Shown piece after piece: positions 1 through 56,179 of a stretch of DNA of 56,179 nt. The stretch covers positions 1 through 56,179 of the forward strand of contig JAJPRD010000007.1 of the NCBI GenBank assembly GCA_023700255.1, given 5' to 3'. A model generated the notes under the pieces. That model was not told the DNA's origin, did not search any database, and saw only the letters and a program-made list of their open reading frames with translations. The DNA is from Candidatus Thalassarchaeaceae archaeon (GTDB taxonomy: Archaea > Thermoplasmatota > Poseidoniia > Poseidoniales > Thalassarchaeaceae). The position numbers and the translations under genes are program-made. Position 1 is the stretch's first letter; every line of letters starts with the position of its first letter.

Positions 1-197
1 CAACCTGCATCTCTTGGAGGCGAAGTTTCGACATACCCCTATGGTTCATCGAAGGCTCGTTTGCGCCGCCCTCAGACTTCAGGTCACCATTATTGACGAT
101 TTGTGAATAGCAGAGCACGTCAACACTCCCCCTAGCCCATATGAGCGTCTTAAGGGACACATTTTAATGAAACCCTAACAAGTTGTAGGGAATTTAT

Positions 198-587
198 TCA
201 TTCAGCATCATATTTAGAGGGACAACCAGTCTGAATAGAATTAGCTGAAATTGTCCATTTACCATCTTGTTGTATAAGATCGCCCTTAACTGCAATTACA
301 TAGCCTTCAGCGAAACCATCAGGTAATGCGACTGAAGATATATCGATGAATATTTGACTTTCTTCATTTGATCCTTGTAAAATAAAGATTTTTGATTGAT
401 CATCTACTGAACCTTCTAGTACAGTACCTCTAAGATGAACTTCTTCAGAAGTAAATTCATTTGGTGATGCCATAACTTCATCAACTGTATACTGTACTTC
501 TGGGTCTATACTTATGAACATCAAAGAAATTAGAACTAACAGAGCAACTCCGACGATTAATAATCGAGTTCCCCTAGTAGCTGCCAT
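198..587 (-). CDS. CcmE-like OB-fold membrane-anchored protein
   Basis: N-terminal TM helix, then VHLRGTVLEGSVDD...FILQG...IDISSVALPDGFAEGYVIAVKGDL, which resembles the CcmE pattern (G.V..GS....F.v.......V.y.G.LPd.F.eG..vvv.G). Start moved to the internal MAATRG because the longer ORF has a non-signal N-terminus. Confidence 0.6.
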   Translation of the reverse strand: MAATRGTRLLIVGVALLVLISLMFISIDPEVQYTVDEVMASPNEFTSEEVHLRGTVLEGSVDDQSKIFILQGSNEESQIFIDISSVALPDGFAEGYVIAVKGDLIQQDGKWTISANSIQTGCPSKYDAE

Positions 588-627
588 AATGTACGCAACC
601 GAATTATACTGATGAGGTTTATGATTA

Positions 628-1731
628 TCATTTATGGTAATAACCAACTGCTTCTTGAATATTCAAAAAATTATTTTCCTTTACTTTTCTCTTTAAACCT
701 TTAACAATATGAGAAACTACTGAAGGTCCCTGAAATACTAAAGCAGAATATAATTGAATTAATGAAGCACCAGAATTTATCATATCCCATGCTGATTCGG
801 GAGAATCTATACCACCTACACCTACTATAGGGATCTTAGATTCAGTATAATCATACAATAAATTAACCACTTCTAATGAACGAGATTTCAGAGGTCTACC
901 AGATAGCCCTCCAGTTTGCGCGAATACAGAGCGCGATTGAGAGTTTTTAGGGACATATCTGGAAATAGTCGTATTCGTAGCTACAAAACCATCAACTCCT
1001 GATTTGAGAGCGGTTTCTGCGGAATTAAGTAATTGTTCATTTTCCATATCTGGTGAAAATTTTAACAAAATTGGTTTATAGTTCCCTTTTCTTTCACGAA
1101 CATTATTACAGGCTGAGAGTACTTTTGACAAATGTTCTTCTTCTTGCAATTCTCGTAGACCTGGGGTATTAGGTGAAGAAATATTTAGAACAAAAAAGTC
1201 AGAATAATCCCATAAAATATCCAGAGTTGATGAATAATCACCAGGTGCGTCATCATTAGAGACTTTTTTCGAACGGCCTATATTGGCAGCAATAGGATTG
1301 TTTGGCCATTGCCCCTTGGATTTTCTGTCAACTAAACTTTCCCTAACAGCTAAAGCTCCGGGGTTATTAAATCCCATTCGATTAACCAATGCATTTTCTT
1401 TATTTGCCCTAAACATCCTCGGCTTGGGATTACCATCCTGAGGGAATCTTGTAATCCCACCATATTCCATCCAAGAGAAACCTAGAGATGGCCATCCAGA
1501 AAGGGCTTGAGCCTTTTTATCAAAACCTGCTGCAAGTCCCAATGGATGATGAAAAGGCATACCGAATACAGTAGTAGGTAATTCAGGTGATTGGTAAAGA
1601 GATTCAAGAATACCTCTACCAATTGAAGTCTGACCTATTTTAGTCAATGACGAGACTCCAACTGAATGTGCTTTTTCGGAATCAATAAGGCGAAGCATTG
1701 GCCTTCCAAATATCCGATATGGCAGTCCCAT
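628..1731 (-). CDS. pyrD: Dihydroorotate dehydrogenase, class 2 (quinone-type)
   Basis: Motifs PLGLAAGFDKKAQ, FSWMEYGGITRFPQDGNPKPRMFR, NRMGFNN, NISSPNTPGLRELQ, KFSPD, GGLSGRPLKSRSLEVV, PIVGVGGIDSPESAWDMINSGASLIQLYSALVFQGP. Confidence 0.93.
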   Translation of the reverse strand: MGLPYRIFGRPMLRLIDSEKAHSVGVSSLTKIGQTSIGRGILESLYQSPELPTTVFGMPFHHPLGLAAGFDKKAQALSGWPSLGFSWMEYGGITRFPQDGNPKPRMFRANKENALVNRMGFNNPGALAVRESLVDRKSKGQWPNNPIAANIGRSKKVSNDDAPGDYSSTLDILWDYSDFFVLNISSPNTPGLRELQEEEHLSKVLSACNNVRERKGNYKPILLKFSPDMENEQLLNSAETALKSGVDGFVATNTTISRYVPKNSQSRSVFAQTGGLSGRPLKSRSLEVVNLLYDYTESKIPIVGVGGIDSPESAWDMINSGASLIQLYSALVFQGPSVVSHIVKGLKRKVKENNFLNIQEAVGYYHK

Positions 1732-1784
1732 TAGGAAGTCGGTTCAACCGACACTCTTCAAGCGTTGCGCACTTCGGAAGAATC

Positions 1785-2192
1785 ATGATGAGTTCTTCAG
1801 AGGATGCAGCAGTTTCCGAATTGGCAAGAAGAATTCTTAGATCTAATGGGCTTACAATAATTCACAATGGAGAATTATCCGAACAAATTGAACAATTATC
1901 TTTTGAATTATCAGATAGAGCGCCTAAAATAGTTTTTGGGATTAAGGGTCAGATTAATAGTTCAAACAAAATCATTTTTGAAAATAAAAATACCGGTGAT
2001 GGCATGATTTCTATAAGTCCTCCGAATTCGTTGGAAATTGTATGGATAAAAGGAGGACTTAATGTCTGGGAAAAACTTCGTCAAAAAATTATAGAATTAG
2101 GTGCAGCTGGTTATCCAGGGTGCGTAGGTTGTGCAGGCCCTGCTGCAAGTGAACCATGGGATGAAGAATATTCGAGAAATGAAATTTTATGA
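1785..2192 (+). CDS. Hypothetical protein with C-terminal GYPGCVGCAGPAA motif
   Basis: Intact ORF; start reassigned to MMSSSEDAAV, clear of pyrD. CxxC near the C-terminus; family not recognised. Confidence 0.6.
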   Translation: MMSSSEDAAVSELARRILRSNGLTIIHNGELSEQIEQLSFELSDRAPKIVFGIKGQINSSNKIIFENKNTGDGMISISPPNSLEIVWIKGGLNVWEKLRQKIIELGAAGYPGCVGCAGPAASEPWDEEYSRNEIL

Positions 2193-2317
2193 CTTGGCTA
2201 CGCGCGCTCACGTACGCGCACGCGCTTTGTAACAAACTGGTTTGACTCAAGTTTATACAGTTAGTATTGTGCCACCACGAATAATGGTCGATGCTAAGAT
2301 ATTGACTAAGTGAATAG

Positions 2318-4585
2318 GTGGTTATTGTGAAACTGATGATTCTCGAGTCTGGTGCTAAAGCAAAGACAGTGAAGAAATACTTAGGTAAAGGATGGATTGT
2401 CCAAGCTTGTGGAGGCCATGTACAAGACCTTCCTTCCAAAGGAAGTAAAGGATCTTCAAAATCCATGTGGGATTCAGAAAGAAATGTATTACCAGATCCA
2501 CCATGGGGATGGACTTCTGGAGCACAAAAGAAAATAACAGACTTAGTTAAGAAAGCAAAGTCATCCAAAGTTGATGAAGTGTTCATTGCAACTGACCCTG
2601 ATAGAGAAGGAGAATTTATTGCTTGGAGACTAAGTATGATTTTTGCTAAATTCCCATCTCAAAAAAGAGTGACATTTAATGAAATTACTGAGAAATCAGT
2701 CAAACACGCTATTGAAAATGCAAGGGATATTGATACTGCTTTAGTTGATTCGGCCAAAGTAAGGCGATTTATGGACAGATTAGTGGGTTTTGAATGTTCA
2801 AGGTTTTCGAGATCTTGGAAACTAGCATCAATGGGGCGAGTGCAAACTCCAACATTAGGATTCATAGTTGAAAGAGAAATATTACGTGACCAACATGTAC
2901 CTATAAGTTATTACAGTGTTAATTTCGATTCAAATGATATTAATTTCAAAATTAGATTCCATGAAAAAGATGACCCTGAGGCTTGGCTAGATGATGCAGG
3001 GAAACATTTCCCTGACAGAACCTTTAATGAAGAATTAGCTAGAGATGCTATTTCTAAATTAAATATAAATAAAACAATAAAAATTCAATCTGTTAAAGAA
3101 GGAAAGAATAAAAGAAGTCCCAAACCACCATTTACTACTGATACAATGCTGCAATCTGCAAGTTCAAATCTAGGTTGGTCAGTAGCCAGAACAAGTTCAG
3201 TTGCAGGAGAACTATACAATTCTGGACATGTCACTTATATCCGTACTGATTCTACAAGAACAAATGAAGATGCTAGAAAAACTATCAAGGATTTCATTAA
3301 AGAAAAATATGGAGAAAATCATTTAGGACCAGGTGCATTAGGAGCAGATGCTAAGAAAGGCAGTTCTAATGTTCAAGATGCTCACGAAGCGATTAGACCT
3401 ACAAGACCCGAGGTACCTCAATTGAGTGATGTCAAAGATGATCAACAATTACTATACCAACTAATATGGTCAAGATTTGCGGGTAGTCAAATGTCTAACT
3501 CAATACGTGAAACAAGAAGTATACAAGCAACCACAGATAACTTAGACAAAAAAATTACAGGCACAGCATCATGGAGAATTCATCCAGGATGGGAGGCAGT
3601 ATACGGATTATACCATAAAGAAGTGAAGTTAGAACCTCCAGAATCTAAACTTACAAACGGATCAATATGGGAATTGGAATTTGGCGATGAAAGCCCTAAA
3701 TTAATCGATGATGAAACAAAACCTCCTAGGAGATTCTCAGAAAGTTCAATAGTTCAAGAAATGAAAAAAGAGGGGATTGGAAGGCCTTCTACATATGTAT
3801 CCACTATTCAAACACTGAATAAAAGAAAATATGTTGAAAATAATAGCGGTGCACTGATTCCGACTGATGCAGGTAGAACAATGTGGCTAGAAGTTGTTCC
3901 ATTTTATAATGAACAAAATGAAAATGGTCTTTTTGCTGCACAATTCACTGCTAAAATGGAAGCTGACCTTGACACTATAGAAAACGATACCCAGTCAGCT
4001 CCTAAAGTATGGCATGACTTTGTCGATGTTTTCAAGGAAATGAATGATGTTGCCAAAACTAAGAAAAGAAGTATCCCCTCAAAAAGACAAATTGAATTAC
4101 TAAATAATTTAGTAAAAAACATGAGTGATGATGATGTATTCAAGTCTTTACAAGGCAAGAAACCTGAAGAATTAACAGGGGAAGAAATGAGACTTACTCT
4201 TGACAAAATAATACAAGAGGGAGGAGATTTCCCAGCTAGTGATAAACAAATGAAATTGATAATAAAATTAGCAGATCAACTAGGTCACAATCTTGAAGAA
4301 ATCTGTAAAATGTCGGAAACAGATGACATAAACAAATTGACCGGAGGAAAAGATGGTACTGCCAGTAATTTAATTGATATTTTGATAAAACAAAGTCAAT
4401 TATTACCTGCTTCGGAACCACAAGTGAAATTAGTTAACAAATTAGCAGTAAGAGAAGAAGTTCCATTAAGTGATATCCTATCTATTGCAGATATTGTATC
4501 TATTGATGAAATGACTAAACAGGATGCAAGTAAAATCATAGACACTATTATGAAAAAGAATAAAAAATCTAAGAAAAAGAAGTGA
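2318..4585 (+). CDS. topA: DNA topoisomerase I (type IA) with repeat-containing C-terminal extension
   Basis: Toprim motif (ILESGAKAKTVKKYLG, ATDPDREGEFIAW), MGRVQTPTLGFIVERE, active-site region GHVTYIRTDSTR, DAHEAIRPT, KKEGIGRPSTYVSTIQTL. GTG start; 2327 GTG is an alternative. Confidence 0.95.
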   Translation: MVIVKLMILESGAKAKTVKKYLGKGWIVQACGGHVQDLPSKGSKGSSKSMWDSERNVLPDPPWGWTSGAQKKITDLVKKAKSSKVDEVFIATDPDREGEFIAWRLSMIFAKFPSQKRVTFNEITEKSVKHAIENARDIDTALVDSAKVRRFMDRLVGFECSRFSRSWKLASMGRVQTPTLGFIVEREILRDQHVPISYYSVNFDSNDINFKIRFHEKDDPEAWLDDAGKHFPDRTFNEELARDAISKLNINKTIKIQSVKEGKNKRSPKPPFTTDTMLQSASSNLGWSVARTSSVAGELYNSGHVTYIRTDSTRTNEDARKTIKDFIKEKYGENHLGPGALGADAKKGSSNVQDAHEAIRPTRPEVPQLSDVKDDQQLLYQLIWSRFAGSQMSNSIRETRSIQATTDNLDKKITGTASWRIHPGWEAVYGLYHKEVKLEPPESKLTNGSIWELEFGDESPKLIDDETKPPRRFSESSIVQEMKKEGIGRPSTYVSTIQTLNKRKYVENNSGALIPTDAGRTMWLEVVPFYNEQNENGLFAAQFTAKMEADLDTIENDTQSAPKVWHDFVDVFKEMNDVAKTKKRSIPSKRQIELLNNLVKNMSDDDVFKSLQGKKPEELTGEEMRLTLDKIIQEGGDFPASDKQMKLIIKLADQLGHNLEEICKMSETDDINKLTGGKDGTASNLIDILIKQSQLLPASEPQVKLVNKLAVREEVPLSDILSIADIVSIDEMTKQDASKIIDTIMKKNKKSKKKK

Positions 4586-4632
4586 GATTAGAATTAGAAG
4601 ATATCAATAAGGCTAGGCCACTGAATAGTGAT

Positions 4633-5841
4633 ATGAATGACTACGATTATGACGTAGTCATTGTTGGTGCTGGGCCAGTAGGTGGCTATCTTTCTAGGAG
4701 ATTAACGGAAAATGGAATTACTGTTTTAATTTTAGAAGAACATGCAGAAATTGGAAGACCTTTTCAATGTGCAGGATTAATTAACCCAAAAGCAATGAGT
4801 TTAGTGCAATTAGAAAACACTGTACTGACACCAATTTGGGGGGCAAGAATTTATAGCCCTGAGGGTACTTTAGTAGAAATCGGACATGAAGATAAAATTA
4901 GAACTTGGTCGGTATGTAGAAAATTATTCGATGAAGCAGTGGTAATGCAGGGAATAGAATCTGGAGCAGAACTATGGGTTTCAAGTAAGCCAATAAAACT
5001 TGAAATAACTAATGAGGCTGTTGAACTCGAGATTAGAACGCCTGAAGGAACAAAGAATGTAAGATCGAAAATGATATGTGGAGCAGATGGTGCTCATTCT
5101 TGGGTTCGAAGAACTCTACGATTAGGTCGTCCAAAAGAAACTATGATTGGTATGCAAATAGAAGTTACCGGTTACCAAGGTGTCGAGGGAAAACTTGACA
5201 TGTATACTGGCTCTAACATTTCACCAGGATTTTTTGCATGGGCCATACCATCTGGAGAAACTACAAGGATTGGTGTTTGGAGCCAAACAAAATATATCGG
5301 AGATGAATCTTGTGAAGATTTATTGATTAAATTAATGAAAACAGGGAAATGGAGCCATCGATTTAAAGATTGTAAAGAAGTTGGTAGATTTGTCGGCTCG
5401 GTACCAAGTGGAATTCTCAAGAAAACTACTTCTAGGAGAGCAGCATTATTTGGAGACGCAGCTGGTATATGCAAACCAACAACAGGAGGAGGAATCGGCC
5501 CGGGTTTTTCTCATATTGATTTAATTATTGAAGATTTAGTAGAATCAATAAATAAAAATATTTTAGATTCCAAAGAACTGAAAAATATTGATAAGAAACT
5601 AGATAAAATGAGAAAATCTCAAAATAGAGCAAGGGGCCTTAGAGATGCTTTTTTATCGCAATCGGATGATAAAGAATTAGAAGAAATATTCAAAATTTGG
5701 GCCAAACCAGAAGTAATATCTATGATTAATGAAGTAGGAGAAATAGAAAACCCAATACCATTAGGAACAAAAATGCTTAAAGAAATACCTGAATTTAGGA
5801 AGTTAGCTGGTAAGGCAATTAGATCAGTTTTATGGAGTTGA
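4633..5841 (+). CDS. Geranylgeranyl reductase family FAD-dependent oxidoreductase
   Basis: YDVVIVGAGPVGGYLSRRLTENGITVLILEEHAEIGRPFQCAGLI, GADGAHSWVRR, GDAAGICKPTTGGGIGPG. The ORF could also start at 4582 (GTG overlapping the topA stop). Confidence 0.85.
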   Translation: MNDYDYDVVIVGAGPVGGYLSRRLTENGITVLILEEHAEIGRPFQCAGLINPKAMSLVQLENTVLTPIWGARIYSPEGTLVEIGHEDKIRTWSVCRKLFDEAVVMQGIESGAELWVSSKPIKLEITNEAVELEIRTPEGTKNVRSKMICGADGAHSWVRRTLRLGRPKETMIGMQIEVTGYQGVEGKLDMYTGSNISPGFFAWAIPSGETTRIGVWSQTKYIGDESCEDLLIKLMKTGKWSHRFKDCKEVGRFVGSVPSGILKKTTSRRAALFGDAAGICKPTTGGGIGPGFSHIDLIIEDLVESINKNILDSKELKNIDKKLDKMRKSQNRARGLRDAFLSQSDDKELEEIFKIWAKPEVISMINEVGEIENPIPLGTKMLKEIPEFRKLAGKAIRSVLWS

Positions 5842-5845
5842 ATCT

Positions 5846-6943
5846 GTGGAAGAATCAGTGCAAAGAATTCGTTATCCTCCTTTCGAACACTCTGATATGA
5901 TTCCAAAAGAAATCCCAATCATAGAGATAATATTAGAATCGGAAAATACCCCTCCACCCCCATTTAAAATAGGTAAAGATGATGATTGGTTAGTAGAGTG
6001 GACGAAAATAAGTAAAGAGAATAAAGGATTACCTAGGATAAAGGGAGATGTTTCGAAAGAAACTTTTCCATTTCTAATGAGAACTAGAAATGGTTGGTAT
6101 ATTGATCCTGACCCAATGCATTATAGAGCACGAAAAATGATTACACCAGCAGTGGTTCTAATAATCTCCACCTTGTTTTTAAGAGCAGTTACCCCTGCTA
6201 TTAAAGAAATAAAATTACTCTTGCCAATATTAGATCTTTTAAGTTACTCAATTAGAATAGGTCAACTGGATTATCCATTTTTTCTTTTTATTGCGTTTCC
6301 AATATTCGTATCACCAATGCTTTTCAGAATGATAGCAAATATGAGAGATATTAAGAGGCAAAATCAATTAATTACGAATCCTATTACTCCGCCTGAGATA
6401 ACTATCGATAAAAGTGCGAATGAAATTAAAATATCTAAATTAAAAATACCTAAAGGACTTGAAATAAAGAGAGCTAGGATACAAGTGGGAATTGCAGTTC
6501 CTGAAAGAAGAATGATTTTGCAATCTCAAGGTAAAAATGAAGGTGAACAAACAATACCTGGGATGTCAACTGCATTACCTGAAAGAAGAATTACTACTGG
6601 AGAAGAACTTGGTACAGGAGTTGGTGAATCTACACCTATGACTGTAGCTCATAGAAGATTAATGATGTTAGAACCTATGAGAGTTCTCGACCCTGGTCCA
6701 TGGGTTGATTTAACCGATTTAAGAGAAAAAGAAATAATTTTACATGGACCTGATGAATTATGGCCAGGATCTATTTACTCGGGATTAATAGCAGTACATT
6801 GGGAATTAATTTTAGAGTTTAAGACAAATGATGGCACCAATATGAAATGGGTCAGACCTTTGATAATGGATAATTACCATCATAGAATCGATATTAACAC
6901 ACTACCGGTGAAAAGTGGAAGATTAGAACTCTCTGATTATTAA
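5846..6943 (+). CDS. Hypothetical membrane protein
   Basis: Intact ORF with two hydrophobic segments (MITPAVVLIISTLFLRAV; YPFFLFIAFPIFVSPMLF) and a large hydrophilic C-terminal domain. Confidence 0.65.
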   Translation: MEESVQRIRYPPFEHSDMIPKEIPIIEIILESENTPPPPFKIGKDDDWLVEWTKISKENKGLPRIKGDVSKETFPFLMRTRNGWYIDPDPMHYRARKMITPAVVLIISTLFLRAVTPAIKEIKLLLPILDLLSYSIRIGQLDYPFFLFIAFPIFVSPMLFRMIANMRDIKRQNQLITNPITPPEITIDKSANEIKISKLKIPKGLEIKRARIQVGIAVPERRMILQSQGKNEGEQTIPGMSTALPERRITTGEELGTGVGESTPMTVAHRRLMMLEPMRVLDPGPWVDLTDLREKEIILHGPDELWPGSIYSGLIAVHWELILEFKTNDGTNMKWVRPLIMDNYHHRIDINTLPVKSGRLELSDY

Positions 6944-8115
6944 TTTTGAATAGGTATAGTTGCTATAAGATTTTTTTCTTCTATTATTATAGTGTCTAGA
7001 ATATTATAATCTGAGTCTCTCTTAATAGGTGTAAAGCCGGCTCTGAATATTGAATCTTGCAGTTCTTCTTCCTTGGCTAAGGTTTTTTTTGTTCCTGAGG
7101 CAGATACTACATTTTCTTCCATCATTGTAGAACCTGCATCATCAGCACCTGCTAGAATTGCCATTTGAGCAACGCCTAAACCCATTGTTGGCCAAGATGC
7201 TTGAATATGATCGATATTATCAAAAAATAAACGAGAGATAGATATGTGTCGCAAATACTCTACAGGGCCTGCTCCCAACTCTACTCGATTACGACCTTTG
7301 TTTCTTTTACCAAAAGAATTGTTTTCTAATTGTACTGGCCAAGCGACGAATGAAGTGAAACCTACCCTGTCTAATGATAGAGCATGATCCTGCATATTTC
7401 TAATTCTCTCCATATGTAAAACCCTATGGTGATCTGTTTCCCCAAAGCCAAAAACATTAGTTGCAGAAGTCGTAAGACCTAGTTCTTGAGCCTCAGACAT
7501 AACCCTTAGCCAATTATCTGCTGAACCTTTCTTAGGAGATATATCAAGTCGGACATCATCAACTAACATTTCTGCACCACCACCTGGAAGACCATGCATA
7601 CCTACATCTGCTAATTGCTTAAGGACCTCAGAAGTATTCAAACCACAAACATCAGCAATCCCTTCAATTTCTATAGGAGAAAAACAATCAAGAGAAATTG
7701 TTGGATGTTTTTCACGAATATTAGATATTAAGTCCAAATACCAATCAAGACCTAGTTCTGGATTTACCCCTCCTTGCATAAGAATTCTAGACCCACCAAT
7801 GTTTTCTAACTCAGAAATTCTTTGGCTAATTTCTTCAAATGTTTGAGTATAAACTTCAGAATGCCCGGGTGGCCTATAAAAAGAACAAAATTGGCAATTA
7901 ATAGTACAAATATTTGTATAATTAATATTACGATCAACTAAGTAAGTAACTAAATTGCCTGGGACTTGTATTTTCCTCCTTTCAAGGGAAGCAAACATCA
8001 AATCATTAATATCTGCATCCTCATATAATATTGTAGCGTCCTCAACAGTAAGACGTGGAGGTTCAAGAGATAATTGCTCTGAGAGTATTTCTTTCCAGTT
8101 ACGCATGATTGTCAC
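6940..8115 (-). CDS. mqnC: Radical SAM protein, MqnC (dehypoxanthine futalosine cyclase)-like
   Basis: VTYLVDRNINYTNICTINCQFCSFYRPPG (CxxxCxxC), GLPGGGAEML, ISPKKGSADNWLRVM, GFTSFVAWPVQ, HIQASWPTMGLGVAQMAILAGADDAGSTMMEENVVSASG. Confidence 0.82.
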   Translation of the reverse strand: MTIMRNWKEILSEQLSLEPPRLTVEDATILYEDADINDLMFASLERRKIQVPGNLVTYLVDRNINYTNICTINCQFCSFYRPPGHSEVYTQTFEEISQRISELENIGGSRILMQGGVNPELGLDWYLDLISNIREKHPTISLDCFSPIEIEGIADVCGLNTSEVLKQLADVGMHGLPGGGAEMLVDDVRLDISPKKGSADNWLRVMSEAQELGLTTSATNVFGFGETDHHRVLHMERIRNMQDHALSLDRVGFTSFVAWPVQLENNSFGKRNKGRNRVELGAGPVEYLRHISISRLFFDNIDHIQASWPTMGLGVAQMAILAGADDAGSTMMEENVVSASGTKKTLAKEEELQDSIFRAGFTPIKRDSDYNILDTIIIEEKNLIATIPIQN

Positions 8116-9427
8116 TCAAACCTTGACCGACTAAAGCCTCTATTTCAGAAATTTCTTTTGGGCATTCGGAAGTTAAAACTAAGGGACCATTTTCGGTAAT
8201 AACTACGTCATCTTCGATGCGAATACCAATACCTGAATACCTAATTGGGATATCTATATCTTCTCTCCAACTTCCAAAATAGAGTCCTGGCTCAACAGTT
8301 AGAACCATACCTGGTTGTAATATTCTTTGAGGACCTTTGTCTCCTTGTCTACCACCACCAACATCATGTACATCTAGACCAAGTGAATGGCTTGTTCCAT
8401 GCATGAAATATTTCCTATATGGGCCATCATAGTTTTCCCCTAATGCTTCATCAAAAGTACAATTTAATATCCCTAATTCTATTAATCCCTTAGCAATTAC
8501 TTTCGATGCAGCATGATGGGATGAACTCCAAGGAGAACCTACTTTACAAGCTTCAATTGCTGCTAATTCAGCACTTAAAACTAGATTATATATTTCTTTC
8601 TGAGGATCAGTAAACTTACCATTTACTGGCCATGTCCTAGTAATATCCGACGCATAGCCCTCGACTTCACTACCAGCATCAACTAAAACTAAATCCCCAT
8701 TTTTGATTACTGAATTATTAGAATGGTAATGTAAAATAGTTGCATTATCACCACCTCCTACAATTGAACCATAGCTTGCACAACTTTTGTTAGAGGAAAA
8801 ATAAGCTTCGATGATTGATTGTATTTCCCATTCACCAATTCCAGAGAAACTTTTCTTCATTCCTTCAATATGGGCCTGGGATGCTAAAGAGGCAGATTTT
8901 TGCATTAATAGGATTTCTCCTTCGGACTTAATAACACGCATTTCATCTAAAATAACTCTAGGATCAATAACTTCCAATTCAGAAGATTGAATGATTTTAT
9001 CTAATGATTCATTAAGTCCTTTAATTGAATAAATTTTTTCGGATTTACTTATTTGGCCTGAAATAATGTTTTCCATATCATTTACCGAATATGCATCTTC
9101 AATAGGCCAATCAGAAGATGCTCCTTCGGTTCCAACTCTTCTCCCTTCCCATATCTCAGCCTTAGTATCTCTAGGCTGAACAAAAATAGAAGTAACCCAG
9201 GAATCTGATTTATAATATGCCATAAATATAGCATTTGGCTCTTTCCAGCCGCACAAATACAGAATATAAGAACTAGCACGATATGGAAAGGTTGTATCAT
9301 TAGAACGATAGCAAACAGGATTAGTTGGTATTAAAATTAAAGATTCTTTAGGTATATCTTTGAAGAAAATTTCTTGACGATTTTTATAATCATCATAAGG
9401 AAGTGGAAGTCTACTCGTAGTTCCCAT
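8099..9427 (-). CDS. pepP: Xaa-Pro aminopeptidase (M24 family)
   Basis: N-terminal aminopeptidase P-like region (RQEIFFKDIPKESLILIPTNP...FPYRASSYILYLCGW); M24 motifs VLVDAGSEVEGYASDITRTWPVNGKFT, MHGTSHSLGLDVHDVG, LTVEPGLYF, IRIEDDVVIT. Confidence 0.92.
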   Translation of the reverse strand: MGTTSRLPLPYDDYKNRQEIFFKDIPKESLILIPTNPVCYRSNDTTFPYRASSYILYLCGWKEPNAIFMAYYKSDSWVTSIFVQPRDTKAEIWEGRRVGTEGASSDWPIEDAYSVNDMENIISGQISKSEKIYSIKGLNESLDKIIQSSELEVIDPRVILDEMRVIKSEGEILLMQKSASLASQAHIEGMKKSFSGIGEWEIQSIIEAYFSSNKSCASYGSIVGGGDNATILHYHSNNSVIKNGDLVLVDAGSEVEGYASDITRTWPVNGKFTDPQKEIYNLVLSAELAAIEACKVGSPWSSSHHAASKVIAKGLIELGILNCTFDEALGENYDGPYRKYFMHGTSHSLGLDVHDVGGGRQGDKGPQRILQPGMVLTVEPGLYFGSWREDIDIPIRYSGIGIRIEDDVVITENGPLVLTSECPKEISEIEALVGQGLSDNHA

Positions 9428-9470
9428 AATATGATGGAGATGGGCATCTCTTATCTATTTGTGTAATACA

Positions 9471-10991
9471 CTATTTTCCTTTAGTCCATTTAGGTATAGA
9501 TGAACTTTCATTATCTTTCTTGAACCGATAGAAGACTGATGACACAAAGAAAAGAAATGAAATGAAGAGTATGATTAATGGATATGGTAAATCATCAGCA
9601 ACATTTGGGTTAATCAGTTTAACAGATATTGAAGAATAATCTCCATCATTATCCATTACATCAAGTCTTAGAACTAAGTCCTTCTCATTAATTTCATTTT
9701 CAGGCCAGATTAAAATTCTATCACATCCCTCAAATATTGTAACGCTATTAATTGACCAAATACACCTCAAGCTATCGATATCATTATTCGAATCCATTGA
9801 ATTTGAGCCGTCTATTTGAATATTTTCAATATCGATTATTTTTATATTGTCACCATCAAACATCTCATCACCATTAATGAATAATGTTGATGATGGTATG
9901 ATATTTAATATAGTGAAATAAAATTCATCAGTAGATGATAATCCACCTTTATCCATAACTTCTAACTTAAGATTATAATCTGCAGAATAGCGAGAATCTA
10001 ATTCAAAAATATTCTGGTTATAACCCTCATGAACTAATATCTCAGTGCTTTCAGAACTAGTACAAGTCCAGATATAGTATAATTCCTCTTCCGACCATAT
10101 CGGATCAGAAGACATTGATGCATCAATTACCATCATAAAATTATCTTCTGATTGATTCGATGGTTCTTTCAATACTGATATCAGAGGAGCTAGGTTATTC
10201 AACCGAATAGACGTACATGAAACATCATATTGATTAAATGAATTATTAGATGGGATTAAAATTACTAACTCATACCAACCATCAGGTTGAGAGGTCATAT
10301 CGATAAAGTGAGTAAACTTATTTTCTTCGTCAAAGATAGGATATATTTCATTATCATCACTATATGAAATCTCACTATTACATGTTTCCACATAAGTAAT
10401 ATATCGTTTCAAATATACTTGAAGAGCTTGAGGTGAATCACCAGAAATATCGCTAGCCTGAGCTTCAATTCTGAGGTCACCATTTATCCAATCAAAGTCA
10501 CTTGGGTTTGTAACTAACAATGAATTTATTGAATCAGGAACATAATTTTCATTTAGTATGAAAAAAGGCATTTTTTGTTCTGAAATAACTAACCCATCAA
10601 GCTCTACATAGATGTTAAATTCGCAAGAACAGGAATAATAATCGTTAGAATCAATAGATAATTCCCAATCCAATGAGAAATAATTTTCACTTATAGGAGG
10701 TAAGTTATCAGATAAATCATTAAACACTCCCCAATTAAATTTAAAATTAGTGGAGTTTTGAATATCCCAAGAAATAACTACATCTGAATGAGAACTTATT
10801 ACTGTACCAGATAATATTTCATCTCCATCAATTATTTCACCAAATGAAAAATCAAATCCTATAGATACATCCGGTTCATCTGTTTGAGCAAAAACAGAAT
10901 CTAAAGGTAAAACTACAAAAAACGCAAGTATCAAACCTAGGAATATGACTCTCACATACCTTTGGAAGAACAATATAGTATTGAACCCCAT
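9471..10991 (-). CDS. Secreted/membrane-anchored protein with PKD/Ig-like regions
   Basis: Signal-like N-terminus (YVRVIFLGLILAFFVVLPLDSVFAQ), repeated 'IDASMSSDP...LKLEVMDKGGLSS' patterns, C-terminal TM. Start trimmed to MGFNTILFF to clear the PfkB ORF. Confidence 0.6.
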   Translation of the reverse strand: MGFNTILFFQRYVRVIFLGLILAFFVVLPLDSVFAQTDEPDVSIGFDFSFGEIIDGDEILSGTVISSHSDVVISWDIQNSTNFKFNWGVFNDLSDNLPPISENYFSLDWELSIDSNDYYSCSCEFNIYVELDGLVISEQKMPFFILNENYVPDSINSLLVTNPSDFDWINGDLRIEAQASDISGDSPQALQVYLKRYITYVETCNSEISYSDDNEIYPIFDEENKFTHFIDMTSQPDGWYELVILIPSNNSFNQYDVSCTSIRLNNLAPLISVLKEPSNQSEDNFMMVIDASMSSDPIWSEEELYYIWTCTSSESTEILVHEGYNQNIFELDSRYSADYNLKLEVMDKGGLSSTDEFYFTILNIIPSSTLFINGDEMFDGDNIKIIDIENIQIDGSNSMDSNNDIDSLRCIWSINSVTIFEGCDRILIWPENEINEKDLVLRLDVMDNDGDYSSISVKLINPNVADDLPYPLIILFISFLFFVSSVFYRFKKDNESSSIPKWTKGK

Positions 10992-11010
10992 CCATAAATG
11001 AATCAAAATA

Positions 11011-12063
11011 TCATCTATCTGATATCTGCATTTGCCATGATAATTCATCAAGCCACAGTCCTAATGTTCTACGATTCACGAACTCATGACTTGCCTGTGC
11101 GGTTAGAACACATTCACAAGCAGCGGCGGCTAATACAACTGCTGAGGACATAGGGAATTGGTTACCTAAGGCAGCAGCTAAAGCAGTTGCTGCAGCATCA
11201 TGAAGACCTATTTGTTGAGATGGTGAAGGTGCAGAACAAGCAATAAATTCGATATTTCCATCTGCTTCATACAAAGTAACCCCATCAACTCCACCTAAAA
11301 CTATCAAAGATTCCCAATTATATGTTTTAATTAAACTAGAAGCAGTGTCTTCAGCGCTATCCAGCATAAGTCTCCTCCTTAACAAATCTAGCCCTCTTAT
11401 TTCGAAAAGTACTACAGTAGCCCCACGGCTCCTTTCAAGGCCTGTCAACTTAGGATCAACAATAGATGGGATGGAATTTTCCCTAGCACATTGTATTAGT
11501 TTTTGAGAACCCTCATCAGTAAGCACCCCTTTATCATAATCAGATATGACAAGAGCACAACTATCCGGTATTGATTTCAGGGTTTTTTCTACAAGACGAT
11601 TACTAACCTCTATGTCTAATTCTTCAAGAGATTCTCTATCAGCCTGTAAAAGAATTTGAGATTTTTCAAGAAGACTCTGGCGGCTACCAAAAAATCTGAT
11701 TTTTGTTAATGTTTGACGGTTTTTTACTGTTTCAATGCCATCAATTGGTAAACCATCTAATAAAAACTGGTTTTTAATAAATTCACCCTCTCTATCGTCA
11801 CCTACGCATGAGAAAATAGATACATCTAGACCAAGTGAACCAAGACCTCTAGCAATATGTGCTGCTGCACCCGGTGATTCTTCAGAACGCAGAATTTTCA
11901 ATACAGGAACCGGTGCTGTAGAAATTAATCGATTAGAGTAACCATGATGATATCGATCTAACATTATATCACCTATTAGTGTGACTTTAGAAGAGTCCAT
12001 TTTATCTAAAAGAACTCTTAAATCTTTCAATATTTTTACCCTTTCTCTCGGCGCCTCATCCAT
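11011..12063 (-). CDS. PfkB-family carbohydrate kinase (HldE/RfaE kinase-like)
   Basis: VTLIGDIMLDRYHHG...TAPVPVLKILRSEESPGAAAHIARGLGSLGLDVSIFSCVGDDREG; ISDYDKGVLT; IVDPKLTGLERSRGATVVLFE; GLHDAAATALAAAL. The ORF extends to 12141 if an upstream ATG is used. Confidence 0.8.
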   Translation of the reverse strand: MDEAPRERVKILKDLRVLLDKMDSSKVTLIGDIMLDRYHHGYSNRLISTAPVPVLKILRSEESPGAAAHIARGLGSLGLDVSIFSCVGDDREGEFIKNQFLLDGLPIDGIETVKNRQTLTKIRFFGSRQSLLEKSQILLQADRESLEELDIEVSNRLVEKTLKSIPDSCALVISDYDKGVLTDEGSQKLIQCARENSIPSIVDPKLTGLERSRGATVVLFEIRGLDLLRRRLMLDSAEDTASSLIKTYNWESLIVLGGVDGVTLYEADGNIEFIACSAPSPSQQIGLHDAAATALAAALGNQFPMSSAVVLAAAACECVLTAQASHEFVNRRTLGLWLDELSWQMQISDR

Positions 12064-12143
12064 ATTATCATACCTCCGAGGATTACCACATGAATGATAT
12101 TTTGCAACCGTTGACATGAAAACAAGAACCCCCTCGTACAATC

Positions 12144-13157
12144 ATGGAGCCATACGGAGACGATTGGTTATATTCAGGCTCTGCAAGTGAAAGATTGTGG
12201 AATAAATCGGCAATTGGTAAGAAAATAACGAATAATCAACTAATATTATCAGCAGCAGAAGTTATTTTTTGCCATAACCATAGGCATCTAAATTGGCCAT
12301 ATGAAAATTGGTTGAAGGAAGAAATCTCAAAAAATCCGAACTTGATTAATGAATCTATAATTATTGAGGCGTTAAGAGTCCCGGGGAATAAATTAATGTT
12401 AGCTAAATTTATTGAAAATAAATCTAAAACCCCTCACCACAAAGACACATGGGGGGTCAGATGGAATTCGAGTAATCATCCTAGAAAAGATATACCAGAA
12501 TCAGAAGTAAGGTGGTTTCACTCCTCGGATTTAATTGATTGTAAAAATTTGTTATTATGGGCTATTAAGGTGAGTCAAGAGGGAAGAAAAGCAGAGGTTT
12601 TAATTGTAGATGATGAACAAGCAGTTGTTACTTACAACCTCACAGTAGAAGAACCTAAAGGAGAATTATTACCACCTTCAAATCAGATTTTAGAAACAAT
12701 ATCAAAATATAGAAAAACTATCATTGACAATGGAAAAATATTCTTTCATTATGAAAATGTTTGGCCGTGTGAGCAGATTGGAATAGATTATGATGATGGA
12801 AGAATAGTTGATGAAATATCATATGAGTTAATTAAGGAGAAAGAAGAGAATTTTTCTCTACAAACAAGCGTTTTTTATGATCTCCTAATGAGAGGTTTAC
12901 ACCCAAGGCCAGGATTCAAGTATGGGACATTATGGCGGTGTTATGAACAAAAAATTGGAACTGACCATGCACCATGGTTAGTTGTTAATCCATCTAATAA
13001 ACCAATAAATTGGGAAACTGCGTGTTTAGCATCAAGATTAGCATCAGGAGTGAATAAGATTTGGTTACAGCCTTTGAGAATTAGTAATGAATGGAAATAT
13101 CTAGGGATTGTTAGACCACCTGCTAATTCAAGATGGACAAATCCAATAAAAAAGTAG
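12144..13157 (+). CDS. endA: tRNA-splicing endonuclease (EndA-like, two-domain)
   Basis: C-terminal catalytic-domain pattern YDLLMRGLHPRPGFKYGTLWRCYEQKIGTDHAPWLVV...ACLASRLASGVNKIWLQPL...YLGIVRPP, with candidate Tyr (RCY), His (DHAPWLV) and Lys (GVNKIWL). The long N-terminal half may be the degenerate domain. Confidence 0.78.
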   Translation: MEPYGDDWLYSGSASERLWNKSAIGKKITNNQLILSAAEVIFCHNHRHLNWPYENWLKEEISKNPNLINESIIIEALRVPGNKLMLAKFIENKSKTPHHKDTWGVRWNSSNHPRKDIPESEVRWFHSSDLIDCKNLLLWAIKVSQEGRKAEVLIVDDEQAVVTYNLTVEEPKGELLPPSNQILETISKYRKTIIDNGKIFFHYENVWPCEQIGIDYDDGRIVDEISYELIKEKEENFSLQTSVFYDLLMRGLHPRPGFKYGTLWRCYEQKIGTDHAPWLVVNPSNKPINWETACLASRLASGVNKIWLQPLRISNEWKYLGIVRPPANSRWTNPIKK

Positions 13158-13165
13158 AGTTAGAA

Positions 13166-15184
13166 TTACAAATCTGATTTATCGTAGATTTCAGACTTAG
13201 TTGTTTTTTGGTTTTTTTCTTTACCACCGGTAAAGATTGATATCGAAAGGAATATACTAATCATCAACAAACCGTTACCTGGCTCAGAAAGCCAAGATAA
13301 TGCTGTGTTACTATTGAATGAAGATTTAGCTTCAAGAGTTATCGGAATTCTTAGTTCAATACCAAAATCATCTACAAGGACTAATTCACCTCTTGCAATC
13401 ATACCAGGGACAAGAAGTCCCTCAGGATTAATTGTAATTAACAAATCATCCCCTGGACTAAAGTAATTATTATTGAGATTGTGAATTTCTGCAACGCGTG
13501 AAGCAGCTCCTTGTATTTCGAGATTATAATACCTAGAATTTGTACCTTCATAATCTGGAGAAAGAGATATAATACTCTCTTTGTTATAATCAATAAGTGC
13601 ATAGAAGTTTTCTGTAACTATACGATTACCTACTTTATGCCATTCTAAATCGAGTATTCTATTATTTTCTTCATCACACCCAATTGTTCCAATTAAGGCT
13701 CCATTGGAAGGGAAATTTTCATCTATATCCATTACTGGAACTAGTGATAAACCTACAGGTAATTGATTGACTGTTTTATTGATGAAATTATTGCTATGGG
13801 ATAAAACCTCTATAGTGAGATTGCAGATTACATCAGTTGATACTTCTACGAATAGTGTTTCACCATTTAATAATTCGACTGGTGACCTAGGTGTAAGGAC
13901 ATTGAAACTATTAATTTTCATAGTAGGCGTTATATTAACCATAATCGCACTATCATTGGAACTCGAAATAGTAGCAAACCAAGTGACTAATCGTCCTCTA
14001 TTATCATAAATTAACATCCCATCAGAACTATTTAAATTACCAAATTTGTCACCATCTTGAAAAGTATCTGTTGAACTACCACTATCTCTATTCCTAATCA
14101 AGGCATCATCACCATCTGCCTCAATTATTTTTAACCAAGCATTTTTTGAGTCGGTATTGACTAAATTACTATTAACATCACCGTTGTTAATATCTTGCTT
14201 TTCGACTAATATTCCAAATCCAGGGAGAGATGAGTCAAAACCAAAATCTCCTCTATTAGTTATTCGAATATATTCACCCGGTGCAATTTCAATAGATAAT
14301 GAAAAACCGCTATCGGATATTGGTTTCAGAGAAAAATTACCACCAATATTTGGATCGACAATTATGGACCTATTAATTCCTATTAATTCAAGAGTAGATG
14401 ACGAAGGGAAAGATGGAGAATCACCATTTCCATTCCAGTTACCGCTAGCCATTATTCCCCAATCTCCAATGCCATTCCAATTACTAGTAGGTAGAGAACT
14501 ATGGACATCATACAAATCATACGCCCCCATTTGATGAAGCATTTCATGAACTAGAGTCCCCATACCAGATTTAGTAGATGCAATCGTATAATGTTCAATT
14601 GACCATTTACCAACTTTAACTGATTCATCCAAGCCAGACATATGACTCCAAATTGAGTCAGATCCTCCACCTATTTCTTGGGGTGTGGCTGAGTGTAAAA
14701 GTAGAATCCTATCTAAAACTCCGTTATTATCTAGGTCCCAAGAAGATAGATCTTTATCAATTAACATATCTTTAACTACTCTTTCTACTAAGTTGTTCAC
14801 ACCAAAGCCATCGGAACCTGAATCTCGTTCAACATCACCATCAGCACCCCAAAATCCTATTTCATTAGGTGAAATCCAAACATCATCAAGAATTGTGGCA
14901 TTGAGGGAAGATTGACTATCACTAATTTGTTGAATGTATGTACTAGCTGAATTGGGGCCATTGAGGATTGAATCAGCCTTAACCAAATTAAAATCATCAT
15001 TTTGGAATGAGATTGGGATAACTAACCAATTTTCTAAACTTTGAACACCGACTAGTATGTCATTATCATGTTCTTCATTAGGAATTTGATTATCTAACCA
15101 ATCATCAATGACATCTGAGTTCATATTAGCAGAGATACCAATTATTATGATAACGACGGAAATCATCGTTCGCGCCGCACTCAT
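13166..15184 (-). CDS. Secreted M6-family-like metalloprotease
   Basis: Signal-like N-terminus; GTLVHEMLHQMGAYDLYDVHSS (HExxH plus downstream DLYD); GIGDWGIMASGNWNG; C-terminal TM. Confidence 0.82.
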   Translation of the reverse strand: MSAARTMISVVIIIIGISANMNSDVIDDWLDNQIPNEEHDNDILVGVQSLENWLVIPISFQNDDFNLVKADSILNGPNSASTYIQQISDSQSSLNATILDDVWISPNEIGFWGADGDVERDSGSDGFGVNNLVERVVKDMLIDKDLSSWDLDNNGVLDRILLLHSATPQEIGGGSDSIWSHMSGLDESVKVGKWSIEHYTIASTKSGMGTLVHEMLHQMGAYDLYDVHSSLPTSNWNGIGDWGIMASGNWNGNGDSPSFPSSSTLELIGINRSIIVDPNIGGNFSLKPISDSGFSLSIEIAPGEYIRITNRGDFGFDSSLPGFGILVEKQDINNGDVNSNLVNTDSKNAWLKIIEADGDDALIRNRDSGSSTDTFQDGDKFGNLNSSDGMLIYDNRGRLVTWFATISSSNDSAIMVNITPTMKINSFNVLTPRSPVELLNGETLFVEVSTDVICNLTIEVLSHSNNFINKTVNQLPVGLSLVPVMDIDENFPSNGALIGTIGCDEENNRILDLEWHKVGNRIVTENFYALIDYNKESIISLSPDYEGTNSRYYNLEIQGAASRVAEIHNLNNNYFSPGDDLLITINPEGLLVPGMIARGELVLVDDFGIELRIPITLEAKSSFNSNTALSWLSEPGNGLLMISIFLSISIFTGGKEKNQKTTKSEIYDKSDL

Positions 15185-15280
15185 ACTAACGCCTAAACAA
15201 AACTATGTTTTGAATACGTTGTAATCATGCACAGAAATTAGGATTTTCAACTATGATTCAACATCTCCCCTTTGAATTAA

Positions 15281-16000
15281 CTATTCACGTATTGGCATCA
15301 ATCGAGATATCTTATCGGAAAAATAAATTGTGAAAAATGCAATAACTATTCTTAAACCTTCATATGTTTTAGGAAGAGTGAGGAATATCATTGAGAACCC
15401 TATAAGAATAATTCTAACTCTAATCCTAGATTCATTATCATCTACTAATCCAAATAACCTAGATAATGAAAGAATTATAACAGCTAAAATACCAATTACG
15501 AGTACCCATGATATGCCTATTCCTAGACTGATGATGGAAACGGCATCATATCTCGCTACTATGCCATCAATGTCACTAATTTGATTGAAAAAATTAATTA
15601 AAAATGGTAAAACTAGAAACCAAACTAGGAAAATAGTCATAGGGATTACAATCGCACTAGTGAATAGAACAAGAGTAAGCCATTTTTTCTCGTTTGGATA
15701 CAGTCCTGGTAAAGCAAAATTGCGTAGCTTGATGCTTGTTATTGGTAACACCATTGTTATAGAGAATATAAGTAATATTGCCCATTTTATATTAATCCAA
15801 TCATAGGGGCTATAAATTGACAAATCTAAAGATTTATTTCCTAAGTCAAGAGCACTTATCCAATAATTCATGAATTCATCGATAAAAAATGACATTATAA
15901 ATGTGCTAATGATAATTGCTAAAGCACTAATCTTGATAATTTTATAGAGCTCTTCGAAGTGCTCTGATATTGGTATTGGACTTGTTTCAGAAGAGACCAT
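15281..16000 (-). CDS. tatC: Sec-independent protein translocase TatC
   Basis: PISEHFEELYKIIK N-terminus, multiple TM helices, LRNFALPGLYPNEKKWLTLVLFTSAIVIPMTIFLVWFLVLPFLINFF. Confidence 0.85.
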   Translation of the reverse strand: MVSSETSPIPISEHFEELYKIIKISALAIIISTFIMSFFIDEFMNYWISALDLGNKSLDLSIYSPYDWINIKWAILLIFSITMVLPITSIKLRNFALPGLYPNEKKWLTLVLFTSAIVIPMTIFLVWFLVLPFLINFFNQISDIDGIVARYDAVSIISLGIGISWVLVIGILAVIILSLSRLFGLVDDNESRIRVRIILIGFSMIFLTLPKTYEGLRIVIAFFTIYFSDKISRLMPIRE

Positions 16001-16002
16001 TT

Positions 16003-17067
16003 TCAGAGTAAATCCTTAACTTTAGGTTTAGTCCTAGATGCCAATATAGTTCTATAAACACCATAAGCAAACCAGGCACTAAATAAGAATGTGAAACCTA
16101 TTACGAAACTAGAAAGGTCGGTGACATTTTGCGCTTCTGGATCAAGAAGGGCTCGTGGAGGAAACTCTAGGGTGGCATCTTCTGCTAACCATTTAACGGC
16201 TATTACGAACGAGATTACTGACACTGCAGCCTGCCTCAAAGCTTGTGGATAAGCTAATTCCATAGCTAAATACTCAGGACCTTCGTCATATTTTCGTTCT
16301 AATATTTCTCTTTGTACTACTGCACCAACAATTAATGCAGTCAGACTGAACCAATAAAACAGATTACCTTGTTGATATATCCTTTCAGCAATAGCTTCTT
16401 GTCTCTCTGCTTCTTTCTGTGCATCTGTTTCTTCCAATAAGAATAATGAATCATAATCTCCAACTGAAATAGTTCGAGTAGATAAGATAGCTTCACTATC
16501 ACTTTCAGCAATAGTACCTGGTGGATTTATTGAAAAGGCAAGAAGATTCCAATAATCTTCAGTATCAGGAACTCCTCCTCCATCTACTGAATTGCCTGCT
16601 AACCAGAAGTTAACAGCACCTTGATCTTCGGAAGGTGCAGTCCATGTGATTATCCAAACACCATCAGAATCGGTTTCGCTATGGGAAATATCACCATCGC
16701 TATCTGCTGCAATGCGTATATCTTCATCATCAGACCAAGAGAAAGTACCTGCATAACCTGAAGAAAGTAAAAACCCTGCTTTAGAATTTCCACTACCACC
16801 AGATAATGTTAATGAATCTGCAACTTTTATTGTGAGTTGATATGACTCATCTAAATCATACATTACAGGAACGCCACTAATCATCACTACCGCTCTCTCA
16901 GAAGTGGCACCATTATTATGACATGAGCATCCATATTTAACTGTCAATTCATCATCTTGATTCAGATAAGGAGGGCCTCCACTGTTCCCTAATGCAGGAA
17001 TTGCAGCCATACCAATAATCAGCAAAACTACAATTGCTTTTGAGTTGATAGACACCATACAGTACAC
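16003..17067 (-). CDS. Membrane protein with extracellular choice-of-anchor V/Reeler-like domain and CSCH motif
   Basis: Signal peptide; GGPPYLNQDDELTVKYGCSCHNNG; SYQLTIKV...SKAGFLLSS...WIITWTAPSEDQGAVNFWLAGNSVDGGG; several C-terminal TM segments. Confidence 0.6.
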   Translation of the reverse strand: MYCMVSINSKAIVVLLIIGMAAIPALGNSGGPPYLNQDDELTVKYGCSCHNNGATSERAVVMISGVPVMYDLDESYQLTIKVADSLTLSGGSGNSKAGFLLSSGYAGTFSWSDDEDIRIAADSDGDISHSETDSDGVWIITWTAPSEDQGAVNFWLAGNSVDGGGVPDTEDYWNLLAFSINPPGTIAESDSEAILSTRTISVGDYDSLFLLEETDAQKEAERQEAIAERIYQQGNLFYWFSLTALIVGAVVQREILERKYDEGPEYLAMELAYPQALRQAAVSVISFVIAVKWLAEDATLEFPPRALLDPEAQNVTDLSSFVIGFTFLFSAWFAYGVYRTILASRTKPKVKDLL

Positions 17068-17133
17068 CTATGTTATTTCGAGTGTTGACTACCACATAAC
17101 CGTTGCTTGTCTAAATCCTTTATACATACCATC

Positions 17134-18558
17134 TCATAACTCTTTGATAGCAGCATTTAATTCATTCATCATTTTCTTACCATCGCCAAAGAGCATCATA
17201 GTTTTATCTTCATAAAACAAATCATTATCGACACCTGCATAACCTACAGATAGGCTTCTCTTAATTATTACAACTGTCCTAGCCTTATCTGCATCGATTA
17301 TTGGCATTCCAGCCAAAGGACCTTCTCCACTCCTAGCAGCAGGATTACAAGTATCGTTAGCCCCTATTACTATGGCCATATCACATTCAGGAAATTCAGG
17401 ATTAATTTCATCCATTTCTATTAATTGATCATAAGGAACATTTGCCTCTGCGAGAAGGACATTCATGTGACCTGGCATTCGCCCTGCAACAGGATGAATT
17501 GCATATTTCACTTCTGTATCAAATCTATCTTGAAGAAGATCTGCAAATTCCTTTACTTGGTGCTGACATTGACTAACTGCCATTCCATAACCAGGTATGA
17601 TAATGACTTTCTGAGCGCCATCTACCATCATAGCAACTTCTTCAGCATCCGATCCAACCTTAGTTCGAGTTAAGTTTACTTTTTCAGAACCACCAAATGA
17701 TTTGAACAGTACATCTGGAAGCGTACGATTCATTGCCTTACACATAATGAAAGTTAAAATTAAACCTGATGCACCAACTAGAGAACCGGCTACAATCAAT
17801 ACACTATTGCCGATGATAAAACCAGTAAATGCTGCAGCAATTCCAGAAAGCGAATTAAGAAGAGATACTACAACAGGCATATCTGCACCGCCTATAGGTA
17901 AAACCAGTATGATTCCTAGAATGCTAGATACAGCAATTATAGCATAGAGTAGTTCTTCATTTCTTGGATCAGATATACTTAGATAAATCAACACAAAGAC
18001 TAGTACAATTAATGACACTTTGATGTAATTCAGCCATGAAGGACCCCAAGTAGGGGTACGGAACCACTTTCCAAATATACTAACACCTCCCTTTAGCTTA
18101 TACATTGCTAGTATAGAACCAGTAAGGGTCATCCATCCGACTAAAGCAGATAATCCTGCAGCTATCATAAGTACTTCTAATCCTAAACCAGTTGGTAAAG
18201 ATAACTCTGGGTTTTCAATATATTTCCAAGACTCTGATAATGCAACTAATGCAGAAGCAGCACCTCCAAAGCCATTGAATAAGGCAACCAATTCAGGCAT
18301 ACCTGTCATTTGAACTCTAACAGCCATTATGTAGCCAATAGTAGAACCTACTAATATCCCTGAAACAATCAATGTCCATTCAGCCCCACCTTCGAGATAC
18401 ATATCAGTTACAGTTGTCAATACTGCAACTAACATACCCATAGATCCTAATTGATTTCCAGCAGGAGCAGTTCTAGGATGTCCAAGCTTTTTCAAACCAA
18501 GAATAAATAATGATGCAGAAATTAGATAACCAATAGATATCCATTCGCCGAACTCCAT
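17134..18558 (-). CDS. pntB: NAD(P) transhydrogenase subunit beta
   Basis: Multiple TM helices, then the dIII NADP-binding domain VIIIPGYGMAVSQCQHQVKEFADLL..., AIHPVAGRMPGHMNVLLAEANVPYDQL, VIGANDTCNPAA, MPIIDADKARTVVIIKRSLSVGYAGVDN. Confidence 0.95.
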   Translation of the reverse strand: MEFGEWISIGYLISASLFILGLKKLGHPRTAPAGNQLGSMGMLVAVLTTVTDMYLEGGAEWTLIVSGILVGSTIGYIMAVRVQMTGMPELVALFNGFGGAASALVALSESWKYIENPELSLPTGLGLEVLMIAAGLSALVGWMTLTGSILAMYKLKGGVSIFGKWFRTPTWGPSWLNYIKVSLIVLVFVLIYLSISDPRNEELLYAIIAVSSILGIILVLPIGGADMPVVVSLLNSLSGIAAAFTGFIIGNSVLIVAGSLVGASGLILTFIMCKAMNRTLPDVLFKSFGGSEKVNLTRTKVGSDAEEVAMMVDGAQKVIIIPGYGMAVSQCQHQVKEFADLLQDRFDTEVKYAIHPVAGRMPGHMNVLLAEANVPYDQLIEMDEINPEFPECDMAIVIGANDTCNPAARSGEGPLAGMPIIDADKARTVVIIKRSLSVGYAGVDNDLFYEDKTMMLFGDGKKMMNELNAAIKEL

Positions 18559-18561
18559 AAA

Positions 18562-18879
18562 TTAGTCCTCCTTTTTCTTATTTTTCCCAGCAATCATATT
18601 CAACATTCGATTAGTCACAGCAAAGCCTCCAATGACGTTTATCATTGCTAAAACAATAGCTAAGAAGGCCAATAATCCAGATAAAGATGTATTACCACCC
18701 TCAAAGGCTACATTGGCACCATATAATGCTCCAACAACGCTAATGCCAGAAATAGCATTGGCGCCACTCATCAAAGGTGTGTGTAACATTGAAGGTACCT
18801 TTGTTATTAACTCGAAACCTAGGAATATAGAGAGAACAAAAAGAGTTATTGAACCTATTAGAAATTCAGGAGTCATCAA
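18562..18879 (-). CDS. pntAB: NAD(P) transhydrogenase subunit alpha part 2 (membrane)
   Basis: FLGFELITKVPSMLHTPLMSGANAISGISVVGA, located between the PntAA and PntB genes. Confidence 0.93.
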   Translation of the reverse strand: MMTPEFLIGSITLFVLSIFLGFELITKVPSMLHTPLMSGANAISGISVVGALYGANVAFEGGNTSLSGLLAFLAIVLAMINVIGGFAVTNRMLNMIAGKNKKKED

Positions 18880-20036
18880 AGAATCCCTCCTAGATTAATA
18901 TGCTTACTATGTATACTTCCATCTTGGCAGATTAACACACCGCCCGCACCTGGTATATGGAAATCAGATCCTTCAGGTGAACCAACAAGAACATCATCAT
19001 CTTCAGATATAATTAATTCACCATCATCATAAATTGACAATATAAAAGTAGTTAAATTATTCGAATATAACATGCTAGCAGTATTAGCAATTGTACCTGG
19101 GAGATTAGATGTTCCGACTATTATAACACCATTTTCAGTAGTATAAACTTCTCCGGGTTTTGTTAATTCGCAATTTCCACCTACGTCAGCATTCATATCA
19201 ACAATGACTGATCCAGATTTGAAAGATAAAACAGCAGATGCAGGGATAGTAATAGGTGCAGGGCGACCAAAAATTCTAGCAGTAGTTACAATAATATCGG
19301 CTTCGGATGCAACTTCACAAACGGTATTGTTAACTTTTTGAATGAACTCTGGAGTCAAAGGTTTAGCATATCCAGATTCATCTTCAAAATCATCCATTCC
19401 TTCAACTTCTATAAAACGGCCACCTACAGATTCAATCTGTTCTGCTGCTGATTTTCGGACATCGGATGCATAAACAATCGCTCCCAGTCTTTTAGCGGTT
19501 GCAATGGCTTGCAGTCCTGCGACTCCGCTACCCATAATCACAACTTTTGCCGGTTTAATAGTTCCTGCAGAGGTTGTCATCATAGGTATTCCTCGTGGAA
19601 CATAAGATGCACCTAATAGAACTGCCTTGTACCCTGCTAGATTGTCTTGACTAGAATTAACATCCATAGATTGAGCCCTTGATAACCTTCGAGGGATCAT
19701 ATCCATTGAGAACAAAGTCACATTAGATTTTATGCAAGAATTTATTTGTTCAGGATGACGAAATGGATCCGCAACACATGCAAGTTTCATACCACTTCTT
19801 AATTCAGAGGTATCTAGCATTCGTATTGTGATCAGTAATTCACAAGATAAAACATCAGTTCTAGAACTTATATTCGCTCCAGCAGATTCATATTCATTAT
19901 CTGAATAATTTGAATTAAGACCTGCGCCAGATTCAACAAAAACATCTAATCCTTTTTTTATTAATTTTTTAACAGAATTTGGTACAATTGCAACTCTGTT
20001 TTCACCATCAGGTTCAGTCAATACTCCTAACCGCAT
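18876..20036 (-). CDS. pntAA: NAD(P) transhydrogenase subunit alpha part 1
   Basis: LGVLTEPDGENRVAIVPNSVKKLIKKGLDVFVESGAG, VVIMGSGVAGLQAIATAKRLGAIVYASDVR, GTSNLPGTIANTASMLYSNNL. Confidence 0.94.
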   Translation of the reverse strand: MRLGVLTEPDGENRVAIVPNSVKKLIKKGLDVFVESGAGLNSNYSDNEYESAGANISSRTDVLSCELLITIRMLDTSELRSGMKLACVADPFRHPEQINSCIKSNVTLFSMDMIPRRLSRAQSMDVNSSQDNLAGYKAVLLGASYVPRGIPMMTTSAGTIKPAKVVIMGSGVAGLQAIATAKRLGAIVYASDVRKSAAEQIESVGGRFIEVEGMDDFEDESGYAKPLTPEFIQKVNNTVCEVASEADIIVTTARIFGRPAPITIPASAVLSFKSGSVIVDMNADVGGNCELTKPGEVYTTENGVIIVGTSNLPGTIANTASMLYSNNLTTFILSIYDDGELIISEDDDVLVGSPEGSDFHIPGAGGVLICQDGSIHSKHINLGGIL

Positions 20037-20156
20037 AATATCACATCTACAAAAATAAGTCTTTGGCCCATTATTGTTAACTGACCCGAACGGAATCAGA
20101 TTATTGAATGAAACGGATGGATGTCTTCAAAATGATAATACAATGCCATGTTTTAT

Positions 20157-20849
20157 TCAGAAAAGAATTGTGAAACCTATACCAAAAACAGCGACATCAC
20201 AAATTGCGTGGGATAACCAACACACCCATATTGAACGATACCGAATATATAGCCAAGACCATATCGCAGCAGCAGATAAAAGTCCAACAGATGCTAAAAT
20301 AGTTTGCCACCAAATAAAACCAAACAGGTGTAGAGCTATTGAATGATGGAGTGTGAATAGCAATGAAGAAAATATTATTGCCGCTATATCATTATTGAAG
20401 ACTATTCGAGATTTAGTAGTTATGAACCAGCGAAATACATATTCCTCCAAGAGACTGTTTATGAATATCCAATAGAACATCCCCAAGATATACAAATTGA
20501 TATTAGAAAGACCCTTTGATTGGAGAGTATTTGTCATTTGATTAATATCCAGTGTACTTTCAAAAACATACCATGTGACAAGTATAATAATAGACATTCC
20601 TAGACCGGTTATGAAACCCATCCTAAGACCCTCTTTAGATGGTAAAGTCTTAGAAATCGAATTATGATCTACACGAATATACCATACAGTAGGAATGATG
20701 AATATCAACAGTTTACAAAATAAGAAAAATAATTGAGATGACTGTTTATCATCAATTATTTCTAAACCAAAAATTACAGATATTGAAGGGATGAAACCTA
20801 TCATTAAAATCGCAATTATCGATTTCTCTCTGGGACCCATAATGCTCAC
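20157..20849 (-). CDS. CPBP-family intramembrane metalloprotease
   Basis: Multi-TM protein with LLEEYVFRWFITT (EExxxR) and later FTLHHSIAL and WLSHAICD histidine motifs. Confidence 0.82.
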   Translation of the reverse strand: MSIMGPREKSIIAILMIGFIPSISVIFGLEIIDDKQSSQLFFLFCKLLIFIIPTVWYIRVDHNSISKTLPSKEGLRMGFITGLGMSIIILVTWYVFESTLDINQMTNTLQSKGLSNINLYILGMFYWIFINSLLEEYVFRWFITTKSRIVFNNDIAAIIFSSLLFTLHHSIALHLFGFIWWQTILASVGLLSAAAIWSWLYIRYRSIWVCWLSHAICDVAVFGIGFTILF

Positions 20850-20917
20850 TAATACGCATATAATAATTGAATATTATCCCTGCAAAGTAAGAGTTTACTT
20901 ATCACTAAAGGCTAAGG

Positions 20918-21892
20918 ATGAGATACCAGCGGACACATAATGAGGGAAACTCAATGGCAAGAGAAGCAAGGAAAATAGCAGTAATCGGTGCAGGTAATGT
21001 TGGGGCGACTTGTGCCTTTGTGATGGCCGAAAGAAAATTAGGCGAAATTGTATTACTAGATATTTATGAGGGTTTCGCAAAAGGTAAAGCCTTGGATATG
21101 AGCCAGGGTGGACAAGTTCTAAACTATGATGGAAAGATAACTGGAACTTCTGATTATGAAGACATTGCAGGTTCGGATGTTGTTGTAGTAACCTCTGGTT
21201 TCCCAAGGCAACCAGGAATGAGTCGAGAAGATTTGATAGGGAAAAATGCAGAAATAATTTTACAAGTAGGAACTGGAATTAGAGACTACGCTCCCGACGC
21301 AGTAGTAATAATGGTCACAAACCCTCTTGATTTAATGACTTACCATATGCAAAAAGTAACTGGCTTCCCCTCCAATAGAGTAATTGGGCAGGCAGGAATC
21401 CTTGATTCTGCAAGAATGACTCACTTTGTTTCAGAAGCAATAGGGTGTTCAAATGAAGATGTTCAGGCTATGGTATTAGGTGGGCATGGAGATACAATGG
21501 TACCTTTGCCAAGGTACACTACCGTAGGTGGAATACCTATTACTCAACTGCTTGATGAAAAAACTATTGATTCCATATCTAAAAGGACTGCTAGTGGAGG
21601 AGGAGAAATAGTGAAGTTACTAGAAAGAGGAAGTGCTTTTTATGCACCAGGAAGTGCTGCAGCAATTATGGCGGAGTCAGTATTAAATGATAGAAAAAGA
21701 ATGCTTCCATGCAGCGCTTTACTAAATGGTGAATATGGATTAAAAGATGTATATATTGGCGTCCCAGTCATCTTAGGAAAGAATGGAGTAGAACGAATAA
21801 TTGAATTAGATTTAGAAAATGAAGAATTAGATAGTTTGCAAGAATCTGCTAATTTCTACAAGTCTCAGCTAAGTGAAATATTAGGATATTAG
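20918..21892 (+). CDS. mdh: Malate dehydrogenase (LDH/MDH superfamily)
   Basis: KIAVIGAGNVGATCAFVMAERKLGEIVLLDI, VVVTSGFPRQPGMSREDL, MVTNPLDLMTY, RVIGQAGILDSARM, VLGGHGDTMVPLP. Start probably at internal MAREARK (20954). Confidence 0.94.
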   Translation: MRYQRTHNEGNSMAREARKIAVIGAGNVGATCAFVMAERKLGEIVLLDIYEGFAKGKALDMSQGGQVLNYDGKITGTSDYEDIAGSDVVVVTSGFPRQPGMSREDLIGKNAEIILQVGTGIRDYAPDAVVIMVTNPLDLMTYHMQKVTGFPSNRVIGQAGILDSARMTHFVSEAIGCSNEDVQAMVLGGHGDTMVPLPRYTTVGGIPITQLLDEKTIDSISKRTASGGGEIVKLLERGSAFYAPGSAAAIMAESVLNDRKRMLPCSALLNGEYGLKDVYIGVPVILGKNGVERIIELDLENEELDSLQESANFYKSQLSEILGY

Positions 21893-21911
21893 TAATTAAG
21901 AAGGAAAAAAA

Positions 21912-22673
21912 ATGGCAGATTATATACATCTAGAACACGACGGGAAGTTACTTCTAGTCAATGATAATGGAGATGGACCTGCCATACCGAAATTAGGAAG
22001 AATGAATTGGGATGGAGATTCATTCCTAATTCGGCTTCCCACTCCTGATGAAGTTAAGAGAATGGGAATTAAATGGGAACTCAAGAGGAAAAATTTACTT
22101 GTTATTGGGGATATAGAGAAGGAAATAATTATTGCAACTCCAATAATAGATTGGCCTGAAAATTGGGCATGGAAAGATTCAGTAATTAGCGATAGTGCAG
22201 TAGATCCTGTAGCAAGAGAATCGGTTTATAGAACAATACATCGAGTGGTATCCAAAGTGGTTATTCAAAATAATAATCAAATGATCCTCATGGCAAAAGC
22301 AAGCAGAGGTTTCTTTACTGGTTGCTGGACATTACCTGGAGGTTTTGTTGATTATGGAGAACATCCTAGAACAGGAGCAGTGAGAGAAGCCCTAGAAGAA
22401 TTAGGAATCATCATACAAATCTCAGATAAACAAGGGGAATCAGGAGAAGTAATCGATGGAGATGATGGAGTAATAATACAACAAAATATTTTCACATCCG
22501 AGGGAATAAACTGGTTATCGTTTACATATAATTGTAATTTAGATATTCCACTTGAGAAAATTAAACCAAAAAAGGGTGAAATTGAAGAAGCAAGATGGTT
22601 TACAAAAGAAGATGCTTTGAGAAATGCAGTAAGTATGTTTGATAGAGATGCAATATTAAGATTGAATAATTAA
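21912..22673 (+). CDS. NUDIX hydrolase with N-terminal extension
   Basis: Nudix box GGFVDYGEHPRTGAVREALEELGI. Confidence 0.88.
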   Translation: MADYIHLEHDGKLLLVNDNGDGPAIPKLGRMNWDGDSFLIRLPTPDEVKRMGIKWELKRKNLLVIGDIEKEIIIATPIIDWPENWAWKDSVISDSAVDPVARESVYRTIHRVVSKVVIQNNNQMILMAKASRGFFTGCWTLPGGFVDYGEHPRTGAVREALEELGIIIQISDKQGESGEVIDGDDGVIIQQNIFTSEGINWLSFTYNCNLDIPLEKIKPKKGEIEEARWFTKEDALRNAVSMFDRDAILRLNN

Positions 22674-22701
22674 AAAAAAAGTATTCACCTGAATAAATTA
22701 G

Positions 22702-22779
22702 TGGTGGGCCTGCCTGGATTTGAACCAGAGTCTGTTCGTCCCAAACGAACAAGCATAGACCAGACTAACCCACAGGCCC
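22702..22779 (-). tRNA. tRNA-Pro (anticodon UGG)
   Basis: Reverse complement GGGCCTGTGGGTTAGTCTGGTCTATGCTTGTTCGTTTGGGACGAACAGACTCTGGTTCAAATCCAGGCAGGCCCACCA. Acceptor GGGCCTG/CAGGCCC, anticodon stem GTTCG/CGAAC with loop TTTGGGA, T-arm TCTGG-TTCAAAT-CCAGG, genomically encoded CCA. Confidence 0.95.
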
Positions 22780-22816
22780 TGTGAGTAACCCGACGACCGA
22801 ACTACCTGTCAAGAAC

Positions 22817-23251
22817 TTAACTCAACCAATTCCATGTTTTTTCATTTACTCTGAATAACAAACCTTGCATTTCAGCCTGACCAATTAAGTGATCACTAGT
22901 TAAATCTAATTTCCCCTCATCCAACAATATTTTATCTAGTGAAGCATTAGTTAATTCACCATTTTCATCGGTAGCTAATTTCATTAATTGGATCTTATTT
23001 TGAGTATTAGGCATAGATTTAAACTTACTTTTAGAATCTTTCTTTTTGATTTTAGATATTAATTCATCACTTATCTCATCAGGAATATTTGCAACAGACA
23101 CGGCATAGGACAACTTTTCTGCATCCTCAAATAACTCGAGTTTCTTAATATCACTAGAAGAACCACACTTTGTACAGTAATTGTTTAGAGATTTTGACGA
23201 GCCAAATGAGTGCCCACAACCACATGTGACAAGGTTGAATGACTGAGCCAT
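22817..23251 (-). CDS. Zinc-ribbon protein of unknown function
   Basis: N-terminal TCGCGHSFGSSKSLNNYCTKCGSS (paired Cys motifs); basic linker and small C-terminal domain. Confidence 0.6.
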   Translation of the reverse strand: MAQSFNLVTCGCGHSFGSSKSLNNYCTKCGSSSDIKKLELFEDAEKLSYAVSVANIPDEISDELISKIKKKDSKSKFKSMPNTQNKIQLMKLATDENGELTNASLDKILLDEGKLDLTSDHLIGQAEMQGLLFRVNEKTWNWLS

Positions 23252-23338
23252 AATTGTATAGGAAAAGTGATAGTTGAAGAGTTTGTCTGATGATTGGTGT
23301 CACAATTAATTCATGAATGACGATGGTAGTCGAGATAC

Positions 23339-23620
23339 ATGAAGCGTGCCAGAGTAACGGCATCATGGATTATTATTCTCGGACTTATTTTATCCTCAGC
23401 GAATAGTTTTGTGAAATCTGGTGGCGATTCGATTGACGCTTGGGCATTACTATTGTTAATACCTGTACCACTTATATTCATAATTTCCAATCGCTCAATA
23501 ACAGAGAATACTAAGAATATAGATTTAGAAGAATGGAATGAGGATAATGATGAAAAATATGCATTAGAGAAAAATGCAGATGACCCCCTCGAAAGCGGTT
23601 TTGACATCCCCATATTATAA
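23339..23620 (+). CDS. Small membrane protein
   Basis: 93 aa with two hydrophobic segments, filling a gap between opposing genes. Confidence 0.45.
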   Translation: MKRARVTASWIIILGLILSSANSFVKSGGDSIDAWALLLLIPVPLIFIISNRSITENTKNIDLEEWNEDNDEKYALEKNADDPLESGFDIPIL

Positions 23621-25537
23621 CTACAATAATCTCAATGTTTCAAGATTAGCTGGAGCATATGTTTGTACACGGAATTTTTCACGTAAACCTTGACGGAATG
23701 CGTTACATGTTTGAGCATCCCCATGATGACAGATTATTTTCCTTGGAGTCGGATTTAGAGCAGCTACATAATCCATTAATTGATTCCTATCTGAATGGCC
23801 ACTGAAACCATCTATTTTCCTCATAGAACAATTAACTTGAACCATCAAAGTTTGGCCTTTGTCGACCAATGGGACAGATGAGTGACCATCACGTAGTCTA
23901 CTACCAAGTGTACCTGATGCTTGATAACCAACAAAACATAGAGTATTGTTAGGTTCTGGAGCCCAGTGTTTGAAATATTCAACGATGGGCCCTCCTGTCA
24001 TCATACCACTGGTTGCTAAAACAATGCAAGGAGATGGGTCCAGAAGTATTGATTCTCTCTGTTGATATGATTCAACTGTACGGAACCATTTCGAGTGGAA
24101 TGGGTTTTCAGAACCACCTTTTAGAAGTTTTTTCCTTAAATCTTTATTCAGAAAATTGGGGTGACTCGCATGAATCGCTGTTGCTTCGGAGATCATGCCA
24201 TCCAACCAAACAGTAACTGGAGATACTTTTCCTGACTTGAATAATTCATCAATCGCAATCATTACTTCTTGAGAGCGCCCTACAGCAAAAACAGGACAGA
24301 AAATTTTACCACCTCGGCCAATGACATCAATTATCATTTCTTGTAATTCATGACTAGCGGCATCTCTAGTAGGTTGAATATCTTGAGGTCCTCCATAAGT
24401 TGATTCGATAACTAATGTATCAACTTTAGGGAATCTGACAGTTGCTGCATCGAACAACCAGGATTTCTCATACTTAATATCACCTGAAAATAATATTTTA
24501 TGTTCATTGTTTCCTTCACCAATGTTCATATAAACACTAGATGAACCTAAAATATGTCCTGCATTTTCCATAGTCATCTTAACATCTGGAGCGATATCTG
24601 TTTTATCACCCCAATTAACATCAACAACATGTTTGATACATTCTTGAATATCCGCTTTTGAATAAGGCGCTTCATTACCCTCTGCTTGACTGACTTTAAC
24701 GTAATCAATTTGGAGTAATGTCATCAAATCTCTTGTTGGAGGAGTACAATAAACAGGTCCTCGGTAACCATAACGGAATAGAACTGGCAACATGGCAATA
24801 TGATCTACGTGAGCATGAGTTAGAACAATGGCATCGAGATTATCCAGAGGCATTAATTCAGGTGCATTGAAGAATGGTTGAATCTCATTTTTATTCGTGG
24901 TTGGCTTTGCCCCGCAATCAACCAGTACTTTAGATTCATTTGTTGTTATTAGATGCATGGCCCTACCAACTTCTCTGTAAGATCCTAAGGCAGTTATCCT
25001 AACCCAAGATTCACCTGGGCGTTGAGGTCTGTAAATTCTTGCACCAAACTTCCTAAGTAATGATTTTCTCTCATCGGACATTTCTTTCCTATATCGTCTA
25101 ATATCATGTTGAGTTCTACTTTCAATTGATGGGGCTCTCACGACTTTTATCAGCCAACCAATTTGATTCCTTAACGATTGGATGTGAGAGCCTTTCGGAC
25201 CTACAGCATCTGATGGATTATCACATTCTAAAATTACTTCACTTAGTGCTGGATCAAGCCAGACTTTCCTGACTTCAGCCTCTGGGGGTATGATTTGACT
25301 AACGGCATCATGCACTTCTTGCTCACTAGACAATATGTCAGGATGTGGTCTAATCACAATCCTTCTTTTCACGATTTTAGCAATTTTAACTGTCAAATTA
25401 TCAGTAGAAGTAGTAAATCTTTCAGGTTGTTTGGTAATCACTGATATTGAACCTGCTTCAAGATCAATCTCATAATCGATGTCTTTCGGTATTATACCAG
25501 ATATCTTCTTTTTCAATTCAGCGTATGACATTCTCAT
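23621..25537 (-). CDS. aCPSF1/FttA: KH-domain beta-CASP ribonuclease and transcription termination factor
   Basis: N-terminal KH region; VLTHAHVDHIAMLPVLFRYGY; GHILGSSSVY; GDIKYE; ESTYGG; FAVGRSQEVM; SGMMTGGP; GFSGHSDRNQLMDY. Confidence 0.95.
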   Translation of the reverse strand: MRMSYAELKKKISGIIPKDIDYEIDLEAGSISVITKQPERFTTSTDNLTVKIAKIVKRRIVIRPHPDILSSEQEVHDAVSQIIPPEAEVRKVWLDPALSEVILECDNPSDAVGPKGSHIQSLRNQIGWLIKVVRAPSIESRTQHDIRRYRKEMSDERKSLLRKFGARIYRPQRPGESWVRITALGSYREVGRAMHLITTNESKVLVDCGAKPTTNKNEIQPFFNAPELMPLDNLDAIVLTHAHVDHIAMLPVLFRYGYRGPVYCTPPTRDLMTLLQIDYVKVSQAEGNEAPYSKADIQECIKHVVDVNWGDKTDIAPDVKMTMENAGHILGSSSVYMNIGEGNNEHKILFSGDIKYEKSWLFDAATVRFPKVDTLVIESTYGGPQDIQPTRDAASHELQEMIIDVIGRGGKIFCPVFAVGRSQEVMIAIDELFKSGKVSPVTVWLDGMISEATAIHASHPNFLNKDLRKKLLKGGSENPFHSKWFRTVESYQQRESILLDPSPCIVLATSGMMTGGPIVEYFKHWAPEPNNTLCFVGYQASGTLGSRLRDGHSSVPLVDKGQTLMVQVNCSMRKIDGFSGHSDRNQLMDYVAALNPTPRKIICHHGDAQTCNAFRQGLREKFRVQTYAPANLETLRLL

Positions 25538-25554
25538 AAAAAAACAACCAAGTT

Positions 25555-25610
25555 ACTCACGACAGAGGTAAAACTCCGAAAAACGGAGATGTGCACAATG
25601 CAACGTGAGT
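25555..25610 (-). promoter_or_regulatory. Nested stem-loop between psmB and the aCPSF1 gene
   Basis: Outer arms ACTCACG (25555-25561)/CGTGAGT (25604-25610); inner hairpin CTCCG-AAAAA-CGGAG (25574-25588). In transcript sense the inner loop is UUUUU, followed by UUUU after the stem. Confidence 0.5.
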
Positions 25611-25611
25611 A

Positions 25612-26253
25612 TCATATTGAAGAAAGGAGAGTTGCTAATTGCTCTCCAGATAGTTGTTGAAATCCTTTTTCTGCAGTGATTACTGCTAAATCCATTCCAT
25701 TACCGCTAGCAGCATCTCTTTGAGCAGAAGCAAGAAGGGCTTTAGCTGCAACTTTTAAGGCGGATTTTTCATCCATTCCATCGCGATATTGATCTTCAAG
25801 AACCCCATACATATATGGTGAACCTGAACCTGTTGCACAATATACATCAGGTATTGAACCACCTGCTGAATCGATACTGTAAACGCTTGAACCTGAAGAA
25901 TCAACACCAACAATTAGTAATTGAACATAATGAGGTCTACCAACTAATATATTGGCAGTTAGTGTAGCTGCACCCTTAACTGTCATAGCTGTTCCTTCTT
26001 TTAGTTCATATAACTTTAGTTCCGCAGCAAGAGTCCTGGATAATGATTGAGCGTGGCCAACTAATCCAGCTGTTGTCAGAGCGACATTATTAGAAAGTTG
26101 GAACATTTTTTGTACACTTTTATTTGCGATAAAATGACCCATTGTTGCTCTATGGTCAGCACCCACAACTACTCCACCATCAAAGGTTATTCCAATTGTG
26201 CTTGTACCTGTCTTTACTGCATCAGTTGTTGCGTGCATTTTAATCACCGCCAT
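25612..26253 (-). CDS. psmB: Proteasome subunit beta
   Basis: TGTSTIGITFDGGVVVGADHRATMGHFIANKSVQKMFQLS (N-terminal Thr after the propeptide); YCATGSGSPYMYGVLEDQY. Confidence 0.95.
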   Translation of the reverse strand: MAVIKMHATTDAVKTGTSTIGITFDGGVVVGADHRATMGHFIANKSVQKMFQLSNNVALTTAGLVGHAQSLSRTLAAELKLYELKEGTAMTVKGAATLTANILVGRPHYVQLLIVGVDSSGSSVYSIDSAGGSIPDVYCATGSGSPYMYGVLEDQYRDGMDEKSALKVAAKALLASAQRDAASGNGMDLAVITAEKGFQQLSGEQLATLLSSI

Positions 26254-26408
26254 AAGGAGAGCTCCCCTCAGCGTTTCTGACTAATATGAGCCCCCTTATC
26301 AATGCGACGGATAAGAGATATGAAATTTATTGATAACTAGATAAAATACGCTGTGGGATAATATTTTACTAGATAAGTCAAAGAACACCTCCCAGACGCG
26401 TTATCTTA

Positions 26409-26810
26409 GTGAAGCAAGAAAGTAGCGAGCCAAAATGGATTGAAATGCCTAGTTTACCTAACTATAGCAATAATTCAATAGAGGCTGAACAGGATTATCA
26501 TGACTTAGGTGAAAGGTATCCTCAGGCACCGGTTCCAACACACTCAGGGGATACAATAATTCATAGAGCAATTCTTGAAGATATTACTGGTTTAGAAGAA
26601 ATCATGAACTGGATTTCAGAAGGTGATATTACAATAGTGGAAATGAGTGGAATGATCAATCGCGAGGTAGAACTTCAAATGGCAGTTTCAAAATTACAAA
26701 AATTTGTAGAAAATGAAATGAAAGGAACTGTTTTCGGCCTAGGGCATAATCGTTTACTTCTATTACCTCCAAGTTATGGTACTAAAAAGGCTGATATAAA
26801 TCCAAGATGA
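26409..26810 (+). CDS. sepF: SepF-like cell division protein (DUF552)
   Basis: HRAILEDITGLEEIMNWISEGDITIVEMSGMINREVELQMAVSKLQKFVENEMKGTVFGLGHNRLLLLPPSY matches the archaeal SepF core layout (..G.i.i...........el..av..L..f....gG.v..lG..r.l..PP). Confidence 0.72.
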   Translation: MKQESSEPKWIEMPSLPNYSNNSIEAEQDYHDLGERYPQAPVPTHSGDTIIHRAILEDITGLEEIMNWISEGDITIVEMSGMINREVELQMAVSKLQKFVENEMKGTVFGLGHNRLLLLPPSYGTKKADINPR

Positions 26811-26819
26811 GGGGGCCTT

Positions 26820-27416
26820 ATGGAAAGTACTGTCGAACAACCCTGCCCTATCTGTTTTTCAGAAAAAGGGCTAACTATGATTGCTCATAGTTCAGAGATA
26901 CCATACTTTGGCGAGCATACACAATTAACTATTTTATGCCCATCTTGTGGCTGGAGACATACTGATTTCATTCCTGCAGAAGGGAAGAAACCAGGGGCTT
27001 GGAGCTTAGACATAGATGATGTAAATATGCTGACAGTTCGAATAATTAGGTCATCATCATGTACTGTAAAAATAAATGATTTAGGATTAGAAGTAGAACC
27101 TGGAGGAGCTACCACGGGATATGTTTCAAATATTGAAGGAGTATTAAATAGGTTTGAAGACGCTATTCAATTAATGTATAGGCAATCTAAATCAGATGAC
27201 GATACAGATACTATTGAAAAGTGTGAAAAATTATTAGAGAAAATCGAGTTAGTTAAAAATGGAAAATTGAGTGTAAATATCACACTCTTAGATCCTATGG
27301 GGCATAGCCAGATTCTGCATGAAAAGGCAGTCCCAAGAGATTTGACTGAAAATGAATTAGAACATTTAGAAGTGGGACCATCAATCCCTGTATTTAGTTC
27401 AGAAGATTTAGATTAA
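26820..27416 (+). CDS. ZPR1-type zinc finger protein
   Basis: CPICFSEKGLTMIAHSSEIPYFGEHTQLTILCPSCGWRHTDFIPAEGKKPGAWSLDID and EVEPGGATTGYVSNIEGVLNRFEDAI. Confidence 0.88.
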   Translation: MESTVEQPCPICFSEKGLTMIAHSSEIPYFGEHTQLTILCPSCGWRHTDFIPAEGKKPGAWSLDIDDVNMLTVRIIRSSSCTVKINDLGLEVEPGGATTGYVSNIEGVLNRFEDAIQLMYRQSKSDDDTDTIEKCEKLLEKIELVKNGKLSVNITLLDPMGHSQILHEKAVPRDLTENELEHLEVGPSIPVFSSEDLD

Positions 27417-28799
27417 CTATCTTGAATCTGGAGATATGAAATCATCAATCCTATCTGACCATTGGTCTCTTTTTTCTGAAAGATCAGTTAACCAATCAGA
27501 GGCTTTGTCGATACAAATTTGTTTGATTTCTCCAGCCAATAATCTGCCTGACTCGTAATCTCTACCAATTGAAGACAGCTCACTATCACTCTCTTCGAAA
27601 AAGAATTGAAGGTATTGATAAGCGACATCTTTCGATAAATCCCCACCTAATCTTCTATGCTCTTCGATTGTAGCTTGCCCTCCACTATATGCACGCTTGA
27701 CTTTCTTTGACATTTGTTCAATTGTATCGCTCATAAATATAGTGGTTTCGGGTTTAGATGAAGACATTTTATCTCCAGTCATACCAACTGCAAATCGATG
27801 ATATGTAGAACAAGGAGGCATTAATCCCATCCCCCCCATCTCTCTCTCAAGAGATAGTAATGAAATTTTAATTCTAGATTTATCTCCGAATGTAGCACCA
27901 GGGAGTTCTATCGTACCATGCTTAGGATTAGCTAAAATGTCTGCAAATCCAAGTTTAGATAGTGACAGTTTAAGTTTCTCGAAAATTGAGGAACGGACTT
28001 GGCGGTTAACTCCACCAGATTCTGAAACACCCATTTGAATTTTGTTTTCGTCTTGAATTGATAAACCAATTATTAAACCGCCACTCTTCCTTTCCTTAAG
28101 ATTAAACCAATTTGTTTTACCTGCTAACCCCCTTGTAAGCCTTATATGAGGGTCTTGATCAACACCTACTGGGACGACAATTGGCCTCAAACCGCCATAT
28201 TCATCTAATTGTGGATGCAATATATCGCCTGCTTGTATTAGAGGTGCTTGAACATGAGCAAGGTTGGTGTCCCCTGAGAACCCATATATTGCTTCGAATT
28301 CAGAGAGATTAGTTTTTTTACCTAACATAAAACCAAGACGCTGAACATCTGGCCTCATACTTTGAAAGTACACATTGGTTTTTTCGGGATCAAGACCTAA
28401 TGCTGCATAATTATGAATATACTCTGACAATGCAATTCTACGGCCTTCTTCCAAAGATACACCTCGTGTAGCAAGAGATTCTAAATCTGCCACTGTTACA
28501 GTAATGTCACCACCATGGTCTTGAAACCATTTAACTTGCTCAATAACCATGCTATGACCTAGATGCATTTTACCACTTGGCATCAGCCCAGTTAATACTC
28601 CAAAATTATCACCTCTATGAATTGAATCTAAAATAACATCAAAGTCTCTGTGTGCGAAAACTATACCCCTACGATGTAATTGATTAGGGTTAGGTATTTT
28701 AGAAATTTCAACCTCACTTAGGCCAAAATTATCCCTAATTCTAGTATAATCTGTTGACTGTTGAGATGACCATGGGTCTATCCGAGACTCACCAACCAT
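27417..28799 (-). CDS. trpS: Tryptophan--tRNA ligase
   Basis: Class I synthetase motifs TGLMPSGKMHLGHSMVIEQVKWFQ and TGDKMSSSKPETTIFM; LTRGLAGKTNWFNLKERKSGGLII. Confidence 0.9.
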   Translation of the reverse strand: MVGESRIDPWSSQQSTDYTRIRDNFGLSEVEISKIPNPNQLHRRGIVFAHRDFDVILDSIHRGDNFGVLTGLMPSGKMHLGHSMVIEQVKWFQDHGGDITVTVADLESLATRGVSLEEGRRIALSEYIHNYAALGLDPEKTNVYFQSMRPDVQRLGFMLGKKTNLSEFEAIYGFSGDTNLAHVQAPLIQAGDILHPQLDEYGGLRPIVVPVGVDQDPHIRLTRGLAGKTNWFNLKERKSGGLIIGLSIQDENKIQMGVSESGGVNRQVRSSIFEKLKLSLSKLGFADILANPKHGTIELPGATFGDKSRIKISLLSLEREMGGMGLMPPCSTYHRFAVGMTGDKMSSSKPETTIFMSDTIEQMSKKVKRAYSGGQATIEEHRRLGGDLSKDVAYQYLQFFFEESDSELSSIGRDYESGRLLAGEIKQICIDKASDWLTDLSEKRDQWSDRIDDFISPDSR

Positions 28800-28897
28800 A
28801 TGTCGTCGTGTGCAAAGCCCTCAATCAAGGCTACGCATGAAACATTACGAATGTGCCCAACTACTATGGACAGTGGCCACAGCCGAGAGATGAGAAT

Positions 28898-29953
28898 ATG
28901 ACCACTATACACTGCTTAGGTTCGGGACTCGTTGGGTCTTTTGTCATCAAAGAATTATTATCGGAAGGGATGAAAATAAATGTCGTAGATATAGAAAAGA
29001 AAACATATCATATCAAACACGACTTAGTTACAATACATGTTAAAGATGCATACACATATTGTCAAGAAATAACAAATACCAATGACTTATTCATAAATAT
29101 GCTACCCGGAAGTTTAGGTCATAAAGTTACAAAATTATTAGTTTCAAAGGGGAAAAACATAGTAGATTTAAGTTTTAGTGAAAATACACCAGAAGTATTA
29201 CATAAATCTGCTATGAAATCTGGCGCAAAAGTCCTCTGGGACGTAGGTATTGCGCCTGGTTTTTCGAATATGTTAATCTCATATGCTGCAAGAATAGGAG
29301 AAGGGATAGTTAATGCTGAAGTCAGAGTTGGAGGTAATCCCATTGAAACGGATGAAAAATGGAGTTACATGGCTCCTTTTTCACCTAATGATGTGATTGC
29401 AGAGTATACTCGTCCAGCAAGGATAATAAAAGATAGAAAAATTTGTATTTTACCAGCATTGAGTGAAATACATAAAATCAATGTCAAACAAAGGGGAATA
29501 ATGGAAGCATTTCTTACTGATGGATTAAGAAGTTTACTTTACACAATACCTGCAAATGACATGAATGAATATACAGTTAGATGGCCAGGACACATTCAAA
29601 AATTCATTGAAGAAAGAAATGCTGGAATATTAGATTTGGAGGAACTAATTAAGAAATGGAAATTTGATGCAAAACGTAAAGAATTTACATGGATGGAAAT
29701 TAAAGTAGAGTGCAATAATGGTGAAAAAATGTCTTGGACTATATACGATGAAGGAATGAATGGAGACTCATCAATGGCTAGAACCACTGGATTAGTAACT
29801 TCATCATGCATAAAACAATGGTTAAGGGATGAAAATCTCATATCTGAAGGAGTTCACCCACCTGAAAGTCTATCGAATGAAGTGATATTTAATGTGTTGC
29901 AGACTCTAAGAGATGAAGGAGTTATTATTGAGGGCCCAGATATTAGATTTTAA
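28898..29953 (+). CDS. Saccharopine dehydrogenase-like / lysine 6-dehydrogenase-like oxidoreductase
   Basis: TTIHCLGSGLVGSFVIKELLSEGMKINVVDIE, LWDVGIAPGFSNMLISYAAR; start reassigned to MTTIH. Confidence 0.8.
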   Translation: MTTIHCLGSGLVGSFVIKELLSEGMKINVVDIEKKTYHIKHDLVTIHVKDAYTYCQEITNTNDLFINMLPGSLGHKVTKLLVSKGKNIVDLSFSENTPEVLHKSAMKSGAKVLWDVGIAPGFSNMLISYAARIGEGIVNAEVRVGGNPIETDEKWSYMAPFSPNDVIAEYTRPARIIKDRKICILPALSEIHKINVKQRGIMEAFLTDGLRSLLYTIPANDMNEYTVRWPGHIQKFIEERNAGILDLEELIKKWKFDAKRKEFTWMEIKVECNNGEKMSWTIYDEGMNGDSSMARTTGLVTSSCIKQWLRDENLISEGVHPPESLSNEVIFNVLQTLRDEGVIIEGPDIRF

Positions 29954-29959
29954 TAAGTA

Positions 29960-31105
29960 TCATAATGATTGATCTCTACTTACAAGCCACCTAATTGTCA
30001 AAGGAGTGGCGATTAGTACACCTATAGCAATAATTGGTAATCTCCAATCCATTTCTAACGCAGAAGGCCTTTCTATTAGCCAAGTAAAAATCAATGGTGA
30101 ATCATAAAAATCGGAAGCCCATTCATGAAGATTAGTGACATGATGGCCAACAATAGTGACACTATGGTGTAAGCCATTAAATGTTTGAATAGGTTGATGT
30201 GAAGAATTATGATCATTATCAAACAATATTGTAATTGTATCACCGGCTGTGATTGTTAGCAATAATCCCTGATCAACATCCCTCCAACCATTTTGTAGAG
30301 TCTTAATCTCAGGTTGTAATACTGGATAAGAATTATCATGCAAATCTGTAATTGAAATTATTGAAGATGATGTTTGAATCATTATACTACCTGGAACTTG
30401 CCATTTAGTATCTGAAGATTCAGTTAAACTAACAGTCAATGATTTACCTGAACCATCCACAGTAATTAAAGAACTAGATAATTGATGATTATACCATTCA
30501 CCCCAAGTAGTATACCATACATCTTGATTTTCTAGAAATTCTATAGCATCCTTATCCTCTCTAACTTTAAGATCAAAGATTCTAGCTTCCCAATATATCG
30601 ACACCAGAGAATCTCTATCTGCTGATTCTAATAAGCTAATATTAGCAGCATTTTTTTCTATACTACCACCATTCCTTTGAATAACGAACATATCATCAAC
30701 ATCTGTTTTTAAATTATCTCCTAAAATAATAAAACCAGATTCTTTAAGTGAAGAAATTGTCGAATTATCTATTATATCAGGCACACCAAAAGATATTGGT
30801 TCAGAGCCCCACTTAGAGGAATTAGTATGTTGAGTAATATATTTTTTACATGACTCTATTATTGAATTATCTTCATTTATATTTATCCCTTCATACCCAT
30901 GGCAAGCAAATTCGTCACCATGTTCTAATCTCTCGGGACCAATTAAATTCCATAACCAATTATCATCATCCCAATCAGCAGCAACTGCTGGGGAGATTAA
31001 AGGAGTGACGAATATTAGAAGTAAAATTAGACCCTTATACCGTATCTCCATGACTCTCGGAATAGGAAACAAGAAATGAACCCTTGTGAGCCTTATGGAA
31101 AGCAA
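29960..31105 (-). CDS. Secreted/membrane-anchored protein of unknown function
   Basis: Signal-like N-terminus (YKGLILLLIFVTPLISPAVA), C-terminal TM (LPIIAIGVLIATPLTIRWL). Confidence 0.55.
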   Translation of the reverse strand: MLSIRLTRVHFLFPIPRVMEIRYKGLILLLIFVTPLISPAVAADWDDDNWLWNLIGPERLEHGDEFACHGYEGININEDNSIIESCKKYITQHTNSSKWGSEPISFGVPDIIDNSTISSLKESGFIILGDNLKTDVDDMFVIQRNGGSIEKNAANISLLESADRDSLVSIYWEARIFDLKVREDKDAIEFLENQDVWYTTWGEWYNHQLSSSLITVDGSGKSLTVSLTESSDTKWQVPGSIMIQTSSSIISITDLHDNSYPVLQPEIKTLQNGWRDVDQGLLLTITAGDTITILFDNDHNSSHQPIQTFNGLHHSVTIVGHHVTNLHEWASDFYDSPLIFTWLIERPSALEMDWRLPIIAIGVLIATPLTIRWLVSRDQSL

Positions 31106-31110
31106 TAAGG

Positions 31111-31908
31111 GTGAAGTATAACCGCGACATGAATATCATGCTCTCAGATAGTAGTTTAAGTTCCATATCTGAGTTAGTTGGTTTATCAGGTACAGGAGAG
31201 GATTTTTCTACACCTTTGATGTATAAATTTCTATTATTTATTTTACCCGCACCCTTCAGAGTCTTTACGAATATACATTATCACGGATTAGAAAGAATCC
31301 CAAAAAAAAAATCAATGATTTTTGTAGCTAATCATACATCTCACGTTGATCCATTTGTGAAGATAATTGCAGCAAGAAGACCTATACATTATCTTGCAAA
31401 ACAAGAACACTTCGAATCACAAGCAACTAAAATTTTGATGAAAAGTACTGGTCAAATTGAAACTACAAGAGAAAATGGAGCTAAACACGCATTATCTCGA
31501 GCAGTAGATGTATTAGATTCGGGTGCAGCAATAGGGATTTTCCCTGAAGGAACTAGATCAAGAAATGAAAAAGCGCCATTTTTACAAAAAGGAAAAACTG
31601 GTGTAGCGAGGTTAGCTGCTCGATTCCCAAACTCATCAATAATTCCGTTGTCAATAATTGGAGCAAGAGGATTCATGAAGCCCGGCAGTTTAATTATTAG
31701 ACCATGGAAGAGAATCGACATTTACGTAGGAATGCCAATAACGTTTGCAGAATGGGTATCGAGCCCTTTAGGTGGAGATTTAGATGATGAAAAAATCAAT
31801 AAATTATTACTTGAAGATGAAAAAATGAAAATGGATAAAATGAAAATAATATTCAGAAAATTGACTGATCAAATCATTGAAACTTTACGTGTGAATGGTG
31901 CACCTTGA
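31111..31908 (+). CDS. plsC: 1-acyl-sn-glycerol-3-phosphate acyltransferase (PlsC-like)
   Basis: VANHTSHVDPFVKII (HxxxxD) and IGIFPEGTRSRNEKAPFLQKGKTGVARLA (FPEGTRS). Confidence 0.9.
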   Translation: MKYNRDMNIMLSDSSLSSISELVGLSGTGEDFSTPLMYKFLLFILPAPFRVFTNIHYHGLERIPKKKSMIFVANHTSHVDPFVKIIAARRPIHYLAKQEHFESQATKILMKSTGQIETTRENGAKHALSRAVDVLDSGAAIGIFPEGTRSRNEKAPFLQKGKTGVARLAARFPNSSIIPLSIIGARGFMKPGSLIIRPWKRIDIYVGMPITFAEWVSSPLGGDLDDEKINKLLLEDEKMKMDKMKIIFRKLTDQIIETLRVNGAP

Positions 31909-31962
31909 GTGACTTATGGAGAGTATCATTCAAAGACTGTCGTCTAAACCGCTAACATCACT

Positions 31963-32757
31963 ATGGAACAGTATCTAGATTTTTTGCGGCGAATCCTAGA
32001 GGATGGAGGTGAAAAGGGTGACAGAACCGGAACCGGAACTAAATCAATATTCGGACACCAAATGCGCTTTGATTTGTCAAAAGATTTTCCAGCAATAACA
32101 ACAAAAAAAGTACATTGGCCAAGTATTATTCATGAACTATTATGGATATTATCTGGAGATACTAATATCAGTTATTTACAAGAAAATAAAGTCAGAATAT
32201 GGAATGAGTGGGCGGATGAAAATGGAGATTTGGGACCCGTTTATGGCGAACAATGGAGAAAATGGATCTCTAATGACGGAGAAGTAATTGATCAAATAAA
32301 AAATGCTATAGAACTCATAAAAGTAAATCCTGAGTCAAGAAGAATTATTGTTTCAGCATGGAATGTAGGTGAATTAGATAAAATGGCGCTAATGCCTTGT
32401 CATGCATTTTTCCAATTTTACGTCCGTGATGGGAAATTATCATGCCAATTATATCAAAGGAGTGCAGATGTATTCTTAGGAGTACCTTTCAATATATCAT
32501 CCTACAGCTTACTAACTTACATGATGGCACAAGTTTGTGAACTTGAACCAGGTGAATTCATATGGACAGGAGGAGATTGCCATCTGTACAATAATCATCT
32601 TGAACAAGCAAAACTTCAGGTTTCACGTAAGCCGCTCAAACTTCCAAAATTAATTCTAGACCCTGACATTCGTGATATTGATGATTTTACAGCAGATCAT
32701 ATAGAGATTGTAGATTATGAACATCATCCGCACATTTCTGCACCAATTTCCATATGA
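31963..32757 (+). CDS. thyA: Thymidylate synthase
   Basis: [100 protein letters not shown]. Confidence 0.97.
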
Positions 32758-32766
32758 GGCATTATA

Positions 32767-33276
32767 ATGAAAGTTAAGATGATTGTTGCAATGGATGACC
32801 AGAGATTCATTGGAAAAAATGGAGAACTCCCTTGGAAATTGTCAGCAGATATGTCAAGATTTAGAAATTTAACTATTGCAGATGGTTATAATGCAGTAAT
32901 TATGGGTAGAAAAACTTGGGACTCATTGCCCGCAGCTTACAAACCACTTCCTGAAAGATTGAATATTGTCATGTCAAGAGATACAAGTTGGAAAGATGAA
33001 AAGGTAGAATCTGCACTCTATCCTGGAAGGGCTATAGAAATCGCTTATGCTAATGGATGTAATGAGTGTTGGATTATTGGGGGAGCACAAATTTACAACA
33101 TGTATCAAGATATGGTCGAAGAAATACATTTAACCATGGTTCACACATCTGAGAGTGGTAACATAAGTTTCCCTGAAATTGATTGGGGGAACTGGAAAGA
33201 GTCTGTAATTGAGAAAATACCAAAAGACGATAGAAATGAGCATAATACTACATATTCGATATGGGAAAAAAAGTGA
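32767..33276 (+). CDS. folA: Dihydrofolate reductase
   Basis: MIVAMDDQRFIGKNGELPWKLSADMSRFRNLT, NAVIMGRKTWDSLP, CWIIGGAQIYNMY. Confidence 0.95.
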   Translation: MKVKMIVAMDDQRFIGKNGELPWKLSADMSRFRNLTIADGYNAVIMGRKTWDSLPAAYKPLPERLNIVMSRDTSWKDEKVESALYPGRAIEIAYANGCNECWIIGGAQIYNMYQDMVEEIHLTMVHTSESGNISFPEIDWGNWKESVIEKIPKDDRNEHNTTYSIWEKK

Positions 33277-33282
33277 CCATAT

Positions 33283-34014
33283 ATGAAAATCGGTCATTTG
33301 CCGTTCCCAATGCCGGAAAGAAAATATTCCCTAAAACAAAACTGGGCAAACCTCACATTTATGCATTGGGAAGTTGAACCAGATATTCTGAAACAGCACC
33401 TTCCAGAAGATTTAGAACTTGATTTATTTGATGGAAAGGCATATGTTGGGACAATTCCTTTCAATATGGAAAAGGTAAGGCCAAGAAACATGCCATCGAT
33501 ATCTTTTATCTCGAATTTCCCCGAGTTTAATATAAGGACATATGTCACTAAAAATGGTAAAAGTGGTGTATTCTTTCTGACTCTTGACGCACAGAGCCAT
33601 ATTACTTGCATATATGCACCGTTCGCTTATGGTCTCCCGTATAAATATGCTAAATGTAGCATTGAAATAAATGACAAAGGAGGATCGGTTTGGGAATCAA
33701 AAAGAATGAAGGATGGAATAGGATTGAAGGGTGAATCAATTGCTAATGGTCCTCTCCTCAAGGCAAAAAAAGGAAGTTTAGAGGAGTTTTTATTCGAAAG
33801 ATACTGCCTATATGTCAGCCATAAAGGTAAAACATGTAGAGCTTATACCTTTCATGAACCTTGGGAATATAGGGAAGCTGAAGTAATAATTGAAGAGAAT
33901 TCTTTAACAGAATTTTATGAACTAGGAATTACAAATGTCTTGGAACCAGAACTTGTACACGTCAGTAAAGGTGTTAAAGTACTAACATGGAGTATTGAAA
34001 AAACGGTGAAATAA
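33283..34014 (+). CDS. DUF2071 (YqjF-family) protein
   Basis: LTFMHWEVEPDILKQHLPEDLELDLFDGKAYVGTIPFNMEKVRPR...FPEFNIRTYVTKNGKSGVFFLTLDAQS. Confidence 0.85.
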   Translation: MKIGHLPFPMPERKYSLKQNWANLTFMHWEVEPDILKQHLPEDLELDLFDGKAYVGTIPFNMEKVRPRNMPSISFISNFPEFNIRTYVTKNGKSGVFFLTLDAQSHITCIYAPFAYGLPYKYAKCSIEINDKGGSVWESKRMKDGIGLKGESIANGPLLKAKKGSLEEFLFERYCLYVSHKGKTCRAYTFHEPWEYREAEVIIEENSLTEFYELGITNVLEPELVHVSKGVKVLTWSIEKTVK

Positions 34015-34015
34015 A

Positions 34016-34405
34016 ATGAATGAAAATGACAAGTTGTTATTAGATGGTGAATGCGGTTTATGTAATCGTATTGCAATATTTTTATACCCACGTTTAAATT
34101 CTAATGGAAATTTAACTTTCATAAACAATGAAAGTGAAGAGGGGAAAAATATAATCAAAAATCTACCAATAGAAATGCAAGAAGCAGATACTGTTTACCT
34201 CATTAGAAATGAGAAAGCATACACTAGATCTGCTGCTGGTATTAGGTGTTTACTTTATCTCAAATGGTACTATAAATTATGGTATCCTTTTTTCTGGATT
34301 ATACCTATTCCATTAAGAGATTTAGCATATAAGATAATCTCAAAGAATAGACATAAAATATTTTCTAAACCAGATATTTGCATGATACCCCCAAATAACT
34401 CATGA
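34016..34405 (+). CDS. DCC-family (DUF393) thiol-disulfide oxidoreductase-like protein
   Basis: LLLDGECGLCNRIAIFL (DxxCxxC) and YTRSAAGIRCLLYLKWYYKLWYPFFWIIPIPLRDLAYKIISKNRHKIF. Confidence 0.85.
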   Translation: MNENDKLLLDGECGLCNRIAIFLYPRLNSNGNLTFINNESEEGKNIIKNLPIEMQEADTVYLIRNEKAYTRSAAGIRCLLYLKWYYKLWYPFFWIIPIPLRDLAYKIISKNRHKIFSKPDICMIPPNNS

Positions 34406-34427
34406 ATATTAGGTTTCAATAAGTGTA

Positions 34428-35876
34428 TTAATATTTCCAACTAATATAATCGGAAATAGGATAATCATACATTTCAGAGCCTGGCCATTTGAGTTGCTGT
34501 GCTAGAAAAATAATCGCTGATTCATTCGCTAGAACTGTCGAAATGTCAATGTCAAGAAGACCTTCACATCCTCGAACAAAGCAGCCAATTGGGGCAAAAG
34601 CATAATGTCCGGAGTTATTAAAAATACCATAATTTACAAGATTACCTCCTAATCTCATGGAGGTATTGTTCACCTCTGAAATCACTGTAGTATCATCTAC
34701 ATCACCTGTTAAAACCAAAGTTGGAACTAATACATTAGAAATTCCTTTGTCAAGTACAGTGCCATTCCAAGGAGATAATAATATTGTGGCCCAAACTCTA
34801 TCATCATTAATTGACAAAGAATCATTAAGTTCATAATTTGATGACCAAAAATCTATTGCATTACAATGTATGAAATTATCATCAGCACAGCCTGACTCCA
34901 AATCGGATAGGGAAATCTCCGCTCCAGAAATCATCATTGATGCATAACCACCTGTAGATTGCCCAATCACAGAGTATCCATTTTCTTCTACAATACAGTT
35001 GCTTAATTCACCTTCATCATTGTTTTGGTCAATTAACCAGTCAAAACTTTCTCTGATATCAAGGGGCATTGACAATAAAATCTCACCTAGTTTGTCAGGA
35101 TTAGCATCAAGGAGTGTCCCATATCTGTGGTCGGGAGCTATTGAAATAAAACCATGTGTCGCTAAATTTTCCATTAAAAATGCAGAACCCCATCTTATAC
35201 TAGGGAATCCATGACTGTAAATGCTAACCGGTCTAGGTTCTGAACAATCAGGAGTCGTATCATCTAAAGCAAGTCCTGGAAGAACATTATTGTAAATAAC
35301 TTTAGAACCAGATTTTTCGATAGAAGGATACCAAACTTGTAGAGTTATTTCATATCCTCTAGGTGAGTTAAATGTCAAATCTTTAGTTCCTGCCGTAAAT
35401 GGACCAGGGGCTAAAAGTGATGATGATGGTGTTAAATCAAATGGATCATCTATGTCACTAATGCCATCACCATCATCATCATCATCTACACCATTAGGTA
35501 TTCCGTCAGAATCCGTATCACGCTGTTCATTTGGATCAAGAGGATAAGCATCATCAAAATTATCAATACCATCACCATCTATGTCATTATCTGAATTATC
35601 ACCAATACCGTCACCATCAAAATCTGAGGATTCAAGTTCATCAAATGGATGTGAATCATAAATATCTAGAATAGTGTCATTATCATCATCATCATCACAT
35701 AAATCTCCAAATTCATCATCATCATTATTTAATTGATCAGGATTAAATACATCAATACAATTATCATCATTATCATTAACAACATCCGAATCAATATCCG
35801 ATTCACTCATGCAACCTGCAATTATATTAGATAGAAAAATCAAACAAATTAAAAATACACGAACCTGTAAACTCAC
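34428..35876 (-). CDS. Lipoprotein with Asp-rich thrombospondin type 3-like repeats and C-terminal alpha/beta hydrolase
   Basis: Lipobox-like IIAGC; repeats DSDGDGIGDNSDNDIDGDGIDNFDDAYP/DTDSDGIPNGVDDDDDGDGISD; GQSTGGYASMM (GxSxG), later LTGDVDD and NNSGHYAFAP. Confidence 0.82.
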   Translation of the reverse strand: MSLQVRVFLICLIFLSNIIAGCMSESDIDSDVVNDNDDNCIDVFNPDQLNNDDDEFGDLCDDDDDNDTILDIYDSHPFDELESSDFDGDGIGDNSDNDIDGDGIDNFDDAYPLDPNEQRDTDSDGIPNGVDDDDDGDGISDIDDPFDLTPSSSLLAPGPFTAGTKDLTFNSPRGYEITLQVWYPSIEKSGSKVIYNNVLPGLALDDTTPDCSEPRPVSIYSHGFPSIRWGSAFLMENLATHGFISIAPDHRYGTLLDANPDKLGEILLSMPLDIRESFDWLIDQNNDEGELSNCIVEENGYSVIGQSTGGYASMMISGAEISLSDLESGCADDNFIHCNAIDFWSSNYELNDSLSINDDRVWATILLSPWNGTVLDKGISNVLVPTLVLTGDVDDTTVISEVNNTSMRLGGNLVNYGIFNNSGHYAFAPIGCFVRGCEGLLDIDISTVLANESAIIFLAQQLKWPGSEMYDYPISDYISWKY

Positions 35877-35912
35877 ATCACTTCCATTAGATGCTAGGTC
35901 ATAAGGCTGTGT

Positions 35913-36299
35913 TTACTCATCTCGATATTCAGTTATACGAATTCCCAACTTAGTATGTCTAGCTGGTCGTTGCATGACTTTCTCGATTTTTTTATTGAAT
36001 TCATTATATAAATCAACTTCAAGAGCTAGAGAATGTCCGAGAATTAAAATTAGTAAATCCGCTAATTCCTCTGCGGCTTCTGCATCAGGTTTACCCTTAG
36101 TAATAGCAGCTGCGAATTCACCTAATTCTTCAACTGTTAAAGCTATTCGATATCCCATGTCGTGACCATTATTTACTGGGTCAGAAAAGTTATGTTTAGA
36201 ATGGAAGGATGCAACCTTATGCATCATCATATTCCAAGATCGATTAGTATCATCTAAATTATCAAAATTCATCCATTCATCTACACTCAACGGTGACAT
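35913..36299 (-). CDS. MazG-like nucleotide pyrophosphohydrolase
   Basis: ALTVEELGEFAAAITKGKPDAEAAEELADLLILILGHSLALEVDLYNEFNKKIEKVMQRP (EExxE...ExxD). Confidence 0.82.
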   Translation of the reverse strand: MSPLSVDEWMNFDNLDDTNRSWNMMMHKVASFHSKHNFSDPVNNGHDMGYRIALTVEELGEFAAAITKGKPDAEAAEELADLLILILGHSLALEVDLYNEFNKKIEKVMQRPARHTKLGIRITEYRDE

Positions 36300-36326
36300 C
36301 AGATGTAACTAGAAGGGTTAAGACCA

Positions 36327-36632
36327 TCAAATTAATCCATGAGGTGGTTCATCGGATTGATCGAATAATAATGCTAAACCAATTAAACTAGATGTTAGAA
36401 ATACAGATAAAGATAAGAAAAATAATCGCAAATAAAGCACTTCTTGACTTTTTAATTCATCACATTCATCCGATGTCACTTCAGTTTCAATACCCATATA
36501 TATTCTATAAACTGGGTCACAACCACTCTTATATTCCGTTTCAGATTTATCCCAATTATTCAATGCATTTATTGTTGTGGGTATCATTAACAGGGAAATT
36601 AAAATTAAAACTACTGCTGCCTTAAAACTCAT
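36327..36632 (-). CDS. Small membrane protein
   Basis: 101 aa with N- and C-terminal hydrophobic helices. Confidence 0.5.
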   Translation of the reverse strand: MSFKAAVVLILISLLMIPTTINALNNWDKSETEYKSGCDPVYRIYMGIETEVTSDECDELKSQEVLYLRLFFLSLSVFLTSSLIGLALLFDQSDEPPHGLI

Positions 36633-36641
36633 GAAAATACC

Positions 36642-37400
36642 TCAATAACTTTCAATTAAAGAGTTAACACATTTCATGACTCGTACTCTTAAAGTTGAAG
36701 CTATTGAATCAACTTCATGATGATTTATTTCGGCATTACGATTACCTGGAGTTCTTCCAGCAGCCCAATTGGACGAGCATGCTAAAGCAACATGAGGCAC
36801 TTTAAATTCAGAAATTAAACGTTGTTCGGGACCAAGAGTCATACCAACTACATCTGCACCAAGATTGACTAAAGCATCGATTTCAGATGGAGTCTCAAAT
36901 TGAGGACCAATGCATTGAGCTACAATTAATCCTTTCAAAACAGTTGATTGCTCTACAAGCAATATTTCTTCACAGTGTGAAATAGCTTTTTCATCAAAGA
37001 TTGAAGTTCTATCAGAATGAATCGCATCATTATCAAAAAAGGTCCAAGGGATTTGTGTAAGATCTATGACATCACCAGTGATTCCAATATCCCCAGGTGG
37101 GAAATCGTGCCTCATCGAACCTACTGAGTTGACGCTGAGAATAATCTCAGGAGAACAACTTAATGCAGCATGGATATTTGCTCTATGCTCAATCATATGA
37201 GGCGGTGTACGCTTATCTGATTTAGAATGATGACGATCTAATACGAATATTTTATCGCCATTTTTATCAATTACAGATAAAGGAACTGGGCCCCATTCAC
37301 TATCAATTCTTATTTCAGATATCTCTGAATCATTATCTTTCTGATAGTCTTTTGATAAATCACTCATGCCCGTGCCACATATCACTACTACGCGAGTCAT
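36642..37400 (-). CDS. Purine nucleoside/5'-methylthioadenosine phosphorylase family (MTAP/MTIP-like)
   Basis: MIEHRANIHAALSCSPEIILSVNSVGSM, GPQFETPSEIDALVNLGADVVGMTLGPEQRLISEFKVPHVALACSSNWAAG. Confidence 0.88.
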   Translation of the reverse strand: MTRVVVICGTGMSDLSKDYQKDNDSEISEIRIDSEWGPVPLSVIDKNGDKIFVLDRHHSKSDKRTPPHMIEHRANIHAALSCSPEIILSVNSVGSMRHDFPPGDIGITGDVIDLTQIPWTFFDNDAIHSDRTSIFDEKAISHCEEILLVEQSTVLKGLIVAQCIGPQFETPSEIDALVNLGADVVGMTLGPEQRLISEFKVPHVALACSSNWAAGRTPGNRNAEINHHEVDSIASTLRVRVMKCVNSLIESY

Positions 37401-37445
37401 GACTGTCGCCTCTATTAGAGGTTCATGTGCTTATCTAAAAGAAAA

Positions 37446-38312
37446 TTACTCATTGAGTCTATCAATAAGATCTGCTTTTTTACCAGATACTGGCTTCCCT
37501 GCAGCCTTGAGTAACTCCTTTAATTGAGGTACAGTCATAGATGAATAGTCAATATTTTCTGGTTCTTCAACTTTAACATCGGATTCTTCTTCTGAATCCG
37601 CATCATCAATAGATTCGGTGTCATCAACTTTTAGTGATGATTTAGCAGCCTCATTATCTTCTTTCTCTTGTGCATGTATTTCATCAAGAGTAGGTCCATC
37701 CTCAACTATAACTCCAGCTTGAATAAGCTGTGTTCGACGAATAACTACTAATTTGACAGGTTGTATTTTAGAAACTGCCTCTTTGATCTTTGTTTCAAGA
37801 GTACCATCTAACGTAGCTGCTTGAAGTTGGAACCAAGTAGATGTTGCTCCAGTTGTTAGAATAACTTCTCTAGCCAAAGTCCTCATTTGTTGTTTCTGAC
37901 TTGCCTTGATTCTAGCTCTAGAAATCATTAGTGGTTTGAAACGAACATAGTAACCATCTTCAGTTATGACATCAATGGTATCATCAATTTTACCACGGTC
38001 TCGCCTTACTTGTCTTCGCACATGATCTTTTAATAATTCATGACCTACAAATTCTGTAATTGCGTCATTACCTAAAACATCGATGACTCTGAATACAACC
38101 TTAACATGCATCTTTGAAAAATCGCCATCTAGTTCATTTTGAATAACTTCATAGTGTCTACCAATCAGTTGTTCAGGTTCTTCTGATAGAGTCTCCCCAA
38201 TTACTCTAAATGACCATGGAGTTCGAGGTGCCCTAATTGTGTACCATCGCTTGGACTTCCACTTGTCTCTCTGTTTACGTGCCGCTGCTCTTGCTGATGC
38301 TCCTTTTGCCAT
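37446..38312 (-). CDS. rps3ae: 30S ribosomal protein S3Ae (eS1) with acidic linker and C-terminal SAP-like domain
   Basis: KRWYTIRAPRTPWSFRVIGETLSEEPEQLIGRHYEV..., RRDRGKIDDTIDVITEDGYYVRFKPLMISRARIKASQKQQMR; then the SAP-like YSSMTVPQLKELLKAAGKPVSGKKADLIDRLNE. Start reassigned to MAKGASAR. Confidence 0.93.
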   Translation of the reverse strand: MAKGASARAAARKQRDKWKSKRWYTIRAPRTPWSFRVIGETLSEEPEQLIGRHYEVIQNELDGDFSKMHVKVVFRVIDVLGNDAITEFVGHELLKDHVRRQVRRDRGKIDDTIDVITEDGYYVRFKPLMISRARIKASQKQQMRTLAREVILTTGATSTWFQLQAATLDGTLETKIKEAVSKIQPVKLVVIRRTQLIQAGVIVEDGPTLDEIHAQEKEDNEAAKSSLKVDDTESIDDADSEEESDVKVEEPENIDYSSMTVPQLKELLKAAGKPVSGKKADLIDRLNE

Positions 38313-38456
38313 TTTCAACGACTCCTTATGTACCGGGGGCTGCCCCGTTTGCGAGCCATGCGACTTTCCTTGACTATATGAACGGAACGTAATAAACACA
38401 GTTAGAAACATATTGAAAAGCGTCGCATTCAAGACTAGAAGGTCTCAGGAATAGAC

Positions 38457-38897
38457 ATGGGTCTGCACAGCGTCACATGGAGAGTTAACACCAGTGCATT
38501 GGACAATATGGATTTAGTTGAAGACTCTTTGAAATGGATTTCAGGAGAGAATTCTATAATCAATAAAACTAAAGATAAATCATTCCATGGGGCAGAACAA
38601 TATTCCATAACTGCTCAAATAAAAAAGAAAAAGGAGAGTATTATTTCATTGAAGAAATTAGGTGATGAAATATTAAAAAAAATCTTAGAGGATGGCATTG
38701 AGAATAGAGTAGATGATTCCAAATACTTACATGTCAGATTAGAACTTGATAAACTTGTAAGTGGAGAAATTTGTTTGGCTAATAAGAACACCACTTCAGC
38801 TACAGTCAAGGGGAGATTCAAGATTGAATCTTACCCTGGAGATTCTATAATCGAAGTAATATCTAATCTAATTGAATCATTAATAGAAGATGATTAA
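38457..38897 (+). CDS. COG1325-like RNA-binding/exosome-associated protein
   Basis: HSVTWRVNTSALDNMDLVEDSLKWISGE...FHGAEQYSITAQIKKKKESIISLKKLGDEILKKILEDGIENRVDDSKYLHVRLELDKLVSGEICLA: layout of archaeal COG1325 proteins. Confidence 0.65.
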   Translation: MGLHSVTWRVNTSALDNMDLVEDSLKWISGENSIINKTKDKSFHGAEQYSITAQIKKKKESIISLKKLGDEILKKILEDGIENRVDDSKYLHVRLELDKLVSGEICLANKNTTSATVKGRFKIESYPGDSIIEVISNLIESLIEDD

Positions 38898-38934
38898 ATC
38901 ACTAATTATAAAAATCTGATATACAAGTATTCTT

Positions 38935-39237
38935 ATGTATCATCTTACACGACGTATTGTGACCCATGTAGTAACAGATGCTTGTGTTATGCACAAGTAC
39001 CAAGATTGCGTAGCAGTATGCCCCGTAGAAGCCTTTAGAGAACACGAAACATACCTTGTAATTGATCCTGATGAGTGCATAGACTGTGCTGCTTGTATCC
39101 CAGAATGCCCAGTAGGTGCAATATTTGCAGATACCGATTTACCAGATGATCAAGAACATTGGTTAGATAGAAATGAAAATGAGTCTCCCGACCTACCCAT
39201 TGCAGAAGGGGACTCACCTGTTTTAGCAGATTCTTAA
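38935..39237 (+). CDS. fdxA: Ferredoxin (7Fe/8Fe type)
   Basis: CVMHKYQDCVAVCPVEAF and DPDECIDCAACIPECPVGAI cluster-binding motifs. Confidence 0.92.
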   Translation: MYHLTRRIVTHVVTDACVMHKYQDCVAVCPVEAFREHETYLVIDPDECIDCAACIPECPVGAIFADTDLPDDQEHWLDRNENESPDLPIAEGDSPVLADS

Positions 39238-39295
39238 TTTTAAAATTAGTATTTTATGAACATAGGTTCATCAATGGAAGCCATGACGAATAGTT

Positions 39296-40285
39296 ATGGC
39301 TGAAAGACTCGACTTCACAAATTTGAGGCACGGAACTTCTTTGTTGAAGCGCGGATTTGCAAAAATGCAGGAAGGAGGTGTCATAATGGATGTCGTAACT
39401 CCAGAAGAGGCACATATTGCTGAAGATGCAGGTGCAGTATCTGTAATGGCTCTAGAGAGAGTCCCTGCCGATATTAGAGCACAAGGAGGAGTCGCGAGAA
39501 TGAGTCATCCTGATATGATTACAGAAATTATTGAGACAACAAGTATACCAGTAATGGCTAAGGCAAGAATCGGTCATGATGATGAAGCAAGGGTTCTGCA
39601 ATCTCTTGGAGTAGATATGATTGATGAGTCAGAAGTATTGACACCTGCAGATCCATTCTATCACATAGCTAAAAATAATTTCACTATACCATTTGTATGT
39701 GGTTGTACAAATTTAGGAGAAGCAATAAGAAGAGTGGCAGAAGGTGCTGCAATGATACGAACTAAAGGCGAAGCAGGGACTGGAAATGTAGTCAGTGCGG
39801 TACAACATGCAAGGTTAGTCAAAGAAGAAATTTTATACGCAAAAAATATTGATTCGAATGGTCGAGAGATAATGGTTGAGGAAATCATGAAGGGTTTTAA
39901 TAGAATACCAAGTGTATCGAAATTTGACCTCTCAATAAATAAAACACCTTTTGGAGATATAGACAATTTACGAACAGAAGTTTCAACTATCCTCAATGAA
40001 GTAGTAGATTATGGTAGATTACCTGTAGTAACATTTTCTGCGGGAGGAATTGCTACCCCAGCGGATGCTGCTTTAATGATGAATCATGGAATGGATGGTA
40101 TTTTCGTAGGGTCAGGTATATTCAAAAGTTCAGACCCTAAAACTACGGCAGAAGCAATCGTTCTAGCTACACATAGATACCAAGACGCTGACTCAGTAGC
40201 AGAAGCTAGTAGGATGATAGGAGAGGCCATGCCTGGTTTAGAGATTGAAACTCTTGATGTTCGTATGGAAGAAAGAGGCTGGTAA
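39296..40285 (+). CDS. pdxS: Pyridoxal 5'-phosphate synthase lyase subunit PdxS
   Basis: [117 protein letters not shown]. Confidence 0.97.
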
Positions 40286-40287
40286 GG

Positions 40288-41277
40288 TTATTTCTTTCCA
40301 CGTATAGTCCCTAATTTACGAGGTTGTTTTTTACCTCTGGTAGATTTAATAACTATTGATGAGGAATCACCATTCAATGCGCCACCAAGTGTTACTGAAC
40401 CACTTTCTAAAAGTTGAGATGCTAACGAATTAGCCATATCTTCATCTTCACTAGGTTTCTTTAAAGCATCTTTAACTGATTGATTATGATCTTTTATTAC
40501 TTTCACACGTTCTTCTTCAACTGCTTTCATCTCATCCCTGATTTCATTCACTTGACTAATTAACTCACTCATATTTGCATGGACCTCATTAGCAGATTCC
40601 CTACACGTAACATATGCTGCGTGTAGTCTATCGGCTTCCGCGCGTAAGAAGTCCCTTTCAGCAAGCATAGGTTTCACATCTTCCCATATGGCATCAGCTT
40701 TCTTATGAAAGTCAATCATTTCTTGGTGAGCATTATCTGCTTCGGATTTCAACAGACGAATTGAACCATCCATATCTCCAAGATCTATGTTAATAAGTTC
40801 AAATTCTTCCACTGAAGGCATTAATTCATTTCTTTTCGTAATTAGTACTTTCAACTTTTTCAAAAGTTTATTTTCTGTTTCTAAAATTAAACGACCATCG
40901 GTCATCATTGTAGTTTCAATATTCTCTATTTCGTTAATAATTTCAGATAATTGGAAAATTACTGACTTAGACTCTTTAGCGTCACTCCTCTTACCTTTGT
41001 TTTGATTTATCAATTCGCGAATTTGTGTTTGTATCTCATCTCTTTTGGCCTTACAAATTTGAGCCTGATCACGAACTTGTTTTTGCTCATCTAATTTTTC
41101 TTTGATAGATTCACGAATCTCTTTACTTTGTTCCTGAAGTGCATTTCGAGAATCCGCTGCACGTCGAGCATCCTCATTGAAAGAATTCCTTTGATCCTTC
41201 ATTCTTCGAAGTTTAGTTTCCATAGCATGCAATCTTGTTCTAAGGTCATCCTCAGGGTTCTGCTGCTCATCAGTCAC
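40288..41277 (-). CDS. Coiled-coil protein A (COG1340-like)
   Basis: Near-continuous heptad-rich sequence; RNALQEQSKEIRESIKEKLDEQKQVRDQAQ; EADRLHAAYV shared in form with EADLLHNKYV of 47442-48308; basic tail GKKQPRKLGTIRGKK. Confidence 0.75.
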   Translation of the reverse strand: MTDEQQNPEDDLRTRLHAMETKLRRMKDQRNSFNEDARRAADSRNALQEQSKEIRESIKEKLDEQKQVRDQAQICKAKRDEIQTQIRELINQNKGKRSDAKESKSVIFQLSEIINEIENIETTMMTDGRLILETENKLLKKLKVLITKRNELMPSVEEFELINIDLGDMDGSIRLLKSEADNAHQEMIDFHKKADAIWEDVKPMLAERDFLRAEADRLHAAYVTCRESANEVHANMSELISQVNEIRDEMKAVEEERVKVIKDHNQSVKDALKKPSEDEDMANSLASQLLESGSVTLGGALNGDSSSIVIKSTRGKKQPRKLGTIRGKK

Positions 41278-41320
41278 GAGTCGCCGAGCATGACACCCTT
41301 CTTCAAAGGAACTACTCGAT

Positions 41321-42895
41321 TCATAGACCTAAAAGAGATGTGAAAAACGGTAGTATAGGGGATAAAATTGCGATACCAGCACCTACTAAGAAAACCGCAC
41401 CTATAGATAGCCTCAACCTTGTAAAGAGATCTGCTCTATTTTGAACTGTTAAAACTCGTCCACTGAGTAGGTTACCATCCTCATCTTCTAACCTTACAGT
41501 CACTGTCGCTTCTCCAGTTTCTTCAGGCAATAAACTTTGCCAAATTATTTTTGTTGATTCAAGGACTAAAGGAAGCTTATGAATAGAGGATTTACCGGAA
41601 ACATCATTCAATAACTCATTACAAGGGTCCACTCTAAGTTTGTATACACAGCCAGATGGTCTGAAATCAGGAGTTTGAATTTTAAGAATTAGATTAATAG
41701 GTTCAGAACTATGATTTAGTACATAAGCAAATAAATTCGCCTGACCAACGACTAAATTTTCCATATCTACATCGAACCATATTTTATGATTAAATCCACT
41801 ATCAATTTTCATTCTTAGACGATCATGTAATCTGAAAAACGATGCGCATTGATCTCGGGCCCTGATAATTAGACGCTCCCAGGTTTCTTCACCAAGTTCA
41901 GGATGACGGAATAATTCATCAATAATATGAGCAGGCATCATAATTTCCAACTCAGATCTAAAAGATGATTCATCGATATAACCAGATCTCCTTAGATGTA
42001 ATAAATGGAGCAATTTTTCCTGTAATTCAGAGATACTAGTTCCTTCATTTACTGAATGCTGAATCGATCTTAAATAATCCGAAATCCTTACAGAAAGAAG
42101 GGGGTCAACATGAGCACTAATTACATCGCTGAAGGGTCTTTTTAACAGGGCTGGATGGATAGGAGGGGAAAAGGAATCAAGCATACCCCAAGTTTCACAG
42201 GTATTGAAGCGGGAACGATTTGACACCAGATGCACACCATGACCTGAAAGTAAGAAACCGGTTGAAAAAGCTAAAAGAACCGAATTACCACTAACCAAAT
42301 CAGAGAATTGGAGGCTGCATATAAGGAATATTCCTGAAAGAAACATCAGGAAAGTTGAAGCGATAACTTGTCGGAAAGAACCGTCGATTGTTTCTTTCAT
42401 TTCCGCATATCCATGAGCACTTTTGAAAGTTAAACCAGTTTTAGTCAGTCTTTTAGATTGAAGATTAAATATTCTTCGAGTCATAGAAATTAGTAAGAGT
42501 AATAATGACAATAGACCTAAATCAGCAATTATAAAGAAAAATGCTAGGTAATAGAATCCAACTTCAATGCTTAGTTCAATAGGAATAACCGGATAGACAT
42601 GATCAACCCACCAATCTGGCTCAGTGCCAATGAATGAATTAGCCAAACCATATAATATCATAACTAATATTGGAATTATTAATACAAACCTCAGGCCTCT
42701 GCTTATGAATAAACGATCTAATTTTACTAAGTTACGCTCATGTTCTTGAAGACGAATTATAGTTTTTAAAATTTCACTATCATCATTATTCATAACTTGA
42801 TTAGATGTTTTCGAAGAGAGATTGGGTGCTTCAGGAATATTAGAACCTAGATCATCGGCAATATCATTAAGATTAGATCCTTGATTATCAATCAT
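41321..42895 (-). CDS. Large membrane protein of unknown function
   Basis: Several TM segments in the N-terminal half plus a C-terminal TM (LRLSIGAVFLVGAGIAILSPILPFF); helical and beta-rich regions between. Confidence 0.65.
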   Translation of the reverse strand: MIDNQGSNLNDIADDLGSNIPEAPNLSSKTSNQVMNNDDSEILKTIIRLQEHERNLVKLDRLFISRGLRFVLIIPILVMILYGLANSFIGTEPDWWVDHVYPVIPIELSIEVGFYYLAFFFIIADLGLLSLLLLLISMTRRIFNLQSKRLTKTGLTFKSAHGYAEMKETIDGSFRQVIASTFLMFLSGIFLICSLQFSDLVSGNSVLLAFSTGFLLSGHGVHLVSNRSRFNTCETWGMLDSFSPPIHPALLKRPFSDVISAHVDPLLSVRISDYLRSIQHSVNEGTSISELQEKLLHLLHLRRSGYIDESSFRSELEIMMPAHIIDELFRHPELGEETWERLIIRARDQCASFFRLHDRLRMKIDSGFNHKIWFDVDMENLVVGQANLFAYVLNHSSEPINLILKIQTPDFRPSGCVYKLRVDPCNELLNDVSGKSSIHKLPLVLESTKIIWQSLLPEETGEATVTVRLEDEDGNLLSGRVLTVQNRADLFTRLRLSIGAVFLVGAGIAILSPILPFFTSLLGL

Positions 42896-42910
42896 ATTTC
42901 CACCAACAGT

Positions 42911-43558
42911 TCATTCAATTCTAACTATTATTTTGAAACTTAATTCTCGAGAAAATTGAATCACACAACCATCACAATAATATTTATCAGATTCTTTACG
43001 TATCTTAGAACCTATACTAAGTCCGACACCGTCTAAGGTTTTTATTGCCACACTACTTGATAGAATCAACTCAATTATTGCATCTGTATTTTCTGGCAAG
43101 GCAGATATTGGGAGTAAGTTATTACGCCCTGATACCATTAAATTCCGGTCAACTAAAGGTATGAGAGAACCCTCTTTATTTCGTTCAGGATAACCAAGCA
43201 TTCGATCTATTGATGCCTCTAAATCATTATCGATATTATGTTCCAATTTGCAAGCTGCAGAATCAACATCACCCTCATATCTAATCACATCAGATAGGAG
43301 AATTCGAAGAAGTTCTTCTCTACGTTTGAGGCTTGATGCATGCTTGAAACCCAAAGAGGTCAACCTACATCCTTTGTAAGGGATATAAGTCAAATAGTCC
43401 CTATTTGATAATCGTTGAATCATTTCGGTAGTGGATGCAGCACTAACACTCATTAATTCCGCTAATTGAGATGTTTTAACTATCTCATCTGGCTGATTAA
43501 AATGTGCTTCGAATATTCTTTTAAGGTACATTTCTTCGAATTCACTTAATTCTGACAT
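42911..43558 (-). CDS. DtxR/MntR-family transcriptional regulator
   Basis: FEEMYLKRIFEA...VKTSQLAELMSVSAASTTEMIQRLSNRDYLTYIPYKGCRLTSLGFKHA...CKLEHNIDNDLEASIDRMLGYPERNKEGSLIP. Confidence 0.85.
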   Translation of the reverse strand: MSELSEFEEMYLKRIFEAHFNQPDEIVKTSQLAELMSVSAASTTEMIQRLSNRDYLTYIPYKGCRLTSLGFKHASSLKRREELLRILLSDVIRYEGDVDSAACKLEHNIDNDLEASIDRMLGYPERNKEGSLIPLVDRNLMVSGRNNLLPISALPENTDAIIELILSSSVAIKTLDGVGLSIGSKIRKESDKYYCDGCVIQFSRELSFKIIVRIE

Positions 43559-43568
43559 AAAAAATACC

Positions 43569-45452
43569 TCAACCTAGTTTTGCTATGAATTCGGCCCTAC
43601 AAGCAGGACACCTTGACCTAATAGGCCTCTTATCAAGAGGCACTCTAAGAGTTTGTTCACATCGAGGACAAGGTAGCAAATCGCTTTCCGAATAAGATTC
43701 CAAGGCTAAATTATTATTTATTTGATCAGAGACTTTGGGAATTGGTGAAGATTTCTCATCTTTAATACCTACAGATTCAGATTGAGAAAATTGCATAGTA
43801 CATGCTGGGCACTTAACTAATCCCTCATGAGTTGAAGGAATGTTCAATCTTTGGCTACAACTGGGACAGCTGACTTCTTTCTTTTCATCTGGTCTAAGAG
43901 AATTGGAACCCCCTCTCACTGGAAGTTTGTTGCGACTCAAAGATGAGAAAGTAGAGGGGGTGTTTTGAGACACAACTCTAAACACTACTAAGCTAGCCAT
44001 AACTATGGCTAATCCTGATAATGCTCCATATAGTGCAGCATAAATATTGAATGGAAGGGTGAAACTTGTACTACTTCCAGAGTCTATAATAATAGATGTT
44101 TGATTAGTAGTAGTTAATTCATCCATTGTCCATATAAATTTTATATCTGTTGTCAGGGAGTATTCCCAGGATGTTATCTCGATAACACCCGAGACGCTGC
44201 TTCCTCCATTAATTGCAGAAACAGGACGCTCAGAAAATACAGCATCATTCGCTATTGCGACTACTCTTAGTAAACCTGATGATGAACGTTCTGTACCACT
44301 ATTTTGAAGAATATAATTGATAAATACTGTATCGCCTACTGAAACAGATTCAGGTGATATATTAGTGATCATTATTGAGGGGATAATTAGTGGAGGTGAT
44401 AACTCAATGATTACCTCTGCATCTCCGTTAATAGATAACCACCCATCAGCAGAAACCACTAATTTGAGACGACTAGCATCAGGATGGCCAAGATCAAGAT
44501 TCAAGTTCCTTATCCCAGGATTCAAATCCACAGTAAATATCTGATAGAGAGAATAATCATTTCCAGATTTCATTAAAACAGATACGGTAGCACTACGGTT
44601 TAATCCCGAGCTAAGAGATATAGATACATCTAGATTCAATCCCTCTTGCAATGTCCAGGACACCTGTTCAATACTATTCACAATCTCTTGAGACTCTTGT
44701 ATTTCCAAAAAAGAAGTTCCATTGAGAGAGGTATCAATCCCTCCATGGGAACTTAAAATTGCCCATTTAATAGATTGTGAGCCAGAAATTAATTGTGTGA
44801 AAGATGCAGATACTTCTCTGCTTGACCCTGGTGATATACTTACAGCATCACCTAGAACAATAATTGTACCATCATTTTTCATTAACTCCAGTTGGACAGA
44901 ATTAGTATTAACTCCCTGGTTATGAACTAAGATTGATGCAATTAACTCATCGCCAACATGAGCAGGTTGTCCTAATAATACGAGATTTGCAGCTCCTGCA
45001 GATGTGAAATTCACCGGATTAGGGCCAACTCGAATCGTGATAATTTCCTCATTAAGGGTATTATTTATTATAAGTTTACAAAAAATAACACCTTCATCTA
45101 ATGGTCCGAAAAACACCTCTACGTCAGATATAGATTGATTTCCAGATAAAACACCTGAATGACCACCATACCATAGCCCGGAATTACCAAAACTAAAACT
45201 CCAATAGGCATTATTAGAAGAGAGATTAGAGTTATACACCGGTATATTCAGGCTGAGATAGTCACCATCAGATGCAGATTCGTTCCCACTACTTTGTAAC
45301 GAATTACCATCGAAATAATCTAATGACCAATTACTACCCTCTGAAATTTCAAAATCACTATCTTCGGCAGACGCGGTGTGAGTAAAGAATATCAATAAAA
45401 TCGCAAATAAGAACAAACATCTCAACAAAGAAACTGGAGCACTTCTCACCAT
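43569..45452 (-). CDS. Surface protein: signal peptide, CARDB-like repeats, single TM, two C-terminal zinc ribbons
   Basis: Signal LLRCLFLFAILLIFFTHTASA; TM FNIYAALYGALSGLAIVMASLVVFRVV; CPSCSQRLNIPSTHEGLVKCPACTMQF and CPRCEQTLRVPLDKRPIRSRCPACRAEF. Start trimmed to MVRSAPV. Confidence 0.75.
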   Translation of the reverse strand: MVRSAPVSLLRCLFLFAILLIFFTHTASAEDSDFEISEGSNWSLDYFDGNSLQSSGNESASDGDYLSLNIPVYNSNLSSNNAYWSFSFGNSGLWYGGHSGVLSGNQSISDVEVFFGPLDEGVIFCKLIINNTLNEEIITIRVGPNPVNFTSAGAANLVLLGQPAHVGDELIASILVHNQGVNTNSVQLELMKNDGTIIVLGDAVSISPGSSREVSASFTQLISGSQSIKWAILSSHGGIDTSLNGTSFLEIQESQEIVNSIEQVSWTLQEGLNLDVSISLSSGLNRSATVSVLMKSGNDYSLYQIFTVDLNPGIRNLNLDLGHPDASRLKLVVSADGWLSINGDAEVIIELSPPLIIPSIMITNISPESVSVGDTVFINYILQNSGTERSSSGLLRVVAIANDAVFSERPVSAINGGSSVSGVIEITSWEYSLTTDIKFIWTMDELTTTNQTSIIIDSGSSTSFTLPFNIYAALYGALSGLAIVMASLVVFRVVSQNTPSTFSSLSRNKLPVRGGSNSLRPDEKKEVSCPSCSQRLNIPSTHEGLVKCPACTMQFSQSESVGIKDEKSSPIPKVSDQINNNLALESYSESDLLPCPRCEQTLRVPLDKRPIRSRCPACRAEFIAKLG

Positions 45453-45547
45453 TGGGTAATACTCGGTAATAACAACCGTATGAATGAAACCCCTCTTTGA
45501 GGTCACATAGTGAACTTTATTGACACCTTTAGGTAGCCCCGAATACA

Positions 45548-46393
45548 ATGGACACAGAGCAACTGCTTACAGTCTCGCCCGAAGACATGGCCAAAGCCTT
45601 GCTTGCAAGGAGACAATTGTTGAAACAACAGTTACCAACTGTGATTAGAACTTTAGAGGCAGAAGAACAAAAATTAGCACCAAAGGCTAAAAAGGCGCTA
45701 GAAAGTAACAAAATAATTAACACTAAAGTCAGTGAACTTAAAGACAAAAGAAATAATGCTCAAAAAAAAGCAAATGAACTTCTGAAGATTGTCAAAGAAA
45801 GTAAAGAAAACTTAATGCAAGCGGATGGAATGATAAATCTAGACCCATTATGGAAAAAAGAAAAATTGTTTGAAGAGATTGAGGATATAGAAAAGAAGAT
45901 TGAAACCTCTGCTTTGGATCATAAAGCAGAGAGAAAACTCCTTGATAGGAGGAAAAAACTCATTGAAACAAATGATAAATGGTTGAAGGAAAGAAGAGAA
46001 TCAAATCCTGAAATGGTGACTTATATAAATGCCAGGAGAGAGATGAATTCACTATATCGGGATGCCGATAAATCACACCGAAATATGCTTGATGGTGTAG
46101 AAAAAGCACAACCACAACATGAGAAACAAATGAACATTAGAAATGAACTAAAGGAAATAAGAAGGCAATTAGATAGAGCTAAAGAGTTGCTCTCACAATC
46201 CGATAAAGGCATTAATCATTGGGAAAGAAGATTAGAAAAAGGTTTTGGAGAACTAGATGGTGGATTTAGCGATCTGTTAGAGGCTCAAAAGAGAGTATCT
46301 CAAGGTGGTGATTCTTCATTTGCAAGGAAAAAAAAATCTAAGGTTGTAAAGAAAAAGACACCAATTAATATTCCAAAGGAGGAGGAAGAATGA
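45548..46393 (+). CDS. Coiled-coil protein B
   Basis: Charged helical sequence throughout (PTVIRTLEAEEQKLAPKAKKALESNKIINTKVSELKDKRNNAQKKANELLK); Lys-rich tail. Confidence 0.7.
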   Translation: MDTEQLLTVSPEDMAKALLARRQLLKQQLPTVIRTLEAEEQKLAPKAKKALESNKIINTKVSELKDKRNNAQKKANELLKIVKESKENLMQADGMINLDPLWKKEKLFEEIEDIEKKIETSALDHKAERKLLDRRKKLIETNDKWLKERRESNPEMVTYINARREMNSLYRDADKSHRNMLDGVEKAQPQHEKQMNIRNELKEIRRQLDRAKELLSQSDKGINHWERRLEKGFGELDGGFSDLLEAQKRVSQGGDSSFARKKKSKVVKKKTPINIPKEEEE

Positions 46394-47361
46394 GTGATTC
46401 AGAACCTGAAACGAGTATTTTCGCTGATTTGGAAGAAAAAGATCGTGAAGAAATTGAACAAACAGCAAGCGACTTAGAAAAACAAATTAGAAGTATTGAA
46501 GATGAATACGAATCATTAAGATCTGAAAGAAAAAATCAGATAGAAATTGTTAAATCACTCAGAATAGAAGTGGGAGAACTTGAGGCTGTTAATGATGAAA
46601 GAAGAGGTTTGCTAAAGAAATTCCATGAAGCCAGAAAATTGGCAGAAAAAGCGAAACAAAAGAGAGACGAAGTAAATCGTTCAATCCCACCACCATCTAG
46701 TATTCTGTTGGAATGGATGGGAGAGACTCATCAAAAATTGGTTACAATAGATAACGACTTGACAGCAGTACCTACGCTTAATCGTGAAATTGATATGTTC
46801 AAAAGATTTTTTGAATTACAGGCAGCATATACTAGGAAACTAGATTCAGAAGTTCATCATTCCGAATATTTAGTACAGAATGTAGAGATTAGAAAAATTA
46901 TAAAGGAACTAGATTCAACGAGAAAATCTGATAAAAAAGAAAGTTCGGACGCTTCTGAAGAGAAGGAAGGGATAAATCCTGCAAATCGTGCAGATATTAG
47001 GAAAATTAGTAAAAGAATAGATAAAATAGATAAAAAATTAGACAAGATATCTGATGAAAAGAAGAATTTTAGAAAAGAAATAACACGTATTCGCTCATAT
47101 CTAAGGATGACTAGCAGTTTCGGTAAGGTAATTAAGATATCAGAAGTTAAAGATAGAGCAAAAAGTGGAGAGTCGCTAAATACTCAGGAACTAGGCGCAT
47201 TATTGAGATCAGGAGGGTTATCTGAATTAACCAAGGATTCCTCGAAATCAGTAAAGAAAAAATCATCAAAGAAAATCTCAGGTAAGAAGCAACATAGAAG
47301 ACTTGGGGTTGCTAGAGGAGGAGCAAGGTTAGGTTCACGTGCATCTAAACGAGATGAATAG
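46390..47361 (+). CDS. Coiled-coil protein C
   Basis: ATGA overlap with the preceding gene; strong SD (aaggaggagga); charged helical sequence; tail SGESLNTQELGALLRSGGL...GKKQHRRLGVARGG. Confidence 0.75.
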   Translation: MSDSEPETSIFADLEEKDREEIEQTASDLEKQIRSIEDEYESLRSERKNQIEIVKSLRIEVGELEAVNDERRGLLKKFHEARKLAEKAKQKRDEVNRSIPPPSSILLEWMGETHQKLVTIDNDLTAVPTLNREIDMFKRFFELQAAYTRKLDSEVHHSEYLVQNVEIRKIIKELDSTRKSDKKESSDASEEKEGINPANRADIRKISKRIDKIDKKLDKISDEKKNFRKEITRIRSYLRMTSSFGKVIKISEVKDRAKSGESLNTQELGALLRSGGLSELTKDSSKSVKKKSSKKISGKKQHRRLGVARGGARLGSRASKRDE

Positions 47362-47402
47362 AGCAGTTGCCCGTTTTACCCCTTCCCTATGCCCTTATAT
47401 CA

Positions 47403-47441
47403 GATTCTTAAGTCGGAGAATATGAAGGAGGCCTAAGAATC
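47403..47441 (+). promoter_or_regulatory. Inverted repeat GATTCTTA...TAAGAATC enclosing the Shine-Dalgarno (GGAGG) and abutting the ATG of 47442-48308
   Basis: Perfect 8-bp arms at 47403-47410 and 47434-47441; SD at 47427-47431. Confidence 0.55.
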
Positions 47442-48308
47442 ATGAATTTTGACGAGGTTAGGAACATCCTTCGCCCTAAAAGTAGCACTCTTGATGAGAA
47501 GCTTTCACTATTTAGAGAAGACAGAGATAACTGGAATGGTAAAGTCAAAAAATACCTAACAGAAAGAAATGAGATCAATAGACAAGTGAAGGAATTGATT
47601 AGTGAGGTTCAGAACCAGAAAGTAATACGAGATGAAGCAAATTCGAAGGTAAAGGAACTGAAAATTATTAGAGCAGAGAGATCTGCTGTTCTCAAACAAC
47701 TGCGTGGGGAACTGCAAGAAAAAAAACCTGCAGAACAGCCTAAAAAACAAGAAAAAAAAGAGAAAACACGTAATGAAAGAGTTATTCGCAGTGATATTGA
47801 TAAAATGGATATGAAATTTAACCATGGGCATTTCGATGGTAAAGAAAGAAATTTCGAAAGACAGATGAAAAAACTCTATCAAGAATTAAAGGATATTAAA
47901 GCAAATAAAGTTGTGAATATATTCTCAGACTTAGAATCAAGTATTCGAAAAGCAGCTAAATCACAGGAAGAAGCCCATAAACTGGTCGAAGAAGCAGTGT
48001 CTATTGCTCAAGAATCACACGATCTAATGATTGAACTGTCTGAAGAAGTAGATAGACTTCGTGCTAAAGCTAATTTATCTCAAGAAGGAGTTATTCGCTC
48101 GAAAAGAGAAGCGGATTTATTACATAATAAATATGTAGTATCTCTAAGAAGCATACACTCAATACAAGATCTTTTCAAGGCAATGGACGCAAAGGAAAGA
48201 AATGTAGATGATGATGGTACTAGATTAGAAGTAACTGATCTTATGTCCAGATTGATGTCAGGGGACACATTATCTACCGATGAATTAATGGCTTTACAAA
48301 GAAATTAA
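47442..48308 (+). CDS. Coiled-coil protein D (COG1340-like)
   Basis: RNEINRQVKELISEVQNQKVIRDEANSKVKELKIIRAERSAVLKQLRGEL; EADLLHNKYV; tail SGDTLSTDELMALQRN. Confidence 0.75.
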   Translation: MNFDEVRNILRPKSSTLDEKLSLFREDRDNWNGKVKKYLTERNEINRQVKELISEVQNQKVIRDEANSKVKELKIIRAERSAVLKQLRGELQEKKPAEQPKKQEKKEKTRNERVIRSDIDKMDMKFNHGHFDGKERNFERQMKKLYQELKDIKANKVVNIFSDLESSIRKAAKSQEEAHKLVEEAVSIAQESHDLMIELSEEVDRLRAKANLSQEGVIRSKREADLLHNKYVVSLRSIHSIQDLFKAMDAKERNVDDDGTRLEVTDLMSRLMSGDTLSTDELMALQRN

Positions 48309-49270
48309 TTCTGAAAATCATAAGTTTTTCCATTTCGGCTATGGAGTATCTTCTTTTCACCGTCCTCAAAAATCAATATCCAAGCAGGTATTTGAACAAA
48401 AAAAGAATTGAGATTCAATGAATCTAGATCCGCACGCCACCACTCAAGCATACTTGATTTAACCTTATCAGCACCATCATAAAATTGTTCTTTTTTCCTA
48501 TAATCAAGCAATGGTTTAAGATTTATTTTTAATTTATCTATAGTATGCCATTTTTCAACAAAAGGTTCTATTTTACGTAAATCAGGAGAATTAGCAAGTA
48601 TTTCATCAAAATTAAATTCATAAATTTTACTAGACCAAGGGTCTTCAATAAATGACCATTCCTTAGTTTCAGTAATTGAATTAGGTCCAGACATCAGAGC
48701 AGAAACTTCCCATAACTTCACATTAATCAAGACTGGTAATGTGTTCAACATACTCAGAGATTCACTATCTAGCCAATCATTTACTCGGATTAATGGTTTT
48801 AATGTAATATTTTGATATGGTGTTGAGTCATCAACTGATTCATTTAGATTTATAATCGATTTATTAGAAGTTTGATTATTTGACTTCACTATTAAGTCAC
48901 CGCGTAAAACTGCTTCACCGATCCAGCGTGAAAGTTTTTCAGGCCCCCATGCATTGATTGTGATATCCTTTGAGATATCTTGAAAAATATCCTCAGAGAA
49001 ATATCGCTCACTAAGAATCCAATGGCGGTCGCCAGGAGCATCAATTGACCACCTCTCTATTTCATTCTTTGAAATAGGTAAAATATCATCTTGAACATGC
49101 CATATATATACGGGAGAAATACCTTTGTCATCGAAGTCAAGCAATTTTTCAGCTATACCAAGACAACGAAAACCATAGATATGGAAAGACTCAGATACTG
49201 GTTCTAATCTAACAGTTCGTGAGGCAAGTATGCCACGAACTGTTTCTTCCATGGTGTCGGATTGTATCAT
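48305..49270 (-). CDS. Protein of unknown function
   Basis: Intact 321 aa ORF between convergent coiled-coil gene and rpl30e; motif NAWGPEKLSRWIGEAVLRGDL. Confidence 0.6.
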   Translation of the reverse strand: MIQSDTMEETVRGILASRTVRLEPVSESFHIYGFRCLGIAEKLLDFDDKGISPVYIWHVQDDILPISKNEIERWSIDAPGDRHWILSERYFSEDIFQDISKDITINAWGPEKLSRWIGEAVLRGDLIVKSNNQTSNKSIINLNESVDDSTPYQNITLKPLIRVNDWLDSESLSMLNTLPVLINVKLWEVSALMSGPNSITETKEWSFIEDPWSSKIYEFNFDEILANSPDLRKIEPFVEKWHTIDKLKINLKPLLDYRKKEQFYDGADKVKSSMLEWWRADLDSLNLNSFFVQIPAWILIFEDGEKKILHSRNGKTYDFQN

Positions 49271-49333
49271 CCCACTTTAAAAGAACGTCTAGAGATAAAT
49301 AAATCAATCTAATAAGAGATTAAAATATTTTAT

Positions 49334-49630
49334 TCAAACATTCATTGAAAGAGAAAGTAATTCACTCTGACCTGGGTCTAATATGCAAACTGTACTAACC
49401 GGGAAAGGTTTAGCACAAGCTGCACCAAGTTGCCTGTTGACTAAGGTTACTTGATGAACTGTTACATCAGGATGGTTTTGCTTAATATCATCAATATATG
49501 ATTTAGGGCAATTCGCAGCAACTAGTATCATACGTGCATCACCTTTTGAGCAGGCACTTTTTGTTTGTCGTTGTCCGAAAAGTAAATTCCCAGTAGTGAT
49601 TCCTTGTTTTAATTGTCTTGCTAAATCCAT
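49334..49630 (-). CDS. rpl30e: Ribosomal protein L30e
   Basis: TTGNLLFGQRQTKSACSKGDARMILVAANCPKSYIDDIKQNHPDVTVHQVTLVNRQLGAACAKPFPVSTVCIL; located directly after rpoA2. Confidence 0.93.
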   Translation of the reverse strand: MDLARQLKQGITTGNLLFGQRQTKSACSKGDARMILVAANCPKSYIDDIKQNHPDVTVHQVTLVNRQLGAACAKPFPVSTVCILDPGQSELLSLSMNV

Positions 49631-49642
49631 TTATAATCCTCC

Positions 49643-51223
49643 TTATGCATCCTCTGGAATATAGTATAAGTCAACAGCACCAGTACCTAATGACACTGGT
49701 TGTCCGACAATAATATTCTCAGTAACTCCTCTCAATTCATCTCTTTCACCAATAATTCCGGCTCTGAGAAGATGTGTAACTGTCACCTCGAAAGCAGATC
49801 TTGCTAAGATACTGTGTTTGGTTCCACTGACTCCGTGGCGGCCAATAGCACGTACTTCACCTTCACTAGTCATAACATCCGATACCATTAGTAGATGTCT
49901 AACATCTACATCTAGACCTGCACCTTCAAGCGTCAATAATAATTCATTGATTATAGCTTGTCGAGCGGCTTCAATACCTAAATATTGATGGATTTCTGTA
50001 ACGTTATTTGTATATGTCCTTCCTCGATCTACACCAGCATACTCGCTGACCTTTGATAAATTTGAACCAATAGTGGATATGTAGTATTCACCAGTATCTA
50101 CATCAGGACCCTGCACATTAGCTCTCATAATGTCTGGAAGGCCCTTTAATCGCAATTTTTTGATTTTCTCTTCAAGTTGTAGAAGAGCTGTGTAAGTCGG
50201 TGGGTCACTAGCAAGAGTTGCTAATTCTTCTTCTTTAGCAATACCAGGAATTATTTTCAGTTGTTTGGGCTTGTCATCATTGTCTGCTTGAACAAAGAGT
50301 CTTAAAGCACGAGATAATTTATCCCTCACTTCAGCACCATTCATTTTCTTAACACGAAGATTAGAAGTATTTAGATTCAGAACAATGTGACGTTGAGTAA
50401 TGTCTACATCAATGCTAGCAATATCTCTAGTGGTTGTGGTTTCTAGTCCAGCAGCAATTTCCTGAACTAACTTTTCATTTGTCCTTAGATCTTTCCCTTT
50501 AGCATTCTTCTCATCAAGATAAATTCTCATTGTGGGTGTATTTGGAACTTTTCTAGCATCAACAATTTCAATAATTCTTGGTAGACCTTGTGTGACGTTA
50601 ACAGTTGCTACACCAGCGTAATGGAAGGTCCTCATGGTCATTTGAGTACCAGGTTCACCAATTGATTGAGCAGTTGTAATACCTACTGCCTCATGAGGAT
50701 CAACACGAGAAACAGTAAGATATTTGTTTGCAGCATTTATCACTTTTTTAGCTTTAGCCGGAGTTAATTTTGTATCACCTCTAGCGATAAGAGCTTGGAC
50801 TAAATCATTAATAATTCTAGGAGTCATTGAAACATTCAATTTTACAGAAACATCTGTCAACTGTGAATATAATTCTTGCTCAACATCTATATCTCTAAGG
50901 ATTTGAATTAATTTCGATTCAGAGTCATATGTCTGAATAGGTAAAGTAGTCCTTTTAGTAGCTCTTCTTGGGCCAGATTTCCTTCTTAGTAAGGTTTTAT
51001 CAATTCTAGCTGCTGCTCTTTGTGCAGCTTTAGATGAACCAGCCATTACTTCAAAAATCTTAGTTGCAGTTCCTGAATCAGTACCACAAATTTGGGCTAT
51101 TTGTGAAGAGGTTAGGATTTTTACATCGTCCCATTTCTTATCATCTGCAAGTTTATGTGCATACTCTTCTTCAATTCCAAGGTCCATTAACTTCTTTTTG
51201 GTTGCACTCTTAACTACCATCAA
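49643..51223 (-). CDS. rpoA2: DNA-directed RNA polymerase subunit A'' with N-terminal extension
   Basis: [91 protein letters not shown]. Confidence 0.97.
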
Positions 51224-54200
51224 TTAACACCCCCTAAGGCTTCATCAAGTACTTGATTAACATCGAAAGGTTCTCCCTTTCTACTTCTTGCTGGATCGAC
51301 TTTGTCTTCTCCATATTCGAATTGTATAATTCGATCTGCAGTATTTCTAACAGAACGCATATCATCATTTGCTACTTTCAGATCATCCATAGCGTTAATC
51401 AATCGACGTTGCATATATCCTGATTTAGATGTACGAACCGCTGTGTCTACAAGAGATTCTCTACCTGACACTGAAAGCATAAAGAATTCAGTAGGTTCAA
51501 GTCCTCTCTTGAAAGATGAAGAAACGAATCCTTTCTCTTTAGCACCTTTGACACCTCTTTGGAAATGAGATAAAACTCTCTCTTGATATCCTCTTTCTAA
51601 TCTCTTACCTCTTACCTTAGGTTGACCGATTGAACCTGCCATCATTGCTAAGTTATCCATTGACCCTCTAGCACCAGATGTTGCCATCAATACTGCAGAG
51701 TTATCGTCACCTAGGAATTCTTTAGCAACTTTCCCTGATTCAGCTTTACCTGAATCAAGTATATTTAGAATATTTTCTTCCAATGTTTCTTCAGCAGTTC
51801 TACCAGGACGTGTCTCATATCTGCGACCATCTTTTCCGAACTTTTCTAATTCTAGATTTACATTATCACTTGCAATTCGATTAATCTCAGCAATTTGTGC
51901 TTTTGCTATTGGACCAATATCTTCGTCATCAATACCAGTAGTGAAGCCCATAGAAGTGCATATTGCGATAGTCATTTTGGTCATTCTATTGATGAACTCG
52001 GCTCCAATATCAGCTCCATGAGTTTGAACTACTGCATCTAATAATCTACCATCTTCAGCACCAATTCCTCTCTTATCAATAGTTCCAGTAACAACACCTT
52101 CGCTAACCTTTACTTGATCACCTGAACGGCTTGTATATTCTAGATTAAATCCACCAGGGACGATTAAACTAAGAACATCTGAACCAAGATAGCCTTTTAC
52201 ACCATCTATCTCTTTTAGTTCAGGTAAATGTCCATCCCAACCAACAGATCCAAGAATCTCCATCACTAATTTCTCTGGAAGAATCTTTTGACCATGTGTT
52301 AGTAAGTAAGAACCTGAAATATGGTCGTGTATTCCACCAATTACTGAACCACCATATCTTGGAGTGATTATATGCTCTTGAACCCTCATTAAAATCTTAG
52401 CTTCTGCTCGAGCTTCTTCTGATTGAATCACGTGAAGATTCATCTCATCTCCATCGAAATCAGCATTGTAAGGTGTACAATCAGCTAGATTAAATCTGAA
52501 AGTTTTACCTTCCATAACACGGATTTCATGGACCATCATAGACATTCTATGCAATGATGGTTGTCTGTTGAATATAGTTACGTCACCATCAATCAAATGT
52601 CTCTCAATAACAACACCAGGCTTAGGGTTACCATCACGATCAATCGTACTGAGTCTATCTTCAACATCTGTACGGTATGACTCTCCGAAATCATCTTCAA
52701 CAGCAGGACTTCCACAATGTGGACAGTTTACTTCAAGGTGACTAGGATAATCATCATCAGGATTAGAATGTTCCCAAACCCATCGATTATGAATCAAAGC
52801 ACGTGGATCTTCTGCAGGAAGACTTTGGCCCTTAACTGACCCCTCACTTTCTTCACCTCTGAGATTAGAGATTGTTCTCTCAAGATCTACGCCCCACTCT
52901 TCTTCAAGTTCACCAATTGAGTTTCTTCTCATTTGACGTTTTAACTCAAGACCAGGTAGGAAATTAGGTGCAGGCAGTACTTGATTCAAATCAGGTCTAT
53001 AACCAGTATAAGGCTCATCATCACTTCCAGAATTACAATCGGGATTCATACATCTGAAACCAGCCCAGATATATTTAGTACGATCTGTGATTCTAACTCT
53101 TAGAGTGTCTCCACGAATAATATAGTTAACACCAGGATGTACATCAGGACCTCTGAGTATCATTTGACGTAATTGTTCCCTGTTTCGATTAGTAACACGT
53201 ACTGGAACTGTTAGTTCTTTAGCAGTTTTCCTAGGAATTCCAACTTCATTAATTCCAAGGTTAGGGTCGGGGGAAATTACAGTTCTTGCACAAAAGTTAA
53301 CTCTCTTTCCTGACAAATTAGAACGGAACCTTCCCTCTTTACCTTTCAAACGCTGAGTTAGTGTTTTGAGTGGTCGACCTGAACGATGACGAGCAGGTGG
53401 TATTCCACTAGTTTGGTTATCAAAGTAAGTAGTGCAATGATATTGTAGAAGTTCCCATAAGTCCTCAACAATTAATTGAGGTGCCCCAGCATCACGATTC
53501 TCACGTAGTCTCTGGTTTATTCTTAGAACATCAACTAATTTGTGCGTCAAATCGTCTTCTGAACGATCACCACTATCAAGAGTAATTGATGGCCTAACAG
53601 TAATTGGAGGCACAGGTAAAACTTTCATAATAGTCCATTCAGGACGACTTGAATCTTTGTCCATACCAATAAACAATAAATCATCATCAGGTATTCTTTC
53701 TAACCATTCTCTAATGTCTCTTGCATTTAATTTATGTTCACCTTTATTTTCTTTCTTCTCTTTGAAAGTTGATGGCTTGTCAAGAATTATTTTCCCCTGT
53801 TCTGAACCACAATGCATACAGATTGTTCTCTTTTTACTAGAACATTCTTTTTCAATATCTTTAATGATTTTCTTAAATTCACGTGAACCAACACCATGTT
53901 TAATCATTACATCTTTCACTCTATCGCGATAATAGTCTTGCTCGGACTTCTCAGGATCAAGAGGATGAGAGTTCTCCTGTTTATGGAGCAATATATTACT
54001 ACAAGAATTACAAGTAGACTTCAAAGACATTTTGATAAGATCTGTGAAACCGATATGCATTATTGGAAGTTCGAGAGCAATATGACCAAAGTGACTAGGG
54101 CATTCTTCATGTTTATTCCCACATGTTTCACACCTTACTCCAGGATCAATTACACCCATTTTTGGATCCATTAAACCTTGCTTGTAGGCGTGACCATCAT

Positions 54201-54324
54201 CTCGATAAGTATCAGCAGTTTTCACCTCAACTGCAGACATCTTACGTATTTCATTGGGTTCCAATAATCCAAATTTAATTGATTGAATCCTCTTAGGGAT
54301 TTTAGCTGCGTCTCTAGCACTCAT
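51220..54324 (-). CDS. rpoA1: DNA-directed RNA polymerase subunit A'
   Basis: [71 protein letters not shown]. Confidence 0.98.
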
Positions 54325-56179
54325 CTTCGGTCCTCCAGTTCAAGTCTCATAGCGACCCCGAGACTTTTCATTTCGTCCAGAAGAAGCTTGAATGCATATG
54401 ATGTTTGGACTGTATGTACATCAGCCCTATCGCCACAATATGGGCAAACAGTAGTTCTACGTTTCCAATCGAAGTATGCTATATGACCACACCCTCGAGT
54501 ATTACAAACCATCAAGTTCCAGCCGTCAGATTCATCAAGTAAACGATCTTTAATTACCATTGATGCACCGTGAGAAATTAAACAATCACGCTCCATTTCT
54601 CCGAATCTTAGACCGCCTTGACGAGCACGCCCTTCTGTCGGTTGCCTAGTTAAGATCTGGACACGTCCACGACTTCTTGCGTGCAATTTACTGCTCACCA
54701 AGTGGTGTAATCGTTGGTAGTAAATAACTCCTACAAACACATCAGCTGGGAATTCTTCGCCAGTTTCTCCACTAACCATTGATTCTCTACCTGTGTGGTT
54801 GTATCCATTCCTCAATAGTCCTGAACGAAGTGAATCTTCTTTTTCACCAGTGAATGCAGTACCGTCAACTCTCCTTCCTTCCATTGATCCAACTTTTCCT
54901 CCAATCATTTCAAGAACGTGAGCTACAGTCATTCGTGATGGAATCGCGTGAGGATTAATCAAGATATCAGGAACTACACCATTGACTGTGAATGGCATGT
55001 CTTCTTCATCTACAAGTCTACCAATTATTCCTTTCTGACCGTGCCTTGAAGCGAATTTATCACCTAATTCAGGGATTTTATTTGTCCTTAAGGTAATTCT
55101 TACTAACCTTCCTGAATCTAATGACTCTGTAACGAATACGTTGTCAACCCAACCATATTCACCGTTTCTAACCATCATAGATGATTCTCTACGTTCTTGA
55201 GCTTGTAGGAATGCTCCTGCAGATTCTTCTAAGAATCTTGGAGGACTTGTTTTTCCAACTAGTACTTTCGAATCAGCTTTACCACTTGTCAAAAATTCTT
55301 CAGGCACGGGTAAACCATCTCTCTCAAGATGCGAATAACTATTGAAAGATTTCAAACCCTTGATTTCATCTAAACCAGTACCAGGGACTTCAATTCTTTC
55401 TTCCTGACCACCAGGGAATCGCTTATTTTCAGCATTGTAAGTTCTAATGAATGATGAACGTCCCATAGAACGTTCCACAGAAGCTCTGTTCATCACTATT
55501 GCATCCTGCATATTATAGCCATGATGGCTCATAATTGCAACAACAAAGTTTTGTCCACCGGGTCTTTGATTAAAGCCGGTTGAATTCATAGCTCTTGTAC
55601 CAACAATAGATTGCTGCGGGTAGTGCATAATGTGAGCTCTAGTATCTGGACGAACTCTGTAGTTTGCACTCGGAAGTCCGAGACTTTGCTTTACCATAGC
55701 AGTGCCTCCAGTAACTCTTGGAGTAGAGTTGTGCTCAGGGTAAGGGACTAAAGCTGCACATACACCCAATATGAGTTGTGGGTCTATTTCTACATGAGTA
55801 TATGCAAGAACAGTATTTTGTTTTGTTTGTTGTGTCATTAATTTATCTAAATTTTCTTGATAATAATTTAGAGGGAGGGTGAATTCTTCGTATTTCTCTT
55901 CACCATTTGGAAGTTGTATTTTCACTCTAAGTTCAGCTTCTTTTTTGTTCTCTAAATCTCCAAGATTCATCCATTCTACGTGCTCTGGATTTATAGGGCG
56001 ATTATGTTTAGGAGAAAATTCTGGTAAATCGTAAGGCCTAGGAGCTACTAGAAGGTCTTCTTCCTCTTCAGCATCAATCCATTCTACAACACCAGTATTT
56101 ACTAAATCCTCGAAAGATAATTCACCAGCTCTTAAACCGTCAAGTGTACGCTTTGAAAGAACTAAACTTCCTTCATCTA
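54321..56179 (-). CDS. rpoB: DNA-directed RNA polymerase subunit B (C-terminal part; continues beyond the window)
   Basis: The frame stays open to the window edge upstream of the listed Met (reads ...LVNTGVVEWIDAEEEEDLLVAPRPYDLPEFSPKHNRPINPEHVEW-MNLGD...). Motifs ILGVCAALVPYPEHN, ELGDKFASRHGQKGIIG, GGLRFGEMERDCLISHGAS, C-terminal CxxC zinc site. Confidence 0.97.
   Translation of the reverse strand, partial: DEGSLVLSKRTLDGLRAGELSFEDLVNTGVVEWIDAEEEEDLLVAPRPYDLPEFSPKHNRPINPEHVEWMNLGDLENKKEAELRVKIQLPNGEEKYEEFTLPLNYYQENLDKLMTQQTKQNTVLAYTHVEIDPQLILGVCAALVPYPEHNSTPRVTGGTAMVKQSLGLPSANYRVRPDTRAHIMHYPQQSIVGTRAMNSTGFNQRPGGQNFVVAIMSHHGYNMQDAIVMNRASVERSMGRSSFIRTYNAENKRFPGGQEERIEVPGTGLDEIKGLKSFNSYSHLERDGLPVPEEFLTSGKADSKVLVGKTSPPRFLEESAGAFLQAQERRESSMMVRNGEYGWVDNVFVTESLDSGRLVRITLRTNKIPELGDKFASRHGQKGIIGRLVDEEDMPFTVNGVVPDILINPHAIPSRMTVAHVLEMIGGKVGSMEGRRVDGTAFTGEKEDSLRSGLLRNGYNHTGRESMVSGETGEEFPADVFVGVIYYQRLHHLVSSKLHARSRGRVQILTRQPTEGRARQGGLRFGEMERDCLISHGASMVIKDRLLDESDGWNLMVCNTRGCGHIAYFDWKRRTTVCPYCGDRADVHTVQTSYAFKLLLDEMKSLGVAMRLELEDRR

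Follow-up and report, generated by a model that had tools for sequence, protein, structure and literature searches.

In the 56,179-nt stretch of archaeal DNA analysed here (the window), seven genes form a block that, judged by its recurring gene order, is a real, order-wide module of the Poseidoniales, an abundant order of marine archaea, and is probably co-regulated. Four of its products, A, B, C and D, are coiled-coil paralogs of the DUF7121/COG1340 family; the others are a DtxR-family regulator and two membrane proteins, MP and SURF. We tentatively favor a reading in which they make up a metal-gated, membrane-linked hetero-oligomeric coiled-coil complex that acts on RNA or ribosomes. What is new is the composition, which is like that of no described system, while the protein family and the enzyme found on C in a sister family were already known; the literature searched, including a search on Poseidoniales, contained no description of the block. 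The original prediction had placed the seven genes on two divergent arms read from an intergenic gap, and the window sequence confirmed every open reading frame at its predicted position, with SURF-DtxR-MP-A on the minus strand, B-C-D on the plus strand and a divergent promoter gap at 45453–45547. It had missed the four-way paralogy, the palindrome in the divergent gap and the enzyme on the sister-family C.

A check of synteny in Poseidoniales found the neighborhood conserved past close strains: the order A-MP-DtxR-SURF/B-C-D was recovered, in both families of the order, from almost every genus sampled. The complete seven-gene order is present in 51 of 80 named loci, and nearly all of the remaining named loci show part of that order, most often where the contig breaks off inside the block. 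Exceptions are genus g7 of the window's family, which is without MP, and some g13 and g20 genomes, in which B or C is reduced. B and C overlap by 4 nt (ATGA) in the window and by exactly 4 nt in 85 of ~102 loci; together with the recurrence of the same order across genera, this overlap argues that the arrangement is not due to chance. On the question of unrelated contexts elsewhere, the original prediction is partly contradicted: A-type and D-type were the only paralogs encountered outside the order, and there they have different neighbors.

Profile comparisons show that A (40288–41277, minus strand), B (45548–46393, plus), C (46390–47361, plus) and D (47442–48308, plus) are paralogs of a single family. 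Against the Pfam DUF7121 model (PF23435, cut-off 29 bits), D (2.2e-11, 44.2 bits) and B (2.5e-8, 34.1 bits) score over the cut-off, A scores below it (1.1e-5, 25.5 bits), and the divergent C has no match. Profile–profile links among the four run along their length, that between B and C being the weakest; hhalign gave 1e-20 for A with D, 9e-48 and 1e-17 for A and B, respectively, with A-type proteins of other orders, and 4e-56 and 2e-13 for D and C with D-type proteins of other orders. Reversed-sequence controls were almost all null; the one exception came from comparing the small set of outside A-type proteins with the reverse of that set. In a phylogenetic tree A, B, C and D each formed one clade, with D, the ortholog of a phylum-wide D-type, grouping with that type, and B is specific to Poseidoniales. 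A G-x-x-L-S/T motif follows the coiled coil at the C-terminus in the consensus of A, C, D and the outside A-type and D-type proteins, and more weakly in B; in D the conserved C-terminal motif reads GxTLSTDELMxLQ. The tails of A, which has a long coiled coil, and of C are strongly basic, and no RNA-binding domain was detected in the window's A–D. The coiled coils of the original prediction are genuine, as an AlphaFold model of D (mean pLDDT 84) is a long helical hairpin with helices at 3–94 and 135–252; a PDB profile search with D gave no match.

We take COG1340/DUF7121, the family of D, to be probably arCOG01159. Coiled-coil arCOG01159 tops a list of uncharacterised archaeal proteins, being present in 492/524 genomes, and has SerB as a reported partner (PMC6393860), and COG1340 has been listed among conserved archaeal groups whose function is unknown (PMC1322226). 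SerB was not found beside D in the genomes examined here; our literature searches found no description of DUF7121 and mentions of COG1340 only as a family of unknown function. Other orders mostly have a single copy or two, with different neighbors, whereas in the block four copies stand together with a regulator and two membrane proteins.

A pointer to function comes from the C protein of Poseidoniaceae. In 7 of the 10 genera sampled from that family, C is ~700 aa long and carries N-terminal palm and PAP-associated domains that, by their profile matches and conserved residues, are a complete Cid1/TUT7-type RNA nucleotidyltransferase domain. This region matched PF22600 (2e-30) and PF03828 (2e-15) in Pfam and human TUT7 (9e-48) and Cid1 (4e-40) in the PDB, with TUT4 and plant URT1 among its other near solved relatives, and the catalytic GS..DxD and third Asp are invariant in all 6 of 6 sequences. 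The predicted enzyme shares its domains and intact catalytic residues with Cid1, TUT4, TUT7 and GLD-2 but, unlike them, is archaeal and joined to a DUF7121 coiled coil. Among solved structures its nearest relatives are eukaryotic, and the literature searched contained no relevant description of an archaeal TUTase; a virus-borne TUTase was considered, and the one viral scan confirmed none. The distribution of the domain was assessed by a pattern scan that took a single genome from each species and found 101 relatives; the best 80 of these 101 are named as Poseidoniaceae, other Poseidoniales or unspecified marine Euryarchaeota. Named matches in the sister family are Poseidoniaceae (e.g., Candidatus Poseidonia alphae and the MG-II chromosome CM001443), which makes the window's family, probably Thalassarchaeaceae (MGIIb), a sister to it within the order. 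Within the phylum, strong matches to the domain occurred only in Poseidoniaceae; CCA-adding enzymes are among the weak matches in other groups. In the window, C has no Pfam match and no N-terminal enzyme domain, and the domain had no match in the window's genome or family; it may have been gained in part of Poseidoniaceae or lost in the window's family. The fusion, found in one branch, is a hint that the DUF7121/COG1340 family works on RNA or translation.

Separately, Poseidoniaceae carry a cassette between C and D that encodes a RimI-like GNAT protein, a small protein with a weak LAMTOR5 match in one case and, often, a KaiC-like ATPase (L051:3477-7296, L053:12137-13831), and PurP often follows D in this family.

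The contexts of A-type and D-type genes outside the order point, on balance and with moderate confidence, to RNA or translation. In the sister order D-type genes follow L1-L10-P1 and their products often have an N-terminal SAP domain; in family f13 D-type lies near an MBF1-like HTH gene, Sua5 and an M24 peptidase, and at one further locus (L078) it adjoins SRP54. In several genomes of family f5, D-type is tail to tail with the gene of a CCA-adding enzyme (L081:7604-9001, L082:8039-9352), which is convergent with D-type and outside its operon. Several A-type and D-type neighbors are metabolic, among them purine genes, an aldolase and mevalonate genes. We also observed in family f13 that A-type follows a gene for a ~970-aa CARDB surface protein (L068:12074-18641, L069-L073) and precedes genes for HMG-CoA synthase, thiolase and a ChsH2-type OB-fold protein.

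The membrane partners are MP (41321–42895, minus) and SURF (43569–45452, minus; ATG start codon at 45450–45452). MP has about five transmembrane segments, the last at its C-end, a helical middle and an Ig-like beta-sandwich at about 370–487 in an AlphaFold model (mean pLDDT 82, pTM 0.75), and its matches in a fold search were mostly Ig-like domains. No Pfam family was found in 18 members, PDB sequences gave one weak match, to CysZ (E 0.008), and among 147 genomes sampled MP is confined to Poseidoniales. SURF comprises a signal peptide, a region resembling CARDB (Pfam CARDB 1.4e-4, 22.4 bits versus a cut-off of 22.7), one transmembrane segment and two C-terminal zinc ribbons, which are predicted to lie on the inner side of the membrane and in which all eight Cys are conserved without exception across 17 aligned members; searches against the PDB gave nothing convincing. 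In its beta-repeat outer part, single transmembrane segment and CxxC pairs it is like archaeal CARDB-type surface proteins with MJ0042-like zinc ribbons, although its matches to these families (CARDB, MJ0042-like) fall just under the curated cut-offs, and it is distinguished by always being the first minus-arm gene of the block in Poseidoniales. A defense system was considered and found little support, the sole PADLOC match being a weak one of SURF residues 521–621, the zinc-ribbon region, to the candidate PDC-S64 (3e-6); the block's other proteins matched no PADLOC model. In nearly all Poseidoniales genomes sampled, a paralog of MP lies in a second conserved operon (G000:C48:395-1267; L183-L189) with genes for an RFC-like AAA protein, an FAD oxidoreductase, HIT, an acyltransferase, DUF2299 and a large CARDB surface protein, a mixture that offers no functional clue.

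These proteins lend plausibility to the envelope link made in the original prediction, and one may postulate that the coiled coils build a filament or tether at the cell cortex, anchored through MP and SURF, and play no part in RNA function, the TUTase fusion of one family being a lineage-specific add-on. The membrane proteins are in the block almost always, MP is exclusive to Poseidoniales, its second copy likewise has a CARDB surface protein in the same operon, and in another family A-type follows such a protein. DUF7121 occurs, however, in every one of the 117 genomes that were sampled from the phylum, in most of them with neither MP nor SURF, and this scenario leaves the TUTase fusion, the SAP domain and the translation neighbors unexplained, so that we consider it unlikely, if worth keeping in view. 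The cytoskeletal or nucleoid role that was attached to the scaffold found no support: the proteins belong to no filament family and have no ATPase head, the fold search returned generic coiled coils only, and a cytoskeletal assignment was rejected for want of any family support.

The regulator (42911–43558, minus) is DtxR-like, as predicted, with an HTH and a metal/dimerisation domain that are both over cut-off (PF01325 Fe_dep_repress, 9e-14, 51.9 bits; PF02742 Fe_dep_repr_C, 6.5e-13, 48.9 bits). Its CxxEH motif is CKLEH in the window, with C, E and H, which we take to be metal ligands, kept in nearly all relatives, the Cys being lost in genus g2. It scored far below the NCBIfam MntR/DtxR equivalog cut-offs (77.3 vs 350, 46.7 vs 138 and 38.3 vs 290 bits). 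A 17-bp palindrome with the consensus AGGTCAC-RTA-GTGACCT, whose half-site resembles the DtxR box, lies 30–33 nt upstream of the B start in 39 genomes that belong to genera g1, g3, g6 and g8 of the window's family. The window's copy, AGGTCAC-ATA-GTGAACT in the divergent promoter (45500–45516), is one mismatch from perfect; its right end is overlapped by the TATA-like box CTTTAT of B (45515–45520, plus), placed alike in relatives, and the palindrome occupies the expected TFB/TBP site of B. Of the sites listed across the family, all 31 perfect copies and 8 with one mismatch are at the B promoter, and none of the perfect copies found was elsewhere. In the window's genus 11 of 13 genomes have the palindrome, with exactly one site per genome; a few other sites in g1, g3, g6 and g8, each with one mismatch, are located elsewhere, and one-mismatch sites in the remaining genera of the family look like chance. 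Because all perfect copies are at the B promoter, the palindrome fits a dedicated operator, to which the block's own DtxR probably binds. One Poseidoniaceae group has a different palindrome, ACCCACCCTTAAGGGTGGGT or close variants, in the same promoter place (L115, L117, L126, L137, L144, L149), and most other Poseidoniaceae have no clear palindrome there.

A metal-type regulator next to invariant Cys could also signify a unit for metal homeostasis or sensing, in which DtxR regulates a metal-handling envelope complex and the SURF zinc ribbons are the metal site. The regulator's over-cut-off domains and kept CxxEH, the eight Cys of SURF and the dedicated palindrome beside the regulator's own operon are all consistent with this idea. 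The block nevertheless contains no transporter, permease or chaperone, and MP has no convincing transporter likeness; metal transport was itself rejected, given that MP has only the weak CysZ match (E 0.008) and mostly Ig-like matches in the fold search. The single strong site per genome is also at odds with metal regulators, which normally control several uptake genes: the block's regulator shares both Pfam domains and the CxxEH motif with DtxR, IdeR and MntR repressors but has apparently a single local target and no iron or manganese regulon. We regard this explanation as improbable.

A nucleoid-organising or SMC-accessory module appears very improbable. Weak SMC coiled-coil matches were obtained, SMC arms are among the top foldseek matches (E 0.005 to 0.06), and the SAP domain present in one order could bind DNA. 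Such matches are generic to coiled coils, however, and this role was rejected accordingly; SMC models match in their coiled-coil part alone and score far under the cut-off, the SMC/Rad50 ATPase head and hinge are absent, as is a kleisin, and no chromosome-function neighbors were seen. Least probable, and already disfavored, is that these are ordinary housekeeping neighbors held together by slow rearrangement with no joint function, for although the flanks PdxS, ferredoxin, RPS3ae, L30e and RNAP are also kept in the window's family, in Poseidoniaceae the flanks vary and the seven-gene core stays constant, and the 4-nt coupling, the paralogy and the palindrome between the arms speak for a unit.

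We return to a membrane-linked complex acting on RNA or ribosomes as our preferred reading. The sequences themselves show the order-wide synteny, the four-way paralogy, the conserved B/C overlap and the palindrome; the part played by the regulator and the RNA role are inferred. Under this model the block would be one co-regulated unit of four DUF7121/COG1340 paralogs and two membrane partners, in which metal-bound DtxR would bind the palindrome and repress both arms. B with C, and A with D, would assemble via helical hairpins and shared C-terminal motifs, the SURF zinc ribbons and the inner domain of MP would tie the complex to the membrane, and RNA or ribosomes would be its target. The Poseidoniaceae version, with a predicted terminal nucleotidyltransferase built into C, could add tails to RNA 3′ ends; the version of the window's family, which is without the enzyme domain, would be an RNA- or ribosome-binding scaffold only. 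The TUTase fused to C and part of the outside contexts point to RNA or translation rather than to the cytoskeleton or nucleoid, and the SAP domain on the sister-order D and the basic tails of A and C also count for this reading. Against it stand the metabolic neighbors, the convergent CCA-adding enzyme and the lack of a detected RNA-binding domain in A–D, and the presence of other or no clear palindromes in other genera counts against the DtxR–palindrome step. As the window's C is without the enzyme domain, which has no match in its own family, the RNA role that we infer for the block rests on relatives. A more specific version, a metal-gated, membrane-anchored RNA 3′-tailing or ribosome-handling machine with a DUF7121 body to which a eukaryote-type TUTase was added in Poseidoniaceae, is conceivable but doubtful.

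If true, this more specific version would be the first lead to the function of a coiled-coil family that almost all archaea have. Here the family has been multiplied to four, stands behind an apparent dedicated operator and, in one branch, is fused to a predicted terminal nucleotidyltransferase. This combination turns an open question on a widespread archaeal family into one that can be assayed, through RNA binding, tailing activity and operator binding.

Two further observations concern the flanks of the block in the window. An orphan 321-aa gene between D and L30e (48305–49270), with no Pfam or NCBIfam match, is kept in the window's family. Ribosomal protein S3Ae (37446–38432) has a C-terminal SAP domain (1.6e-13), which may be compared with the SAP domain on the sister-order D-type.
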